A stretch of DNA of 64,000 nucleotides from Halothermothrix sp. (lineage in GTDB: Bacteria > Bacillota > Halanaerobiia > DY22613), in NCBI GenBank assembly GCA_016841825.1, contig JAENYK010000017.1:1-64000 (forward strand), in the 5' to 3' direction. A program made the translations under genes and the position numbers. The notes beneath the pieces are model-generated. The model did no database searches and was not told the DNA's origin. It was given only the letters and a program-made list of their open reading frames with translations. Shown piece after piece: positions 1 through 64,000 of the stretch (the first letter of the stretch is position 1; each line of letters opens with the position of its first letter).

Positions 1-191
1 TGGAGTTTATCACATCTTATGAACTTAGGGGAAGAGAAGAGGGGTTTAAAAAAGGTGAGAGGAAAGGCGAAAGGAAAGGTGAGAGGAAAGGGATAGAACA
101 GGTGGCTAAGAATCTTTTAGAGGTTGGAGATTCTATAGATAAGATAATTCGAGTTACAGGGCTTTCAAAGGAGAGAATTTTAGAGTTATAG
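1..191 (+). CDS. C-terminal fragment of an Rpn/PD-(D/E)XK nuclease-type transposase-like protein
   Basis: The open frame enters from the left edge (first full codon at base 3) and stops with TAG at 189-191, leaving about 62 residues. The visible part has an EEGFKKG start, a run of KGER repeats, then VAKNLLEVGDSIDKI and a TGLSKERI ending. This lysine/glutamate-rich linker followed by a short helix-turn-helix-like tail is typical of the C-terminus of Rpn-family recombination-promoting nucleases, formerly called PD-(D/E)XK nuclease family transposases. The catalytic domain would lie upstream of the window, so activity cannot be judged. A hairpin terminator follows at 206-246. Confidence 0.6.
   Translation, partial: EFITSYELRGREEGFKKGERKGERKGERKGIEQVAKNLLEVGDSIDKIIRVTGLSKERILEL
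51..92 (+). repeat. 12-bp coding tandem repeat (KGER repeats)
   Basis: Three nearly identical 12-base units (AAAGGTGAGAGG and one variant with AAAGGCGAAAGG) followed by a partial fourth encode KGER-KGER-KGER-KG. Units of this kind change number easily by replication slippage without shifting the frame. Such EKG/KGER repeats are common in the linker of Rpn-type proteins. Confidence 0.75.
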
Positions 192-205
192 TACATATTC
201 TACTA

Positions 206-246
206 GAAAACTGTTGATTTTCAGAAGTCAATAGTTTTCTGATTTT
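206..246 (+). terminator. Rho-independent terminator after the Rpn-type gene
   Basis: A 12-bp stem (GAAAACTGTTGA at 206-217 and TCAATAGTTTTC at 228-239, one wobble) with a 10-base loop is followed by TGATTTT. It lies 15 bases after the TAG stop and separates that gene from the T-box transcript. Confidence 0.6.
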
Positions 247-331
247 ATATTATAAATAATAATTATAATATATATTAAAGAATTTTCAAAAAATGACTAT
301 AGTATCATAATCATAATTCTGCAAGAAATTC

Positions 332-360
332 TTGACTTTTACTGAGGAGATGATTATAAT
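332..360 (+). promoter_or_regulatory. SigmaA promoter of the asnS T-box transcript
   Basis: TTGACT at 332-337 and TATAAT at 355-360 are separated by exactly 17 bases. The T-box leader starts about 35 bases downstream, so the predicted start site near 367 fits a transcript that includes the whole leader. Confidence 0.75.
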
Positions 361-389
361 TAGAACAATACCTAAATACATTTTACAAA

Positions 390-677
390 AACTATGATGG
401 GAAGAGTAGGATTAGGTACGGGTGCACACGTGCATTGGAGTTTCAGCGAATTGGTGGTGGTGGGAGACCAATACGACAACTAATCTGAAGAACGTCCCGG
501 AGTCGCTAATTGGAAATTCATTTTGAGGAGAGTAGAGTTAGCCGGAGCCATACCGTTATCTAATGGGCAGTATCGAATACATATTCCGTACTGTACAGAG
601 TGAGCGTTTATGCTAATTTGGGTGGTATCGCGGAAGTTAAGCCTTTCGTCCCTTGTCGGGGATGGAAGGCTTTTTTA
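390..677 (+). promoter_or_regulatory. T-box riboswitch, asparagine specifier AAC
   Basis: The 5' stem I side has the AGTA motif of the specifier loop (405-408), followed by GGATTAG, which pairs with CTAATCT at 480-486. The 3' side of the specifier loop reads GAAG-AAC-G, giving the specifier codon AAC (Asn) at 491-493, followed by the usual purine. The conserved T-box sequence GGGTGGTATCGCGG lies at about 620-633. The terminator hairpin runs from 641 to about 670 (GCCTTTCGTCCC paired with GGGGATGGAAGGC), then a T-run. Uncharged tRNA-Asn should stabilise the antiterminator and allow expression of asnS. Confidence 0.93.
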
Positions 678-718
678 TTGGGAACCTAAACAAAATTGCC
701 ATATAGGAGGTTTATATT

Positions 719-2098
719 ATGCATTATTTTGAAAGAATGAAAATAAAAGATGTTTTACAGATAGAAAATCCCATGCAGGATATGATAATTCTAGGTTGGG
801 TCAGAACTAAGAGGGTATCAAAAAACATAGCTTTTCTTGAAGTAAACGATGGAAGTACTCTGCAAAATTTACAGGTAGTTCTATCACCAGATGAGTTCTC
901 ACTTTTAGACGAAGTGACAATAGGGGTTGCCATAAAAGCTATAGGAGATCTGGTCAAATCTCAGGGGGGAGGTCAAAAGTGGGAGATACAGGTAAAGGAG
1001 TTAAGTATAGAGGGCTCTTGTCCTGGGGATTACCCGATTCAAAAAAAACGACATAGTCTGGAATATCTCCGGGAGATTGCTCATCTAAGACCCCGCACGA
1101 ATAACTTTGCGGTGATTAATAGATTTAGAAGTAAGGTGTCTTTTGCTATTCACCAGTTTTTTCAGAGTAAAGGATTTTATTATATCCATAGTCCGCTGAT
1201 TACAGGCAATGATGGAGAAGGTGCAGGAGAGACATTTACTGTAACAACTTTGGATTCACAATTATTAGGTGAAAAGAAAATTGACTATACTGAAGACTTT
1301 TTCGGGACACATACTTTTCTGGCTGTAACTGGGCAGTTAGAAGGTGAGGTATTAGCATCGGCTTTAGGTGATGTGTACACATTTGGACCGACTTTTCGAG
1401 CCGAAAAATCTAACACTTATCGTCATCTGGCAGAGTTTTGGATGATCGAACCGGAGATGGCTTTTTGCAATCTGAGGGAGAACATGCGGGTGATGGAGGA
1501 GTTTATCAAATACCTCTGCGGATATGCGCTGAATCATTGTCAAGAGGAGATGGAGTTTTTTGATAAATGGATTGATTCCGGGAGGATTCAGATTCTTGAA
1601 AGTATTGTTAACTCTTCTTTTGGAGTAGTGACATATACAGATGCAGTGACTATTCTCCAGAAATCGGGGGCAGAGTTTGCATATCCTATTGTCTGGGGGA
1701 TGGATCTAAAATCAGAGCATGAGCGCTATCTAACGGAAAGCTATTTCCAAAAGCCAATGTTGGTAATTAATTATCCCAAAGAGATTAAGCCATTCTATGC
1801 ACGGTTAAACGAAGATGGTAAAACTGTAGCAGCAGTGGATCTGCTTGTTCCACAGGTGGGTGAGATAATCGGTGGCTCGCAGCGCGAAGAGAGATACGAG
1901 ATGTTGGAGGAAAGGATGCAGGAATCTAGTCTGGATTTTGAGGAGCTGTACTGGTATCTGGATTTGCGTAGATGGGGATCGGTGACTCATAGTGGTTTTG
2001 GTCTGGGATTTGAACGGATGTTAATGTATCTGTCTGGAATGAAGAACATTCGTGATGTGATCGCCTTTCCGAGAACCCCGGGGAATGCTAAGTTTTAG
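719..2098 (+). CDS. asnS: Asparaginyl-tRNA synthetase
   Basis: Class II aminoacyl-tRNA synthetase of 459 residues that charges tRNA-Asn with asparagine in the cytoplasm. An N-terminal OB-fold anticodon-binding domain (about 10-110, GWVRTKR start) precedes the catalytic core. Motif 2 is visible as FGPTFRAEKSNTYRHLAEFWMIEPEM (in two parts, about 222-247), and motif 3 as the GFGLGFERM stretch near the C-terminus. The FRAEKS...HLAEFWMIEPEMA pattern and the AAC specifier of the leader favour AsnRS over AspRS. AGGAGG ends 8 bases before the ATG. The length is typical of bacterial AsnRS. It appears monocistronic and under T-box control. Confidence 0.93.
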   Translation: MHYFERMKIKDVLQIENPMQDMIILGWVRTKRVSKNIAFLEVNDGSTLQNLQVVLSPDEFSLLDEVTIGVAIKAIGDLVKSQGGGQKWEIQVKELSIEGSCPGDYPIQKKRHSLEYLREIAHLRPRTNNFAVINRFRSKVSFAIHQFFQSKGFYYIHSPLITGNDGEGAGETFTVTTLDSQLLGEKKIDYTEDFFGTHTFLAVTGQLEGEVLASALGDVYTFGPTFRAEKSNTYRHLAEFWMIEPEMAFCNLRENMRVMEEFIKYLCGYALNHCQEEMEFFDKWIDSGRIQILESIVNSSFGVVTYTDAVTILQKSGAEFAYPIVWGMDLKSEHERYLTESYFQKPMLVINYPKEIKPFYARLNEDGKTVAAVDLLVPQVGEIIGGSQREERYEMLEERMQESSLDFEELYWYLDLRRWGSVTHSGFGLGFERMLMYLSGMKNIRDVIAFPRTPGNAKF

Positions 2099-2200
2099 GT
2101 TGGTGGAATTAAAAATAAGTATCAGGAAAATCTGTTTTCAGTAACTGGTTTAGCAACAATTATATAAAAATTATTTCTTAAAGGGGTTACCTTTTTTAAT

Positions 2201-2480
2201 ATGCTCCTCTTAGAGTAGACAGGTTAAATAACAAAACTACTACCGAAAGGGGAGCATTTCTTATGCCAAGAATCAACCAGTATAGCGAGTCAGAAAAACT
2301 AAAAGGGTGTAGTTCATTTTGAGCTAGCCCCTTAGTAAGTTTAGTATTGCATCAATTTACAACGTGTCTGTCATAATGAAGCTGTTATTATTATCTATCA
2401 GAAACGGATTGGGTTTAATCACCCGATAACCGGAATCCCCGCCCGTGAAGTTTACGAACGGACGGAGGATGTCAAAAATC
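2201..2480 (+). pseudogene. Decayed insertion-sequence remnant
   Basis: An imperfect 11-bp inverted repeat (ATGCTCCTCTT at 2201-2211; AAGGGGAGCAT at 2246-2256) precedes an ATG at 2263 that opens only 19 codons (MPRINQYSESEKLKG...) before TGA, resembling a truncated transposase start. A second open piece in another frame (about 2354-2478) encodes an IIIYQKRIGFNHPITG stretch followed by a REVYERTEDVKNQEI-like sequence, and is richer in GC than its surroundings. I read this as leftovers of one or two transposase genes. The family is not assigned. The remnant abuts the 3' end of the ABC exporter gene. Otherwise 2099-2478 holds nothing I can call. Confidence 0.5.
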
Positions 2481-4119
2481 AAGAAATTGTTTGTGCTTTT
2501 TCAAATTTACGCTCTTTTAAAATATCACTATAAGCTCCTATCTGCAATATCTTGCCAGATTCCATCAGGATTGTCTCATCAAATTGCTCCAGTTGTTGTT
2601 TTGATAATTTATGTGCAACCATAATAATCGTCTTATCTTTAATAGAGATTAAAGAATTCTGAATATTTTCGGTAGTATTAGTATCTATTGCCGAGAGAGA
2701 TTCATCCATTAGGCAGATTGGCGTATCAGCAGTGAGCATCCGTACAATACTTAAGATCTGTTTTTCACCACCGCTCAGCTGTTGGCAGTTTTGCTTATTT
2801 TGTATTGTGTCTAACTGCTTCAAATTTAGGTTTTTGACAATTCCGGTGACTTTGTTAGTTGGGTATGAAGAAAACACAGACGCATTGTTCATGAAATTAT
2901 CTGCAAAGATATGTTCATGTTGGTTAATGCAGCATATAATATTTGCTATATCCAGTGTGCCTATATCGATACCGTCAATTCTTATATCTCCTGTCTCTGG
3001 CTTAATATACTTCATAAGAGCATTAAGTATGGTTGATTTACCCGAGCCGCTATGACCAATCAGGGCATATTTTTTACCTTTTGCGAATTTGTAGGAGAAA
3101 TCTTTTAGAGAAAAATTATCATAATGTACACTAACCTGGTCAAATACGATATCTGAGTCAAATTTTCGCTTAGATATTAAGGTGATTGGTTCGTTATAAT
3201 TAATGTATTCCAAAACTTTCACTTTAATATCTTTTAAAGAATTGATAGAATTGATGCAATATAAGATGTTGGTAATCGGATCGATAAAGGCTCCAATATA
3301 TCCAAAAGTAGCGATACCGGTACCTACTGTAATGTCACCTTTTAACAATAAAATTCCGACTACAATAAATGAAGAGACCCCGACAAAATCCATCACCATA
3401 GAATTAATTATATTAGTTAAAACTTTAAATCGCCCAAAATGATATCTTTTATCTGCTGTCTTTCTAAGAACTTTTTCATGTTCATATTCAATACAGCCCC
3501 GTGTTCTACTATTAATTAGTTTAAAACCTTCCCAAAAGTCTTTAATTCGAGATACATAACGTCCCATCTGTTGTAAATAGATATTACGTCGTTTAGATAA
3601 TGTTTTGGAAGTGATTTTGGGAACAAATACAGCAATGAGCGATGCTAAAAAGATCGTCAAGGCGATTCGCCAATCTACGAAAAAAAAGAGGAAGATACCA
3701 TAGATAATCAGCATATTTATGGATTTTATTATGGCAATCAGTGGTGTAAGGTAATCTTGCTCCAGGGCTGTGATATCATTTCCCTGTATGGAGATATATT
3801 CACCAATATCTTTTGCAGAAAATTTCTGATAACTGTATCGCGATATTGCCTTGAAAAAGTCTCTCTTTAGGGACATTTCAAATCTGATGGCACCTTTCCA
3901 GGAACATTTTTCGGAAATGAATATAAATATAGAACCACTAATGACACAAGCTAAATACAAAAACGCAAGGACAAAAACCCATTTTACTCCTCTATCTAAA
4001 ATATTATCAAATAATAATTTTTGCAGATATGGAATAGCAGCTATTGTCATTGAAAATAAGGCATCAAATACAACTTGTAATATAATCAGCCATTTGATAT
4101 CAGTAATATATTTCTTCAT
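2479..4119 (-). CDS. ABC transporter, fused membrane and ATPase domains
   Basis: Half-transporter of 546 residues. The N-terminal membrane domain (about 1-310) has roughly five to six hydrophobic segments. The nucleotide-binding domain shows Walker A GHSGSGKS (355-362), the Q-loop Gln near 400, signature LSGGE (448-452), Walker B ICLMDE (468-473), a D-loop (LSAID) and the switch His in VAHKL. It is a type IV exporter-like protein, probably homodimeric, using ATP to move a lipid, peptide or drug across the membrane. No C39 peptidase domain, bacteriocin precursor or partner gene is visible, so the substrate is unknown. It is transcribed towards the insertion-sequence remnant, and its 3' end touches it. 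SD GGGAGG lies upstream of the ATG. Confidence 0.85.
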   Translation of the reverse strand: MKKYITDIKWLIILQVVFDALFSMTIAAIPYLQKLLFDNILDRGVKWVFVLAFLYLACVISGSIFIFISEKCSWKGAIRFEMSLKRDFFKAISRYSYQKFSAKDIGEYISIQGNDITALEQDYLTPLIAIIKSINMLIIYGIFLFFFVDWRIALTIFLASLIAVFVPKITSKTLSKRRNIYLQQMGRYVSRIKDFWEGFKLINSRTRGCIEYEHEKVLRKTADKRYHFGRFKVLTNIINSMVMDFVGVSSFIVVGILLLKGDITVGTGIATFGYIGAFIDPITNILYCINSINSLKDIKVKVLEYINYNEPITLISKRKFDSDIVFDQVSVHYDNFSLKDFSYKFAKGKKYALIGHSGSGKSTILNALMKYIKPETGDIRIDGIDIGTLDIANIICCINQHEHIFADNFMNNASVFSSYPTNKVTGIVKNLNLKQLDTIQNKQNCQQLSGGEKQILSIVRMLTADTPICLMDESLSAIDTNTTENIQNSLISIKDKTIIMVAHKLSKQQLEQFDETILMESGKILQIGAYSDILKERKFEKAQTIS

Positions 4120-4350
4120 TCAATAATACCTCCCCGGGAAGTTTGACAGAATAATAAAGAGTTTGGTAATTTTAACTTCAAATTTCATCCAGTTAAACCT
4201 GGTCTGTGGGTAGAAGTATTACTACATGTATCTAGTAAGAATTAGAGTAAACATCGGGTTAAATGATTAAAAGTATGGGATAAACTTATACAAAAATAAA
4301 TTGGTTATAGAATCTAGAATATTCGGATCAAATCCCTAGACACTTTTAGA

Positions 4351-4869
4351 TCAATACAATATAATCCCCACCGCTCCGGCAATAACGATCAAAAGTATGG
4401 GGCTAATCTTTGTCTTTAACATAGCCAAAAAGACTCCGCCGGCGATGAGAAATCCTTTCCAATCTACCAGACTGGACTCCCCGAAAGAGATCGCGGCAGC
4501 CAAAATCAGGCCGATCACTGCAGGACGCAAAAAATCAAGCATGGCATTGACATAAGGTGATTCTTTGACTTTTTCAAAAAAATGGGCCAGCGTAATCACC
4601 AGAATAAAGGAAGGAGCTACAACCCCCACAGTGGCAGAGATGGCTCCCAGAAAAGAAAGCACTTTATAGCCAACAAAGGTACCACTATTGATCGCAATTG
4701 GACCTGGTGTCATCTCGGCAATCGCAATTATATCGACAAAAGTCTTCATAGATAGCCAACCATGAAAAGTCAGTTCATCCTGAATTAAGGAGACCATAGC
4801 ATAACCTCCACCGAAGCCAAAGAGTCCAATTTTGAAAAAAGATAAAAATAACTGCATTAATAACGGCAT
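4351..4869 (-). CDS. chrA: CHR-family (chromate) transporter, second half
   Basis: Short-chain CHR protein of 172 residues, a single CHR domain with about five to six membrane segments. The family signature FGFGGGYAM is near residue 17, and PGPIAINSGTFVGYK is near 55. It starts 3 bases after the stop of the upstream partner (4873-5454). Short CHR proteins are encoded as pairs that insert with opposite topology and act together. Family members export chromate or transport related anions, but the real substrate here is unproven. Confidence 0.87.
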   Translation of the reverse strand: MPLLMQLFLSFFKIGLFGFGGGYAMVSLIQDELTFHGWLSMKTFVDIIAIAEMTPGPIAINSGTFVGYKVLSFLGAISATVGVVAPSFILVITLAHFFEKVKESPYVNAMLDFLRPAVIGLILAAAISFGESSLVDWKGFLIAGGVFLAMLKTKISPILLIVIAGAVGIILY

Positions 4870-4872
4870 CGG

Positions 4873-5454
4873 CTACACCTCCCCATTATTCTGCTTATCC
4901 ATTTTTCTCTCAGAAAAGTAATTGACAGCTAATCCGGTAATTCCGGCTGCCAGGATGATATAAATCGGACTGATTCCCAATATAATGCGACCTACCAGGG
5001 TTACCACCAAAAAAATGACTAATAGACTCGACCAATCAATATTTCCCGAAAGTTTATACCCGGCATAGGCGATCAATGCTACCACAGCAGGTCTAATTCC
5101 CATAAAAGCGCTCTGTACGATCTGATTATTACTGAACTGATTAAAGCTGACGGCAATCAGGAGAATGATGATAAACGATGGTAAGGCTACTCCTATAGCT
5201 GCCGCCAATGCACCGAAGAAACCCAGCAGGTTATATCCCAGAAAGATGGCCATGTTTATGGCAACTGCCCCCGGGACAGTCTGGGTAATGGATATGGTAT
5301 CAAGGAATTTATCTTTATCTACCCAGCCATGTTTTTCGACGACTTCTTTCTCAATTATCGGAATCATGGCGAATCCTCCACCAAAGGTGAATAGACCAAT
5401 TTTAAAAAAGGTGATAAAGATTTTAAATAGTTCTCTGAATTTAGTGTCTGTCAT
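4873..5454 (-). CDS. chrA: CHR-family (chromate) transporter, first half
   Basis: Short-chain CHR protein of 193 residues with the signature FTFGGGFAMIP near residue 23 and the conserved PGAVAINMAIFLGY stretch near 56. It is hydrophobic throughout except for a basic, hydrophilic C-terminal tail. It is the first gene of a tightly spaced two-gene operon with 4351-4869, and an AAGGAGT sequence lies just upstream of the start on the minus strand. It is divergent from the sigma-54 activator at 5701. The 246-base intergenic region between them contains a small palindrome (AACGCT/AGCGTT, 5605-5620). Confidence 0.87.
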   Translation of the reverse strand: MTDTKFRELFKIFITFFKIGLFTFGGGFAMIPIIEKEVVEKHGWVDKDKFLDTISITQTVPGAVAINMAIFLGYNLLGFFGALAAAIGVALPSFIIILLIAVSFNQFSNNQIVQSAFMGIRPAVVALIAYAGYKLSGNIDWSSLLVIFLVVTLVGRIILGISPIYIILAAGITGLAVNYFSERKMDKQNNGEV

Positions 5455-5700
5455 AATTATAACTCCTTTTGAGTATTTAAGATAATTTATTTTTGGGCAT
5501 GATTATTCATTTCTTTTTCCTTCAATAACTTTCCTTCCGTAAAGTAAGAGAAATCACTATTTTTCTTTATAGAAGTTTTGAATGAATGGAATTTATCTGA
5601 TTGAAACGCTATGAAGCGTTATTTCTTTAAGAAGGAATGGACTAAGTAATTGTGGAATCTTAATATATTACAGCCTGTTTAGAAAATGAGGTGTATTATA

Positions 5701-7440
5701 GTGAATATTAGAACCTATGGAAAAGAAGAGATTGCGGCGATTCTCGATGCCACTCATAATGCCATTGTAGTTATTGACCGACAGGGAGTTGTTACTATTT
5801 TCAATCATGCTGCAGAGAAGATAGTGGGTATTAGTTCTGAAGATGCTGTCGGAAAACCGGTAGATTTGGTGATCCCAACGACTGGTCTATTGACAGTACT
5901 GCAGACCGGACATAAGGAGTATTCACAGAAGATGGATATCAATGGAATCACTGTGCTAACCAATCGGACTCCTGTGAAGAAGAATGGTGAGATTGTTGGC
6001 GCGGTGGGAATTTTTCAGGATATTTCTGAGCTTGAATCAACTAGTCTGGAACTAAAGGCTGTAAATGAGTTGAACAGAGAGTTAGATACTATTATCGAAT
6101 CTATCTCTGATGGAGTATATATTACTGATGGACTGGGAACAACTTTGCGGATTAATAGTTCCTATGAACGAATTAGTGGGATTAAAGCAGATGAGGTTAT
6201 CGGCCGCAATATGCAGGAATTGGTGGAGGAAGGGGTCTATTCACAGTCGGTAACTTTATTGGTTTTGGAAGAGCGGGAACCTGTGACCATCACTCACGAG
6301 ATTAAGACCGGCAAAGAAGTGCTAATAACCGGAATTCCCGTCTTTGATGAAGATGGAGAGATCGTGCGTGTGGTGACTACAGTTAGAGATCTGGCTGAAC
6401 TGAATTCTTTAAAACAACAGTTGGCTGAGACCAGGAAGTTAAGTGAACGATATCATTCCGAGTTGGCACAGTTGCGTTTGCAGCAGATGGAGATGAGTGA
6501 TATAGTGATTCAAAGTGATGCGATGGAGAAAATGATCAGATTGGCACTACGGGTTGGAGAAGTTAATTCTACAGTTTTAATCACCGGGGAGTCCGGTGTT
6601 GGTAAAGAGATCGTGACCAAGGTTATCCATCGTGCGGGCAGAGCGAGTAATGGTTCATTAATTAAGGTCAACTGTGGAGCAATTCCGGAAAACCTGTTGG
6701 AGTCGGAACTTTTTGGTTATGAGAGGGGTGCTTTTACCGGAGCCCGCAAGGAGGGTAAGCCTGGACTTTTTGAAGTAGCCGAAGGTGGAACTCTTTTTTT
6801 AGATGAGATTGGAGAGCTTTCTTTGAATTTGCAGGTCAAACTCCTTAGAGCTATTCAGGAGAAAGAGATTGTCCGCGTGGGAGGGATCACGCCGATTAAA
6901 ACCAATGTGCGAATTGTTGCAGCTACTAATCGGAATTTAGAACAGATGGTCCATGAGGGTAAGTTTCGGGAAGATCTATACTATCGTTTAAATGTTGTTC
7001 CAATTCATGTACCGCCCTTACGGGAGCGGCGGGAAGACATTATCCCATTAATCTATCATTTCTTAAACCGTTTCAATCGGCAGTTTAGGATGGAGAAACG
7101 ATTGGATACTAAAGCTCTCCAAACGTTAGAAGGCTATGATTGGCCGGGAAATGTTCGGGAGTTAGAAAATACTCTTGAGCGTCTAATCGTTTTGAGCAGT
7201 GATGATCTAATTCGCCTGGAAGATCTGCCGGAATATTTAAGATCAGAAGATTACGTCAAGACTCCTTCTAATATTCATGTTCCCCGCCTCATGCCGCTGC
7301 AGGCGGCAGTGGAAGAGGTGGAAAAACAGCTTATCGCGAAAACTTTGCAGAAGTTTTCGACAACCCGGGAAGTAGCCAGAGCTCTTGAGGTAAGTCAGCC
7401 AACAATTGTGAGAAAGATGCAGAAATATGGGCTGCGGTGA
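5701..7440 (+). CDS. Sigma-54-dependent transcriptional activator with two PAS domains
   Basis: Bacterial enhancer-binding protein, 579 residues from the GTG at 5701. GAGGTG sits 8 bases upstream of this GTG, so I prefer it to the ATG at 5686. From the GTG: PAS 1 about 10-115, PAS 2 about 125-235, a coiled linker to about 270, then the AAA+ domain with Walker A GESGVGKE (296-303), the sigma-54 contact loop GAFTGA (343-348) and Walker B GGTLFLDEI (362-370). A C-terminal Fis-type helix-turn-helix ends in EVSQPTIVRKMQKYGL. It remodels RNA polymerase-sigma54 after sensing a signal through the PAS domains. It has no receiver domain, so phosphorelay control is unlikely. The sigma-54 promoter at 10591 is the nearest visible candidate target (inference). 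Confidence 0.92.
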   Translation: MNIRTYGKEEIAAILDATHNAIVVIDRQGVVTIFNHAAEKIVGISSEDAVGKPVDLVIPTTGLLTVLQTGHKEYSQKMDINGITVLTNRTPVKKNGEIVGAVGIFQDISELESTSLELKAVNELNRELDTIIESISDGVYITDGLGTTLRINSSYERISGIKADEVIGRNMQELVEEGVYSQSVTLLVLEEREPVTITHEIKTGKEVLITGIPVFDEDGEIVRVVTTVRDLAELNSLKQQLAETRKLSERYHSELAQLRLQQMEMSDIVIQSDAMEKMIRLALRVGEVNSTVLITGESGVGKEIVTKVIHRAGRASNGSLIKVNCGAIPENLLESELFGYERGAFTGARKEGKPGLFEVAEGGTLFLDEIGELSLNLQVKLLRAIQEKEIVRVGGITPIKTNVRIVAATNRNLEQMVHEGKFREDLYYRLNVVPIHVPPLRERREDIIPLIYHFLNRFNRQFRMEKRLDTKALQTLEGYDWPGNVRELENTLERLIVLSSDDLIRLEDLPEYLRSEDYVKTPSNIHVPRLMPLQAAVEEVEKQLIAKTLQKFSTTREVARALEVSQPTIVRKMQKYGLR

Positions 7441-7468
7441 ATCGGAGAGCTGCACCCTTCTTTCTGTA

Positions 7469-8722
7469 CTATGAAAAATTATTATTTACCGCTTCAATCG
7501 GAGTGAGCGTAGATGCTAAAATGGCAGGGTAAAGACCTGAGATTATACCCATGACGATAGATCCGGCCAATACCGCCAGATTTAGTGGTAAAGACAAGGT
7601 AACCTGGACTGCTTTAACCTGAGCTGCAAAACCCTTCAGGATAATCTGATTGGTAACAGGATTCAGCAAAATACTGGCCACAGTGATTCCGCAGATACTA
7701 CCAACCAGAGAAAGGAATATGGATTCAGATAATACCTGTCTGATGATACCTGACCTGGTAGATCCTAATGTCCTTCTAAGCCCAATCTCTTTAGTGCGCT
7801 CAACGACACTTATCATCGTCATGCTTAGGATACCAAGAGAACTTACCACAACAGATAATATAGCAATAAAAGTAAAGAAGAACCCAAAATTATTGACAAA
7901 ATACCTTTGATTTTGTCTGAAAATCCACAATTGTTCTGTAAAAGTCAGATATTTGTTCCCTGTATAATGACCAATTAGTGGGTTACTTTGACTCAGATCA
8001 TGCAATAATAGAGTCTCAAACTCTTCTTTGGCCAGATGCTCATTCTTCTCGAGACAGGAGAACCAGACGGATGTTTGATGTGTTAGGTCGTTAATGTTAT
8101 CTGACAGAGTTGTATAGGGGATCAAAAAATGTAGTGCCAGTTCAATCTTTTTTAACTTGCCCAGGGAGAATACACCAATTATTGTAAAAGTATGTTCATG
8201 ATTTTGATTATCATTGATGATTAACTGCTGACCCAGGGGGTTTTCAGTTTTAAAGAGTCTTTGACTGACGTCTTCGGAGATTACTATGACATGATTTTTC
8301 TCGATTAAGTCTATATTCTGGAAAAAGTATCCCTTCACTAGAGAAAAATTTAAAACGTCAATAATTCCAGGATCAACTCCATAGAAACTATTTAGTTTGT
8401 ACTGTTTATCATCATGGGTTGCGATAAAATCTGGATAGCGTTCAACGAAGCTAAGCTGTTCAATATAATTACTATGGTTTCCAATATTCTCTGCTATATC
8501 AGGAGAAAGATCGAATTGTGTGGTCAAACCAGTAATATCTGAATTTTTTGTAACCTGAAAGATTTTATGCTGTAGGTCAGGCGAATTCGTGAATACTACT
8601 AATAAAGCTCCGATAACCAGTGTTACTGCGGCGACACCGATAGCTATTTCCAGAAACATGAGACTCATTCGTATAGGGCGTTTTTTGAACAGTCGTAGAA
8701 TAAATAAGAGATTTTGAATCAT
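7469..8722 (-). CDS. MacB/FtsX-like ABC transporter permease
   Basis: Permease subunit of about 417 residues with one N-terminal membrane helix, a large extracytoplasmic domain (about 50-270, MacB periplasmic-core-like) and three C-terminal helices of the FtsX fold. I place the start at 8722, where a GGGGG Shine-Dalgarno lies 7 bases upstream. An earlier ATG at 8761 overlaps the stop of the previous gene (ATGA) but has no ribosome binding site. The ERTKEIGLRRTLG motif between helices is the classic coupling segment of MacB-type permeases. No ATP-binding subunit gene is adjacent. Family members act in mechanotransmission or export, and this one's substrate is unknown. Confidence 0.8.
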   Translation of the reverse strand: MIQNLLFILRLFKKRPIRMSLMFLEIAIGVAAVTLVIGALLVVFTNSPDLQHKIFQVTKNSDITGLTTQFDLSPDIAENIGNHSNYIEQLSFVERYPDFIATHDDKQYKLNSFYGVDPGIIDVLNFSLVKGYFFQNIDLIEKNHVIVISEDVSQRLFKTENPLGQQLIINDNQNHEHTFTIIGVFSLGKLKKIELALHFLIPYTTLSDNINDLTHQTSVWFSCLEKNEHLAKEEFETLLLHDLSQSNPLIGHYTGNKYLTFTEQLWIFRQNQRYFVNNFGFFFTFIAILSVVVSSLGILSMTMISVVERTKEIGLRRTLGSTRSGIIRQVLSESIFLSLVGSICGITVASILLNPVTNQIILKGFAAQVKAVQVTLSLPLNLAVLAGSIVMGIISGLYPAILASTLTPIEAVNNNFS

Positions 8723-8757
8723 CTTGATTCCCCCTTTTTGAGTAAGCGATTTTACAA

Positions 8758-10014
8758 TCATTGATCGGCTTTTAATGTATCCACCGGGTTAATCTGTGCT
8801 GCCTGGATCGCTGGATATAGACCGAAGATTATACTGATCAATACTATTGAAGCAAAACCTGAAACCCAGACTAACGGAGTGGAGCTGAGCGGGATTTCAA
8901 GGGTATTATTGATTGAATTTGTTCCTACGAGAAATAAAGGTACACCAATCAAACCACCCAGAAAACTTAATATAGTAGTTTCCAGGAGTACTAGTTTGAT
9001 CAGCTCTTTACGATTTGCTCCAAGTGCTTTGGCCAATCCAAAACTCTTCGATCTCCTGAGTACGCGGGCCATCATTAAGTTCATCAGATTAATCGCAGCA
9101 ACCAGAAGTACAGTACAGGAGAATATCCCCGCCGCTTTGATAAAAAAGTAAACAGACCTGCGAAAATCGCTTAAGTGAAAAGCAGGTGCCATTATTCCAA
9201 CTTTTCCGCCATATTTTCCTTTCAGATATTGATCTAGTTGTTTATGAAAAGTGAATAAATCAGTATTTTTATCAGCAATAACCTGGAACGAGAAAAGTTG
9301 ATCCGTATTTGAAAAGCTGGTAAATGGGACAAATACAAACTCATTAAGATCAGGTATGTCTGTAGAAAGGTTAGATATATCAACATCAGTAGTATCAACG
9401 ATCCCAATCACCGTATATCTCTTTCCACCTAAATCAAACTTCTTTCCAATAGGATTCTGCTCTGCAAAATACTTTTCTGCCACACCATTGCTTAAAACAA
9501 TTACTTTGTTCCAATCAATAAGATCTTGTTCATTAAAAAAAACTCCTCTGATAATAGATAATCCAAAAAAATCTGGAATTTTAGAATTTCCCCAACAGAC
9601 AAATACGTCTGACTGTTGAATTAACTTGTTAAATCGCAATGAATAGGGTTTTTCATTGGTGAAGATTTTGTGGCAACTCCAGAAAGTAGTAAAATCTAAT
9701 CCGCTAATAGAATCATTCAGTTCTAGATAATCCTGAAGAGTTAGCTGAATTCTTTCAGGTAATGAATGGTCGATTTCTTCTAAAGGGTTAACTAACTCTC
9801 CTAAATCTATATTATAGATAGGTCTGATTGTAAAAGTACGAAAAACCATAGAAGTTATATAATCCTGATTCTGATCGTCAATTCCCATAAATAGTCCGAT
9901 TATGCTGCAGATGACAATAACCCCAAAACTTATTCCGAGAATAACCAATAGTGATTCAAAAAAATTTCTTTTTATGTGTTTAAAAACCCATCTTAGTAAA
10001 TCGTGAAAAGACAT
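8758..10014 (-). CDS. MacB/FtsX-like ABC transporter permease
   Basis: Protein of 418 residues with the same layout as its neighbour: helix 1 near 18-45, an extracytoplasmic domain about 50-275, then three helices. The RSKSFGLAKALGANRKELIK segment is the cytoplasmic coupling region seen in MacB and LolE relatives. It is the first gene of a two-gene minus-strand operon (SD GGAGG upstream). The two proteins are paralogous but not close to each other, which suggests a heterodimeric permease. The required ATPase is not in the window. The pair lies between the sigma-54 activator and its probable target promoter. Confidence 0.8.
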   Translation of the reverse strand: MSFHDLLRWVFKHIKRNFFESLLVILGISFGVIVICSIIGLFMGIDDQNQDYITSMVFRTFTIRPIYNIDLGELVNPLEEIDHSLPERIQLTLQDYLELNDSISGLDFTTFWSCHKIFTNEKPYSLRFNKLIQQSDVFVCWGNSKIPDFFGLSIIRGVFFNEQDLIDWNKVIVLSNGVAEKYFAEQNPIGKKFDLGGKRYTVIGIVDTTDVDISNLSTDIPDLNEFVFVPFTSFSNTDQLFSFQVIADKNTDLFTFHKQLDQYLKGKYGGKVGIMAPAFHLSDFRRSVYFFIKAAGIFSCTVLLVAAINLMNLMMARVLRRSKSFGLAKALGANRKELIKLVLLETTILSFLGGLIGVPLFLVGTNSINNTLEIPLSSTPLVWVSGFASIVLISIIFGLYPAIQAAQINPVDTLKADQ

Positions 10015-10254
10015 ACTTATTACCCTCCAGAGTTAAATTTGTGTTTGCTAAAAATTAATATGCCAGTCAAATAACACTAAATGTATTTCTCTGTTCAGTA
10101 AAAAAGACCTTCAAAAATACCAAAAAAGAAAAAATTAGATAGATATTTTAAAATTGCTCGTAAACCCAATCAGTTGACGGGTAAAAAATATAGCGATATT
10201 TCTATTTAGCCGAAAGAGACAATCTTACATGAAGCTGACGTTGAATAAAAACTG

Positions 10255-10289
10255 GGTTATTGGAAATAAGATTTCCAATAACCTTTTTT
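10255..10289 (+). terminator. Strong hairpin with T-run, no gene upstream on this strand
   Basis: A perfect 13-bp stem (GGTTATTGGAAAT at 10255-10267, ATTTCCAATAACC at 10271-10283) has a 3-base loop and is followed by TTTTTT. On the plus strand it is a textbook terminator, yet no plus-strand gene precedes it. On the minus strand it is followed by a T-rich stretch as well. It may insulate the region or end a short untranslated RNA. This is the left part of the 706-base gap 10015-10720, which contains no supportable ORF. Confidence 0.6.
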
Positions 10290-10303
10290 CTTATGGAAAA
10301 AGG

Positions 10304-10344
10304 ATGATTCATTATTGTATCGAATTGATATAATAATGAATCAT
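10304..10344. promoter_or_regulatory. Perfect inverted repeat, candidate activator binding site
   Basis: ATGATTCATTATT (10304-10316) and AATAATGAATCAT (10332-10344) form a perfect 13-bp inverted repeat with a 15-base spacer. It lies about 250-290 bases upstream of the -24/-12 promoter at 10591, a distance at which enhancer-binding proteins commonly act by DNA looping. No T-run follows, so it is not a terminator. Its role as an upstream activating sequence is inferred. Confidence 0.45.
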
Positions 10345-10590
10345 CTGTATTGACAGCGCTTGAAGGGGGTTATTTTAAGTTATATCGGGAATTATCCCAA
10401 TTTTGATACATATATAAATCAATAAAGATGATTTCTTTCAGGATTGTGATATTAAGTCCTGCGGATAAAAATTTGGGTATGAAAGAGGAATTAAATAATG
10501 TTATTAATTTATGATAAAAAGGGGCTTTACGGGCTGATAATCCGGGGAAATCAGACTTTTTGAAAAAATAAACTTAAGCCGCTAAAGTAT

Positions 10591-10607
10591 TGGCACATAA
10601 ATTGCTA
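10591..10607 (+). promoter_or_regulatory. Sigma-54 (-24/-12) promoter of the lysine fermentation operon
   Basis: TGGCAC (10591-10596), five bases, then TTGCTA (10602-10607) matches the sigma-54 consensus TGGCAC-N5-TTGCWW, with the key GG and GC doublets at the correct spacing. The predicted start is near 10617, giving a leader of about 100 bases that contains a small hairpin (CCCTCTAA/TTAGGGGG, 10646-10664). kdd starts at 10721. A sigma-54 activator gene lies 3.2 kb upstream. Confidence 0.82.
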
Positions 10608-10720
10608 TCAACTAATAATGTGAAAATTCTGAGGTTGGAATTCTGCCCTCTAATGGTTAGGGGGATAATTCTATAGAATTTTATCGGACAATTAATTAAA
10701 TTTAAAGGGAGGTAAATATT

Positions 10721-11755
10721 ATGAAAAAAGGATGCAAATATGGAACTCATCGGGTAATTGAGCCAACGAAGACTTTGCCGCAGCCTGCCTGGAAGATAGA
10801 CAATACGATGGAGATTTATGATAATGAGATCTTGATTGATGTGAAGACACTTAATATTGACTCCGCTAGCTTTACGCAGATCAAACAGGACACTGGGGAA
10901 GATGTGGATAAGATAAAAGCCAGAATGTTGGAGATAGTTAACACCAGGGGTAAACACCACAATCCGGTTACTGGTTCTGGAGGAATGCTGGTGGGTGAAG
11001 TAAAAGCTATTGGTTCTGCTTTAAAGGGACGTGATTTACAGATTGGTGATAAGATTGCTACTCTGGTGTCACTGTCACTAACACCTTTGAAGATTTATGA
11101 GATTTTGGAAGTCAAAAAAGATATTGACCAGGTTCGAGTTAATGCTGAAGCTATTCTTTTTGAGAGCGGTATTTATGCCAAATTACCCGAAGATATGAGT
11201 GAGTCTCTGGCACTTGCAGTATTGGATGTAGCCGGAGCACCTGCACAGACTGCTAAGTTGGTTAAAGAGGGGGATACGGTTTTAATAATTGGTGCCGGTG
11301 GTAAATCTGGTCTGCTCTGTCTCCATCAGGCCAAAAAGATGGCTGGACCTACCGGTAAGGTTATTGCTTTTGAGTATAGTGACGAAGCCTGTCAACGGAT
11401 TAATGAGTTGAATCTGGCAGATATTATTCTTCAGGGAGATGCAACAGATGCCGTTGAAGTTTTGAACAAAGTAAAAGGGGTTACTGACGGGGAGATGGTA
11501 GATGTGACTATCAATAATGTCAATATTCCCAAAACAGAGATGGCTTCTATTCTGGCGACTAAAGAAAATGGAACCATTTATTTCTTTAGTATGGCTACTA
11601 GTTTTACGGCTGCAGCTCTCGGTGCTGAAGGTGTTGGTTCTGATGTGACAATGATTATTGGAAATGGTTATACTAAAAATCATGCAGAGATTGCTTTAAA
11701 TACTTTGCGAGAAAATGAAAGCTTGCGTGAACTGTTTACCAATCTCTATGTATAA
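10721..11755 (+). CDS. kdd: L-erythro-3,5-diaminohexanoate dehydrogenase
   Basis: NAD-dependent oxidative deamination of 3,5-diaminohexanoate to 5-amino-3-oxohexanoate plus ammonia, the step after lysine 5,6-aminomutase in lysine fermentation. It has 344 residues, with a nucleotide-binding glycine motif GAGGKSG at 191-197 within a Rossmann fold, preceded by a substrate domain that includes HHNPVTGSGGMLVG (79-92). Sequence and length fit the Kdd family. It is the first gene of the sigma-54 operon, and GGGAGG lies upstream of the ATG. It is followed after 12 bases by kamB. The canonical Kdd-kamBCDE neighbourhood strengthens the call. Confidence 0.92.
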   Translation: MKKGCKYGTHRVIEPTKTLPQPAWKIDNTMEIYDNEILIDVKTLNIDSASFTQIKQDTGEDVDKIKARMLEIVNTRGKHHNPVTGSGGMLVGEVKAIGSALKGRDLQIGDKIATLVSLSLTPLKIYEILEVKKDIDQVRVNAEAILFESGIYAKLPEDMSESLALAVLDVAGAPAQTAKLVKEGDTVLIIGAGGKSGLLCLHQAKKMAGPTGKVIAFEYSDEACQRINELNLADIILQGDATDAVEVLNKVKGVTDGEMVDVTINNVNIPKTEMASILATKENGTIYFFSMATSFTAAALGAEGVGSDVTMIIGNGYTKNHAEIALNTLRENESLRELFTNLYV

Positions 11756-11767
11756 TGAGAAATTGGG

Positions 11768-12832
11768 GTGACTGAGGTGCAAATAATTGATTATATTCTT
11801 CGCAGAGGCGTGAAAAGTGTTGCTATTGTTGGAATGGCAAAGAATGTAGGGAAGACTGTAACCCTGAACCATCTAATCCTAAAAGCCGAACAGGAAGGTT
11901 TAAGATTAGGAGTGACTTCAATTGGACGGGATGGTGAACGTATAGATGCCCTGAGTGCGGCTAATAAACCCCAGATTCAGGTTGTTTCAGGTACTCTGTT
12001 TGCCACAGCTCAGAGATCTTTAGAAAAAACCAGTATTCGGGCTCAGGTTGTTGCAGATACCGGTATTTCTACAGTTCTGGGGGGAGTGTATATCTATCAG
12101 GCTATGGAGGATGGTTTTGTGGAACTGGTCGGTCCCCACAGTCACTCCCAATTGGAGACGGTGCTTGACCTAATGCAGGAAGGAAGTGACCTGATAGTCA
12201 TAGATGGAGCTATCAATCGATCTAGTTCTGCCGCCCCTACTATCAGTGAGGGGGTCATTCTATCCACAGGAGCGGTTATCGGTTCAGATGTCTTGACTGT
12301 GGTGGAGAAGACAGTTTTTCAGGTCGGGTGTTTCAAATTACCGGTCGTGGAAGATCAGAGATTACAGGAAGTGGGATCTAAACTGGTGGAAGAGAATCAC
12401 GGTGGAATTGTCAGTAATACATACAATGTCAAATCTATCAAAATGCAAACAGCTCTTATCGGGATGGAGGAGATGATAGAATCTATCGCAGAAGATACCG
12501 CTTGTTTAATCCTGCCAGGGGCTTTAACTGAAGGACTGTTGACTACTCTGGAGGCCGAGATTGGTCAGGTATATAATCTGAACATTATTATTCAGGATGG
12601 AACCAGAGTCTTTTTAGAACCCCGAACATTTCATCGGTTTATCGGCAGAGGTGGTCAGATTCAGGTGCTAAATCCGATAAATTTATTGGCGGTTACAGTT
12701 AATAGTACCACACCGCAGGGAGTGCAGTTAAACCCGGATGAACTTTGCACAACACTGGCCCGTCAGTTGAAGAATATTCCTATCTATGATCTGGTATTGG
12801 GCAAAAGTATTCTTATTGGGAGGTCTCAATAA
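11768..12832 (+). CDS. kamB: Lysine 5,6-aminomutase reactivase subunit KamB
   Basis: Protein of 354 residues with a P-loop GMAKNVGKT at 22-30. It belongs with kamC to the ATP-dependent system thought to restore lysine 5,6-aminomutase after its adenosylcobalamin is damaged. The function is assigned from family and position; I see no other signature. The start is uncertain: a GTG at 11768 or a GTG at 11777, and the latter has a better placed GGGGTGA sequence. Its stop overlaps the start of kamC (TAATG), so the two are probably translationally coupled. Confidence 0.85.
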   Translation: MTEVQIIDYILRRGVKSVAIVGMAKNVGKTVTLNHLILKAEQEGLRLGVTSIGRDGERIDALSAANKPQIQVVSGTLFATAQRSLEKTSIRAQVVADTGISTVLGGVYIYQAMEDGFVELVGPHSHSQLETVLDLMQEGSDLIVIDGAINRSSSAAPTISEGVILSTGAVIGSDVLTVVEKTVFQVGCFKLPVVEDQRLQEVGSKLVEENHGGIVSNTYNVKSIKMQTALIGMEEMIESIAEDTACLILPGALTEGLLTTLEAEIGQVYNLNIIIQDGTRVFLEPRTFHRFIGRGGQIQVLNPINLLAVTVNSTTPQGVQLNPDELCTTLARQLKNIPIYDLVLGKSILIGRSQ

Positions 12833-14499
12833 TGTTTTTTATTCTTGATACGGCAGAACGTCTGGGCTTTACTCAGGTAATGGCAGAGATAGAACCTCAA
12901 TCTCCCCAGGGTAGAAAGCTGAAAAAAGAGATCAAACCCTTTATGCCGGGGGAGGAAGACGAGTTCTCACGGATGAGTTTTCGACTGGAGTCCTGGTTAA
13001 AGATCGTCAGATATACTAACATTTATAATGACATAAAACCACTATTGGCGGAACTTAAAAACATTGATGGAATTATCCAAAGGTTGTCCGACGGAATGGC
13101 TCTGGATGAATCTGAAATGTTCTCCATTAAAGCTAATCTGGTCTTAACCCGAAAAATCTGGAACAGACTGGAGATGATTCCGGCATTATTAAAGATAAAT
13201 CAGATAGATGAAGAACTAATTCCCACAGATCCCATCTTTAAGATTAGACCTTTGGATCAGCTTTGGGAGTTATTGAATCCCGGTCAGGTAGAATCTGAAC
13301 GGTTTTATGTGAGGGATGAGTATGATTCGAAATTGGCCCGGGTCCGTCAAAATCGAGATGAACTGCAGCGAAAAAAACGTCAGTTAAGACAGGAGTCACT
13401 ACAGGAACTGGAAGAGAAGTTGGGCTGGACTATTCCTTTTAATAACGAGTTAGCTGTGAGTACCGGAGATGAAGAACTTTTAACTTATCTACTGGCACGG
13501 ACAGATTTGCGTTTGGAACGGGAGACTTTTAGTGTCTATTATTTCCGCTGGACTCCCGGTGAAGCGATCCTGCGGATAGAAGAAGAGATAAAGGTTTTGG
13601 AAGATCAGGAAGAAGTGATCACTGAGCGGGTTTTGGATGATTTGAGTAAGAGAACTGTCCATTATGCTGAACAGTTGACCGATAATCAAATATATCTGGG
13701 AGAACTGGATTGGATGTTGGCTAAAGCTCACTTCGCCCTGCAGCATAACTGTATTCCGGCCAGATTAATGGAAGATAATGCAATAATGATTGCTAAAGGA
13801 CGCCATTTATTGGTGGAAGCCGAAGTTAAAAGCCGGGGAAATGAGTACACTCCTATAGATATCAGTATAAAGAATGGTGTAACGGTGATTACCGGTTCCA
13901 ATATGGGAGGGAAGACCATCAATTTGCGAATGGTTGGTCTTCTGGTAGCAATGGCTCAATATGGTTTGTATGTTCCGGCCTGGCGGATGAATTTTAGTTT
14001 GCGTAAATTTATTTATTTATCTATTGATGACGATCAAACCAAAGGTGATTTAAGTACTTTTGGCCAGGAGATTGTCGGTCTGAATAAGGCATTGCCTTTA
14101 AGGGATGGGGAAGGTTTGATGTTGATTGATGAGCTGGCCCGGGGAACTAATCCTGAAGAAGGCGGAGCACTGGGCAAAGCGATTATTAAATATCTGTTAG
14201 ATTCTCCAACGGTTACGATCTTGACAACTCATTTTACTGCTTTGACAACTGTTTCAGGAATTAGACATTTTAAAGTGATCGGGTTAAATCAGGACAGATA
14301 TGAACTTTTACAATCTAAATATGATGCTCTGGAAGCAGAAACGTCTCTGGAGATCATCAATCAATTAATGGATTATCGATTAATGGAAGTTGGAACTGGT
14401 GAAGAGGTTACCAGGGATGCCCTACGGGTAGCATCTTTACTCGGTTTAGATGAACAGATCATCCAGGATGCAGTTGATGAATTAAATGCAAATGCTTAG
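12832..14499 (+). CDS. kamC: Lysine 5,6-aminomutase reactivase ATPase KamC (MutS-like)
   Basis: Protein of 555 residues with a MutS-type ABC ATPase domain at its C-terminus: Walker A GSNMGGKT (355-362) and Walker B LMLIDELARGTNP (429-441). The N-terminal half is helical with a coiled coil at about 160-200, and lacks the mismatch-recognition domain of MutS. MutS-like proteins located between kdd and kamD are the KamC component of lysine aminomutase reactivation. It would use ATP hydrolysis to exchange inactivated cobalamin or remodel KamDE (family inference). Automatic annotation often mislabels it as a DNA repair protein. Confidence 0.88.
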   Translation: MFFILDTAERLGFTQVMAEIEPQSPQGRKLKKEIKPFMPGEEDEFSRMSFRLESWLKIVRYTNIYNDIKPLLAELKNIDGIIQRLSDGMALDESEMFSIKANLVLTRKIWNRLEMIPALLKINQIDEELIPTDPIFKIRPLDQLWELLNPGQVESERFYVRDEYDSKLARVRQNRDELQRKKRQLRQESLQELEEKLGWTIPFNNELAVSTGDEELLTYLLARTDLRLERETFSVYYFRWTPGEAILRIEEEIKVLEDQEEVITERVLDDLSKRTVHYAEQLTDNQIYLGELDWMLAKAHFALQHNCIPARLMEDNAIMIAKGRHLLVEAEVKSRGNEYTPIDISIKNGVTVITGSNMGGKTINLRMVGLLVAMAQYGLYVPAWRMNFSLRKFIYLSIDDDQTKGDLSTFGQEIVGLNKALPLRDGEGLMLIDELARGTNPEEGGALGKAIIKYLLDSPTVTILTTHFTALTTVSGIRHFKVIGLNQDRYELLQSKYDALEAETSLEIINQLMDYRLMEVGTGEEVTRDALRVASLLGLDEQIIQDAVDELNANA

Positions 14500-14517
14500 A
14501 AAAGGGGTGTTTAGTTG

Positions 14518-16077
14518 ATGGAGAAGAAGTTAAATCTGGATTTGAATGTAATTCAACGTGGTCGGGAAGCAGCCCGCAAAATTGCTAAACAGGTACAGGA
14601 TGACATTATCTTACCCAATACTACTGTTACTGTTGAGCGGACAGTGCTGCGTTTGTTGGGAGTAGATGGAGTTGATCATCAGGATGTACCATTGGCTAAT
14701 GTGGTTGTAGATCAGGTACATCGGGGTGGTGAACTGGATAAAGGCATTGCTTATTGGGTTGGCAATGCGATGGCTGCCAAAAAGATGACTGCTCAGGAAG
14801 TTGCTGAAGCTGCAGCCAGAGAAGAGTTACACTTACTGGATATTCCCACAGTTAGTTATGACCAGATCAAACAGGTTATTGAAGTAGAAGCAAAAAGATG
14901 GACAGATTTTATCTTTGAGCAGCGTCAGGAACGGGTGAATATGCAGAAAGCATTGGGAGTCGGGAGAACTCCAATGGTCTATGTAATTGTTGCTACCGGT
15001 AATATTTATGAGGATGTTATCCAGGCACAGGCTGCAGCCAAACAGGGTGCAGATATAGTAGCTGTGATTAGAACCACTGCCCAGAGTTTGTTAGACTATG
15101 TGCCTTATGGTGCTACTACTGAAGGATTTGGCGGAACCTATGCTACTCAAGAGAATTTCCGGATTATGCGGAAGGCTTTAGATGAAACCGGTCAGGAGAT
15201 CGGGCGATATATTCATCTCTGTAATTATTGTTCGGGTCTCTGTATGCCAGAGATTGCAGCTATGGGTGCTATTGAGAGATTGGATGTGATGCTCAATGAT
15301 GCTATGTATGGTATTCTTTTTAGAGATATTAATATGACCCGAACTTTTGTAGATCAACACTTTAGTCGGATGATTAACTCTGCAGCAGGGATTATCATCA
15401 ATACTGGTGAGGATAACTATCTGACCACTGCTGATGCTGTGGAAGAGGCTCATACGGTTCTGGCTTCGCAGTTGATTAATGAACAGATGGCTCTTAATTC
15501 CAATCTTCCGGAAGAACAGATGGGATTGGGGCATGCCTTTGAGATTAATCCCGATCTGGAAGACGGTTTTCTCTACGAGATCGCTCAAGCCCAGATGGCG
15601 AGGGAGATTTTTCCCAAAGCTCCATTAAAATATATGCCGCCTACCAAGTATATGACAGGTAATATTTTCAAAGGACACTTGATGGATGCTCTGTTTAATC
15701 TGACCGGAGTTTTGACTAATCAACATATTCAACTTCTGGGAATGTTGACAGAGGCGATTCATACTCCATTTTTACAGGATAGAGCTCTATCTATCGAAAA
15801 TGCCAAATATATATTCAACAATGCCCGCCATTTAAGTGAAGAGATCACTTTTAAGCAGGATGGAATTATTCAGAGAAGAGCACAGGAAGTATTGAATAAT
15901 GCAGTGAATATGTTAGAGGAAGTCGCTGAACTGGGATTGGTAGAAGCTATTGAAACCGGAATGTTTGCCGCAATTAAGCGTCCTGTCAATGGTGGTAAAG
16001 GATTAGAGGGTGTAGTCGCCAAAGCTGATACTTATTATAATCCATTCTACAGCCTGCTGAAAGGAGGCGTGGAGTAA
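14518..16077 (+). CDS. kamD: Lysine 5,6-aminomutase, alpha subunit
   Basis: Large subunit (519 residues from the ATG) of the B12- and PLP-dependent aminomutase that moves the terminal amino group of D-lysine or beta-lysine to C5. It forms the TIM-barrel that contacts the adenosyl moiety and PLP. The sequence matches the expected length and composition, with long conserved stretches such as CNYCSGLCMPEIAAMGAIER near 240. GGGGTG lies 9 bases before the ATG. An in-frame TTG precedes it directly at 14515. Its stop overlaps the kamE start (TAATGA). Confidence 0.93.
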   Translation: MEKKLNLDLNVIQRGREAARKIAKQVQDDIILPNTTVTVERTVLRLLGVDGVDHQDVPLANVVVDQVHRGGELDKGIAYWVGNAMAAKKMTAQEVAEAAAREELHLLDIPTVSYDQIKQVIEVEAKRWTDFIFEQRQERVNMQKALGVGRTPMVYVIVATGNIYEDVIQAQAAAKQGADIVAVIRTTAQSLLDYVPYGATTEGFGGTYATQENFRIMRKALDETGQEIGRYIHLCNYCSGLCMPEIAAMGAIERLDVMLNDAMYGILFRDINMTRTFVDQHFSRMINSAAGIIINTGEDNYLTTADAVEEAHTVLASQLINEQMALNSNLPEEQMGLGHAFEINPDLEDGFLYEIAQAQMAREIFPKAPLKYMPPTKYMTGNIFKGHLMDALFNLTGVLTNQHIQLLGMLTEAIHTPFLQDRALSIENAKYIFNNARHLSEEITFKQDGIIQRRAQEVLNNAVNMLEEVAELGLVEAIETGMFAAIKRPVNGGKGLEGVVAKADTYYNPFYSLLKGGVE

Positions 16078-16817
16078 TGAATATTGATATGAAAAACATT
16101 CGGCCTTATGGTGATACTTTAAATGATGGTGCTGTGCAATTAAGCTTTACTCTGCCAGTACCTGCGGGAGAAGAAGCCAAAGAAGCGGCGAAAATTATGG
16201 CAACCAAGATGGGATTAGAGGATGTTAGTGTAGTTTATATGGCTGATATGGGTATTGGTTTTAGCTTTTTTGTGGTCTATGGCAAGTCCACTCATTCTGT
16301 AGATATGACAGTTATTAAAGTTGCAAAAGTTGAAACTAATGTGCTGAATTTTTATCAGGTTAATGATTATATACGTGAAAAGATTGGGCGGAAAGTTAGC
16401 ATTGTCGGAGCGTGTACCGGTACCGATGCTCATACAGTTGGTCTGGATGCTATTATGAATATGAAAGGTTACGCCGGAGAATATGGTCTGGAGAGATACC
16501 CTGAGATTAATGCATACAATCTGGGTTCCCAGGTTCCCAACGAAGAGTTAATCAAAAAAGCAGTAGAACTAAACGCCGATGCTATTTTGGTCTCTCAGGT
16601 AGTAACTCAGAAGAATGTACATGTGGAGAATCTAACAAATCTGGTTGATCTATTAGATGCTGAGGGTTTGCGGGATAGGTTTATTCTAATTGTTGGAGGT
16701 CCAAGAATTAGTCATGAGCTGGCCCTGGAGTTGGGTTTTGATGCTGGTTTTAGTGTGGGAACTTTGCCTCCAGAGGTCGCTTCTTATATAGTTCAAACTT
16801 TGGCTGACCGATTTTAA
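16077..16817 (+). CDS. kamE: Lysine 5,6-aminomutase, beta subunit (cobalamin-binding)
   Basis: Small subunit of 246 residues. The base-off/His-on cobalamin motif DAHTVG is visible (axial His119), and Lys130 lies exactly 11 residues after it, matching the spacing of the cobalamin His and the PLP-binding Lys described for the Clostridium sticklandii enzyme. The C-terminal half is a B12-binding Rossmann domain with LIVGGPR near 205. It works as a complex with KamD. It is the last gene of the tight kdd-kam block; a 451-base gap with a palindromic repeat follows. Confidence 0.94.
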   Translation: MNIDMKNIRPYGDTLNDGAVQLSFTLPVPAGEEAKEAAKIMATKMGLEDVSVVYMADMGIGFSFFVVYGKSTHSVDMTVIKVAKVETNVLNFYQVNDYIREKIGRKVSIVGACTGTDAHTVGLDAIMNMKGYAGEYGLERYPEINAYNLGSQVPNEELIKKAVELNADAILVSQVVTQKNVHVENLTNLVDLLDAEGLRDRFILIVGGPRISHELALELGFDAGFSVGTLPPEVASYIVQTLADRF

Positions 16818-16842
16818 CAGAATTAGGTCAACGAAACCTATT

Positions 16843-16952
16843 TTTAACGACATTTCAGAAGGGAAGTTATCCAGCTTTTATAGGTGGGAGTATAAATAAC
16901 TAAATCGTGTTTATTTCAGTGGAGATACGAATTCCCTTCTGAGGTCGTTAAA
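16843..16952. repeat. Palindrome-ended intergenic repeat, copy 1
   Basis: The 110-bp element begins TTTAACGAC and ends GTCGTTAAA. A second inverted pair, CAGAAGGGAA and TTCCCTTCTG, lies inside. The element is about 80 percent identical by eye to 41561-41668. It starts 26 bases after the kamE stop. As RNA it would form a long stem with a structured loop. It matches no riboswitch I know. It could be a MITE, a REP-like repeat or a noncoding RNA. Confidence 0.75.
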
Positions 16953-17268
16953 CTTAAAGCATTAACAGCTTGCTGTCAATGGAACTTTAATACATTAGAT
17001 GATGGGATTAGTAACAGGAAAGATGTGTTTTTCAGTATTTTCATAATATTCAGTTATAAATGTAGATGAGGGGGTGGAAACGGAAACCAGATGTCGGAAT
17101 GGGTGATTGGTTTTGAGTGGTCTATGTTAGACTAGTTGTTGGAAGATCAGTAATTGGCAGTCTGGAATGGGGTAAGTAGTAGGTAGTAGAAAGTTATTGA
17201 GCGATAACTTTAAGTAAGAAATAGTTTGGCGGCAGTTAAAAATTAGCTTCAAAGAAGGGAGAAGTGAG
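16953..17268. other. Noncoding gap before the NhaC gene
   Basis: No supportable ORF is seen here. The stretch is purine-rich on the plus strand. It holds a perfect 8-bp palindrome (AAAGTTAT/ATAACTTT, 17190-17211) about 60 bases before the NhaC start. I looked for a -24/-12 promoter and found only TGGC sequences without the GC doublet at the right distance. A promoter for 17269 probably lies here but is not evident. Confidence 0.4.
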
Positions 17269-18705
17269 ATGAGTAAAGAGTTGAATTATGACAAGTTACC
17301 TGGTTTTGGGGGAGTGGTTTTTGTTTTATGTTTTCTGGCAGTGGGTATGGCTATCTCAGTACTCTGGCTAAATATACCGGTACATATTACTTTAATAGCA
17401 ACGATAATTGTGGCTTCTTTAGTGGCGATGAAGGCTGGTTATACCTGGGATGAGATTCAGGCCACCATGCTTCACGGCTGTAATATTGCTATGGCGCCAA
17501 TGTTGATTCTGATGATTATTGGGGTTTTAATTGGATCATGGATTGCTGCAGGAACTGTGCAGACAATGATCTATTATGGCTTGCAGATTCTCTCACCATC
17601 AATTTTTTTAGTAGCCGCAGCCTTAATTTGTTGTGTTACTTCAGTTGCAACTGGTAGTTCATATACAACTGGAGGTACTGTTGGAGTGGCTTTAATGGGG
17701 ATTGGGGCAGGTATGGGAATCCCACTTCCTATGGTGGCGGGTGCTGTTATTACTGGCGCTGCTTTTGGTGACAAAATGTCACCATTATCAGATTCCACTA
17801 ACCTGTCGGCTGCAGTGGCAGAAGCAGACCTCTTCGATCATATTAAAAGTATGATGTACACTACCGTTCCCGGTCTGTTAATAGCATTAATTGGCTATGC
17901 TTTATTAGGCCTGAAATTCGGTAATGGAACTATGGATACAACTCAGATTAGTTTGACTCTGGAGACTTTAAAAAGCAACTTTTATATCAGTCCAATTCTC
18001 TTGATTCCGCCAGTTCTGGTAATCTGGATGGCGATCAAAAAGGTTCCGGCGATTCCGGCAATGATTATCGCTTCAGTTGTAGGTGCTATCTTTGCGCTTA
18101 TCTTTCAGGGGACTTCACTTAATGAAGTTACAAATGTTTTGAATGGAGGTTATGTTTCTACTACAGGTGTTGCATTTGTTGACCAACTACTTAGTCGTGG
18201 TGGTCTGCAAAGTATGATGTGGACCGTATCACTTGGATTTATTGGTTTGGGATTGGGTGGTATTCTGGAGAAGACCAGAATGTTGGAGGTATTTTTGAGT
18301 AGGATCGCCGGTCTTGTGAAAAATACCAGTGGTTTGATTACCACGACTGTTGTGTCCTTAATTGGTTTAAATCTGGCTACGGCCAGTCAATATATGGCGA
18401 TTATTATCTCCGGTCGAATGTTAATTCCTGAATATAAGAAGAAGAAACTGTTACCGCGGGTACTATCCCGGACGCTTGAGGATGCGGGCACTCTGTTCTC
18501 ACCATTGGTTCCCTGGGGACTCTGTGGAGTCTTCTTCTCCGGGGTATTGGGTGTACCTACTACCCAATATTTCTGGTATGCTTTCTTAAGTCTGGTGGTA
18601 CCAGTCATTGCTATTATCTACGGCTTTGTGGGGTTTGCCATCTGGTATGAAGATGATATTGATGACCCGACTGCCTATAGCAAACAGGAATTTTTAAATC
18701 TATAG
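17269..18705 (+). CDS. nhaC: NhaC-family Na+/H+ antiporter
   Basis: Membrane protein of 478 residues with about eleven to twelve hydrophobic segments. The NhaC family core GAAFGDKMSPLSDSTNL lies at 163-179. NhaC members swap Na+ for H+, and some act as amino-acid or dicarboxylate antiporters. Set between kamE and the rest of the lysine pathway, it may import lysine or manage the pH and sodium load of lysine fermentation (inference). GGGAGA is upstream of the ATG. A 450-base gap separates it from kamE, so it may have its own promoter. Confidence 0.87.
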   Translation: MSKELNYDKLPGFGGVVFVLCFLAVGMAISVLWLNIPVHITLIATIIVASLVAMKAGYTWDEIQATMLHGCNIAMAPMLILMIIGVLIGSWIAAGTVQTMIYYGLQILSPSIFLVAAALICCVTSVATGSSYTTGGTVGVALMGIGAGMGIPLPMVAGAVITGAAFGDKMSPLSDSTNLSAAVAEADLFDHIKSMMYTTVPGLLIALIGYALLGLKFGNGTMDTTQISLTLETLKSNFYISPILLIPPVLVIWMAIKKVPAIPAMIIASVVGAIFALIFQGTSLNEVTNVLNGGYVSTTGVAFVDQLLSRGGLQSMMWTVSLGFIGLGLGGILEKTRMLEVFLSRIAGLVKNTSGLITTTVVSLIGLNLATASQYMAIIISGRMLIPEYKKKKLLPRVLSRTLEDAGTLFSPLVPWGLCGVFFSGVLGVPTTQYFWYAFLSLVVPVIAIIYGFVGFAIWYEDDIDDPTAYSKQEFLNL

Positions 18706-18802
18706 AGAAAAGGGATTGTTGATAGATCATTCCGGAATAGCAAAATTAATAACGCGTACGTAAATGATTGCGTGCGCGTTATCAAAAGAGAGGAGAGTTA
18801 CT

Positions 18803-20344
18803 GTGTTAACTCCAGACATTATTTTACTTAATGGAAGAATAATTACCCTGGAAGATAGTCATCCCGAAGTTGAAGCATTGGCGATAAAAGATGGTAAGAT
18901 CACTGCTCTGGGGAGCAATCGGGAGATTGTGGTTTTAAAGAGTCAAGGAGTAGAAGTGATTGATTTAAAAGGCCAGGTAGTAGTTCCCGGTTTTACCGAT
19001 GCCCATGTGCACTTTATGGCAACTGGCTTAAACATGTTGGGAGTGGTACTCAATCAAGCCAATTCGATTGACGAAGTGTTAAGCTTAATTAGGTTAAGGG
19101 CTGAGACAACTGAAAAGGATGAGTTGGTGCTGGCTTCCGGTTTAGATACCAATCGTTTTGCAGTGGAGCGTGTACCTACCCGGCAAGAATTGGATGACAT
19201 AGCACCCGAAAATCCTGTATTCATTAATCGAATTGATTCTCATTCATGTGTAATTAATACAGCAATGATGGAGCTCTTGCAGGTTTCTCCGGAATTGGAG
19301 GGTGTGGAGAAAGATCAAGACAGTCAGCCCACTGGATTTATGCGCAAAGCAGCTAATTCTTATGTTCGTAATCGGGTCCTGGAAATTATTCCTATTGAGA
19401 TGAGATTTGAAGCAGCAAAATTAGCAGTAGCTGCAGCAGTAAAAGTTGGGATTACAACTATTCATGCTCTGGAAGGTGGAGAACTCTTCAATGATAAAGA
19501 TGTGGAAACTTTGATCCAAATCAAAGATGACCTGCCAATTCATCTGGTTATCTGGCATCAGACTATGGATACTGCTAAAGTTCAACAGCTGGGTCTTTCT
19601 CGCTCGGGGGGATGTATTATTCTTGATGGTTCATTTACATCCCGAACGGCTGCCTTATTTGATGATTATAGTGATGATCCCGGAAATAATGGTGTTTTAT
19701 ATCATGAACAGACGACGATTAATCAGTTTGTGGAACGGGCACATAGGGCAGGACTTCAGGCGTCTGTCCATGTTTTAGGGGAGAGAGCCATTGAGCAGAT
19801 CCTGACTGCCTATGAACTGGCTCAGGAGAAATATCCACGTCCAGATGCCAGGCATCGGCTGGAACATTTCGAATTGCCTACCCCGAAACAGATTGAACGG
19901 GCGGTACGTTTAGGGGTTATTCTCTCCATGCAGCCTGCCTTTGAATATTACTGGGGTGGTAATGGAATGTATGGACTGCGCCTGGGTTCAAAAAGAGCTG
20001 CCAGATCTAATCCTTTTAGAAGTATTGTAGATGCTGGAGGGATAATAGTTGGTGGTTCTGATAGTGATGTTACACCGATGAATCCGTTGATTGGTATTCA
20101 GGGAGCCATCGCCCATTCTAATCCCCGGGAGAGATTGACTGTATTGGAGGCTTTAAAACTTTTTACCATTAATCCTGCTTATTCAGCATATGAAGATGCA
20201 AAAAGAGGAACTATTAAAATAGGAAAATACGCAGATTTAACTGTATTGGATCGGAATCCGTTGACAACCAATTTCGAAAAGATTGATCAAATTAAAGTGA
20301 AGATGACTATAGCTGAAGGTAAGATTGTCTTTGAAAGTTCCTGA
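18803..20344 (+). CDS. YtcJ/AepA-like metal-dependent amidohydrolase
   Basis: Amidohydrolase-superfamily TIM-barrel enzyme of 514 residues from the GTG at 18803, which has GAGGAG upstream. The longer reading from 18764 has no ribosome binding site. Metal-site motifs are visible: DAHVHF near residue 65, a central DGSFTSRTAA loop, VHVLGERAIEQ with a His, RLEHFE, and a final GGSDSDV with the catalytic Asp. YtcJ-type members hydrolyse N-acyl or amide bonds of small molecules, but the substrate is unknown. Within a lysine cluster it could release lysine or a related amine from an acylated form (speculative). Confidence 0.8.
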   Translation: MLTPDIILLNGRIITLEDSHPEVEALAIKDGKITALGSNREIVVLKSQGVEVIDLKGQVVVPGFTDAHVHFMATGLNMLGVVLNQANSIDEVLSLIRLRAETTEKDELVLASGLDTNRFAVERVPTRQELDDIAPENPVFINRIDSHSCVINTAMMELLQVSPELEGVEKDQDSQPTGFMRKAANSYVRNRVLEIIPIEMRFEAAKLAVAAAVKVGITTIHALEGGELFNDKDVETLIQIKDDLPIHLVIWHQTMDTAKVQQLGLSRSGGCIILDGSFTSRTAALFDDYSDDPGNNGVLYHEQTTINQFVERAHRAGLQASVHVLGERAIEQILTAYELAQEKYPRPDARHRLEHFELPTPKQIERAVRLGVILSMQPAFEYYWGGNGMYGLRLGSKRAARSNPFRSIVDAGGIIVGGSDSDVTPMNPLIGIQGAIAHSNPRERLTVLEALKLFTINPAYSAYEDAKRGTIKIGKYADLTVLDRNPLTTNFEKIDQIKVKMTIAEGKIVFESS

Positions 20345-20420
20345 AAATGTTATTAACTAATTAGGGTAATTGGATACTAAAAACAACGTTGTGTTAAGCA
20401 AATTTGGGGAGGTAATAAAA

Positions 20421-20813
20421 ATGATAGAAAGTCTAATCCGTGTTCGAATGAGCTCTCATGATGCTCATTATGCAGGTGAGCTGGTAGATGGTGCAAAGAT
20501 GCTTCAATTATTTGGAGATGTAGCTACTGAGCTTTTGATCCGTCAGGACGGAGATGAAGGATTATTTGTTGCTTATGATAATGTAGAATTCCTGGCTCCT
20601 GTCTATGCGGGTGATTATATTGAGGCTGTTGGACGAATAACCAAAGTTGGGAATACATCCAGGAAAATGGAGTTTGAAGCCCGAAAAGTGATCGCCCCAG
20701 TTGGAGATGCAGCCCATGACTCTGCTGCTGAAGTGTTGGCTGAACCTATCATTGTATGTCGGGCCAGCGGCACCTGTGTAGTGCCAAAAGAGAAGCAGAG
20801 ATTTAATAAATAA
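20421..20813 (+). CDS. kal: 3-aminobutyryl-CoA ammonia-lyase
   Basis: Hot-dog fold enzyme of 130 residues that removes ammonia from L-3-aminobutyryl-CoA to give crotonyl-CoA, after the Kce step of lysine fermentation. GGGGAGG lies 7 bases upstream of the ATG at 20421. A TTG at 20370 would lengthen the frame but has no support. Size, [10 protein letters not shown] near the N-terminus and the position directly before kce fit the Kal family. It is followed by kce after 12 bases. Confidence 0.9.
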
Positions 20814-20825
20814 GGAGGGGTTAGA

Positions 20826-21641
20826 ATGCAAAAATTAATTATTACTGCTGCTATCTGTGGGGCAGAAGTAACCAAGGAAGATAATCCCAACCTTCCTGTT
20901 ACGCCGGATGAATTGGCTCAGGCAGCTTATGATGCAGAACAGGCTGGAGCTTCAATTATTCATTTGCATGTACGGGATCAGGATGGGAATCCTACTCAGA
21001 GTGAAGTTGTATTCAAAGAGACTATTGACAAAATTAAGTCTAAAGGTTGTAAAGCTATTATTCAACCTTCTACTGGTGGAGCTGTTGGTATGACTGCTGA
21101 GGAGCGAATGCAGCCATTAAATCTGAAACCAGAGATGGCAACATTAAGCACTGGTTCTGTTAATTTTGGTGCTGATGTATTTCTGAATACTCCAGAGTAT
21201 ATCGAAATTTTTGCAGCCAGAATGAAAGAGTTGGGAGTTAAACCTGAAATTGAGGTATTTGAGACGGGGATGATTAATAATGCCCTGCGTCTGGTGAAGA
21301 AAGGGTTTGTCTCTGCACCTTTACATTTTGACTTTGTTATGGGTGTGCCTGGTGGTATTCCTGGAGAAGTTGAAGATTTACTTCATCTGGTACGAAAGAT
21401 TCCTCAGAATGCTACCTGGACTGTGGCTGGTATTGGTCGTTTTGAGTTACCCCTGGCTATAATGGCTATTATCATGGGGGGGAATGTCCGGGTTGGTTTT
21501 GAAGATAACATCTATTATTCTAAAGGTGTTCTGGCTGAGAGTAATGCACAATTGGTCGCCCGAATTGTTAGAATTGCACAAGAGTATGGTCGAGAGATAG
21601 CTACTCCTGATGAAGCACGGGAAATTTTACATGTTAAATAG
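20826..21641 (+). CDS. kce: 3-keto-5-aminohexanoate cleavage enzyme
   Basis: BKACE/DUF849 family TIM-barrel of 271 residues. It condenses 5-amino-3-oxohexanoate with acetyl-CoA and splits it into 3-aminobutyryl-CoA and acetoacetate. Zinc ligands His46 and His48 are visible in HLHVRD, at the positions reported for the Kce structure. The third ligand Glu is in the VGFEDN stretch near 228. GGAGG precedes the ATG. The acetoacetate it makes is used by the CoA-transferase encoded next. Confidence 0.94.
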   Translation: MQKLIITAAICGAEVTKEDNPNLPVTPDELAQAAYDAEQAGASIIHLHVRDQDGNPTQSEVVFKETIDKIKSKGCKAIIQPSTGGAVGMTAEERMQPLNLKPEMATLSTGSVNFGADVFLNTPEYIEIFAARMKELGVKPEIEVFETGMINNALRLVKKGFVSAPLHFDFVMGVPGGIPGEVEDLLHLVRKIPQNATWTVAGIGRFELPLAIMAIIMGGNVRVGFEDNIYYSKGVLAESNAQLVARIVRIAQEYGREIATPDEAREILHVK

Positions 21642-21677
21642 CAGAATTTCTGCAAATTCTATGGAGGTGAACTAAAA

Positions 21678-22334
21678 ATGGCAAAAATAATCAATAAATC
21701 AGAAGCACTAGAATTGTTTACAGATAGTCAGAGTATTATGATTGGGGGTTTTTTGGCCGTTGGTACTCCAGAAGGTCTGATTGAGCTTTTGTTAGAAAAA
21801 GGTGTAAAGGATCTTACTATTATTGGTAATGATACTGGATTTCCAGACAAAGGTATTGGACGATTAGTGGTGAGCCGTCAGGCGAAAAAAGTGATAGCTT
21901 CCCATATTGGTACCAATCCAGAGACTGGAAACCAAATGAATGCTGGTGAACTGGATGTGGAACTGGTACCACAGGGTACATTAGCTGAAAAAATTCGTGC
22001 TGCCGGGGCTGGTCTGGGAGGATTTTACACACCAACCGGAGTAGGAACTGTTGCTGAAGAAGGTAAGGAGAAAAAGCTGATTAATGGGGTGGAATATATC
22101 CTGGAATTGCCATTACGGGCTGATATTGCACTGGTCAAAGCCTGCAAGGTTGACAAAAAAGGTAATCTGGTTTATTGTAAAAGCGCCCGGAATTTTAATC
22201 CAATAATCGCAACAGCTGCTGACATAGTTGTTGTGGAAGCTGAAGAGATTGTTGAAGTAGGTGAGATTGATCCTAATGAGGTAATGACACCTGGTATTTT
22301 TGTTAATTACATCTACGAAGGGGGTCAAAGATAA
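21678..22334 (+). CDS. ctfA: Acetoacetate CoA-transferase, alpha subunit
   Basis: Family I CoA-transferase alpha subunit of 218 residues, with GGFLAVGTPEGLIE near 22 and the conserved GLGGFYTPTGVGT near 112. With the beta subunit it exchanges CoA between butyryl-CoA or another acyl-CoA and acetoacetate, activating the acetoacetate released by Kce and yielding a free acid. The symbol atoD is equally used. Its stop overlaps the next start region (ATAATG), as is usual for the pair. GGAGGTGA is upstream. Confidence 0.92.
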   Translation: MAKIINKSEALELFTDSQSIMIGGFLAVGTPEGLIELLLEKGVKDLTIIGNDTGFPDKGIGRLVVSRQAKKVIASHIGTNPETGNQMNAGELDVELVPQGTLAEKIRAAGAGLGGFYTPTGVGTVAEEGKEKKLINGVEYILELPLRADIALVKACKVDKKGNLVYCKSARNFNPIIATAADIVVVEAEEIVEVGEIDPNEVMTPGIFVNYIYEGGQR

Positions 22335-22987
22335 TGAGTAGAGAATTAATCGCCAAAAGAATTGCTAAAGAGTTTAAAGATGGTGATGTAGTAAATTTAG
22401 GAATAGGTATGCCGACGATGGTAGCTAACTATATCCCTGAAAGTGTAGATATTACTCTGCAATCAGAGAATGGCTTTGTCGGTCTGGGTCCTGCCCCTGT
22501 TTCTGGTGAAGAAGATGTGGATATTGTGAACGCCGGTGCCCAACCTGTTACCATCAAACCGGGCGGAGCTTTCTTTGATAGTGTAATGTCTTTCACCATA
22601 ATTCGGGGTGGACATGTAGATGCTACAGTTCTGGGTGCTTTAGAAGTAGACCAAAAGGGTAATCTGGCCAACTGGATGATTCCTGGCAAGATGGTTCCGG
22701 GAATGGGTGGAGCAATGGATCTGGTTGTAGGTGCGAAAAAGGTTATTGTGGCTACAGAACATGTTAACAAAAAAGGTGCGTCTAAGATTTTAAAAGAATG
22801 CAAACTTCCGTTAACGGCAAAAGAACAGGTGAATATGATTGTAACTGACATGGCAGTTATGGAAGTTACTAAAGATGGATTGGTCTTAAAAGAGACCGCA
22901 CCGGGAATTACAGTAGATCAGGTAGTTAAAGCCACAGAAGCAGATTTGATCGTGCCGGATAATGTAGGGGAGATGGATGTCAAATAA
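22334..22987 (+). CDS. ctfB: Acetoacetate CoA-transferase, beta subunit
   Basis: Family I CoA-transferase beta subunit of 217 residues. The catalytic glutamate that forms the glutamyl-CoA thioester is visible as Glu45 in the SENGFVGLGP motif. The GGAxD-like glycine-rich GMGGAMDLV loop is near 123. It pairs with 21678-22334, and the symbol atoA is also used. A weak hairpin (ATCCA/TGGAT) with a short T-run follows at about 23000, then a small palindrome CTAACC/GGTTAG (23020-23038) lies before the thiolase gene. Confidence 0.92.
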   Translation: MSRELIAKRIAKEFKDGDVVNLGIGMPTMVANYIPESVDITLQSENGFVGLGPAPVSGEEDVDIVNAGAQPVTIKPGGAFFDSVMSFTIIRGGHVDATVLGALEVDQKGNLANWMIPGKMVPGMGGAMDLVVGAKKVIVATEHVNKKGASKILKECKLPLTAKEQVNMIVTDMAVMEVTKDGLVLKETAPGITVDQVVKATEADLIVPDNVGEMDVK

Positions 22988-23076
22988 CTATTAAAATATA
23001 TCCATATTTGGATTTTTCACTAACCCAATTATGGTTAGCTATGAACGATAAATATTTAAATTAAGGAGGTAGAAAT

Positions 23077-24255
23077 ATGAAAGAAGTTGTGATTGCAAGT
23101 GCGGTACGGACGGCTATTGGTACTTTTGGTGGATCTTTAAAAGACATAGGGGCTACGGATTTAGGTGCTATTGTCATTAAAGATGCTATTAAACGGGCTG
23201 GTATCAATCCAGAGAGTGTAGATGAGGTAATTATGGGTAACGTACTTCAGGGCGGATTGGGCCAGAATCCTGCACGGCAAGCAGCAATCAAAGCTGGTTT
23301 ACATCATTCAATTCCATCTATGACTATTAACAAGGTTTGTGGTTCAGGCCTCAAAGCGGTTAATTTAGCTGCTCAGGCGATCATTGCCGGAGATGTTGAT
23401 ATTGTTATCGCTGGTGGAATGGAGAATATGAGTCAGGCTCCATATATCCTGAAAAAAGCCCGTTGGGGCTTGCGAATGGGTGACGGTAAAGTAACTGATC
23501 TGATGATTCAGGATGGTCTCTGGTGTGCTTTCGATGATACACATATGGGGATTACTGCAGAAAACATTGCTGAACAATATGGAATTACCCGGGAAGAACA
23601 GGATAACTTTGCGGTGATTAGTCAGAACAGAGCGGAAAAAGCACTGGCTGAAAATCGATTTAAAGAAGAGATTGTTCCGGTAGAGGTTCCTCAGCGGAAA
23701 GCTGACCCTATCATTGTTGATAAAGATGAATTTCCCCGTGCTGGAGTAACTTCTGCTGGTCTGGGTAAACTCAGAGCTGCTTTTAAAAAGGATGGTACAG
23801 TAACGGCAGGTAATGCTTCGGGGATCAATGATGGAGCAGCAGCACTGGTTGTAATGTCCAAAGAGAAAGCAGATGAATTGGGAGTTAAGCCATTAGTAAC
23901 CATCAAAGCTTATGCTTCTGCTGGTGTTGAACCGCGGATTATGGGGACTGGCCCAATTCCTGCAACCAGGAAAGTTCTGGAGAAAACCGGTATGACTATC
24001 GCTGATATGGACTTAATTGAAGCAAATGAAGCATTTGCTGTTCAATCTCTGGCAGTATTAAAAGAATTGGGTTTTGATCCTGAGAAGGTTAATGTAAATG
24101 GTGGAGCCATCGCATTAGGGCATCCCATTGGAGCCAGTGGAGCACGTATTCTGGTAACCTTAATCCATGAGATGTTAAAACGGGAGAGCAAAAAAGGTTT
24201 AGCAACCCTGTGTATTGGCGGCGGTCAGGGTGTTGCAACAATAGTGGTACGGTAA
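23077..24255 (+). CDS. thlA: Acetyl-CoA acetyltransferase (thiolase)
   Basis: Biosynthetic-type thiolase of 392 residues that interconverts acetoacetyl-CoA and two acetyl-CoA. All catalytic positions are visible: Cys88 in NKVCGSGLK, His349 in GHPIGASGA and Cys379 in CIGGGQGVA. In this pathway it cleaves acetoacetyl-CoA from lysine to acetyl-CoA, and it can also run in reverse towards butyrate. AAGGAGG is 7 bases before the ATG. Confidence 0.95.
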
Positions 24256-24309
24256 TTTGATTTAACCTAAGATTGTCAAGAAACTTCCACCTCTTAGCGT
24301 TAGAGTAGG

Positions 24310-24326
24310 TGGCGGATAATTTGCAA
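24310..24326 (+). promoter_or_regulatory. Candidate second sigma-54 promoter, before hbd
   Basis: TGGCGG (24310-24315), five bases, then TTGCAA (24321-24326) keeps the GG and GC doublets at the same spacing as the 10591 promoter. The -12 box is ideal; the -24 box departs at its last two bases. The -24 box overlaps an imperfect hairpin (CCACC 24287-24291, GGTGG 24308-24312), which may be the thiolase transcript end or a binding site. The distance to hbd is about 140 bases. Confidence 0.42.
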
Positions 24327-24345
24327 GATAGAAGGGGAAAGTTGA

Positions 24346-24416
24346 GGTTTATGGGATCTGGGAATAAAGGTGTTAATAACGTGTAATTTATTTTCATTTC
24401 CCAAACCCCATAAACC
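24346..24416. repeat. Long interrupted inverted repeat in the hbd leader
   Basis: GGTTTATGGG (24346-24355) plus TGGGAA (24359-24364) pairs with TTCCCA (24398-24403) plus CCCATAAACC (24407-24416). The stem is 16 bp with a 3-base internal loop and a 33-base AT-rich terminal loop. No T-run follows. It lies in the predicted 5' leader between the candidate promoter and the hbd start, so it could be an operator or a leader structure. Confidence 0.6.
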
Positions 24417-24465
24417 GACATTTTCCGCTAAACTTATTGGAATATGACAGAGTGAGGTGTTCATT

Positions 24466-25308
24466 GTGAAAATAGCTGTTATTGGTGCGGGGACTATGGG
24501 TTCAGGTATATGTCAAGTATTAGCTGAGAAAGGTCACCAGGTTTCATTGGTTGAGGTCAAAGGCGAACTGATCAAAGCTGGTCTAGCCAAAATTGAAAAA
24601 GGTTACACACGTAATGTACAAAAAGAAAGAATGACAATCGAAGCTAAAGATGCTGCTCTGGCTAATATCACCGGAGTAGAAGGCGTAGCTAATCTTCCGG
24701 GAGATCTTGATTTAGTAATTGAAGCAATTGTTGAGAATATGGAAGTAAAAAAAGTGGTCTTTCAGGAGTTAGATGAAAAATGTGGATCTGACACTATCCT
24801 GGCTTCTAACACATCAGCTTTAAGTATAAGTGAATTATCAGTTATGACTGGGAGACCAGATAAAGTTGTCGGTATGCATTTTTTCAATCCAGTACCAGTT
24901 ATGAAATTGGTTGAAGTCATCAAAGGTGCAGCCACATCTGAAGAGACTTTTAACTTTGTAAAAAAACTGGCTACTGAGCTGGGTAAGACTCCGGTAGAAG
25001 TTGAAGAAGCACCTGGTTTTGTTGTTAATCGGATTCTAATTCCGATGATTAATGAGGCAGCATATATTCTGATGGAAGGTATCGCTTCACCGGAAGATAT
25101 TGATAAAGCTATGACTTTAGGTGCCAATCATCCTATTGGACCATTAGCTTTAGCCGATTTAATCGGTCTAGATGTCTGTTTATCTATAATGGATACACTA
25201 CATACTGAGTTTGGCGACTCCAAATATCGGGCATGTCCACTTCTGAGGAAGATGGTACGGGCCAAACATTTAGGCCGAAAGACCAACAAAGGATTCTTTA
25301 GTTATTAA
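24466..25308 (+). CDS. hbd: 3-hydroxybutyryl-CoA dehydrogenase
   Basis: NAD(P)-dependent enzyme of 280 residues that interconverts acetoacetyl-CoA and 3-hydroxybutyryl-CoA. It has a GAGTMG dinucleotide motif at 7-12, the catalytic His in GMHFFNPVPVMKLVEVI near 138, and a C-terminal helical domain. The GTG at 24466 has AGGTG 6 bases upstream; the GTG at 24457 is an alternative. With crotonase (next gene) it links crotonyl-CoA from Kal to acetoacetyl-CoA. Confidence 0.94.
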   Translation: MKIAVIGAGTMGSGICQVLAEKGHQVSLVEVKGELIKAGLAKIEKGYTRNVQKERMTIEAKDAALANITGVEGVANLPGDLDLVIEAIVENMEVKKVVFQELDEKCGSDTILASNTSALSISELSVMTGRPDKVVGMHFFNPVPVMKLVEVIKGAATSEETFNFVKKLATELGKTPVEVEEAPGFVVNRILIPMINEAAYILMEGIASPEDIDKAMTLGANHPIGPLALADLIGLDVCLSIMDTLHTEFGDSKYRACPLLRKMVRAKHLGRKTNKGFFSY

Positions 25309-25332
25309 TTTCCGGGAGAGGAGTGCTAATTG

Positions 25333-26112
25333 ATGACATTTGATAATCTGATTTTGACTAAGGAAGATGGGATTGGCATCTTGAGTATAAACCGTCCAGA
25401 AGTCTCAAATGCACTAAATTCTAAGCTGCTGGATGAACTAAACCAGGCTATTCAGCAGATTACCCAAGATCCAGAGATTAAAGTCTGTATTTTGACAGGT
25501 GAGGGTAAAGCTTTTGTGGCTGGAGCAGATATTCGCGAGATGGCTAACCTGAGTCCGCTGCAGGGTAGAGAATTTGCTCATAAGGGTAATCAAATTTTTT
25601 CAGCATTAGAAGAGATGGAGAAACCAGTAATAGCAGCTATCAATGGCTATGCTCTCGGGGGAGGCTGTGAGTTGGCTCTGGCTTGTGATTTTCGATTGGC
25701 TTCTGAGAAAGCTAAATTAGGTCAGCCAGAGGTAGGATTGGGGATTACTCCTGGCTTTGGGGGAACTCAAAGATTAGCCAGAGCGATTGGTCCTGCCAGG
25801 GCGAAAGAGTTAATCTATACCGGGAAGATTATTACTAGCCAGGAAGCTCTGGCTTTAGGCCTGGTTAATCATGTCTATCCTGCTGAGAGTCTTTTGGAAG
25901 AAGCTAAAAAGATGGCTAAAGAGATCGCGAATAAAGCACCTTATGCTGTAAGTCTCTGTAAAAAAGCAATTAATCAGGGTCTGGAGATCGACCTGAAACG
26001 GGGATTAGAATTAGAAGCTGATCTTTTTGGTCTATGTTTTGCTACTCAGGATCAAAAAGAAGGTATGCGGGCTTTTCTGGAAAAGCGGAAGGCAGATTTT
26101 CAGGGTGAATAA
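25333..26112 (+). CDS. crt: Enoyl-CoA hydratase/crotonase
   Basis: Crotonase-fold enzyme of 259 residues that hydrates crotonyl-CoA to 3-hydroxybutyryl-CoA. The oxyanion-hole segments AGADIREM and GGGCELALACD are present, and both catalytic glutamates are visible (Glu of GGGCELA and Glu of GQPEVGLG). GAGGAG precedes the ATG at 25333. It is the last gene of the lysine/butyrate block, with a terminator 44 bases after the stop. Butyryl-CoA dehydrogenase and electron-transfer flavoprotein genes are not in the window. Confidence 0.93.
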   Translation: MTFDNLILTKEDGIGILSINRPEVSNALNSKLLDELNQAIQQITQDPEIKVCILTGEGKAFVAGADIREMANLSPLQGREFAHKGNQIFSALEEMEKPVIAAINGYALGGGCELALACDFRLASEKAKLGQPEVGLGITPGFGGTQRLARAIGPARAKELIYTGKIITSQEALALGLVNHVYPAESLLEEAKKMAKEIANKAPYAVSLCKKAINQGLEIDLKRGLELEADLFGLCFATQDQKEGMRAFLEKRKADFQGE

Positions 26113-26155
26113 AAAAATCCCAATAGGTGAATTGGGGTATGAACGGATTTTTATG

Positions 26156-26186
26156 AGAATCGATCTAATGAAGGTCGATTCTTTTT
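26156..26186 (+). terminator. Rho-independent terminator after crt
   Basis: AGAATCGATC (26156-26165) pairs with GGTCGATTCT (26173-26182, one wobble) across a 7-base loop and runs into TTTTT. It closes the lysine fermentation transcript. A second, unrelated hairpin (GGCGGCGAT/ATCGCTTCGCC, 26207-26228) lies just beyond. Confidence 0.8.
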
Positions 26187-26276
26187 CATGCCCAGGGAAA
26201 TGCAGAGGCGGCGATAGATCGCTTCGCCCAAAAGGTGGTAGAGGAAGTCTTTTTCAAAAGGGTATGTAAAAAAGTC

Positions 26277-26396
26277 GTGAAAAAAACTTTTATTCCCTCT
26301 CTGCCTGTCGCTCGCTGCACGCGTGGGATAACTGACCTTAGTCGTCTTTGACTGGCGACTTTTTATAGTCGCTTCAGAAAAATAAAAGTTTTTCAC
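26277..26396. repeat. MITE-like element with 16-18 bp terminal inverted repeats
   Basis: The left end, GTGA7CTTTTATT (26277-26294), and the right end, AATAAAAG(T5)CAC (26381-26396), are inverted copies that differ only in A-run length. The 86-base interior is GC-richer and includes a terminator-like hairpin, AGTCGTC/GGCGACT (26340-26360), followed by TTTT. The element sits in the 336-base gap between convergent crt and the diguanylate cyclase gene. It encodes no credible protein. Confidence 0.6.
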
Positions 26397-26448
26397 TATA
26401 GGTTTTTGCTTTTTCAGGATAGGAAAGGATAACTGTTCATTGGTAGGT

Positions 26449-27672
26449 TTAGGTGTAAACCTGTAGCTGATTCTTCCCGTTTTGTTTGGCCATGTACATA
26501 GCTTTATCGGCTCGTCGAATTAGCTCATCAGGAATATCATGCTCTTCACTAATAATTCGCTGATTCAGATAAGATAATCCCGCACTGACCGAAAGGGTAA
26601 TCTTCTCCAAATGAGGAAGTTGTAGATCATTGATACATTGTCTGATCCGATCGGCAACCTGTTCAGCCCCCTGAACAGAGGATTCGGGAAGAAGAACAAC
26701 AAATTCTTCACCACCAAAGCGAAAGATACAATCAGTACTGCGGACACATTCACGCAAGACAGTAGCTACTCCTTTTAAGACTTCATCTCCGATATTATGT
26801 CCATAAACATCATTAACCTGTTTAAAATCATCTATATCCAGCATAATTACTGCAAGATTTTTGCTCTGATTAATAATCCCGGGTAGTTCTTGCTGCCACC
26901 AGGAATCTAATGCATAGCGATTAGCCAGACCTGTTAAAGCATCAGTGTTGGCTTTAGTAGCCTGATTTTTTAATTCTTTTTGTGATTTTAACTGGAAGAA
27001 TACACCCAATAGAGGAGCGACAACGAGCATCGTACCAAGCAAACCCTGAGCTTCGTAACTAATCGCCATAATAACACCGGCTGCATAGTAGATAGGTCGC
27101 ACAGTGGCCATCTCATGAACCCAGGTCTCTTTAAAAGAACTGAAAAAATTCAGATTATTAATAAGAGTAATAATCTTGATAACCAGACTGGAGTTCAATA
27201 GATCAAAGACGAGTACAGCGATTAGTAACCTGAGCCAGTCATTTGTTAAATTAATCGGACGTAAATAATCAGTCAAAAGTAATGAGGTGACAAAGATAGA
27301 GATAGCAATTTGAGTGATATTAAAAATAGTTTTATAAGGCTGCTTTTTCTTGGTTAGATGAGTAATAAGACAGCCTGGAATATAAACCCAGACAGCAGCT
27401 TCTGGTCCAAAAAGGATCAATACACAGAACATGATAGGGAAATTTAAGCTGACAGTGATACCATTAGGCAGTACGACTGCCAAATAATCAGCAAAAATGT
27501 TCATAATCATAAAAAAGACAATATGGAGATTAGCAAAAGGATTTACTGCTAGTAAATATTTGAGAATTAGTGCTAAACCGATTGTGGGAACACCTAGACA
27601 GATCAGTTTCTTTTCTAAATTTTTCCAGTTTAGTTCGTCAAGTTTCTTTAGGGTCAATTTATAGGCGCCCAT
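26449..27672 (-). CDS. Membrane-bound diguanylate cyclase
   Basis: Protein of 407 residues. The N-terminal half (about 10-230) has about eight hydrophobic segments forming a MASE-like sensor domain. A C-terminal GGDEF domain has the active motif GGEEF in FRFGGEEFVVLLPES. An RSTD inhibitory-site motif sits 5 residues before it, so product inhibition by c-di-GMP is likely. It makes c-di-GMP from two GTP at the inner face of the membrane. GGGAG is 8 bases before the ATG at 27672; the ATG at 27696 has no such site. No riboswitch or EAL domain gene is in the window. Confidence 0.92.
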   Translation of the reverse strand: MGAYKLTLKKLDELNWKNLEKKLICLGVPTIGLALILKYLLAVNPFANLHIVFFMIMNIFADYLAVVLPNGITVSLNFPIMFCVLILFGPEAAVWVYIPGCLITHLTKKKQPYKTIFNITQIAISIFVTSLLLTDYLRPINLTNDWLRLLIAVLVFDLLNSSLVIKIITLINNLNFFSSFKETWVHEMATVRPIYYAAGVIMAISYEAQGLLGTMLVVAPLLGVFFQLKSQKELKNQATKANTDALTGLANRYALDSWWQQELPGIINQSKNLAVIMLDIDDFKQVNDVYGHNIGDEVLKGVATVLRECVRSTDCIFRFGGEEFVVLLPESSVQGAEQVADRIRQCINDLQLPHLEKITLSVSAGLSYLNQRIISEEHDIPDELIRRADKAMYMAKQNGKNQLQVYT

Positions 27673-27858
27673 AAACAATTCTCCCTTCAACTTCAAAGTG
27701 CCAAAGTAATTATATTATTAAGTTTCGTTAAAAAGTAAGCAAAATCCTGCTTACAGACTGCTTATTCTTCTAATATTATTTTCACACAAAATTTACATTT
27801 ATCCACTTTTATTTATTAAAAATGCTTGATTACATTTATAAATTCTACATAAATAAGG

Positions 27859-27901
27859 AAAGAAAATATTCCTAAAATAAGCTTTTAGGAATATTTTCTT
27901 T
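27859..27901 (-). terminator. Perfect bidirectional terminator after the HD-domain gene
   Basis: A perfect 19-bp stem (27859-27877 with 27883-27901) has a 5-base loop, is AT-rich at its ends and centres on ATTCCTAAAA. T-runs are present on both strands. It lies 18 bases after the stop of the minus-strand HD gene and so ends that transcript before the cyclase gene. Confidence 0.85.
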
Positions 27902-27918
27902 CTCTTTAATAAAACCTT

Positions 27919-28551
27919 TTAGGGAATTTGAATATCATTAATGTCATTTAATCTATCTTCAAGGGCATTGAGTAATTGATGGACGATTTCTACAGTTTCT
28001 TCATAAAGTGTTTCTCCAAGTTGTCTACTAACATCGAAATAGAGGCGTTTATAATCTCTAAGTCTTTTCCGACTGCGATTTTCTAAGACCTCTTTAATTG
28101 AACCTTTTTTTCCCATAACTCCACGAATTAGTCCCATCAAACCTAACCTATCTAGACCGTCAGCATCATAGACGATCTTCTCTTCAACAGATTCAGGAGG
28201 TATCTGCGAAGTATAAGTATGACGAACAACAATTCTGACGATTTTACATGCATCTTCTTCTTTGACCCAGGTGGATTTGAGGTACATATCGGTAATAGCC
28301 CCACCGATAAAACCGTGAAGTTTACCATCTTCATCATATACTCTCCCAATATCATGAAAAAGGGCTCCACAGGTGAGAATGAAGGGATTGACGGGTTCTT
28401 TGATGGCTTCGGCAATCTGTAAAGAATATCGTAAAACTGCCAACACATGGGAATAATCATGGCCTTCACTATGGCGATGTTTATCCCGAATAAATGCTTC
28501 AATTTCCTGAATTAATTTACGTTCTTTGGGTGTTAGACAACGTGTAAGCAT
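27919..28551 (-). CDS. HD-domain phosphohydrolase
   Basis: Protein of 210 residues with a single HD fold. Metal-binding motifs are visible: HDYSHVLAV (near 35), LFHDIGRV with the HD pair (near 68), and YDADGLDRLG (near 125). Such proteins are metal-dependent phosphatases or nucleotidases of the YedJ/YpgQ type, and the substrate is not determined. It starts 17 bases after the stop of the RtcB-like gene, with AAGGAGAA upstream, so the two are probably co-transcribed. Confidence 0.85.
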   Translation of the reverse strand: MLTRCLTPKERKLIQEIEAFIRDKHRHSEGHDYSHVLAVLRYSLQIAEAIKEPVNPFILTCGALFHDIGRVYDEDGKLHGFIGGAITDMYLKSTWVKEEDACKIVRIVVRHTYTSQIPPESVEEKIVYDADGLDRLGLMGLIRGVMGKKGSIKEVLENRSRKRLRDYKRLYFDVSRQLGETLYEETVEIVHQLLNALEDRLNDINDIQIP

Positions 28552-28568
28552 AAACTTCTCCTTTCTGA

Positions 28569-29753
28569 TTATATCTTTAAGGTATATTGGGGAATCAGTG
28601 TTGCTTGTATCTGACCGAGACCTATATCTAAAGTACGGGTGAGGACCTGTTGACCGCGATACTCGTAGGGAATCTCTCGTAAATGTTGAACAATTTTTTT
28701 ACCCATCCCAGTAATAGTATTTAGCTCATAGTAACGATTTTTGCCGATTTCTTTGACCGAATTTACATTCAGAATATCCGGAAAGAGGTATCCACCTCCA
28801 TGAGGTAAAATATTAATATTTATTAACTGATCATAGATTTTGAGCAATTTGGCCCGTTGAGCAAAACCATTCTGCTCTAATTGTTGCTCAGTCAGGTTAA
28901 ACTTACCGCTGAGAAGAAAACCGGGGCGATCAGCTCTGAGCATTAGTGGAAAAAGAGTTTTCTCATCATAAAATTTATGGCAGCCGAGAATCATCTCATT
29001 AAGTCCTGTTAATCCCTGATGATTCTGGTCAGTTAGTAGAGTAAATTGCCCGAAAAGATGTTGGGCAACATATGTACGACGTAATTTTGTAAATTCTTCA
29101 ACAGCCTGATAGAATTTAAAATATTCTATCGCCTGATCCCCAATTAAATAAGTAATAGGACCAAAGGGAGTAGGAAATATTTTGGCTATTTTTTGTAGAA
29201 TATTACTTTTATCAATATACAACCCAAATTGTCCAGAGTTGTCATTTCTGAATTCATCACCCGCTCCATGGATTACGAAGACATATGGGGGAAGAGCAGA
29301 ATTATCCATCACTTTAAATAGATTAATAAAATGGTTGCTGGCGTTAAAATCCCACTTTATATTGGTTCCTGCAATCTCTCCAGGATCATTTTTTAAATTT
29401 TCCAATAGGTAGATTAATTCATCACAGGTCGGCAATTCCTCGATACCTCCGACTAACATTCCGCAGGCATTGGGTTTTAGGTCCAGTGGAATCCAGGGAT
29501 CATCACCTTTACCCCAGGAAACAATACCTCCATAGCCGATTCCATGATTAAAACGATAAACATTACGGGTGATAGTTAAATCAGGAGATCCGAGGAAAAA
29601 TGCTTTTGGTTCAAACCTTAAATATTCCTGAAGGTAATGGATTTTGGCTAATCCATAGGTCATCACCTTAATGGCAATTTTTGTACCACTATCATTAAGT
29701 CCCAAAGAAAAGATATGCTGTAATGCTTGTTCTAATCTTGTCTCTTTTTCCAT
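28569..29753 (-). CDS. Unknown protein with degenerate RtcB-like pattern
   Basis: I do not recognise this 394-residue protein with certainty. By eye its order of motifs follows the RNA ligase RtcB: FNHGIGYGGIVSW (68-80) resembles the MPDxHxGYGFPIG segment; PNACGMLVGGI (94-104) resembles PNAVGVDIGCGM; SNHFINL (139-145) resembles GNHFIEL; and VIHGAGDEF (160-168) resembles the HSGSRG segment. The Asp and Cys metal ligands of the second motif are replaced by Leu and Gly, and the guanylylated His motif HRKGATRA is not visible. If related, it is probably not a standard ligase. It is the first gene of a minus-strand pair with the HD hydrolase. Confidence 0.55.
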   Translation of the reverse strand: MEKETRLEQALQHIFSLGLNDSGTKIAIKVMTYGLAKIHYLQEYLRFEPKAFFLGSPDLTITRNVYRFNHGIGYGGIVSWGKGDDPWIPLDLKPNACGMLVGGIEELPTCDELIYLLENLKNDPGEIAGTNIKWDFNASNHFINLFKVMDNSALPPYVFVIHGAGDEFRNDNSGQFGLYIDKSNILQKIAKIFPTPFGPITYLIGDQAIEYFKFYQAVEEFTKLRRTYVAQHLFGQFTLLTDQNHQGLTGLNEMILGCHKFYDEKTLFPLMLRADRPGFLLSGKFNLTEQQLEQNGFAQRAKLLKIYDQLININILPHGGGYLFPDILNVNSVKEIGKNRYYELNTITGMGKKIVQHLREIPYEYRGQQVLTRTLDIGLGQIQATLIPQYTLKI

Positions 29754-29998
29754 TCTCTATTATCCCCTTTCATAGTCTATTTTACATACAAGATTTATAT
29801 AAACAAAATAGTTTTTATTGATAAATCTAAAGTAGTTATTTCTGATTACATTGTTAATATTATGTAAATTTTATATGTAAACAGGTGGTCATTTTAATAA
29901 TATTTTGCTTACAGAATCTTTATGACAGAAAAAAGCAGGAATTTTATTAGTGGATGGTTAAGTTTTTAAAATAATCAAGTGTGTAGGGGTGAGATAAG

Positions 29999-30397
29999 AT
30001 GAAGATTTTGCTGATTTACTCCAGAGAAGGTAAAATTGAGGGTTATGCTCAATCTTTGCGTCAAGGTATTGAAGCAGCAGGCCATCAGGTAACGGTAAAG
30101 ACTCCTGATAACGCTGGTCAAGTGATTACCTGTCATTCATATGATCTATTAATTGTAGGTAGCCCAATAGTAGGAATTTTTGGTGGGAAATTCGCCGAAG
30201 ATCTGAAAGTGTTTTTGAGTGAAGTAAAGCGAACTGAAGGTCAAGAAGCGATAGCTTTTACAGATCGGAAGGTTTTGGGTACTGACAAAGGTTTGCGTTT
30301 ATTGATGGAAATGATGGAATCCCGGGGATGTATAGTCAAAGATTTTCGGGCATTTCGTTCCTCAAAGGAATCCTTAGAATTTGGTCAACAGATTTAG
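29999..30397 (+). CDS. Flavodoxin-like protein
   Basis: Protein of 132 residues with a flavodoxin-like alpha/beta fold: an N-terminal KILLIYSREGKIEGYAQSL phosphate-loop-like segment and a DLLIVGSPIVGIFGG strand-loop that would contact FMN. It is somewhat shorter than true flavodoxins (about 140-170), and the phosphate loop is not a clean T/SxTGxT match, so FMN binding is likely but not assured. It appears monocistronic; GGTGAGA lies upstream of the ATG and a hairpin terminator follows. Confidence 0.7.
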   Translation: MKILLIYSREGKIEGYAQSLRQGIEAAGHQVTVKTPDNAGQVITCHSYDLLIVGSPIVGIFGGKFAEDLKVFLSEVKRTEGQEAIAFTDRKVLGTDKGLRLLMEMMESRGCIVKDFRAFRSSKESLEFGQQI

Positions 30398-30464
30398 CAA
30401 ATTCATTAAAATTACTACTTGCCAATCGAAGAAAATTACGTTATACTATAAAAGATGTGTTTTG

Positions 30465-30499
30465 AATTCCACAGTAATTTTATTTGCTGTGGAATTTCT
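30465..30499 (+). terminator. Hairpin terminator after the flavodoxin-like gene
   Basis: AATTCCACAG (30465-30474) pairs perfectly with CTGTGGAATT (30486-30495) across an 11-base loop, followed by a T-rich stretch. It separates this gene from the DUF1934-pyrG unit. Confidence 0.6.
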
Positions 30500-30572
30500 G
30501 TTTGTTGTTTGTCGATGTTGGATTTAGGCCATACTATAGCTAATTATTATAATACGTAAAGGAGTTTTGACT

Positions 30573-31004
30573 ATGGCTATAGATGTTTCAATCACAGTTA
30601 AAAACCTGCAATATCAGGATGAACAAAAGAATATTGTCCACCAGCAAACCCGGGGCTATCTCTATCCAAAGAAACAGGCTGTCTTTCTTCAATACGAGGA
30701 AGATAGTGAAGGACTCAAGGGTGTTAAAACAACCCTAAAATTAGAGAGAGAACGGGTTACTTTAATTCGTCATGGAAAAGTTAGTATGAACCAAACCTTT
30801 GAAAAAGGTTTGAGGCATAAAGGAGAATATCAAACTCCTTATGGTAATATTTCGTTAACTACAGATACTACTGATATAGAGATGGCAATCGGCCAGGATG
30901 AAGGATTAATCCGTATTTTTTATGATGTATACATGGCTGAGGATTTAAGCAGCAGTAATACACTGGAGATTGTATACCAGAGAGTAGACTCTAAGATAGA
31001 ATAG
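30573..31004 (+). CDS. DUF1934 (YwiB-like) beta-barrel protein
   Basis: Protein of 143 residues, a short lipocalin-like beta-barrel typical of the YwiB/DUF1934 family of Bacillota. AAGGAG lies 8 bases before the ATG at 30573, so the TTG at 30567 is rejected. Its function is unknown. In B. subtilis ywiB is near argS and pyrG, and here too it stands two genes before pyrG. It is followed closely by the small XapX gene, with a 13-base gap. Confidence 0.82.
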   Translation: MAIDVSITVKNLQYQDEQKNIVHQQTRGYLYPKKQAVFLQYEEDSEGLKGVKTTLKLERERVTLIRHGKVSMNQTFEKGLRHKGEYQTPYGNISLTTDTTDIEMAIGQDEGLIRIFYDVYMAEDLSSSNTLEIVYQRVDSKIE

Positions 31005-31017
31005 GAGTGGAATTAAT

Positions 31018-31179
31018 ATGAAAGAAGTTATTTTGGCAACATTGACAGGTATGGTTGTAGGTGCTATTTTTTCTTTTTTTAAGTTACCAATTCCTGCACC
31101 ACCAACTCTGGCTGGTGTTATGGGGGTTATCGGTATCTTTTTAGGATATATTTTGGTGAAAATTTTATTCGGCCTGTAA
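31018..31179 (+). CDS. XapX-domain small membrane protein
   Basis: A 53-residue protein starting MKEVILATLTGMVVGAIFSF. It has two hydrophobic helices separated by a KLPIPAPPTLAG turn, the hallmark of the XapX/DUF1427 family, and ends in LVKILFGL. GGAG lies upstream of the ATG. Its function is unknown; it is presumably an inner-membrane protein. It sits between the DUF1934 gene and pyrG with short gaps, so it is probably part of the same transcript. Confidence 0.82.
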   Translation: MKEVILATLTGMVVGAIFSFFKLPIPAPPTLAGVMGVIGIFLGYILVKILFGL

Positions 31180-32796
<1,617 letters not shown>

Positions 32797-32800
32797 TTTG

Positions 32801-32836
32801 AAGAGGTCAGCATTAGAAAAATGCTGACCTCTTTAC
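32801..32836 (+). terminator. Hairpin terminator after pyrG
   Basis: AAGAGGTCAGCAT (32801-32813) pairs perfectly with ATGCTGACCTCTT (32821-32833) around a 7-base loop. The T-tract is short. It begins 5 bases after the pyrG stop. Confidence 0.7.
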
Positions 32837-32989
32837 AGATTTAGTAAACTGATATTAGATTAGATGTAGAAAATATTTTATAGGTTGAAGGTATATTTAC
32901 TGAAGGTAAAAAATATTAATTTATCAAAAAGCATGTTTAAAATCTCCTCCTGAAGGAAATACTCTTTGTAAACAAGGAGGAGATGTATA

Positions 32990-33739
32990 ATGAAAAAACT
33001 TACATGTGTATTCACATTAATTATAGTTATTAGTGTTTGTCTGGTTGTTGAAGCGAAAAGATATGAAGGAGAAGTTATTCAAACAAATCCAGAGACTAAT
33101 CTCCTGATCCTGAAACAGGATAATGGGGAAGAGATTCAATTTACTGTGAACGAAACTGTCAAATTGTATTTTAATAATAATCAGGCAGATCTGGGAATGT
33201 ATACTCCGATAACAGAGGGTGATTTTCTTTCCGGATATTTGGAAACTGATCAGGAAGGTCTGGTTGAAGCGGCATTTTTTTACTATCAAACAAGAGAAGG
33301 AAGTATTTCGAAAGTTGAAGCTGGTAGATTGATTATTAAAGATATTGAGTGTGGAATATATGATGATTATCCGTTAACTTCCGATGTTCAGGTAGTTTTG
33401 AATAACTATCCCGCCAGTCTCGATCAGATAAAATCAGGAATGAGAGCTCTGGTTATTTTAAATTATAAGTTGCAGGTGAAAAAAATCGCTGTTTTTCATT
33501 ACGATTATTCTGGCTTAATCCAGACACTTGATTTGACTAAAGGTACTGTTGTTTTAAATATTGGATCCAGGTTGAATCCAGAATTTAAAGAGTTTGATCT
33601 TGGGGAAAATGTTGGCGGCATTGTTGATGGATGGGAGAATGTGTTGCAAAGTTTGAAAAAGAATTCTCTTCTTTTAGCAAAAGTTATGGTCAAGGGAGAG
33701 CAAAATATGATTACTTTTATGGATATTCGCTTCTTGTGA
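32990..33739 (+). CDS. Exported protein of three internal beta-rich repeats
   Basis: I do not recognise this 249-residue protein. It starts with a signal peptide (MKKLTC, then a hydrophobic stretch to about residue 20 and a likely cleavage near VEA). Three units of about 75 residues follow (about 24-100, 101-172, 173-249). Each opens with a G-[EL]-I/V pattern (EGEVIQT, EGSISKV, SGLIQTL), then LLI/LII/VVL strands, then an NN or EN segment and a GDFL/GMRAL/NSLL segment. This suggests a secreted or envelope beta-domain triplication. AAGGAGGAG lies before the ATG. It is flanked by hairpins and appears monocistronic. Confidence 0.65.
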   Translation: MKKLTCVFTLIIVISVCLVVEAKRYEGEVIQTNPETNLLILKQDNGEEIQFTVNETVKLYFNNNQADLGMYTPITEGDFLSGYLETDQEGLVEAAFFYYQTREGSISKVEAGRLIIKDIECGIYDDYPLTSDVQVVLNNYPASLDQIKSGMRALVILNYKLQVKKIAVFHYDYSGLIQTLDLTKGTVVLNIGSRLNPEFKEFDLGENVGGIVDGWENVLQSLKKNSLLLAKVMVKGEQNMITFMDIRFL

Positions 33740-33827
33740 GGAGCATTTTTTCTTTTAATTGTATTTTTAAAGAGAGGAATTTTGCGATGAATAGAGAATA
33801 TGGTAGATAGAGAAGGAGGTTAAGGTA

Positions 33828-34469
33828 ATGATTATAAAATACCTCACAACTTTATCTTTGCGTTGTCCCGTATGTGGCCGATTAGATATTCATCCAGTAA
33901 ATATCTTTGACTTCTCCGGAAAAAGGAGTAAAGATATCTATTGTATGTGTGGATATAAAAAGGTTAGATTAGGCACCAAAAATTTTAAACGTTTCTGGGT
34001 ACAGTTTAACTGTATTATCTGCGAGCTGGAACATACGCTGTTTTATACACCTGGTGAATTTTGGGGTCATGATCTGGTGACTATGCGGTGTCCAGATACG
34101 GATTTGAAATTAGGTTATCTTGGACCTGAAATTCTGGTTCAGGGTGAGATTCAAGATCAGCAGCAGGAACTGGATGCGATGATCAAAGATTTAGGATTTG
34201 ATGATTATTTTTGTGACCCTGAGATTATGCTGGGAGTTCTGGATCGCTTACACGATATTGCTGAGACTGGTGGATTATTATGTCAATGTGGCAATCGTAA
34301 TATTGACATTGACATGTATCCTGACAAGATTGAGCTTATCTGTAGGGAATGCCAGGGAATTACTATGATAAATGCTAGAACTATTGTAGATTTAGAGCAG
34401 ATTAAGTTGACCGATAAGGTAATTCTGGCTAAAGGTAAAAGTACAGCACTTCACAGTGATCCATCTTAA
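33828..34469 (+). CDS. Cysteine-rich zinc-ribbon-like protein of unknown function
   Basis: Protein of 213 residues with five CxxC-type or CxC clusters: CPVCG (near 13), CMCG (near 43), CIICELEH (near 66), CQCGNRN (near 155) and CRECQG (near 178). These suggest two zinc ribbons, one at each end, around an acidic helical middle. I do not recognise the family beyond this. GAAGGAGG is upstream of the ATG. It lies between pyrG and fbaA, the position of ywjG in B. subtilis, but similarity to YwjG is not established here. A terminator overlaps the stop. Confidence 0.7.
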   Translation: MIIKYLTTLSLRCPVCGRLDIHPVNIFDFSGKRSKDIYCMCGYKKVRLGTKNFKRFWVQFNCIICELEHTLFYTPGEFWGHDLVTMRCPDTDLKLGYLGPEILVQGEIQDQQQELDAMIKDLGFDDYFCDPEIMLGVLDRLHDIAETGGLLCQCGNRNIDIDMYPDKIELICRECQGITMINARTIVDLEQIKLTDKVILAKGKSTALHSDPS

Positions 34470-34498
34470 GTGATCCTATACTATTAGGATCGCTTTTA
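34468..34498 (+). terminator. Hairpin terminator after the zinc-ribbon gene
   Basis: AAGTGATCCTA (34468-34478) pairs with TAGGATCGCTT (34485-34495, one wobble) across a 6-base loop, followed by TTAATT. It overlaps the TAA stop of the preceding gene and precedes fbaA. Confidence 0.7.
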
Positions 34499-34543
34499 AT
34501 TGGGTAAAATAAAATGATATATTTAAATAAGGAGGCTTTTATT

Positions 34544-35398
34544 ATGTCACTTGTTCCAATGTCCCAGATTTTGATTAAAGCACAGGCAGAGGGTTATGCG
34601 GTTGGTGGATTTAATATGAATAACCTGGAAACTCTTCAGGCAATTATTGAGGTTGCTGAAGAAGAGAGATCCCCTGTTATTGTTCAGTTGAGTGAAGGGG
34701 CTATCAAATATGTAGGTATTGAGTATGCTGCAGCCTGTGTGAAAGTTGCTGCTGAAAAAGTGACTGTACCTGTGGCACTTCACTTAGATCATGGTGGTAG
34801 TTTTAAAAAGATAGTTCAATGTATTCGTAACGATTTTTCTTCGGTAATGATTGATGGTTCCAAACTTCCCTTTGCGGATAATATTGCTCTTGTGCAAAAG
34901 GTTGTGGAAGCTGCCGGTGCTGTTGGCGTAACTGTAGAGGCTGAGTTGGGCAAAATAGGTGGAACTGAAGATAATCATACAGTCGATGAGAGAGAGGCTT
35001 CTATGACTGTGCCAGAGGAGGCTAAAGAGTTTGTAGAGCGAACCAAAGTCGATGCTCTGGCCATTGCTATTGGAACTGCACACGGTCCTTATAAAGGCAA
35101 ACCTGAGCTGGATTTTGCCCGTCTGGAAGCCATTCGTAAGCTTGTAGATATTCCACTGGTGCTTCATGGAGCATCTGGAGTGTATGATGAGGACATTCAA
35201 AAAGCTATTTCTATGGGAATTTGCAAGATTAACATTAACACTGATTTTCAGCAAGCCTTTAGTGGTAAGATTCGCGAGATTTTAAACAATGATCCGAAAG
35301 TGTATGATCCGAGAAAGATTCTGGGTCCAGGAAAAGAAGCTATGAGAGAAAAAGTTAGGGAAAAGATTCGTTTAATGGGCAGCAATAACCGTGCGTAA
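34544..35398 (+). CDS. fbaA: Class II fructose-1,6-bisphosphate aldolase
   Basis: Zinc-dependent aldolase that splits fructose-1,6-bisphosphate into dihydroxyacetone phosphate and glyceraldehyde-3-phosphate. It has 284 residues from the ATG at 34544 (AAGGAGG is 8 bases upstream; the ATG at 34514 is unsupported). Zinc ligands are visible in LHLDHGG (near 82), GTAHGPYKG (near 178) and LHGASG (near 209). The class IIA/B loop composition and length match Bacillus FbaA. A terminator follows at 35440. Confidence 0.95.
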   Translation: MSLVPMSQILIKAQAEGYAVGGFNMNNLETLQAIIEVAEEERSPVIVQLSEGAIKYVGIEYAAACVKVAAEKVTVPVALHLDHGGSFKKIVQCIRNDFSSVMIDGSKLPFADNIALVQKVVEAAGAVGVTVEAELGKIGGTEDNHTVDEREASMTVPEEAKEFVERTKVDALAIAIGTAHGPYKGKPELDFARLEAIRKLVDIPLVLHGASGVYDEDIQKAISMGICKININTDFQQAFSGKIREILNNDPKVYDPRKILGPGKEAMREKVREKIRLMGSNNRA

Positions 35399-35439
35399 TA
35401 CATAAGTTAGATGATAACAACGCGCTATGTCGCGTCTTG

Positions 35440-35471
35440 AGCGTGTCAGGTCATTCCTGACATGCTTTTTT
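35440..35471 (+). terminator. Rho-independent terminator after fbaA
   Basis: AGCGTGTCAGG (35440-35450) pairs with CCTGACATGCT (35456-35466, one wobble) with a 5-base loop and TTTTTT. Its placement 41 bases after the fbaA stop is typical. Confidence 0.85.
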
Positions 35472-35513
35472 ATAAGGTAATGGTTTTTTTCAAATGGAAT
35501 GGAGGTGAAGCTG

Positions 35514-36494
35514 ATGAGATATGATCTTGAATTATATCACCAGCTTTCTCAATACACCATGAAAGTGGTAGAAGAAGATATGCATTATTGGAAAGAAGAA
35601 GAGATTCCCGTATATCAAGGTGATCCCAAAATACTTTTTCTTGGAACCGGAGGGAATCCAGCTAATCTAATTGAACAAGCCCGACAAACAGGAGGATTTA
35701 TCCTGTATTTGCCAGGTTTTACGCTGGCCGTTGACCCTGGCCCGGGTGTTATCTGGCATATTAATCAAAACAATGTTGATCCCCGTGGAATTAATGGTAT
35801 TTTTATTAGTCATGGACATACAGATCACTATCTGGGGGCACCTCTACTGATAGAGGGAATGACCAGGCTAATGAGTCAGAGGAGGGGAGTTTTGCTTTTG
35901 GCCAATGCTATATTGGAAGAGGGATTAATCAGTCTATTTCATCAAGGTCTCCATCAGTATCATGAAGGATATGTGGGGGGGCCTGCAGAGGTAGTCACTC
36001 TGTGTGAAGGTGAGAAAATAAACTTAACTTCAGAGATAACCCTTACTCCTGTTAAAGCGTATCATGGCAAAGAGAATTATGGTTTTGTGATTAATACTCC
36101 CGATATCTCAATTGGGTACACCAGTGATACCAATTATATTATGGAATATGAAGATCGGGAGGGGACTACAAAACAGGTTGAAAAATGGATACCTATCTCG
36201 CCTCCAGGTAGAATAACCCAATTCAGGGGGGATTTAAAAGAGATTTTTAGCCAGGTGGATTATCTGATTGCCAATATCAGTTATTTTAATCTCTTTGCGA
36301 CCCGACATATAACAGCAGTGGGTTTGGCCCATCTTTTGAAGGGTTCCAGAGTTAAGTGCTGTTTGATGACTCACTTAGATGTGTGTTGTACACGCCCTGA
36401 ACCAATGGCAGAGAAGATGGCTGATTTTGTTAGAGATTTGACAGATATTCAGGTATTAGTTGCAGAAGATAATCGAGAATATTATATAAAATGA
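35514..36494 (+). CDS. Metallo-beta-lactamase-fold hydrolase
   Basis: Protein of 326 residues from the ATG at 35514 (GGAGGTGA is 5 bases upstream). The dinuclear metal motif SHGHTDHYLG is near residue 104. Further ligand candidates are in YHGKENYGF, SIGYTSDTNY and MTHLDV. The layout, with the substrate-side IIGTGG-like start replaced by KILFLGTGGNP, resembles tRNase Z-like or phosphodiesterase-like MBL proteins, but it lacks a decisive signature. The function is therefore left open. Confidence 0.8.
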   Translation: MRYDLELYHQLSQYTMKVVEEDMHYWKEEEIPVYQGDPKILFLGTGGNPANLIEQARQTGGFILYLPGFTLAVDPGPGVIWHINQNNVDPRGINGIFISHGHTDHYLGAPLLIEGMTRLMSQRRGVLLLANAILEEGLISLFHQGLHQYHEGYVGGPAEVVTLCEGEKINLTSEITLTPVKAYHGKENYGFVINTPDISIGYTSDTNYIMEYEDREGTTKQVEKWIPISPPGRITQFRGDLKEIFSQVDYLIANISYFNLFATRHITAVGLAHLLKGSRVKCCLMTHLDVCCTRPEPMAEKMADFVRDLTDIQVLVAEDNREYYIK

Positions 36495-36595
36495 GTGGTG
36501 AAAACACTGTGGAAGGTAGAAAATTATTTAGAACTTCTGTCTTTTGGCAGTGTTTTTTGTCATTTGAAATTGCGCTTTTCCCGGGAAATAGACAA

Positions 36596-36628
36596 AATCA
36601 GAACTTCAATTTAGTAGAAGTCCTGATT
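36596..36628. terminator. Bidirectional terminator between convergent genes
   Basis: A 12-bp stem (AATCAGAACTTC 36596-36607, GAAGTCCTGATT 36617-36628, one mismatch/wobble) with a 9-base loop is flanked by a T-rich stretch on both strands. On the minus strand it follows the spore-protein-like gene. A looser AAAACACTG/CAGTGTTTT pairing between 36496 and 36557 may end the plus-strand MBL transcript. Confidence 0.65.
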
Positions 36629-36672
36629 TCGACTGAAAAACCAATTATCATACAATTGCTGGGTATCAATTA

Positions 36673-36888
36673 TTACCGGTTATGCAGGCTAAATTCGTGT
36701 GCGTTTTCATGTTTAAGAGCATCTTTACTGGCTTTAATTAATCTTTTCATCTGAGCGACCCCAACATCTTCGGGAGTTACTTCTATTCCAAACTCACCGT
36801 CGACTAACCCCAGTTCGGAGATTTCCCATTCCAGACTATCTAACCGTTTTCCGGTTCTGAGTCTATCATTATTTTTTGTATAAGTCAT
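36673..36888 (-). CDS. Divergent alpha/beta-type small acid-soluble spore protein-like
   Basis: A 71-residue protein. The central LDSLEWEISELGL aligns with the LKxEIAxELG segment of alpha/beta-type SASPs, and EVTPEDVGVAQMKRLIKAS aligns with the C-terminal DNA-binding segment (family form ELTARxNGxVGGxMVKRMI). The GGxMVK core is changed to VAQMKRL, so DNA binding may differ. GAGGTGAT lies 4 bases before the ATG on the minus strand, which supports translation. It is divergent from the germination permease gene at 37045. An overlapping plus-strand frame here (36491-36754) has no support. Confidence 0.55.
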   Translation of the reverse strand: MTYTKNNDRLRTGKRLDSLEWEISELGLVDGEFGIEVTPEDVGVAQMKRLIKASKDALKHENAHEFSLHNR

Positions 36889-37044
36889 TAGTAATCACCT
36901 CATTAGTAGTATTCCTTTGTTCGTATATTAGAATTCACTAAAATCGGGAGTTAGTAGTGGATATCGGAAGGGTTATCAATCAGAAGATAATGTATAAAGA
37001 TAGGGAATAGATATAAACTAATGAAAGTTGGAGGTGACTGAGTG

Positions 37045-38118
37045 ATGGATAAATACAAAATTAGTCTAACTCAGGTGTTCGCCATGCTGGTTGGGGTGAC
37101 CATTGGTGGAGGTCTGTTAAATATAGGCAGTACCTTATCCGGGGAAGCGAAACAGGATGCCTGGATCGTTGTTTTGATTGGTGGTTCCATGATCTTAATA
37201 TTGGTTAACATCAGCTTAAGTTTACATAAATCATATCCAAAAGATGACGTTTTGCAGATATCCAGAAATCTCATGGGAAATCTTATCGGAAGTGGAGTTA
37301 ATATTGCATTTATTGTGTATTTTGTGGTACTAGCTGCTTCTTCTTTAAGAATATCTGTAGATTTTTTTTCTGCCTGGGTCTTACCCAGGACTCCTTTGGA
37401 AATGGTCTCTTTACCTTTAATGTTTATAGCATTTTATATGGTGAAGAATGGTTTGCAGGTCGTAGCCAGAGTTTCGGAGATCATTTTGATAATTATGCTT
37501 CCTTTTGCATTAATAATTATTATTCCTTTTGAGAAATGGGATATATTAAATATATTGCCTATTGGGCAACAACCAATATTAAGTTACTTAACCGGCACTT
37601 TAAAATCTGTCTATTCTTTTCTCGGATTTGAAATTTTATTGTTTATCTATCCATATGTAAAGGCGAATCATAAAAAAGTTCGTTTTGTAACTAATCTATC
37701 AATCATTTTTGTAATATTGATCTATGGTTCGTTAACTTTTGCTATTGTAGCTTCTATGGGAGTTAAGGGGACAGAAAATGAGATATATTCAACCATCAAG
37801 TATAGTCAGTTAGTGACATTACCATTGATTGAACGGGTAGGTTTTTTTCTTACTTTTTTTTGGATTTTTGCTATGTTTCACACATTGGGAATTCTTTATT
37901 ATTTTGCCCATCACACTTTTGCCCGGATGGTTCCAGAAAAATGGCAGCAAACAGGAATATTTTTGGCCATACCTATTTATTTTTTAGCTTTTTACCCGAG
38001 AAATATTGGAGAGGTCGGGAGATATAGTAATTATGTGGCGATAGTAGGTTTTACTTTTTTGGCAATAATTATAATTACTTTAAAGCTGATTTCGCTAACC
38101 AAAAAAAGGTTATCCTAG
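37045..38118 (+). CDS. GerB-family spore germination permease
   Basis: Endospore germination permease of the APC superfamily, 357 residues with about ten membrane helices, in the style of GerAB/GerBB. The start KISLTQVFAMLVGVTIGGGLL and the kinked first helix are typical. It would sit in the spore inner membrane and sense a nutrient together with GerA- and GerC-type partners. Neither partner gene is adjacent, so it is an orphan B subunit. GGAGGTGA lies before the ATG at 37045. Together with the spore-protein-like gene it shows that the organism probably sporulates. Confidence 0.88.
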   Translation: MDKYKISLTQVFAMLVGVTIGGGLLNIGSTLSGEAKQDAWIVVLIGGSMILILVNISLSLHKSYPKDDVLQISRNLMGNLIGSGVNIAFIVYFVVLAASSLRISVDFFSAWVLPRTPLEMVSLPLMFIAFYMVKNGLQVVARVSEIILIIMLPFALIIIIPFEKWDILNILPIGQQPILSYLTGTLKSVYSFLGFEILLFIYPYVKANHKKVRFVTNLSIIFVILIYGSLTFAIVASMGVKGTENEIYSTIKYSQLVTLPLIERVGFFLTFFWIFAMFHTLGILYYFAHHTFARMVPEKWQQTGIFLAIPIYFLAFYPRNIGEVGRYSNYVAIVGFTFLAIIIITLKLISLTKKRLS

Positions 38119-38185
38119 GTAGATGGAGTATTAAATAAATGATTAAAGTATTCCAGCTTAGAAATTGGATCCAAGAAAGAGGTGA

Positions 38186-38265
38186 AATTGTGATGATTTT
38201 GTTGTTTTGGAAGACCCAGATGGTAATTTATTCTGTGTAGTTCAGGTGTTAAATAATAGGGAGGA
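38186..38265 (+). pseudogene. Fragment of a glyoxalase/VOC-fold gene
   Basis: An open stretch encodes DDFVVLEDPDGNLFCVVQVLNN (shown in two parts: DDFVVLEDPDGN, LFCVVQ), which matches the end of VOC/glyoxalase-like domains, commonly DPEGNxFCVV. It opens right after an in-frame TGA at 38183-38185, and no upstream half is visible in any frame. The frame runs on past the next gene start. I take it for a truncated relic. Confidence 0.45.
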
Positions 38266-38273
38266 GAGTACTG

Positions 38274-39098
38274 ATGAAACTGACTGTTTTGGTAGATAAC
38301 AATGCTCAGGGGCTTTGTGGGGAGTGGGGGTTGTCGTTTTTAATCGAAGAGGGAGATAAAAAGATCCTTTTTGATGTAGGTGAATCTGATCTTTTCTTGC
38401 ACAATGCATTGAGATTAAAAGAGGATCTGTTGGATCTCGATTACCTGGTATTCTCTCATGGGCATCATGACCATACAAGAGGTTTGCAGCCGCTAATTGA
38501 TTATTATAACAAACATGAATTGGCTGTGCCACAACGTCCAGGGGTAGTCGCCCATCCTGAAGCTTTTTGTTCTAGAAAGAGATCGAATGGAATAGAGATG
38601 GGTCCCCTGGTAACGGAAGCTGAACTCAAAGAGAATTTTTCTGTAAATTTGAATAGTGAGCCTGTATGGTTAACAGAAAAGCTAGTCTTTTTGGGGGAGA
38701 TCGCCCGGAATAATCACTTTGAAGGACAGGATTTTTTCCCTGGTATAGAGACTGCACAGGGGATTATAGATGATTATGTTATCGATGATACCGGACTGGC
38801 TTATATGAGCCCCGCTGGACTGGTGGTTATAGTAGGCTGCAGCCACTCGGGTATCTGTAACATTGTAGAACAGGCTAAAGAGATCTGTGGAGAGGAAAGG
38901 ATTTTTGATATAGTTGGGGGTTTTCATCTAATTAAGCCCAGAACAGAAGTATTGGAAGAGACCTGTAAATACTTAAAAGATCTTCAACCTGAAGTATTAC
39001 ATACATGTCATTGTACAGATCTTAAGTCTAAGATTGCTTTAGCCGGCGTTACTAATTTGGAGGAGATCGGTACAGGATCGGTGTTAGAATATGAATAG
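38274..39098 (+). CDS. MBL-fold hydrolase, dihydropteridine-type family
   Basis: Protein of 274 residues. The metal motif SHGHHDHTRGL (near 62) is followed by GCSHSGICNIV (near 185) and the late HTCHCTD ligands (near 243). This arrangement is typical of the MBL family annotated as 7,8-dihydropterin-6-methyl-aminobenzene phosphate synthase (MptA/RFAP synthase-like). Many members outside methanogens are simply uncharacterised hydrolases, and that is likely here. GGGAGGAG precedes the ATG. A terminator follows 9 bases after the stop. Confidence 0.82.
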   Translation: MKLTVLVDNNAQGLCGEWGLSFLIEEGDKKILFDVGESDLFLHNALRLKEDLLDLDYLVFSHGHHDHTRGLQPLIDYYNKHELAVPQRPGVVAHPEAFCSRKRSNGIEMGPLVTEAELKENFSVNLNSEPVWLTEKLVFLGEIARNNHFEGQDFFPGIETAQGIIDDYVIDDTGLAYMSPAGLVVIVGCSHSGICNIVEQAKEICGEERIFDIVGGFHLIKPRTEVLEETCKYLKDLQPEVLHTCHCTDLKSKIALAGVTNLEEIGTGSVLEYE

Positions 39099-39106
39099 AG
39101 GTCAAG

Positions 39107-39133
39107 GGGTAGGCTTACGTCTACTCTTTTTTT
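39107..39133 (+). terminator. Rho-independent terminator after the second MBL gene
   Basis: GGGTAGGC (39107-39114) pairs with GTCTACTC (39119-39126, two wobbles) around TTAC, followed by seven T. It isolates the selenoprotein gene from upstream transcription. Confidence 0.75.
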
Positions 39134-39167
39134 GCGAAAAGTAAAGTTCTAAAATCAGATTAGTGGA

Positions 39168-39196
39168 TTGACAATTTGATCCGGATAAGGTATACT
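39168..39196 (+). promoter_or_regulatory. SigmaA promoter of the selenoprotein gene
   Basis: A perfect TTGACA (39168-39173) and TATACT (39191-39196) are separated by 17 bases. The predicted start is near 39203. The 55-base leader contains a CCCCCGGGGG palindrome (39218-39227) and then AGAGGAGG before the ATG at 39258. Confidence 0.8.
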
Positions 39197-39257
39197 GGTT
39201 TCAAGAATTAAAACCCCCCGGGGGTAAGGGATTAGATAAAAAAGAGGAGGATTTGTG

Positions 39258-39545
39258 ATGAATCTAAATGTTGTGATAACAGATTCAGCAAAAAAATATC
39301 TGAATACCAGGAATATTAAAGAGGTTACGATTGGTGTAAAAATTACTTCTGGAGGTTGAAAAGGCTTTGTCTTCAAACCCACCGTGCGAGTGGGTAAGCC
39401 AGAAGGAGAAGGGTATCAGGTTTATGCTGTAGACGACTATCAGGTTCATCTATTTAAAGATGCCAGGGTCGGACCTGAAGTGGTAGTTAATGCTCCGGGA
39501 TTTGGGATTTTTCGGAGTCTGAGGGTATCGGGAGTATACCTATGA
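39258..39545 (+). CDS. HesB/IscA-like selenoprotein (in-frame TGA = Sec34)
   Basis: The 95-codon frame runs from ATG 39258 to TGA 39543-39545, with one internal TGA at 39357-39359 (codon 34). Around it the protein reads ITSGG-U-KGFVF, which matches the first conserved cysteine of HesB/IscA proteins (GGCSGF) with Sec in place of Cys. The part after the TGA keeps a HesB-like order: a Y-V-D-D-Y strand, LFKDAR, then NAPGFGIFRS in place of the usual CxC end. The frame, gene-like codon use, AGAGGAGG 7 bases upstream, a perfect promoter and a SECIS-like hairpin 3-41 bases after the TGA all support read-through as selenocysteine. HesB-like selenoproteins are a known family of unknown precise role (metal or Fe-S related by homology). 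Standard gene calling misses or splits it. Confidence 0.88.
39363..39400 (+). promoter_or_regulatory. Bacterial SECIS element
   Basis: Starting 3 bases after the TGA, GGCTT (39363-39367) pairs with AAGCC (39396-39400), and ACCCAC (39377-39382) pairs with GTGGGT (39390-39395), with a 7-base apical loop CGTGCGA (39383-39389) containing GU/GC. The apical loop lies 24-30 bases from the TGA, the spacing needed by SelB. The stem lies inside the coding sequence, as in all bacterial SECIS elements. Confidence 0.8.
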
Positions 39546-39610
39546 TTGAAGCTTATTAAAGTGCATGTTGGAATTGCTTTGGGATTAGATCTCAAAGTAA
39601 TTTTTTTAAT

Positions 39611-39634
39611 GACAGGTATATCCTGTCTATTTTA
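39611..39634 (+). terminator. Terminator after the selenoprotein gene
   Basis: GACAGG (39611-39616) and CCTGTC (39622-39627) form a 6-bp stem with a 5-base loop, followed by TATTTTATTT. It lies 65 bases past the selenoprotein stop. Confidence 0.6.
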
Positions 39635-39775
39635 TTTCAAATCTGTATAGATCTCTAAAGGATTTTCTGCTATAATGTCAAAATCTAGATATAGAGTAGT
39701 CATAGTTGTGAGATGTTAGTAGGTCTGGGTGTATTTCTGGATTAAATCTGGCATTTTTGGAAAGGGAGGTTAATC

Positions 39776-40618
39776 ATGGAAGAATTAGTTTATTTTAATG
39801 GAGAGGTTAAACCTATTTCTGAAGTATGGATTGACATTGATGATCGTGGATATAATTTTGCAGATGGAGTGTATGAGGTCATCGCCATTTATAATGGTAC
39901 ACCTTTTAAAATGGAAGAACATTTTGTTCGATTACTAAATAGTGCCCAGGCATTGGAGATTAATTTTACTAACTATCATCAGTTAATGGCAGATGCTCTG
40001 GAGTTTATGAAATTGGTGAATTTATCAGATTTCTCAAAAATTTATATTCAATTAACCCGGGGAAGCGAAAAACGTGGTCATGTATATAGTGATGACCTTA
40101 CACCCAATGTCTTTATGACCATTAGGAGCGGCAATCGATATCCAGATGATTTTTTTGAGAATGGCTGTATGGCTATTACTATAACCGATGAGAGATGGCC
40201 AAAGTGTTATATTAAATCCATTTCCTTACTGCCTAATATTTTGGGAAAAAAGAAGGCCAAACGGGCTGGAGTTTTTGAGGCTATTCAGATTAGAGACGGC
40301 TATGTTACTGAGGGTACCAGTAGTAATGTCTTTATCGTCAAAAATGGAGAGATTCTAACTCCCTATGCCAGTAACTATATTTTGAATGGAATTACCCGCC
40401 AGATTATTGTCGAAGAAGCTAAGAAACTGGGTTTACATATGGCTGAACGAAGTATCTCTCTAACTGATATGTATAGCGCTGATGAGGTTTTTCTGACTGG
40501 TACTTCTACAGAAGTGATGCCGATTATTAGAATTGATGATCAAATTATCGGAGATGGAGCAGTAGGTACATATACGAAAAGGTTATTTGATCACTATCGG
40601 GGGTTACTTCCTGAATAG
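39776..40618 (+). CDS. dat: D-amino acid aminotransferase
   Basis: PLP class IV transaminase of 280 residues that interconverts D-alanine and D-glutamate with keto acids for cell wall precursors. DIDDRGYNFADGVYEV near 20 and the PLP lysine in IKSISLLPNILGKKKA (near 145) are visible, followed by the TEGTSSNVFIV phosphate-binding loop. These features separate D-specific enzymes from branched-chain aminotransferases, where the N-terminal loop differs. AAGGGAGG is upstream of the ATG. It appears monocistronic. Confidence 0.9.
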   Translation: MEELVYFNGEVKPISEVWIDIDDRGYNFADGVYEVIAIYNGTPFKMEEHFVRLLNSAQALEINFTNYHQLMADALEFMKLVNLSDFSKIYIQLTRGSEKRGHVYSDDLTPNVFMTIRSGNRYPDDFFENGCMAITITDERWPKCYIKSISLLPNILGKKKAKRAGVFEAIQIRDGYVTEGTSSNVFIVKNGEILTPYASNYILNGITRQIIVEEAKKLGLHMAERSISLTDMYSADEVFLTGTSTEVMPIIRIDDQIIGDGAVGTYTKRLFDHYRGLLPE

Positions 40619-40758
40619 AGAATGGGAATCGGGAAACTGGCACTTTGTACTTGGCAAAGGATAACTTGTCAGTTGTTGACGGCTCTCATAGAGACAGATA
40701 GAATTGACTAAGATTAATTTACACGTAGATTAATGTACTTGAAGGGGGTTTATTTAAG

Positions 40759-41565
40759 ATGTTGTTTGACTATCACATCCACTCAGAGTTTTCTCCGGAT
40801 TCTAGATCGACATTGAAAGATATCTGTACCCAAGCTCAAAAAATTGGTTTAGCGGAGATTGCCATCACAGACCATTATGATATTGATTATCAGAATTCCC
40901 GGATTGTTTTTAATATTGACCGGGAGAAATATCTGGCTACATTGGAAGATTTACAACAGGAGTATGCTGGAAGATTACGGATAAAAAAAGGTCTGGAATT
41001 AGGTCTGCAGCCGCATATTATAGATCAATGTACTGAGTACGTAGGGGATTTTTTTGATTTTGTAATTGGTTCATTCCATACTATTCAGAAAAAAGATCTC
41101 TACACAGGAGAGTTTTTTCGGGGATATTCGCAGTGGGAGGCCTATCGGGAATATTTAAAAGACGTGCTATACTGTGTGCAGAACTTTCGCCATTTTAGTG
41201 TGGTGGGTCATTTAGATGTGATCCGTCGATATGGTAATTTTCCCGAAGTTCCTGACTTGACTGAAGATAGAGATTGTGTAGATTTACTTGAAGAAATTTT
41301 TAATATTTTAATTGGGCAAGGTAAAGGAATTGAGGTGAATACTTCGGGTTACTATATTGGGAATGGAGATGACCCGATGCCCAGCAGATCAATTTTACGA
41401 TTGTATTTAGAAAAGGGTGGAGAGATTCTCACTACTGGTTCTGATAGTCATGGAATTGAACAGATGGGGTATAAGTTTAGAGAGACCCATCAACTTTTAC
41501 GCGATCTGGGATATAGATATCTGACTACCTTTGAGAAAAACGAACCTATTTTTCATAAAATTTAA
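40759..41565 (+). CDS. Histidinol-phosphatase of the PHP family (HisJ/HisK-like)
   Basis: Protein of 268 residues. PHP-domain metal motifs are visible: DYHIHSEFSPD at the start, AITDHYD near 34, GSFHTIQK near 110, VGHLDVIRRYG near 155 and TTGSDSHGIEQ near 228. It would hydrolyse histidinol phosphate to histidinol, the one step missing from the downstream his operon, which has no other phosphatase. The repeat copy 2 and a strong terminator follow its stop, so it is probably transcribed apart from hisZ. Confidence 0.88.
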   Translation: MLFDYHIHSEFSPDSRSTLKDICTQAQKIGLAEIAITDHYDIDYQNSRIVFNIDREKYLATLEDLQQEYAGRLRIKKGLELGLQPHIIDQCTEYVGDFFDFVIGSFHTIQKKDLYTGEFFRGYSQWEAYREYLKDVLYCVQNFRHFSVVGHLDVIRRYGNFPEVPDLTEDRDCVDLLEEIFNILIGQGKGIEVNTSGYYIGNGDDPMPSRSILRLYLEKGGEILTTGSDSHGIEQMGYKFRETHQLLRDLGYRYLTTFEKNEPIFHKI

Positions 41566-41668
41566 CGACATTTCGGAAGAAAAGTTTTCAGTCGTTATAG
41601 GTGAGAATTAAATAACTTAATAGTGTTTACTTCAGTGGAGGTACAAATCCTCTGTTGAAGTCGTTAAA
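41561..41668. repeat. Palindrome-ended intergenic repeat, copy 2
   Basis: This 108-bp copy has the same ends as 16843-16952 (TTTAACGAC and GTCGTTAAA) and the shared core TTATAGGTG, AATAACT, GTGTTTA and TTCAGTGGAG. Its first 5 bases overlap the stop codon of the histidinol-phosphatase. Its inner stem has diverged, but the outer stem is kept perfectly, suggesting selection on the ends. Confidence 0.75.
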
Positions 41669-41688
41669 CTTAATTCGGCTTTAATGCT

Positions 41689-41722
41689 AACCCCCTTTTT
41701 CTGATGAAGAGGGGGGTTTTGC
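41689..41722 (+). terminator. Strong terminator between the phosphatase and hisZ
   Basis: A 13-bp stem (AACCCCCTTTTTC at 41689-41701 paired with GAAGAGGGGGGTT at 41706-41718, with two wobbles) has a 4-base loop and is followed by TTTTGC. The rest of the gap up to hisZ (41723-41954) is AT-rich and holds the promoter and palindrome listed separately. Confidence 0.88.
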
Positions 41723-41816
41723 TATTAATTTGTCGGTAAATTTAATAAATCTTAAGGGTGTGATACTTCGTCCAGATACTGTATAGTTGTAATAATAAAA
41801 CTCATAGATTGGGTAC

Positions 41817-41845
41817 TTGACATTCTCCTGAACAGAAGGTATAAT
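41817..41845 (+). promoter_or_regulatory. SigmaA promoter of the his operon
   Basis: Perfect TTGACA (41817-41822) and TATAAT (41840-41845) boxes with a 17-base spacer, about 110 bases before hisZ. It is the only promoter-like sequence I see ahead of the nine-gene operon. Confidence 0.88.
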
Positions 41846-41868
41846 GATAACAGTTTTTGCTTTAATAC

Positions 41869-41898
41869 TTTAATAAGTTAAAACGTTAAATTATTAAA
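41869..41898. promoter_or_regulatory. AT-rich palindrome downstream of the his promoter
   Basis: TTTAATAA (41869-41876) and TTATTAAA (41891-41898) are an 8-bp inverted repeat around a GTTAAAACGTTAAA core. It sits about 24 bases after the -10 box, where a repressor could block transcription. No T-box or histidine leader peptide is evident. An operator role is inferred. Confidence 0.35.
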
Positions 41899-41954
41899 AT
41901 TAAGAATGAAAAATTACCTTAAGCTAAAGTATAAAGGTTCGGGAGGAGTCGGAG

Positions 41955-43226
41955 ATGAGTGCATTTGTTGAAGGAGTACGGGATATGTTACCCGTAGAGG
42001 TTGCAGAGAGAAAGTGGTTATATCAAAGGTTTAGAGAGGTTTTTGGCCAGAGTGGATATCGGGAGATAGTTACTCCCACCCTTGAATCTCTGGAGTTATA
42101 TGCTGGTACAGAAACGTTTTTTTTAAAAGAGAGAATGTTTAAAGTGGTCGATGAGACCGGACAGATTCTGGTATTAAAGCCCGATGTAACAATGCCAATT
42201 GCCCGTCTGGCTGCCACTCAGTACGTGGAAATACCGAAGCCCTGGAAACTTTCATACATAAGCACTGCCTATCTGGCTAATGGTGGGAAATCTGGGCAGA
42301 TGAAAGAGAAGACCCAGGCCGGGGTTGAAATGATGGGATTAGGGGGATATCTGGCCGATGTGGAAGTAATAGGATTATTGATTAAAATTTTGCAAAAGGT
42401 TGGAATTACCAATCCACTGATAGATATAGGGTGGGCTAATCTGGTTGAAGAGATTTTTACCAACCTTAAACTGGAGGCTGAAGCTAAAAGGGAACTGAGA
42501 TATCTTATTGAGGAAAAAAATATTCAACAGATTCAAGCACAGATGGTCAACTGGGATTTGCTTTCCTCAGAACGGGAGATTATAACCAGACTACCTGAGC
42601 TCTTTGGTGATCCAGAGGAGGTTCTAAAAGGGCTTAAGGAGTTAAATCTTGGTTGTAGAGCAAGAGCAGTAGTTCGGGAGATGGAAGAGATTTATCAGTG
42701 TTTGCAGCAGATGGGGTTAGATCAGTATATTGTTTTTGATCCGGTTATGGTTACTAATTTAGGGTATTATACGGGAATTATCTTTAAAGCTTATGTTCCT
42801 GGATATGCTGAGGTTATCGCCAGTGGTGGACGTTATGATGGGTTAACTCAAAGATTTGGGCATGCTGAACCTGCAGTGGGTTTTGCCATTGAGGTTGAAA
42901 GGCTTTTAGGCTGTCTTTGTCAGTTTAAGATAGGGCATGTAAAAAAAGCGGATGGAATTCTGTGCGTTATCTCTGAACAGAACGAATTTGTGAGTGGCTA
43001 TAGGTTGAGCCAGATATTGGACTCCCGGGGAGTACAGGTAGAGCTGTATACCGGTGCTGAATGGGAAGAGTATGCCAAATTCCATCAGGTTAATTATATA
43101 GTTCACTGGAGCGAAACAGGCCTGCAGGTGAGAGATATGAAGTTACGAAAGCGAGTTGACTTTTTGGGCGATCTTGCAGAGCTTGCCCAGAAAGTTATTG
43201 ACTATATGGGGAGGGCAGAGAGATGA
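41955..43226 (+). CDS. hisZ: ATP phosphoribosyltransferase regulatory subunit
   Basis: Paralogue of histidyl-tRNA synthetase (423 residues) without aminoacylation function. It binds short HisG and gives histidine feedback control. The class II synthetase core is visible (motif 2-like TAYLANGGKSGQMKEKTQAGVEMMG, split over 105-130). LKPDVTMPIAR follows the HisRS pattern. It lies first in the operon directly before a short-form hisG of 213 residues, exactly the pairing expected. GGAGGAGTCGGAG precedes the ATG. The stop overlaps the hisG start (ATGA). Confidence 0.93.
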   Translation: MSAFVEGVRDMLPVEVAERKWLYQRFREVFGQSGYREIVTPTLESLELYAGTETFFLKERMFKVVDETGQILVLKPDVTMPIARLAATQYVEIPKPWKLSYISTAYLANGGKSGQMKEKTQAGVEMMGLGGYLADVEVIGLLIKILQKVGITNPLIDIGWANLVEEIFTNLKLEAEAKRELRYLIEEKNIQQIQAQMVNWDLLSSEREIITRLPELFGDPEEVLKGLKELNLGCRARAVVREMEEIYQCLQQMGLDQYIVFDPVMVTNLGYYTGIIFKAYVPGYAEVIASGGRYDGLTQRFGHAEPAVGFAIEVERLLGCLCQFKIGHVKKADGILCVISEQNEFVSGYRLSQILDSRGVQVELYTGAEWEEYAKFHQVNYIVHWSETGLQVRDMKLRKRVDFLGDLAELAQKVIDYMGRAER

Positions 43227-43864
43227 AGAGAATGAGGATAGCTTTAGCTAAGGGAAGACTGGCAGAAAAATCAGTAAATCTGTTCATTGAGGCGGGTTAT
43301 CAACTTCCAGATGATATATTTACTTCCCGTAAACTAATTTTTCAGGCAGTAGATGACGAATTAGAATTAATTCTGGTCAAAGCGGCGGATGTCCCCTGTT
43401 ATGTGGAATATGGGGCAGCTGATATGGGTATCGTGGGAAAAGATACCCTGCTGGAAGCAGGGCGCTCTCTGTATGAAGTCCTGGATCTGAATTTTGGCAG
43501 ATGTAAGTTCGCTCTGGCGGGTCCACCGGGGAGAGAAGAGAGCCCGGGATATCAACGAATTGCTACCAAATACCCCAACTTTGCCCGGGAGTATTTTAAT
43601 GAAAAAGGCCAGCCAATAGAGATAATTCAACTGACTGGGTCAATCGAACTGGCTCCCCTGACAGGGCTTGCAGAATTAATCTTGGACATCGTGGAATCTG
43701 GCCGAACTTTGCGGGAAAATGGGTTGGTAATTTATCAAGAGATCTGTTCATTAAGTGCCCGTCTGGTGGTTAATCGGGTTAGTATGAAGACCAGACGCCG
43801 GGAAATTAATGAGGTGATTGGTCGATTAAGGGATAGAGTCGAAAGGGGTGGTTTTTTATGCTAG
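43223..43864 (+). CDS. hisG: ATP phosphoribosyltransferase, short form
   Basis: First committed step of histidine synthesis: ATP plus PRPP to phosphoribosyl-ATP. It has 213 residues and lacks the C-terminal regulatory domain of long HisG, so it needs HisZ. The sequence starts RIALAKGRLAEKSVNLF and has a GAADMGIVGKDTL segment near 66 and the phosphate-binding DIVESGRTLRENGL segment near 158. The stop overlaps hisD by 7 bases. Confidence 0.95.
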   Translation: MKRMRIALAKGRLAEKSVNLFIEAGYQLPDDIFTSRKLIFQAVDDELELILVKAADVPCYVEYGAADMGIVGKDTLLEAGRSLYEVLDLNFGRCKFALAGPPGREESPGYQRIATKYPNFAREYFNEKGQPIEIIQLTGSIELAPLTGLAELILDIVESGRTLRENGLVIYQEICSLSARLVVNRVSMKTRRREINEVIGRLRDRVERGGFLC

Positions 43865-45189
43865 AGATTTTAAAAATGGAGAATGGTGGGATAAAAGAGG
43901 TTGAACGTCTGATAAAAGGTAGGACAGATCACGATTTGACCCAGTATCGAGAGCAGGTTTTGCATATCGTAAAAAATGTGCGGCGCACAGGAGACATGGC
44001 GGTTAAGGAATATACACGCCGCTTTGATCAGGTTGAACTATGTCCCAAAGATATGTTAGTTACAGTTAAAGAGTTTGCAAAGGCTTATCTAGAGGTGGAA
44101 GAAGAATTTATTTCAGCTCTACAGATGGCACAAAAAAGGATCAGAAACTATCATGAAGCTCAAAAGGTAACATCCTGGAATCTGGTTGAGGATGATGGTG
44201 TGATTATGGGTCAGGTCTGCCGCCCTTTAGAACGGGTGGGAGTATATGTACCGGGAGGAAGTGCAGTATATCCTTCTTCAGTACTAATGACAGTAATTCC
44301 TGCAAATGTAGCAGGGGTAGAAGAGATAGTGATGGTTACCCCACCTAATCGAGATGGTTCAGTTAATCCATATGTCCTGACTGCGGCCACAATTGCAGGT
44401 GTTGATCGAATTTATAAAGTGGGTGGTGCCCAATCAATCGCTGCTCTGGCTTATGGTACTGACTCTATTCCAAAAGTAGATAAGATCGTAGGCCCGGGCA
44501 ACATCTATGTTTCCCTGGCCAAGCAGTTAGTTTACGGTCAGGTTGATATTGACATGGTTGCAGGACCAAGCGAGATTTTAATCATTGCTGATGAGGAGGC
44601 TAATCCACGATATTTGGCTGCTGACCTCCTGAGTCAAGCTGAACACGACCCGTTGGCTGCGGCAATCCTGGTGACTCCATCTGCTGAACTGGCCGAACGA
44701 GTGCAGCAAGAGGTCGAGATACAGAAAGTCTGTCTTCCCCGGGTAGAGATTATCAATCAATCTCTGAAGAGTTATGGTCGAATCATTCTGGTAGATGATC
44801 TGGATTCTGCAGTCGCAGTAGCAAATCAGATAGCACCTGAACATTTGGAATTGGCGGTAAAAGAACCGTTTGTACTGATGACCAGAATAAAAAACGCTGG
44901 GGCTATTTTTCTGGGAGAGTTTGCTCCAGAGCCATTGGGAGACTATCTGGCAGGTCCGAATCATGTATTACCAACAAATGGTACAGCTCGTTTCTTCTCA
45001 CCTCTCTCTGTAAGGGATTATGTTAAATTTTCAAGTTTCCTTTCCTATAGTAAAGGGGCTTTACTCAAAGTGAAAGATCAGGTCACAAAACTGGCAGAGG
45101 TTGAAGGTCTGGAGGGTCATGCTAATGCGATCAAAGCAAGGTTTGTTGATCTTGAGGAGGGTGACGAGAATGATTCAGAAATTAGTTAG
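43858..45189 (+). CDS. hisD: Histidinol dehydrogenase
   Basis: Zinc-dependent, NAD-dependent four-electron oxidation of histidinol to histidine, the last step of the pathway. 443 residues. The signature GPGNIYVSLAKQLVYGQVDID is split near 218-238. The PSEILIIADEEANP segment and the SQAEHDP metal site (near 260), together with the catalytic His of EHLELAV (near 327), are visible. It carries a short acidic extension after residue 430 (EEGDENDSEIS), partly caused by the overlap with hisC. Confidence 0.95.
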   Translation: MLEILKMENGGIKEVERLIKGRTDHDLTQYREQVLHIVKNVRRTGDMAVKEYTRRFDQVELCPKDMLVTVKEFAKAYLEVEEEFISALQMAQKRIRNYHEAQKVTSWNLVEDDGVIMGQVCRPLERVGVYVPGGSAVYPSSVLMTVIPANVAGVEEIVMVTPPNRDGSVNPYVLTAATIAGVDRIYKVGGAQSIAALAYGTDSIPKVDKIVGPGNIYVSLAKQLVYGQVDIDMVAGPSEILIIADEEANPRYLAADLLSQAEHDPLAAAILVTPSAELAERVQQEVEIQKVCLPRVEIINQSLKSYGRIILVDDLDSAVAVANQIAPEHLELAVKEPFVLMTRIKNAGAIFLGEFAPEPLGDYLAGPNHVLPTNGTARFFSPLSVRDYVKFSSFLSYSKGALLKVKDQVTKLAEVEGLEGHANAIKARFVDLEEGDENDSEIS

Positions 45190-46261
45190 AAGAGAGGTCA
45201 GGGATCTGATCCCATATTCGCTTCATTTACAGGAAAGTTCTCAGTTAGTGATTTTGGATGGTAATGAGAGTCCATATCCCATCCCGCAGGAGATTCAAAA
45301 TGAAGTGTTAAAAAGGCTTGTACATCTCAATTTGAATCGTTATCCCGATCCCCTATATCTCGGTCTGCGTGAAAAGATAAGTGAATATTTGGGTCAAGGT
45401 ATTAGACCAGAACAGATTCTCGTAGGTAATGGCTCTGATGAAGTTTTACATTTTTTAATCCAGACTTTTTTAGAACCCGGAGATCGGGTATTGGGATTGA
45501 CACCGACTTTTTCGATGTACAAAGTTTTTTGTCAACTCAATGGAGGAATTTATGGAGGAGTTCATCTGACTGATGCGGGAGACCTGGATCTTGAGCAGTT
45601 CTGGATTGGGGTTCGGGCATTAGTACCCAAGATGATCTTTCTTTGCTCACCGAATAATCCGACAGGTACAGTTCTCTCTGAACAGGTGATTGCGGAAATA
45701 GCAGCTGGATTTGCTGGAATTCTGGTCATAGATGAGGCATACGCTGAGTTTAGTCAGCAGAGTGTGCTGTCCTTATTGGAACAGCATCCCAATTTGGTGA
45801 TCACCAGAACCTTTTCCAAAGCTTTAGGTCTTGCCGGAGTCAGATTGGGTTATCTGGTGGCAAATCTTCCCGTGGTCGAGGAAGTCTCGAAAGTTGTTCA
45901 CCCATTTAATCTTAATTCTATCACTCAGGTGATTGGAGAAGTGGTTTTAGATAACTACAAACTTATTGAGAATCGGATACAGGAGATTATCAGTGAACGT
46001 CAGCGGTTACATAGTGTCCTGCAGTCTTGTGGTAAATGGCGAGTTCTACCTTCAGAAGCTAATTTTCTCTATATACGCGGATTGGAAGTTATTCAACTTT
46101 TGCAGACACTTGATAGGGCAGGAATAAGGGTTAGAAGATTTGCCCCACCCTTCAGTGATGCCATTAGAATTACTATCGGTACACCTGAAGAGAATGATCA
46201 GGTTATTGCAATAGTTGAGCAATTTAAAGAGAGGTGGCAGAGGAATGGAACGGAGATGTGA
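45170..46261 (+). CDS. hisC: Histidinol-phosphate aminotransferase
   Basis: PLP fold-type I transaminase of 363 residues that makes histidinol phosphate from imidazole acetol phosphate. The start at 45170 has GGAGGGTGA 6 bases upstream. An upstream ATG at 45101 would place 69 more bases inside hisD and has no such site. Visible elements are the LDGNESPY motif near 23, SPNNPTG near 158, the PLP-lysine in TRTFSKALGLAG near 215 and the R of GAxIR-like DAIRITIG at the end. Confidence 0.94.
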   Translation: MIQKLVRREVRDLIPYSLHLQESSQLVILDGNESPYPIPQEIQNEVLKRLVHLNLNRYPDPLYLGLREKISEYLGQGIRPEQILVGNGSDEVLHFLIQTFLEPGDRVLGLTPTFSMYKVFCQLNGGIYGGVHLTDAGDLDLEQFWIGVRALVPKMIFLCSPNNPTGTVLSEQVIAEIAAGFAGILVIDEAYAEFSQQSVLSLLEQHPNLVITRTFSKALGLAGVRLGYLVANLPVVEEVSKVVHPFNLNSITQVIGEVVLDNYKLIENRIQEIISERQRLHSVLQSCGKWRVLPSEANFLYIRGLEVIQLLQTLDRAGIRVRRFAPPFSDAIRITIGTPEENDQVIAIVEQFKERWQRNGTEM

Positions 46262-46844
46262 ACTGACCCGGAAGACTTTGGAGACTGAAATTAAGATAAA
46301 GCTTGAGATATCCGACAGTATTGATGTCACCGGGGAAGATGGAATAGATACCGGAATTCCCTTTTTTGATCATATGTTAGCTCAGTTAGCTAAACATGGA
46401 GGTCTAAGCCTGCGAATTCAGGCTACAGGAGACCTGCAGGTTGATTATCACCATACAGTGGAGGATGTGGGTATTGTGTTGGGTCAGTCTTTGAAGCGGA
46501 TTCTGGGTGATTATCGGGGAATACAGCGATTTGGTAATGCTTTAGTTCCGATGGATGATGCTTTGAGTCGGGTGGTTGTAGATTTGAGTGGAAGGTCTTA
46601 CTTGTTCACGGATATGCCCTTTAGTATGGATTTAGTGGGTCAGTTCCCCACTGAACTGGTGGAGGAGTTTTTACGGGCTCTGGCTTTTAATGCGGGAATG
46701 ACTTTACATGTGGAATTACTTCATGGTCGTAATACTCATCATCAGGTGGAAGCAATCTTTAAGGCTTTGGGTCAGAGCCTCAAATCAGCTTTAGCTCTGA
46801 CGGGATTAGATGAGGTTCCATCCACCAAGGGGGTATTATCATGA
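46245..46844 (+). CDS. hisB: Imidazoleglycerol-phosphate dehydratase
   Basis: Monofunctional HisB of 199 residues. It dehydrates imidazoleglycerol phosphate and binds two manganese ions. The metal motifs are visible: FFDHMLAQLAKHGG (near 36), DYHHTVEDVGI (near 63) and the second pair NTHHQVEAIFKALG (near 165). The ATG at 46245 overlaps the hisC end by 17 bases. No phosphatase domain is fused, which is consistent with the separate PHP phosphatase at 40759. Confidence 0.95.
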   Translation: MERRCELTRKTLETEIKIKLEISDSIDVTGEDGIDTGIPFFDHMLAQLAKHGGLSLRIQATGDLQVDYHHTVEDVGIVLGQSLKRILGDYRGIQRFGNALVPMDDALSRVVVDLSGRSYLFTDMPFSMDLVGQFPTELVEEFLRALAFNAGMTLHVELLHGRNTHHQVEAIFKALGQSLKSALALTGLDEVPSTKGVLS

Positions 46845-47446
46845 GCGTTGGAATTATTGATTATGGTATGGGGAATTTGAAGAGTATTTATAAAGCCATG
46901 GAATATCTTGGATATAGAGTGAAGATTATCGAGACACCTGACGCTCTATTGAATGTGGATAGGATTATCTTACCCGGAGTAGGTGCTTTCCCCAGAGCGA
47001 TGGAGAATTTAGCGGCAGGTGGTTTTATCAATGAGATGAAACTGGCGATTGATCAGGGAAAACCTTTTTTGGGCATCTGCCTCGGGATGCAATTATTGTT
47101 TGAAAAGGGATATGAAGATAGAGAGGTGGCAGGTTTGGGAATTCTACAGGGAGAGGTCAAAAGATTGGACACTAAGCTGAAGATCCCCCATATGGGGTGG
47201 AATAGGTTGTGTATGAGAGGTAGAACCCATCCTTTATTTGCGAGAATATCTTCAGCACCGTATATGTATTTTGTGCACTCCTTTGCTCTTAGTCAGTTGA
47301 CGGATGATGTAATTGGCTATACTGTATATGGTAAAGAGTTGGGAGTAGCTGTGGCCCGAAATAATGTATTTGGTGTGCAATTTCACCCGGAGAAGAGTGG
47401 AGAGGAAGGATTACGTATTTTGAGAAATTTTGGGGAGATGGTATAA
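46841..47446 (+). CDS. hisH: Imidazole glycerol phosphate synthase, glutaminase subunit
   Basis: Class I amidotransferase of 201 residues supplying ammonia to HisF. The nucleophile Cys is in PFLGICLGMQLLFE (near 80). His and Glu are in VQFHPEKSGEEG (near 182). It overlaps hisB (ATGA) and hisA (TAATGG). Confidence 0.96.
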   Translation: MSVGIIDYGMGNLKSIYKAMEYLGYRVKIIETPDALLNVDRIILPGVGAFPRAMENLAAGGFINEMKLAIDQGKPFLGICLGMQLLFEKGYEDREVAGLGILQGEVKRLDTKLKIPHMGWNRLCMRGRTHPLFARISSAPYMYFVHSFALSQLTDDVIGYTVYGKELGVAVARNNVFGVQFHPEKSGEEGLRILRNFGEMV

Positions 47447-48174
47447 TGGTCATTTATCCGGCGGTAGATTTAAAGGAGGGCAAGGTTGTACGACTTAATC
47501 AGGGAGACTTTCAACGGGAGACTGTTTATAGTGTCAATCCGCTTGATCAGGCTGAAAAATTCACCAAAGAAGGAGCAGAGTGGCTTCATATAGTTGATTT
47601 GGATGGAGCCAGAGATGGAAAAAATCGAAACGGTGAAATTGTCAAAACAATACAGGAAAATACATCATTAAAGATTCAACTGGGTGGGGGAATACGTTCT
47701 CTGGCTAGAATGGAGTATTGGTTATCTTCAGGAATTGAACGTCTGGTGATTGGTACTTTAGCCCTGAAAGAACCTGAAGTGGTAGCAGAAGCTGTGCAGA
47801 AATTTGGTACTGAAAGGATTGTAGTAGCTGTTGATGCCAGAGATGGTATACTTGCTGCTGAGGGGTGGGTATACGACAGTGAGAGAATGGTTCCAGACTT
47901 TGTCAGAGAAATGAAGGGGATCGGAGTCAGGAATTTGCTATATACAGATATAAACAGGGATGGGATGTTGGCTGGCCCTGACCTGGATATGTTGAAGTTT
48001 TTGCTAACTTTTGCAGAGATGGAGATAATCGCGTCGGGAGGTGTTGGTTCGTTTGGAGATATTGTTGAATTGAACCAGGTGGGGATTCATGGAGTAATTA
48101 TTGGGCAGGCTCTATATACAGGTATTTTGAATTTTTCGGAGATAGTGCAAAAGTTTGGTGATCGTGGATGTTGA
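47446..48174 (+). CDS. hisA: ProFAR isomerase
   Basis: TIM-barrel of 242 residues opening the ProFAR ring to PRFAR. The catalytic aspartates are visible as Asp8 in [14 protein letters not shown] and the later Asp in [14 protein letters not shown]. The phosphate-binding loops GGGIRSL and ASGGVGS are in place. The length and order between hisH and hisF are canonical. Confidence 0.96.
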
Positions 48175-48965
48175 CCAAACGAATTATCCCCTGTCTGGAT
48201 GTGAAAGCTGGTCGAGTAGTTAAAGGAGTTAATTTTGCTGATTTGGTTGATGCAGGCGATCCTAAAGAGATTGCCAGGGCATATAACCTGATGGGGGCAG
48301 ACGAGTTGATCTTTTTAGATATTATGGCAACCCTGGAAATGAGAGATACTATCTGTCAGGTAGTTGAAGAAGTAGCCAATCAGGTATTTATCCCCTTGAC
48401 TGTTGGTGGAGGGATTCGTTCAGTAGATGACCTGAGAAAGATTTTACGGGCCGGAGCAGATAAGACAGCGATTAATTCTGCAGCGGTCAACAATCCGGAA
48501 CTAATCACAGCTGGAGCCAAAATTTTTGGTTCGCAATGTATAGTGGTAGCAATTGATGGCCAGCGGAGAAGAGACAATACAGGTTGGAATGTGTACACAC
48601 ATGGCGGTACCAGGAATACAGGACTGGACTTATTAACCTGGGCCAGTGAAGTCGAAAGACGTGGTGCGGGAGAGATTCTTCTGACAAGTATTGATGCCGA
48701 TGGGACTGGAACAGGGTTTGATCTGGAGATGACTCGAGCAGTTTCTGAGATTGTTCAGATTCCTGTCATCGCATCAGGTGGTGCAGGGTCTGTTAAGGAT
48801 TTTCTGAACGTCTTTACACTGGGAGGGGCAGATGCTGCTCTGGCTGCTTCTCTCTTTCATTTTGGCCAATTATCTGTAGCACAGGTAAAGACCGGATTAA
48901 AAAAATCAGGTATTCCAGTGAGAATTATGGATGAAGGTCCAAACGGAAAAGTTAAAGTGAGGTGA
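48168..48965 (+). CDS. hisF: Imidazole glycerol phosphate synthase, cyclase subunit
   Basis: TIM-barrel of 265 residues, paralogous to HisA. It joins ammonia from HisH with PRFAR to give IGP and AICAR. The catalytic aspartates are in [13 protein letters not shown] (Asp11 by family numbering) and [14 protein letters not shown], with the phosphate loops VGGGIRS and ASGGAGS. The start overlaps hisA by 7 bases. Confidence 0.96.
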
Positions 48966-48970
48966 TCTGG

Positions 48971-49612
48971 ATGGAAGTTAGGCTTGAGGGGATAGACGAT
49001 TTGCAGTTTGCTAAAGATTCTGGGTTGATCCCAACAATTATTCAGGATGCCCGGAGTAGAGATGTTCTGATGCTGGCATATATGAATCGGGAATCTTTAC
49101 AAAAAAGTTTAGAGACAGGAGAGTGTTGGTTTTATAGCAGGAGCAGACAAGAACTCTGGCATAAAGGGGGGACGTCTGGGAATACTCAAAAAATCCAGGC
49201 TGTCTTTTATGACTGTGATGGGGATACTTTATTAATCGAGGTGATTCCTAAAGGTCCTGCCTGCCATACCGGTGCACAGAATTGCTTTTACCGCACTATT
49301 GTGGAGGATGAAGCGAGACCTGGACAGTTGGGACAAGTTGTATCTTGCCTATATGAAGTAATTTTAGACAGGAAGGCTAATCCGATTGAGGGTTCCTATA
49401 CTAATTATCTATTAATTAAAGGAATTGACAAGATACTAAAAAAAGTAGGTGAAGAGACAGCAGAGGTGATCATTGGAGCTAAAAATGGGTCACAGAAAGA
49501 ATTAGTCTATGAGATTGCTGACCTGTCATATCACCTGCTAGTTTTATTGGTGGAGATGGAATGTACTCCCCGGGATATTGTAGAAGAACTGGCCCGTCGG
49601 TTAGTTAAGTGA
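48971..49612 (+). CDS. hisIE: Phosphoribosyl-AMP cyclohydrolase/phosphoribosyl-ATP pyrophosphatase
   Basis: Fusion of the two enzymes that convert phosphoribosyl-ATP to ProFAR. The N-terminal HisI domain (about 1-115) has the zinc motifs [11 protein letters not shown] and [13 protein letters not shown]. The C-terminal HisE MazG-like domain (about 120-213) has [23 protein letters not shown] precedes the ATG at 48971; a GTG at 48962 is an alternative. It is the last gene of the operon. Confidence 0.94.
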
Positions 49613-49643
49613 TTCTACAGTGATATTATAATCAGGAAATGAG

Positions 49644-49692
49644 GTCAAAGTGGTGGAAGATAGCTTTTTACTTTCTAACTTTGGCTTTATCT
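49644..49692 (+). terminator. Probable his operon terminator
   Basis: GTCAAAGT (49644-49651) pairs with ACTTTGGC (49678-49685, one wobble) across a long loop, followed by a T-rich stretch. It is weaker than the other terminators. The rest of the 399-base gap up to rho (49693-49933) is AT-rich, and I see no ORF with a ribosome binding site in it. Confidence 0.4.
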
Positions 49693-49933
49693 TTTCTTAA
49701 AAAATATAATTTTTCAAATTAAAAGTTGTAAATTTTCACTCCAACATTATATAACTGCTCTTCTGTACATTGACTCTTACCAAAACCTATGATATTATTT
49801 AGGCATATATAGCAAAAATCAAACTTTATTAGGAATAATTTTTCAGATTTTAACACATACTTTGATTCAATCATTTCTTCTCTGTCCGGGAGCATAGCTC
49901 TTTAAAACTCTCCAGCATTACTTTATTCCTTTA

Positions 49934-49963
49934 TTGACGTGACTTCTAAAAGAATGATATAAT
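49934..49963 (+). promoter_or_regulatory. SigmaA promoter of rho
   Basis: TTGACG (49934-49939) and TATAAT (49958-49963) with an 18-base spacer, about 45 bases before the rho start. The five intergenic kilobases upstream show no closer alternative. Confidence 0.72.
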
Positions 49964-50011
49964 GTAAGAGGTAAACAGAATATTTAGTAATTTTTGGTAG
50001 GGGGTTCATGC

Positions 50012-51265
50012 ATGCTGAATATTAGTGAATTAGAAGCTAAATCTATTAGTGAATTACATTCTATAGCTAAAGAGTTGGAGATACCTAGCTATACAAGAAT
50101 GAAGAAGAAAGATCTAATTTTTGAGATTATGAAAGCAGAGACCGAAAAAGGTGGATTAATTTTTGCTGAAGGTGTATTGGAAGTCATTCCCCCAGAGGGG
50201 TTTGGTTTTTTGCGACCTTCAAAATATGTTCCTACTCCGGATGATATTTACATATCTGCTTCTCAGATTAAGCGTTTTGAGATGCGTAATGGTGATGTAG
50301 TATCTGGTCAGGTAAGAAGGCCCAAGGAAAATGAGAAATATTTAGCACTTTTAAGAGTTGAGGCAGTGAATTTTCAGAATCCAGAGACGGCGCGGGAACG
50401 GTCACATTTTGAAGATTTGACTCCTCTATATCCTCAAGAACGTCTACATTTAGAAACTCACCCACGTGAAGTATCTACGAGATTAATTGATCTGGTCTCA
50501 CCCATTGGTAAAGGTCAGCGGGGATTAATTGTAGCACCTCCCAAAGCTGGTAAAACAATCCTTTTAAAAAATGTTGCCAATAGTATTAGTAAAAACCATC
50601 CAGAGGTTAAGTTAATGATTCTGTTGATTGATGAACGACCAGAAGAAGTGACTGATATGATCCGTTCTGTCAATGCGGAAGTAATTGCTTCAACTTTTGA
50701 TGAGCCACCCGAAAATCATATCAAAGTGGCTGAATTGGTGTTACAGAAAGCCAAAAGGTTGGTTGAGCATAAGTATGATGTAGTAATTTTATTGGATAGT
50801 ATCACCCGTTTAGCCAGAGCATATAACCTGACCATTCCTTCCAGCGGCCGCACCCTGTCAGGGGGTCTTGATCCAACTGCAATGTATCATCCTAAAAGAT
50901 TTTTTGGGGCTGCACGGAACATTGAGGAAGGTGGTAGTCTAACAATAATTGCGACATCCCTTGTGGATACAGGTAGTAGGATGGATGATGTAATTTATGA
51001 GGAGTTTAAAGGAACCGGGAATATGGAGCTGCACCTAGATCGAAGACTGGCTGAACAGAGAATCTTTCCGGCGATAGATATCGCCCGTTCCGGGACGCGG
51101 CGAGAAGAATTACTCTTATCTTCAGAAGAGTTGAAGACTATGTGGAAGTTCAGAAAAGCTACTAATACGTCTGATTCATCGAAGGTTATTGAATCTTTTG
51201 TACAACAAATAAAAAATACTCCTAATAATAAGGAACTCTTAGCTGCTCTTGATAAAATATTTTAA
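50012..51265 (+). CDS. rho: Transcription termination factor Rho
   Basis: Hexameric RNA-DNA helicase, 417 residues. The N-terminal helical domain (1-45) is followed by the RNA-binding OB-fold (about 50-120) and the RecA-like motor with Walker A APPKAGKT (175-182) and Walker [15 protein letters not shown] (near 262). [10 protein letters not shown] is the conserved Q/R-loop region. The start at 50012 has GGGGG 5 bases upstream. The TTG-type start at 49994 is less likely. No N-terminal insertion domain is present. Confidence 0.96.
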
Positions 51266-51281
51266 ATTGGAGTGAAAGTTA

Positions 51282-52394
51282 ATGGACATACCTCTATTGA
51301 CAAGACGGATTGTTGTGAGTGGTGTGCTGGTCATTGTTTTACTCCTGGTTTTCGCAATTGCTCATGGAGCGTCTGATTTATCTCTTAAGCCAGAAGAGAT
51401 TCAAATTGATTTAACAAAAGATATCATGGTTAATCCTATCCTTGAAAATAGAAATATTTGGGAGATTAATGAAGTTGATATGTATGCTGAACGACATGAT
51501 CTAAGTAAAAATGAAATTTTGGCTAATGGAAATAATACTATTGAATTGTTTATTGAAAATGCTTTCAAAGTAACCGGTACAGCTGTAGATGTAGCTACCA
51601 GTCCTTTACCATCTCCGACAGTTAGGCCAGAAAATATTCATATAGACATAAAATCTACCCGGGAGAACACCTTACTCAAAGCGGCAGGTATTAAGATATT
51701 TGTGCATAAAGTTCAGCCGGGAGAGACGCTCTGGGATATTTCTCGAATGTATGGTATTGATCTGGATACATTGGTTGGAGCTAACTTAGATATAACCAAT
51801 ATTGAAAAGTTAAAGGTAGGTCAGGAGCTGAGGATCTTAAATTCTAAAGGTCTTATTCATAGGGTTACTCAATATGAGACTTTGAGTGATATTAGTCGTA
51901 TTTATGGAATTAGTACTAAAACGATTATGAATTTTAATGATCTTAAATCTTCTCGACTACATGTGGGGGATACTTTGATAATTCCGGGAGTCAGTCCCTC
52001 AAAATTGGAGTTTAGAAGTGGTTTTTCTAACGAGTTCATTTGGCCTTTAAGGGGACCATTATCCTCACCTTTCGGGATACGTTGGGGTAAACAACATAAT
52101 GGTATTGACCTGGCAGCCAATCGAAATACACCAGTAAAAGCTGCCAAATCCGGAAAGGTTATCTTTAGTGGAGAAGCCAGCGGTTATGGTAAAGTAGTGT
52201 ATATTAAACATGATGATAATACGGAGACCCGCTATGCTCATAATGATAAACTTCTGGTCAAAACAGGAGATTTTGTCTATCAAGGAGAGGTCATTAGCCG
52301 CTCTGGAAATACGGGTACTTCAACAGGCCCCCATCTTCATTTTGAGATCAGATTAAAAGGTAAACCTGTTAATCCTTTGAAGTATCTGAATTGA
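51282..52394 (+). CDS. LysM- and M23-domain cell-wall peptidase
   Basis: Protein of 370 residues with an N-terminal signal anchor (hydrophobic 10-28). Two LysM domains recognise peptidoglycan: HKVQPGETLWDISRMYGI (about 142-186) and HRVTQYETLSDISRIYGI (about 195-238). A C-terminal M23 endopeptidase domain (about 255-370) keeps the zinc and catalytic residues in HNGIDLA, TRYAHN and HLHFEI. It would hydrolyse peptide cross-links outside the membrane, for example during division, sporulation or germination. It follows rho closely, as a cell-wall gene often does in this neighbourhood, but co-transcription is not certain. Confidence 0.92.
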   Translation: MDIPLLTRRIVVSGVLVIVLLLVFAIAHGASDLSLKPEEIQIDLTKDIMVNPILENRNIWEINEVDMYAERHDLSKNEILANGNNTIELFIENAFKVTGTAVDVATSPLPSPTVRPENIHIDIKSTRENTLLKAAGIKIFVHKVQPGETLWDISRMYGIDLDTLVGANLDITNIEKLKVGQELRILNSKGLIHRVTQYETLSDISRIYGISTKTIMNFNDLKSSRLHVGDTLIIPGVSPSKLEFRSGFSNEFIWPLRGPLSSPFGIRWGKQHNGIDLAANRNTPVKAAKSGKVIFSGEASGYGKVVYIKHDDNTETRYAHNDKLLVKTGDFVYQGEVISRSGNTGTSTGPHLHFEIRLKGKPVNPLKYLN

Positions 52395-52465
52395 TAAGTG
52401 CATACTTTTTTCCCAAATTGGCTATAATAGCATAGGCTATATCAGGGAAAAAGAGGTGAAATCTG

Positions 52466-52681
52466 ATGCAAGAGACAATTCAACCGAAATTAAAAGAAGC
52501 TGTGATTAGTTGTATATGTGGTGCAGAGTATAAAATTTTGTCTGTCAGTGGTGATATGAAAGTGGAGGTCTGTGCCAACTGTCATCCTTTTTATACCGGA
52601 AAGAATAAGCGGGCAGCTGCAGGTGGTCGTGTTGAACGTTTTAAACGCAAGTATGGTCTGGAAGAGAATGAAGAAGATTAA
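52466..52681 (+). CDS. rpmE: Ribosomal protein L31, zinc type, copy 1
   Basis: A 71-residue large-subunit protein. The zinc ligands are present as a CIC pair and a CANC pair (near 17-19 and 37-40). [11 protein letters not shown] is the family motif. It has an acidic tail (EENEED) missing in copy 2. GAGGTGA lies before the ATG. The upstream -10 is clear (TATAAT near 52420), but the -35 is weak. It sits after the M23 gene, matching the rho-rpmE order of Bacillota. Confidence 0.93.
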   Translation: MQETIQPKLKEAVISCICGAEYKILSVSGDMKVEVCANCHPFYTGKNKRAAAGGRVERFKRKYGLEENEED

Positions 52682-52688
52682 GGCTGAG

Positions 52689-52714
52689 GGTCTTCGGGAG
52701 CGAAGACCTTCTTT
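52689..52714 (+). terminator. Terminator between the two L31 genes
   Basis: A perfect 8-bp stem GGTCTTCG/CGAAGACC with a GGAG loop and TTCTTTT follows 8 bases after the first L31 stop, so the second copy has its own transcript. Confidence 0.9.
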
Positions 52715-52783
52715 TATGATCTGCCCAGCATGGGTGACTGGTTATTGGCCAAATATTATTGCGGTAAAGTAAATAAAATGCAC

Positions 52784-52812
52784 TTGATTATATGGTCAAG
52801 ATGGGTTATAAT
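52784..52812 (+). promoter_or_regulatory. SigmaA promoter of the second L31 gene
   Basis: TTGATT (52784-52789) and TATAAT (52807-52812) with a 17-base spacer. The 96-base leader that follows contains GTACG/CGTAC (52820-52838), a possible structure or binding site. No perfect Zur box was found. Confidence 0.72.
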
Positions 52813-52908
52813 AATAGCTGTACGTATAGACAACGTACTTACGTAATTTATCAGGGATTTTACACATTATCAATGTTTCATAGAGAATTTGGAAGAAAGA
52901 GGTGAACC

Positions 52909-53115
52909 ATGATGAAAAGCGGACTTCATCCAGAAATGAAGAAGACCAAAGTTACCTGTGTATGTGGTGCAGAGTTTGAGATGTTGAGTGTTAGAGATGA
53001 ACTCAAAACTGAGATTTGTTCTAATTGTCATCCTTTCTATACAGGTAAGACCAAGCGGATTACTGCTGGTGGTCGTGTTGAAAAATTCAACAAAAAGTAT
53101 GGTATTCAAAAATAA
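52909..53115 (+). CDS. rpmE: Ribosomal protein L31, zinc type, copy 2
   Basis: A 68-residue paralogue of copy 1 with the same four zinc cysteines (CVCG and CSNC) and [11 protein letters not shown]. It lacks the acidic tail, and the N-terminal part differs ([12 protein letters not shown] against IQPKLKEAVI). Two zinc-type L31 genes in tandem are unusual, because most genomes pair a zinc form with a zinc-free form. GAGGTGA is upstream. A strong terminator follows. It could be the stress- or spore-specific copy (speculation). Confidence 0.9.
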
Positions 53116-53139
53116 ATACGGTCTTAATTATGACATAAA

Positions 53140-53167
53140 ACAGGGTGGTCGACACCCTGTTTTTATT
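53140..53167 (+). terminator. Terminator after the second L31 gene
   Basis: An 8-bp perfect stem ACAGGGTG/CACCCTGT with a 5-base loop and TTTTATTTTA. It separates L31 from tdk. Confidence 0.9.
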
Positions 53168-53332
53168 TTATCCCTGGAAAGGGAATAGAAGCCTCCTTTG
53201 TTTCTGTCAACTTAGCAGGAAATCCTGGTTCTATCGCGAAGTTTATTATGTTGTGGTCAATAGTTTAGCGTGAGAGTATAACCTACAAAGTAGGTGACTG
53301 TGTTATAAAATTAATTGGAAGAGGTGACAATA

Positions 53333-53929
53333 TTGTATAAGATACAAAATTCGGGCTGGATAGAGGTCATTACCGGCTCAATGTATTGTGGAAAAAGTGA
53401 GGAATTGATTCGCCGGATTAGACGGGCGAATATTGCTAAACAGCGGGTACAGGTTTTTAAACCGATCATTGATGATAGATATCATAGAGCTAACATTGTC
53501 TCCCATAATGGTGATCAGGTTGAAGCCATTCCAGTAGACCACCCAGATGAGATAATCAAACGGTTAAATCCGAATACTGATGTAGTCGCTATAGATGAGG
53601 CTCAATTTTTCGATCAGCAGGTGGTAGCTATCTGTGAACAGCTGGCTGATCAGGGGATTCGGGTTATTGCAGCTGGTCTGGATAGAGATTTTCGCGGTGA
53701 ACCTTTTGGACCTATGCCCGAACTGATGGCTATGGCAGAGTATGTAGATAAGTTACATGCCATCTGTGTTCAGTGTGGTAATCCTGCCAGTAGAACGCAG
53801 CGTTTGATTGATGGGGAACCTGCCCAGTATAATGATCCGATCATTCTGGTAGGTGCTAAAGAAGTTTATGAAGCTAGATGCCGTAGATGTCATAGTGTTC
53901 CTGGAAAGGGGGAGAAAGATAATGGCTGA
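53333..53929 (+). CDS. tdk: Thymidine kinase
   Basis: Phosphorylates thymidine with ATP in the salvage pathway. 198 residues. P-loop GSMYCGKS (15-22), catalytic Asp-Glu AIDEAQFF (near 90) and a zinc ribbon with CVQCG (near 148) and CRRCH (near 184) are visible. The TTG at 53333 has GAGGTGA 7 bases upstream; the TTG at 53315 would place the ribosome binding site inside the protein. It overlaps the next gene by 8 bases. Confidence 0.93.
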
Positions 53930-54830
53930 TAAACCTAACTATGGTGGGCAAGCGGTTATAGAAGGTGTAATGATGCGTGGAAAAGAGTGGCAGGCTATTG
54001 CTTGTCGAAAACCTGATGGTGAAATTGTGGTTAAGACTGAAAAACCTAAATCTATTACTAGAAAATTTCCATTTCTCAAATGGCCATTTTTAAGAGGAGT
54101 TGTGAGTCTGATTGAATCTCTAATTGTCGGCATGCAGGCGATTACCTGGTCTGCAAATCAGGCTTTGGGTGAAGAGGAGGAAGAACAACTTTCTATTTGG
54201 GAGATGCTCTTTTCAATTGTACTTGCTTTTGGCATGGCTATATTACTGTTTGTTGTTTTGCCGGCGGGAGTTGTTAAACTGGTTGAGGATTTTGTGCGGA
54301 GTAATCTGATTTTAAATCTGATTGAAGGTTTGGTCAAAGCCTCAGCATTTATCGGTTATATATTAGTTATCTCTTTGATGAAAGATATTAGACGAATTTT
54401 TGAATATCATGGTGCAGAGCATGTGACTATCCATACTTATGAGAATGGAGAGGAACTAACTGTCCAGAATGCTCGTAAATATAGTCCTTTACACCCTCGC
54501 TGTGGTACAAACTTTTTATTTATTGTCATTATCATTAGTATCATCTTTTTCTCCTTTTTTGGACGTCCTCCGTTTTTACAACGGGTCTTATATCATCTGG
54601 CCCTATTGCCAATTATTGCGGGAACAGCTTATGAAGTTTTGAAAAAAGCTGGTGCGGAGAAGGTTAATCCGATTATTTATATCGTTGCCCGACCCGGTAT
54701 CTGGTTACAAAAACTGACCACTCGTGTTCCATCAGATGATGAGGTTGAAGTTGCTATTGCTTCTCTGGAGGCTGTATTAGAGAAAGAGAAGACTGAATCT
54801 AATGTCAAAAGTATAACCAGTATTCAGTAG
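53922..54830 (+). CDS. DUF1385 (YqhQ-like) membrane protein
   Basis: Protein of 302 residues whose N-terminus [14 protein letters not shown] is the family mark. Five or so hydrophobic segments lie between 85 and 245. The [17 protein letters not shown] segment (near 160) is conserved. Its function is unknown. Members often sit next to prfA in Clostridia and Halanaerobiales. GGGGGAG precedes the ATG at 53922; the longer frame from 53853 overlaps tdk without a ribosome binding site. Confidence 0.9.
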
Positions 54831-54905
54831 GTTATCATTTATCATCGAAAGTGATTGACCGCGGTGTACCGCGTTTTTGGAAATATAAAGGAGGTTATCT
54901 TGGGT

Positions 54906-55982
54906 ATGAGTACTTTGCTTGAAAAGCTGGAGATAATAGCAAAAAAATATGATGAACTGGGCCAACGTATGGCCGACCCATCTATTCATAATGATCCTAA
55001 AGAATTTCAGCGAATCGCTCGTGAACACGCCTCAATCAGAGAGGTTGTGGAGAAATATTATCAGTATCGTGATACTTTGAATGGAATCGAAGAAGCCAAA
55101 AATGTTTTAGCCAATCAGGATGATCCTGAGATGAAAGAGCTGGCTCAGATGGAGTTAAGTGAGTTAGAACCATTGAAAGGCGAACTGGAAGAATTATTTC
55201 CAATTCTTCTCTTGCCAAAAGATCCCAATGATGAGAAGAATGTTGTTGTTGAGATCAGGGCAGGAGCTGGTGGAGATGAGGCTGCACTTTTTGCAGCTGA
55301 TCTTTTTAGAATGTATTCTCGCTATGCAGAAGATAAAGGTTGGAAGTCTGAGATGATGAGTGTAAATGAATCTGGAATAGGTGGATTTAAAGAGGTTATT
55401 TTCATTATCGAAGGTACAGGAGCCTATAGTCGTCTCAAATATGAGAGTGGTGTTCATCGGGTACAGCGGGTTCCGGCAACCGAATCTAGTGGAAGAATTC
55501 ATACTTCAACTGCGACTGTGGCTGTATTGGCGGAGGCAGAAGATGTGGATATAGAGATTGACCCTAAAGATTTAAGAATTGACACTTACCGTTCCAGCGG
55601 TTCTGGTGGACAGCATGTTAATACTACTGACTCAGCTGTACGGATAACCCATCTTCCTACAGGTATAGTTGTTTCTTGCCAGGATGAGAAGTCTCAGCAT
55701 AAGAATCGGGATAAAGCGATGAGAGTATTGCGAGCCAAGATGTTGGAGATGGCTCAGGCTGAGGCACAGGCGGAGATGGATGCCGCCAGGAAGAGCCAGG
55801 TGGGTACAGGTGACCGTAGTGAACGGATTAGAACTTACAACTTCCCTCAGGGCAGGGTCAGTGATCATAGAATAAATATGACAGTACACCAGTTAGAGCA
55901 GGTGCTAGATGGTAGTTTGGATCAGTTTATCGATGCGCTGATCACCTATGATCAGGCAGAAAGATTAAAGAGGGTGCAGTAA
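54906..55982 (+). CDS. prfA: Peptide chain release factor 1
   Basis: Recognises UAA and UAG and releases the peptide. 358 residues from the ATG at 54906. The PAT tripeptide that reads the stop codon (190-192) and the catalytic GGQ (234-236) are both visible. AAAGGAGG lies 10 bases upstream. The frame also opens 17 codons earlier, without support. prmC, whose product methylates the GGQ glutamine, starts one base after the stop. Confidence 0.97.
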
Positions 55983-55983
55983 A

Positions 55984-56847
55984 TTGAGCAATCGATTAAC
56001 AATTAAAGAGATATTGGAGCGGACAACTGAACATTTTGTCAGATATCAGATTCCCAATCCCAGATTAGATGCTGAGGTATTGTTGGCGGATCTTTTGGAT
56101 CTGGAGCGAATTCAACTATATGTCAGATTTGATCAACCTTTGATTAAAGAAGAGGTTGACCAATACAGGGAGAGAGTTGTTATGCGCTCGAAAAAAGTTC
56201 CTGTGCAGTATATAATTGGGCATCAGGAATTTATGTCTCTAAATTTTAAAGTTAATCGGAATGTTTTAATTCCACGTCCAGAGACCGAGCATCTGGTAGA
56301 GGCGGTCAAAGATTTTGTTGAATTGACCGACCGGGAGGCTCCTGTTCTGATTGATATTGGAACAGGCAGTGGTGCTATAGCAGTCTCCCTGGCCTATTAT
56401 CTACCCCAGGTCAAGGTGATTGCGGTAGATATTTCTCCTGAAGCTCTGAAAGTTGCCCAGGAGAATGCCGAACTACACCAGGTTCAGGAGCGCATCAAAT
56501 TCGCTGTTGGTTCTTTTTTAGAGCCGATTAAAAAGGCTGGGCTTACAGTGGATGGAATAGTTTCGAATCCACCCTATATTAGTCAACAGGAATTGAAGGT
56601 ACTGCAGCCAGAGGTTCGCTATGAACCTCGACTGGCCCTGGATGGTGGAACTGATGGGCTTTCAGCATACCGTCAGATTATTCAGCAGATCGATGTTTTA
56701 AAACCACAGGGATTTTTGGCCTTTGAAATAGGGGCAACTCAAGGAGAACAGGTAGCCGCCTTAATGAAGAAAGATTTTGAGCAAATTAGAATTCTTCCCG
56801 ATCTGGCAGGTATTGATCGAGTAGTTTTCGGAGTCAAGGCCGTGTGA
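55984..56847 (+). CDS. prmC: Release factor glutamine methyltransferase
   Basis: SAM-dependent methylation of the GGQ glutamine of release factors. 287 residues. SAM-binding DIGTGSGAIAV (near 124-134) and the catalytic NPPY at 195-198 are visible, after an N-terminal helical bundle. A TTG start is used (AGAGGGTG 6 bases upstream). It is directly downstream of its substrate gene prfA. Confidence 0.96.
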   Translation: MSNRLTIKEILERTTEHFVRYQIPNPRLDAEVLLADLLDLERIQLYVRFDQPLIKEEVDQYRERVVMRSKKVPVQYIIGHQEFMSLNFKVNRNVLIPRPETEHLVEAVKDFVELTDREAPVLIDIGTGSGAIAVSLAYYLPQVKVIAVDISPEALKVAQENAELHQVQERIKFAVGSFLEPIKKAGLTVDGIVSNPPYISQQELKVLQPEVRYEPRLALDGGTDGLSAYRQIIQQIDVLKPQGFLAFEIGATQGEQVAALMKKDFEQIRILPDLAGIDRVVFGVKAV

Positions 56848-56864
56848 ACCAGGAGCACGGATGA

Positions 56865-56897
56865 AGCAGGGCGGTTATAGCCATTCCCTGCTTTTTT
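56865..56897 (+). terminator. Terminator after prmC
   Basis: AGCAGGG (56865-56871) and CCCTGCT (56886-56892) form the outer stem, with a smaller GG/CC pairing inside, then TTTTTT. It lies 18 bases after the prmC stop. Confidence 0.88.
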
Positions 56898-57081
56898 CAC
56901 GTTTATTTTGGAGTATAAAAATGGATATAGTTTTTACTAATCTGTTGACTATCCTCTAACAGAGTCTTTAAGCAAAAGATGATTAAGGGAGAGCTTTTTT
57001 GAGAAAGATAAAAGAATAAAGTCGTTTTAACGATATTGACATTATTTAGAACCAGTGTCAGGAGAAAGGAGGGATTTGGTA

Positions 57082-57447
57082 GTGGCGAAAATTGAGGAGA
57101 TAACAGATATGGAAGAACTAGATCAACTCTTTCACAATTCCGGCAACAGGCCAGTTTTTATTTTTAAACATAGTGAGATATGTCCAGTTAGTATTAAAGC
57201 TTTGAATGAATATCGAAGTTTTGTGGAGGAAGGGAAGGATGATTATACTTATGCGTTAATTATGATTAGAGATCACCGAAATCTTTCCGATGAAGTGGTT
57301 AAACGTACAGGGATTAGTCATGAATCACCCCAGGCTCTCCTGGTCATTAATAGTCAAGCGGTCTGGGATGATTCTCATTATGAGATTACACAAGATAAGT
57401 TAAAACAAGTGGTGATGATGTATGCAGACAAAGCTTTTGCAGATTAA
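57082..57447 (+). CDS. YtxJ/BrxC-like thioredoxin-fold protein
   Basis: Protein of 121 residues from the GTG at 57082, which has AAAGGAGGG 8 bases upstream. Thioredoxin-like fold with a single conserved active-site cysteine in SEICPVS (near 42), the family's TCPIS position. The family comprises bacillithiol-linked monothiol bacilliredoxins in Bacillus; whether this organism makes bacillithiol is unknown. A cis-Pro (HESPQALL) is present. It overlaps the next gene by 26 bases. Confidence 0.78.
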   Translation: MAKIEEITDMEELDQLFHNSGNRPVFIFKHSEICPVSIKALNEYRSFVEEGKDDYTYALIMIRDHRNLSDEVVKRTGISHESPQALLVINSQAVWDDSHYEITQDKLKQVVMMYADKAFAD

Positions 57448-58495
57448 ACCAAATGAATCAAGATTGAGTGAGAACTCGGATATTCGAAAAGCAGGTCAGA
57501 TTATTCGCGATGGTGGTCTGGTCGCTTTTCCTACCGAGACAGTTTATGGTCTGGGGGCTAACGGTTTAGACCCCCAGGCCGTTAAAAAAATTTATCAGGC
57601 TAAAGGGCGTCCGTCAGATAATCCTTTGATTCTGCATATAGCTGATCGTTCTCAATTGGAACAGCTGGTTTGCTGTGTATCTTGTAAGGTGAATAAACTG
57701 ATCCAGTTCTTCTGGCCTGGCCCGTTAACTCTGGTTTTGAAAAAGAAACAACACATACCAGATGCAGTAACAGGGGGATTAGATACAGTTGCGGTACGAA
57801 TGCCTTCTCATCCTGTAGCTCTGGCGTTAATCGAAGCGGCTGGAGTTCCGATAGCTGCTCCCAGTGCTAATCGTTCTGGTCGCCCCAGTCCTACTCTGGT
57901 TGAACATGTCATCCATGATCTACAGGGTAAAGTTGAGATGATTATTGATGGAGGCCCATGTGAGAAAGGTATCGAGTCAACTGTCTTAGATATGACTGCT
58001 GATGAGCCCATTTTGTTACGACCGGGCGGTGTATCAGTGGAAGATTTGAAGCGGGTTTTAGGGATGATCAGATTAGATATTGGAGTCGATGATCATGGAG
58101 AAAGGAATTTAGTAGGGGTAACCCCCCGGAGTCCTGGAATGAAATACAAACACTATTCTCCAGATGCTGAGCTGCTCATCATTGAAGGGGAAAGTGAACA
58201 GGTTAGGGAGAAAATATTAGAAATATATCTGGATTCTACACAATCCCCAGGGATTTTAGCTACTCAGGAGATGGTAGATAGCCTTCGAGGCAAAATAAAT
58301 TCTAGAGTGGTCAAAGTATTAGGTAAAAGGAAAGATCCCGATGAGATGGCGGCAAGATTATTCAAATTACTCCGGGAATTTGATGAAGAGAAGGTAAGGT
58401 TGGTTCTGGTAGAAGGATTACCTTTAAATGGGGTAGGTTTAGCTGTAATGAACAGATTGAGAAAAGCTGCTGGATATCGGATTATTCAGGTGTAG
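57422..58495 (+). CDS. ywlC: L-threonylcarbamoyladenylate synthase (Sua5/YwlC type)
   Basis: Makes threonylcarbamoyl-AMP from threonine, bicarbonate and ATP for t6A modification of ANN-decoding tRNAs. 357 residues with an N-terminal YrdC domain (about 15-200; PTETVYGLGANGLD near 37, KGRPSDNPLILHI near 64, PSANRSGRPSPT near 145) and a C-terminal Sua5 domain from about 230. It overlaps the YtxJ-like gene at the start. Confidence 0.92.
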   Translation: MQTKLLQIKPNESRLSENSDIRKAGQIIRDGGLVAFPTETVYGLGANGLDPQAVKKIYQAKGRPSDNPLILHIADRSQLEQLVCCVSCKVNKLIQFFWPGPLTLVLKKKQHIPDAVTGGLDTVAVRMPSHPVALALIEAAGVPIAAPSANRSGRPSPTLVEHVIHDLQGKVEMIIDGGPCEKGIESTVLDMTADEPILLRPGGVSVEDLKRVLGMIRLDIGVDDHGERNLVGVTPRSPGMKYKHYSPDAELLIIEGESEQVREKILEIYLDSTQSPGILATQEMVDSLRGKINSRVVKVLGKRKDPDEMAARLFKLLREFDEEKVRLVLVEGLPLNGVGLAVMNRLRKAAGYRIIQV

Positions 58496-58573
58496 GATTA
58501 CCGAAGAGTGGATTTTACGATAACTTCGTGTGCAGAGGAGATTGAACATAGTTTTTTGGGGGAGGGATATTGG

Positions 58574-59122
58574 ATGGAAGCAGATCTGGGAGTTTTATCG
58601 GTCTTTTTAATGGCTATTGCTTTGGGAATGGATGCTTTTTCTATGTCTATTGGAGTAGGTCTTCAGGGAATTAGTACAGTCCAGACTGGTCAATTGAGTT
58701 TTATTGTGGGTGTGTTACATATAATCCTGCCGTTATTGGGGATTTATCTGGGACAGATATTAGGTGCTTTCGCCGGAAGTATTGCTACATATTTCGGAGC
58801 TGCAGTGTTGATCATTCTGGGAGCTAAGATGATTTATGAAGAATTTAAAGATGAAGAAGAAGAGATTACGTTAAAGGCGGGTTGGCAATTTATTGTTCTA
58901 CCTGTTAGTGTGAGTCTGGATTCTTTGAGTATTGGATTTAGTTTAGGTACCTTTGGTATTCAAAAATTATTTTTTGTAACCGGAGTATTTGGTCTGGTGG
59001 CAGCAGCAATGACAGCTGCCGGAGTAGCACTTGGTTTAAAAATAGGTCATGCCATTGAAAAAACCAGTATTCTGGGAGGAACTATTCTGATGATCATAGG
59101 TGTGAAAATGTTGTTCTTCTAG
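58574..59122 (+). CDS. mntP: Manganese efflux protein MntP
   Basis: Six-helix membrane protein of 182 residues that exports Mn2+. The paired conserved aspartates are visible: GMDAFSMSIGVGL (near 22) and SLDSLSIGFSLGTFG (near 115). GGGAGG lies 10 bases before the ATG at 58574. It follows the Sua5 gene as mntP (ywlB) and ywlC are near each other in B. subtilis. No yybP-ykoY manganese riboswitch is seen in the short gap. Confidence 0.92.
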   Translation: MEADLGVLSVFLMAIALGMDAFSMSIGVGLQGISTVQTGQLSFIVGVLHIILPLLGIYLGQILGAFAGSIATYFGAAVLIILGAKMIYEEFKDEEEEITLKAGWQFIVLPVSVSLDSLSIGFSLGTFGIQKLFFVTGVFGLVAAAMTAAGVALGLKIGHAIEKTSILGGTILMIIGVKMLFF

Positions 59123-59138
59123 GAAGGGGTGATTAGGC

Positions 59139-59618
59139 TTGGTGAAGAATATTTTATTTGTTTGTACTGGTAATACTTGTCGGAGTAGTATGGCTGAGTA
59201 TTTATTTAGACATTTGGTTGAAGAGATGGGGCGGGATAGCGAATTTTTTATACGTTCAGCGGGAGTTGCTGCTTTAGAGACAGATACTGCAGCTGAGCAA
59301 GCTATTCAGGTAATGGGCAGTCGAGGGATAAAAGCTATTGAAGAACATCAGGCTACACCGATTAATTCTGAACTGATAGAATATGCAGATCTTATTCTGA
59401 CCATGACCCGAAATCATAAAGAGCGTCTTTTGAACATTTATCCGGAAGCCAAGACGAAAATTTATACTTTGAAAGAATATACTATCCTGGAGAATGAAAA
59501 ACAAGATACTACATTCAACTATGATATTGATGATCCATATGGTCAACCTGTTGAGGTTTATCAACAATGTGCTGCTGAACTGGAGATATATTTAAAGAGA
59601 CTTTTGACAAAGATATAG
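59139..59618 (+). CDS. ywlE: Low-molecular-weight protein phosphatase, YwlE type
   Basis: Phosphatase of 159 residues with the active-site loop CTGNTCRSS (9-17) and the general-acid aspartate in DIDDPYGQP (near 130). The Thr in CTGNTC, instead of Ile/Leu as in tyrosine phosphatases, is the mark of arginine-specific YwlE enzymes. It would reverse McsB arginine phosphorylation; mcsB is not in the window. TTG at 59139 (GGGGTGA 6 bases upstream) and GTG at 59142 are both possible starts. Confidence 0.9.
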   Translation: MVKNILFVCTGNTCRSSMAEYLFRHLVEEMGRDSEFFIRSAGVAALETDTAAEQAIQVMGSRGIKAIEEHQATPINSELIEYADLILTMTRNHKERLLNIYPEAKTKIYTLKEYTILENEKQDTTFNYDIDDPYGQPVEVYQQCAAELEIYLKRLLTKI

Positions 59619-59697
59619 GAAATATGTCCTTTCTTCCTATAGGTCTAGAGGAATTTTGTTTGCTAATCACGAATAATATGCTGAGGAGGAACGTTTT

Positions 59698-60144
59698 ATG
59701 AAAGTTGCAATTGGGTCTGACCATGGAGGTTTTACATTGAAGGAAGAGATTAAACTATTATTAGCAGCAGCGGATATAGAATATCAGGATTTTGGGACAC
59801 ATTCGGATGATTCAGTTGATTATCCTGATTTTGCACGACCTGTTTCTGAAGCAGTGGCTAAAGGTGAGTATGATAGGGGGATCTTGATCTGTGGAACAGG
59901 AATTGGTATGTCTATTACCGCCAATAAAGTTCCCGGAATTAGAGCATCTCTGTGTCATGATTGCTTTTCTGCTAAAGCTACCCGTGAACATAACGATGCT
60001 AATATACTCTGTATGGGTGAGCGTGTAGTGGGAAGAGGACTGGCCCTGGAGATTACTAGACTTTGGCTGTCTACCGAATTTTTAGGTGGAAGACATCAAC
60101 GTCGTTTAGATAAAATCACAGCTTTAGAAGGAGGCCAACAATAA
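59698..60144 (+). CDS. rpiB: Ribose-5-phosphate isomerase B
   Basis: Interconverts ribose-5-phosphate and ribulose-5-phosphate. 148 residues. Asp-His phosphate site GSDHGGFTLKEEI at the start, the catalytic Cys in ILICGTGIGMSI (near 65) and the His in ATREHNDANIL (near 98) are visible. GAGGAGG is upstream of the ATG. The sequence runs directly into upp with no gap. Confidence 0.95.
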   Translation: MKVAIGSDHGGFTLKEEIKLLLAAADIEYQDFGTHSDDSVDYPDFARPVSEAVAKGEYDRGILICGTGIGMSITANKVPGIRASLCHDCFSAKATREHNDANILCMGERVVGRGLALEITRLWLSTEFLGGRHQRRLDKITALEGGQQ

Positions 60145-61222
<1,078 letters not shown>

Positions 61223-61305
61223 CAGTCTGATTTGATTGACTTTCTGTTCTGGACGAGGTAGAATCATGTTGGACATATTTTGTCCTTAGAAAGGATGACT
61301 TGAAG

Positions 61306-62367
61306 ATGCAAAATGCCCTGTTTGCGTTTATAATTGCGTTATTAGTATCATATGTGTTGACACCATTGATTAGGAATTTATGTATCATCACTGGGGCGGT
61401 AGCTCAACCTGGTGAGAGAAGGGTTCATATTAAGCCAATCCCAAGTTTGGGTGGTATTGCGATTTATTTAGGATTTATGATGGCTGTCTTGACGACTGTT
61501 GCTGACCTGGGTTCTAACCGTTCATTGATTGGAGCTTTGGTTGGTGGTACGTTTATTTTAATTTTGGGAATTGTGGATGACTTAATAGAGTTACGTCCCC
61601 GAACTAAGTTATTGGGACAGTTTTTAGCTGCAGGTATTCTGATATCTTTTGGAGTTCAGATAGAGTTTATTACCAATCCTTTTGGTGGAATGATCTATCT
61701 TGGACTCTGGGGAATTCCTGTAACTCTGATCTGGATTGTAGCCATTGTTAATGCGGTTAATTTAATTGATGGTCTTGATGGACTGGCTGCAGGTGTATCT
61801 ACCATAGCTGCGTTTACCCTGCTTTTTGTGGCCATTCAGGAAGGTGATTTTTTAATTGTTTTGATGACAGCAGCTTTGGCAGGGGGATCTTTAGGTTTTT
61901 TACGTTATAATTTTAACCCTGCCAAGATCTTTATGGGTGACACGGGGGCTATGTTTTTGGGATTCATGTTAGCTACTGTGTCCACAGCTGGGGCATTAAA
62001 GAGTGCTACAGCGGCAACTATATTAGTTCCTATTATTGCATTAGGAGTACCGATTTTTGATACTATCTTTGCTATTCTGCGTCGAAGCATAGCCGGTAAA
62101 CCTGTTTCTGAAGGTGATCAGGGTCATCTGCATCACCGTTTATTACAAATAGGTTTAACCCATCGTCAGGCGGTTCTGGTGGTTTATTTAATCAGTATCT
62201 GTCTGGGTTTGACCGCGATCGCCATTAATGGAGCTTCAACTGCTCAGGCGATTATTATTGGTGTATTGACCTTTGGCGGAGTTATCTGGGGTGCTATAAA
62301 GTTAGGTATTTTTGCTATCGAATTTGCTCCAGACAAAAGTAAAGTTAGAAGTGAGGTAAAATATTAA
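61306..62367 (+). CDS. Undecaprenyl-phosphate sugar-1-phosphate transferase (TagO/WecA-like)
   Basis: Polytopic membrane protein of 353 residues of the MraY/WecA/TagO family. It transfers a sugar-1-phosphate (usually GlcNAc-1-P) from UDP-sugar to undecaprenyl phosphate to start teichoic acid or other surface polymer synthesis. Visible are GIVDDLIELRP (near 88, the Mg-binding Asp pair), NLIDGLDGLAAGV (near 150), FMGDTGAMFLGF (near 210) and the HLHHRLLQIGLT loop (near 270). AAGGATGA precedes the ATG at 61306. The last three residues of the transmembrane core are followed by a short charged tail. Confidence 0.92.
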   Translation: MQNALFAFIIALLVSYVLTPLIRNLCIITGAVAQPGERRVHIKPIPSLGGIAIYLGFMMAVLTTVADLGSNRSLIGALVGGTFILILGIVDDLIELRPRTKLLGQFLAAGILISFGVQIEFITNPFGGMIYLGLWGIPVTLIWIVAIVNAVNLIDGLDGLAAGVSTIAAFTLLFVAIQEGDFLIVLMTAALAGGSLGFLRYNFNPAKIFMGDTGAMFLGFMLATVSTAGALKSATAATILVPIIALGVPIFDTIFAILRRSIAGKPVSEGDQGHLHHRLLQIGLTHRQAVLVVYLISICLGLTAIAINGASTAQAIIIGVLTFGGVIWGAIKLGIFAIEFAPDKSKVRSEVKY

Positions 62368-62392
62368 TTTACAGATGGATCAGTTTAAAAAG

Positions 62393-62434
62393 AAGGCTGC
62401 TTAGGAATAAATATTCCAGAGCAGCTTGTTTTCT
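62393..62434 (+). terminator. Terminator after the TagO-like gene
   Basis: AAGGCTGCT (62393-62401) pairs with AGCAGCTT (62420-62427, one bulge), with an inner GGAATA/TATTCC stem, then TGTTTTCTTT. The 320-base gap 62368-62687 beyond it is AT-rich. I see no ORF or clear promoter in it. Confidence 0.75.
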
Positions 62435-62687
62435 TTATATAAGTATTTTTTCTAACAAGCGTAAAAAATATCTCTTGATAAAATAAAATCTCTTAAATTT
62501 CAATTATTATTTAGAAAAAATATTATATTGGGAAGGAAAAATGTAATTTATGAGGAAATAGTATATAACTAAGGTAGCTAGTTATATGTATCCAAATAAT
62601 TGCTAAATATGATAATATAAAAATCCTGTAAGCATCAAAACTACAAAGTGTGTTCTAATAATATACTGTTGAGGGGGGCCAGTCAAG

Positions 62688-63824
62688 GTGAATAATATAA
62701 TTATGGAGAAGTCGCTTCAGGTTTTGTATGAACAAGTAGAAATAGAGATAAAAGATGGAGATTATCAGCAGGCATTATTTGCGTTGGATAATGCGATGGA
62801 GTTTCTTGGAAACAGGCCTGATGAACATCAGATATATGGTAAGATTAAGATATTGTACGCGGAAGTTAATCGATGCCTGGGAAAGTTTTATTCTGCAATT
62901 AAATATGTCAATGAAGCATTGGATTTTTATCGACTGCGGCAAGAATATAAGGAAGTCTTTAGAACCCGGGAGATTATGGGTGATATTTTTTTTCAGTATG
63001 GTAAGTATGTTGAAGCAGTGGAAGAGTGGGAGACAGCATTACAGTTATTATCACTCTTTAATGATGATTCAGAGATTATTAGAGCTAAAGCTCATATATG
63101 TATTAAATTGGGTGAGGTTTTAAATTTCTTATCTGATTATAAGCGGGCCAGATCTAATTATTTCAGAGGCTTGAATTTTAGCCGTTCTGTTAATGACCAG
63201 ATTTTGATAGGACGTTTTCAACTGGGAATTGGTTCAACATATCATCTGGAAAATCGTTTTCAGATTGCGTTAAAAGTGTACTATCAGGCATTAAAATTAG
63301 CTAAACAGAACAATGACAAGTTTTTGATTGGGCGTTTACTCCATAGTTTTGGAGACATCTTTACTAAAACTGGGCAGGTAAAAAAAGCTAAAAAAAATTA
63401 TGAAAAAAGTCTAGAGATTACTGAGAAAGTTAGAGATTTTGCCACTTCTGCTTCAAATCTCAGAGAACTGGGTAGATTGAATATGAAGACTGATTCGGAT
63501 AAGACGTTATATTATTATGAGCGTTCCTTTGACAAATTAATTGAGAATATTTCTACTGATACCAGGGGTGAGTGTGAACGTTTGATGGGCAAGAACTTTT
63601 ATTTAATGGCATTATATTATTTTAAACTTAAGGAATATAAGTTAGGGATGAAAAGTCTGGTCGAAGCGGGAGAGATTTTTCATAAATACAGTATGGAGAA
63701 AGAGAAGAAAAGAGCTCATATTTTACACAATCAGATCACTCACAGGCGAACTAATAGTCAATCTAGTAATCAATCACCTTTTCCCCAGGCAGAAGTATTA
63801 TCTGTGAAGTTAGGAATTGGATAA
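62688..63824 (+). CDS. Tetratricopeptide-repeat protein
   Basis: Protein of 378 residues made of about six to seven TPR-like helix pairs, in the style of Rap/aspartate phosphatase-regulator repeats (for example the YVEAVEEWETALQLL and ARSNYFRGLNFSRS units). It has no signal peptide or other domain and a short disordered tail rich in Ser/Asn/Gln after 355. A protein-protein interaction role is likely; no partner is visible. GTG start with GAGGGGGG about 10 bases upstream. A perfect terminator follows. Confidence 0.78.
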   Translation: MNNIIMEKSLQVLYEQVEIEIKDGDYQQALFALDNAMEFLGNRPDEHQIYGKIKILYAEVNRCLGKFYSAIKYVNEALDFYRLRQEYKEVFRTREIMGDIFFQYGKYVEAVEEWETALQLLSLFNDDSEIIRAKAHICIKLGEVLNFLSDYKRARSNYFRGLNFSRSVNDQILIGRFQLGIGSTYHLENRFQIALKVYYQALKLAKQNNDKFLIGRLLHSFGDIFTKTGQVKKAKKNYEKSLEITEKVRDFATSASNLRELGRLNMKTDSDKTLYYYERSFDKLIENISTDTRGECERLMGKNFYLMALYYFKLKEYKLGMKSLVEAGEIFHKYSMEKEKKRAHILHNQITHRRTNSQSSNQSPFPQAEVLSVKLGIG

Positions 63825-63850
63825 GTTTGAAGAGAGAATAAATTAATCGA

Positions 63851-63887
63851 AGAGTAACCTTTAAAATGAAAGGTTACTCTTTTTTTG
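63851..63887 (+). terminator. Terminator after the TPR gene
   Basis: A perfect 12-bp stem (AGAGTAACCTTT 63851-63862 with AAAGGTTACTCT 63869-63880), 6-base loop, then seven T. The remaining 113 bases of the window contain no gene I can support. Confidence 0.93.
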
Positions 63888-64000
63888 TCTAAAATTTTTC
63901 TTTGAAGCATATTTATGAAAAAATATCAATTTTAAATAATAAATAGTAGAAAGAAATCGAAATTGATATAAGTAAAAGTGTAGGAGAATATAACGTTGAA

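Follow-up and report, generated by a model that had tools for sequence, protein, structure and literature searches.

A probable cysteine-free selenoprotein of the CC/Se motif family with a predicted IscA/SufA-type fold in Halothermothrix sp.

Several described groups of proteins offer points of comparison for a small selenoprotein gene of Halothermothrix sp. The closest is the family annotated as 'CC/Se motif family (seleno)protein' (NF041239), which was predicted in Moorella thermoacetica and which appears in a 2026 review among predicted selenoprotein families, with Moorella as its source, the motif CxxU and one selenocysteine (Sec) (PMC13188914). The classic HesB-like selenoproteins (TIGR01911) carry Sec at the position of the first HesB/IscA cysteine, together with a UxGP motif and C-terminal cysteines. 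SufA, IscA and ErpA are A-type Fe-S carriers with a three-cysteine set, C...CxC, of which the CxC is C-terminal. Here, we compare with these groups a gene located at positions 39258–39545 of the forward strand in a 64,000-nucleotide stretch of a Halothermothrix sp. contig, referred to below as the window. In our estimate, the probability that this gene encodes a selenoprotein of the NF041239 family with an IscA/SufA-type fold is about 0.88, a figure that excludes its role.

A divergent member of the NF041239 family

The reading frame (39258–39542) opens with an ATG at 39258, contains a single in-frame TGA at codon 34 (39357–39359), embedded in the motif SGG-U-KGF, and closes with a TGA stop at 39543–39545, yielding 95 residues when codon 34 is read as Sec. 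Translated through the TGA, the protein hits one curated family, NF041239, over model positions 2–91 of 91 and scores 43.3 bits with Cys substituted for Sec, above the curated cut-off of 40. Taking the TGA as a stop lowers the score to 38 bits (whole-genome E = 6e-9), just under that cut-off. The profile match thus spans the TGA, in agreement with the sequence-only reading of this stretch, which had proposed that the frame runs on through codon 34.

The window protein shares with the family its length, the Sec column, the PxVxxGxP motif that follows Sec and the register of the Sec insertion element (SECIS). It differs from core members, which score up to 95 bits, and has SGGU-K where they have CGGU-A or GGGU-C; as it contains no Cys, the CxxU motif given for the family in the review (PMC13188914) is absent. 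Neither CC nor a Cys near Sec is a strict requirement of the family, given that 13 other Sec-type members above the cut-off also lack Cys. The resulting Cys-free set, 14 of 55 Sec-type members, includes both copies from a genome of a sister genus (G150). A second Cys occurs near Sec in many family members, and vicinal CC is found in 16 of the 19 Cys-type members.

Sampling of 398 genomes across the phylum recovered the family in 90, with a single in-frame TGA in the majority, and in the family sequences that were read out the TGA lies at the same motif position, which is occupied by Cys in Cys-type members. The two sister-genus copies, both with SGG-U, share 55% and 47% identity with the window protein and have 35/58 and 29/58 identities after Sec and 12/29 and 11/29 before it. 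The downstream half is conserved, and codon 34 aligns with Sec or Cys in relatives, two points on which the earlier proposal could have failed. The second of these copies (L078) adjoins fba, an MBL-fold gene and a PHP-type phosphatase gene, as in the window, and therefore represents a syntenic orthologue with the TGA in place; the syntenic orthologue scores 50.8 bits on NF041239. A scan of genome contigs with the single window protein recovered no relative, whereas the same scan with an alignment recovered one, in Candidatus Frackibacter sp. WG13. No similar DNA was found in plasmids. On this comparative evidence, the putative selenoprotein gene is a divergent member of an already known family. 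Elsewhere in the family, one locus (L162, G038:C21) carries three CC/Se family genes within 4 kb, all of which possess the SECIS motif.

The window gene, which has an MBL-fold gene on one side and an aminotransferase-like gene on the other (named from their translations), stands by itself and would be monocistronic, coding for the 95-residue selenoprotein. It is preceded by a sigma-70-type promoter, TTGACA-17-TATACT (39168–39196), recognized by consensus match only; the promoter had been described as perfect, but 11 of the 12 consensus positions match. The predicted Shine-Dalgarno sequence was located as GAGGAGG (39244–39250), 7 nt before the ATG, and a pattern scan identified a terminator-like hairpin, GACAGG-UAUAU-CCUGUC (39611–39627), followed by a T-rich tail. 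The neighbours of the window gene gave no hint of function, and no consistent functional partner emerged from the neighbourhoods of other family members of the single-Sec type. At some distance, the window also contains a T-box leader (385–656; Rfam RF00230, 102 bits).

A subgroup of NF041239 (L128–L137 and L093) is read through two adjacent TGA codons, as in GUUNAFYAPSGLMGKPEN... (for example, L133, G250:C7:3318-3605). This tandem arrangement occurs at 11 places in 10 Bacillota-type genomes, which belong to several families. The upstream and downstream halves of these copies are both conserved (52–66% identical to the G250 copy at seven of the places), and the two Sec residues fall on the CC of Cys-type members. 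A hairpin of 7–8 bp that shows compensatory changes and has a 4-nt loop (mostly GGNN) lies in each copy, 21–24 nt downstream of the second TGA. The tandem-TGA gene is flanked at two loci (L164 and L165) by ORFs resembling aldehyde:ferredoxin oxidoreductase and an iron-only hydrogenase-like ferredoxin (2/2 genomes; names from translations). A search of one literature library for bacterial tandem-UGA selenoproteins returned no paper, and the review cited above gives one Sec for the family; this subgroup may be more novel than the window gene itself.

Selenocysteine insertion at codon 34

The same genome encodes SelA (603 bits) and SelB (408 bits), as well as a tRNA-Sec (68 bits; called tRNA-SeC with anticodon tca by ARAGORN). 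The selD gene (395 bits) adjoins selA and is itself read through an in-frame TGA, in the motif STKAG-U-GCK. All four genes of the selenocysteine pathway that were sought, selA, selB, selC and selD, are accordingly present. General reassignment of TGA was considered and rejected: TGA is the ordinary stop of 15 of the 50 long ORFs of the window.

Downstream of the TGA, an upper hairpin (39377–39395) is formed by ACCCAC (39377–39382) pairing with GUGGGU (39390–39395) around the loop CGUGCGA, and is extended in the predicted fold by a lower stem with the arms GGCUU (39363–39367) and AAGCC (39396–39400). All five lower-stem pairs also are present in one of the sister-genus copies (L077), but the lower stem is not conserved family-wide. 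The loop starts about 23–24 nt past the UGA, in the register of the family, and, as in the bSECIS definition, the hairpin lies just downstream of the UGA and has a G within the first two loop bases. The folding energy of the window hairpin (−13.9 kcal/mol, z = −1.8) is not exceptional alone, and neither the free hairpin energy nor its z-score differs between Sec-type and Cys-type members. For this reason, energy was not used as evidence, and register and covariation were used instead.

With the stem fixed at 17–22 and 30–35 nt past the UGA (counted from 0), at least five of the six upper-stem pairs form in 45 of 56 Sec-type members versus 2 of 18 Cys-type members. Under a synonymous null, the window sequence would be expected to form 4.8 of six pairs, compared with the six observed (P = 0.17), and the mean over the Sec-type set is 4.4 of six, compared with 5.0 observed. 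Thus, many of the hairpin pairs are already favoured by the protein sequence. Because pairing is partly accounted for in this way, covariation was counted, in an alignment of the 34 members with ungapped spacing to the hairpin. Across these members, 94% of the upper-stem cells are paired and 24 cells show changes on both sides, a level of covariation reached by 0 of 500 shuffles; stems slid along the alignment pair in 23–40% of cells only. One pair joins the third positions of a Pro codon and a Val/Ala codon; 31 members have U-A here and three have C-G. The window gene is one of the three, and its C-G for the usual U-A amounts to a change at two synonymous third positions. The synonymous codons of the hairpin are likewise fixed: all 34 aligned members use GTG for the Val, and the Ala/Thr codon preceding it ends in C in 31 of 31, whereas all four codons are used for the conserved Pro seven codons downstream. 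Within the window, the family SECIS motif occurs once, in the 39258–39545 gene, against an expectation of 0.01 (≤2 mismatches). The SECIS-like hairpin suspected from the sequence is thus present, with support that is comparative rather than energetic.

Two readings deny the gene a selenoprotein product. The TGA might be a sequencing error or the mark of a pseudogene, with the second half of the frame a decaying remnant; such an account fits the fact that, under the standard code, the TGA does interrupt the frame. However, the TGA occupies the same codon in the two sister-genus copies and in most family members, the residues downstream are conserved at least as well as those upstream, and the hairpin covaries, which together make error or decay extremely improbable. 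Alternatively, the TGA could be a true stop that releases a 33-residue peptide, in keeping with the terminating function of TGA elsewhere in the window, but 58 residues are conserved beyond the TGA, other family members have Cys codons at the corresponding position and a family SECIS lies in register, and we consider this reading just as improbable. Strong comparative evidence instead argues for SelB- and SECIS-directed insertion of Sec at codon 34: SelB bound to the hairpin just past the UGA would bring Sec-tRNA, and the ribosome would then insert Sec rather than stop. Judging from these sequence comparisons, the 39258–39545 frame, despite its apparent break by a stop codon, almost certainly is a working selenoprotein gene.

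Relationship to HesB/IscA proteins

An AlphaFold2 model built from two sequences has a mean pLDDT of 81 and a pTM of 0.73, with a pLDDT of 68 in the block around Sec. Its best match in the PDB is Escherichia coli SufA (E = 4.8e-5, TM = 0.66), followed by SufA chain B, AQ_1857 and IscA entries, all with a probability of 1.00, and by one integrative model with YneR (9a4q), after which there is a gap to chance matches. In profile–profile comparison, hhalign relates the family to HesB-type proteins with a probability of 97%, aligning GG-Sec with their G-Cys/Sec and placing Sec34 on their first Cys, as the sequence-only reading had supposed for the TGA. Direct HMM searches yielded only traces (TIGR00049, E = 0.04; Pfam Fe-S_biosyn, best E = 0.01, in three of nine members), and a PDB sequence search with the family profile returned only chance-like matches (histones and others) and no IscA; the link came from profile–profile and structure comparison. 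Taken together, these comparisons indicate that the window protein most likely has an IscA/SufA-type fold in which Sec34 takes the place of the first IscA cysteine. The likeness to the A-type carriers extends to the predicted fold and the position of the first ligand, whereas identity in the structural alignment is about 15%, their C-terminal cysteine set is absent and Sec replaces Cys.

The distant relationship to TIGR01911, with Sec in the same column and a predicted fold of the same IscA type, could be taken to mean that the window protein belongs to the classic HesB-like selenoprotein family. Yet TIGR01911 is a separate family model that found no match in the genome at E ≤ 0.001, whereas NF041239 did; the TIGR01911-type relatives that were read mostly keep a Cys-rich C-terminus, whereas the window protein has neither these cysteines nor the UxGP motif. 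We therefore regard TIGR01911 membership as very improbable, and the initial description as HesB/IscA-like stands with respect to fold and distant homology but not as an assignment to that family. HesB/TIGR01911-type proteins with a TGA at the first Cys (L101, L106 and others of L098–L127) do occur in the phylum, the class of the window gene included; all of these proteins score below the TIGR01911 cut-off, and many keep the C-terminal cysteines.

Ligands and possible role of Sec34

The absence of a C-terminal CxC, observed earlier from the sequence, extends to Cys in the protein as a whole, so that Sec34 is its sole thiol or selenol group, in line with the suggestion that Sec could be the only metal or redox ligand. 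Without a Cys in the chain, Sec34 has no partner in its own chain and must act alone or across a dimer. Combined with the predicted IscA-type fold, this suggests either binding through a single ligand or a site that bridges a dimer. As the likeliest role, though with somewhat less than even confidence, we propose that the protein would bind or carry a soft metal or metalloid ion, iron, or sulphide/selenide, with one selenolate per subunit, rather than act as a scaffold in which an entire Fe-S cluster is held by three cysteines of a single chain.

The main alternative role, a somewhat doubtful one in our view, leaves the selenoprotein as it is but makes it a redox catalyst, for example in the reduction of peroxide or oxidized thiols, with an external partner thiol. 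A redox function is assumed for most selenoproteins (PMC13188914), and the second Cys close to Sec in many family members would suit such chemistry. However, the window protein and the 13 other Cys-free Sec-type members offer no Cys with which a selenenic acid could be resolved, and the predicted fold matches that of metal/Fe-S carriers, not that of thioredoxin. The carrier proposal can be phrased more narrowly for the subset of the CC/Se family that includes the window gene, namely, as IscA-fold carriers in which one Sec per subunit replaces the vicinal CC and is the sole metal or chalcogen ligand; in this specific form we consider it possible but rather unlikely.

The class of genes to which this one belongs is already known. 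The seemingly truncated ORF very probably represents a real gene, and the fixed position of the SECIS, together with its covariation, provides a simple DNA signature for finding further members. The NF041239 family is now tied to the IscA/SufA fold, which leads to the hypothesis of metal or chalcogen binding at Sec. A selenoprotein free of Cys would offer a clean system for studying what one selenocysteine does alone, and, if the carrier proposal is true, the Cys-free subset would be a one-selenolate counterpart of the A-type carriers.
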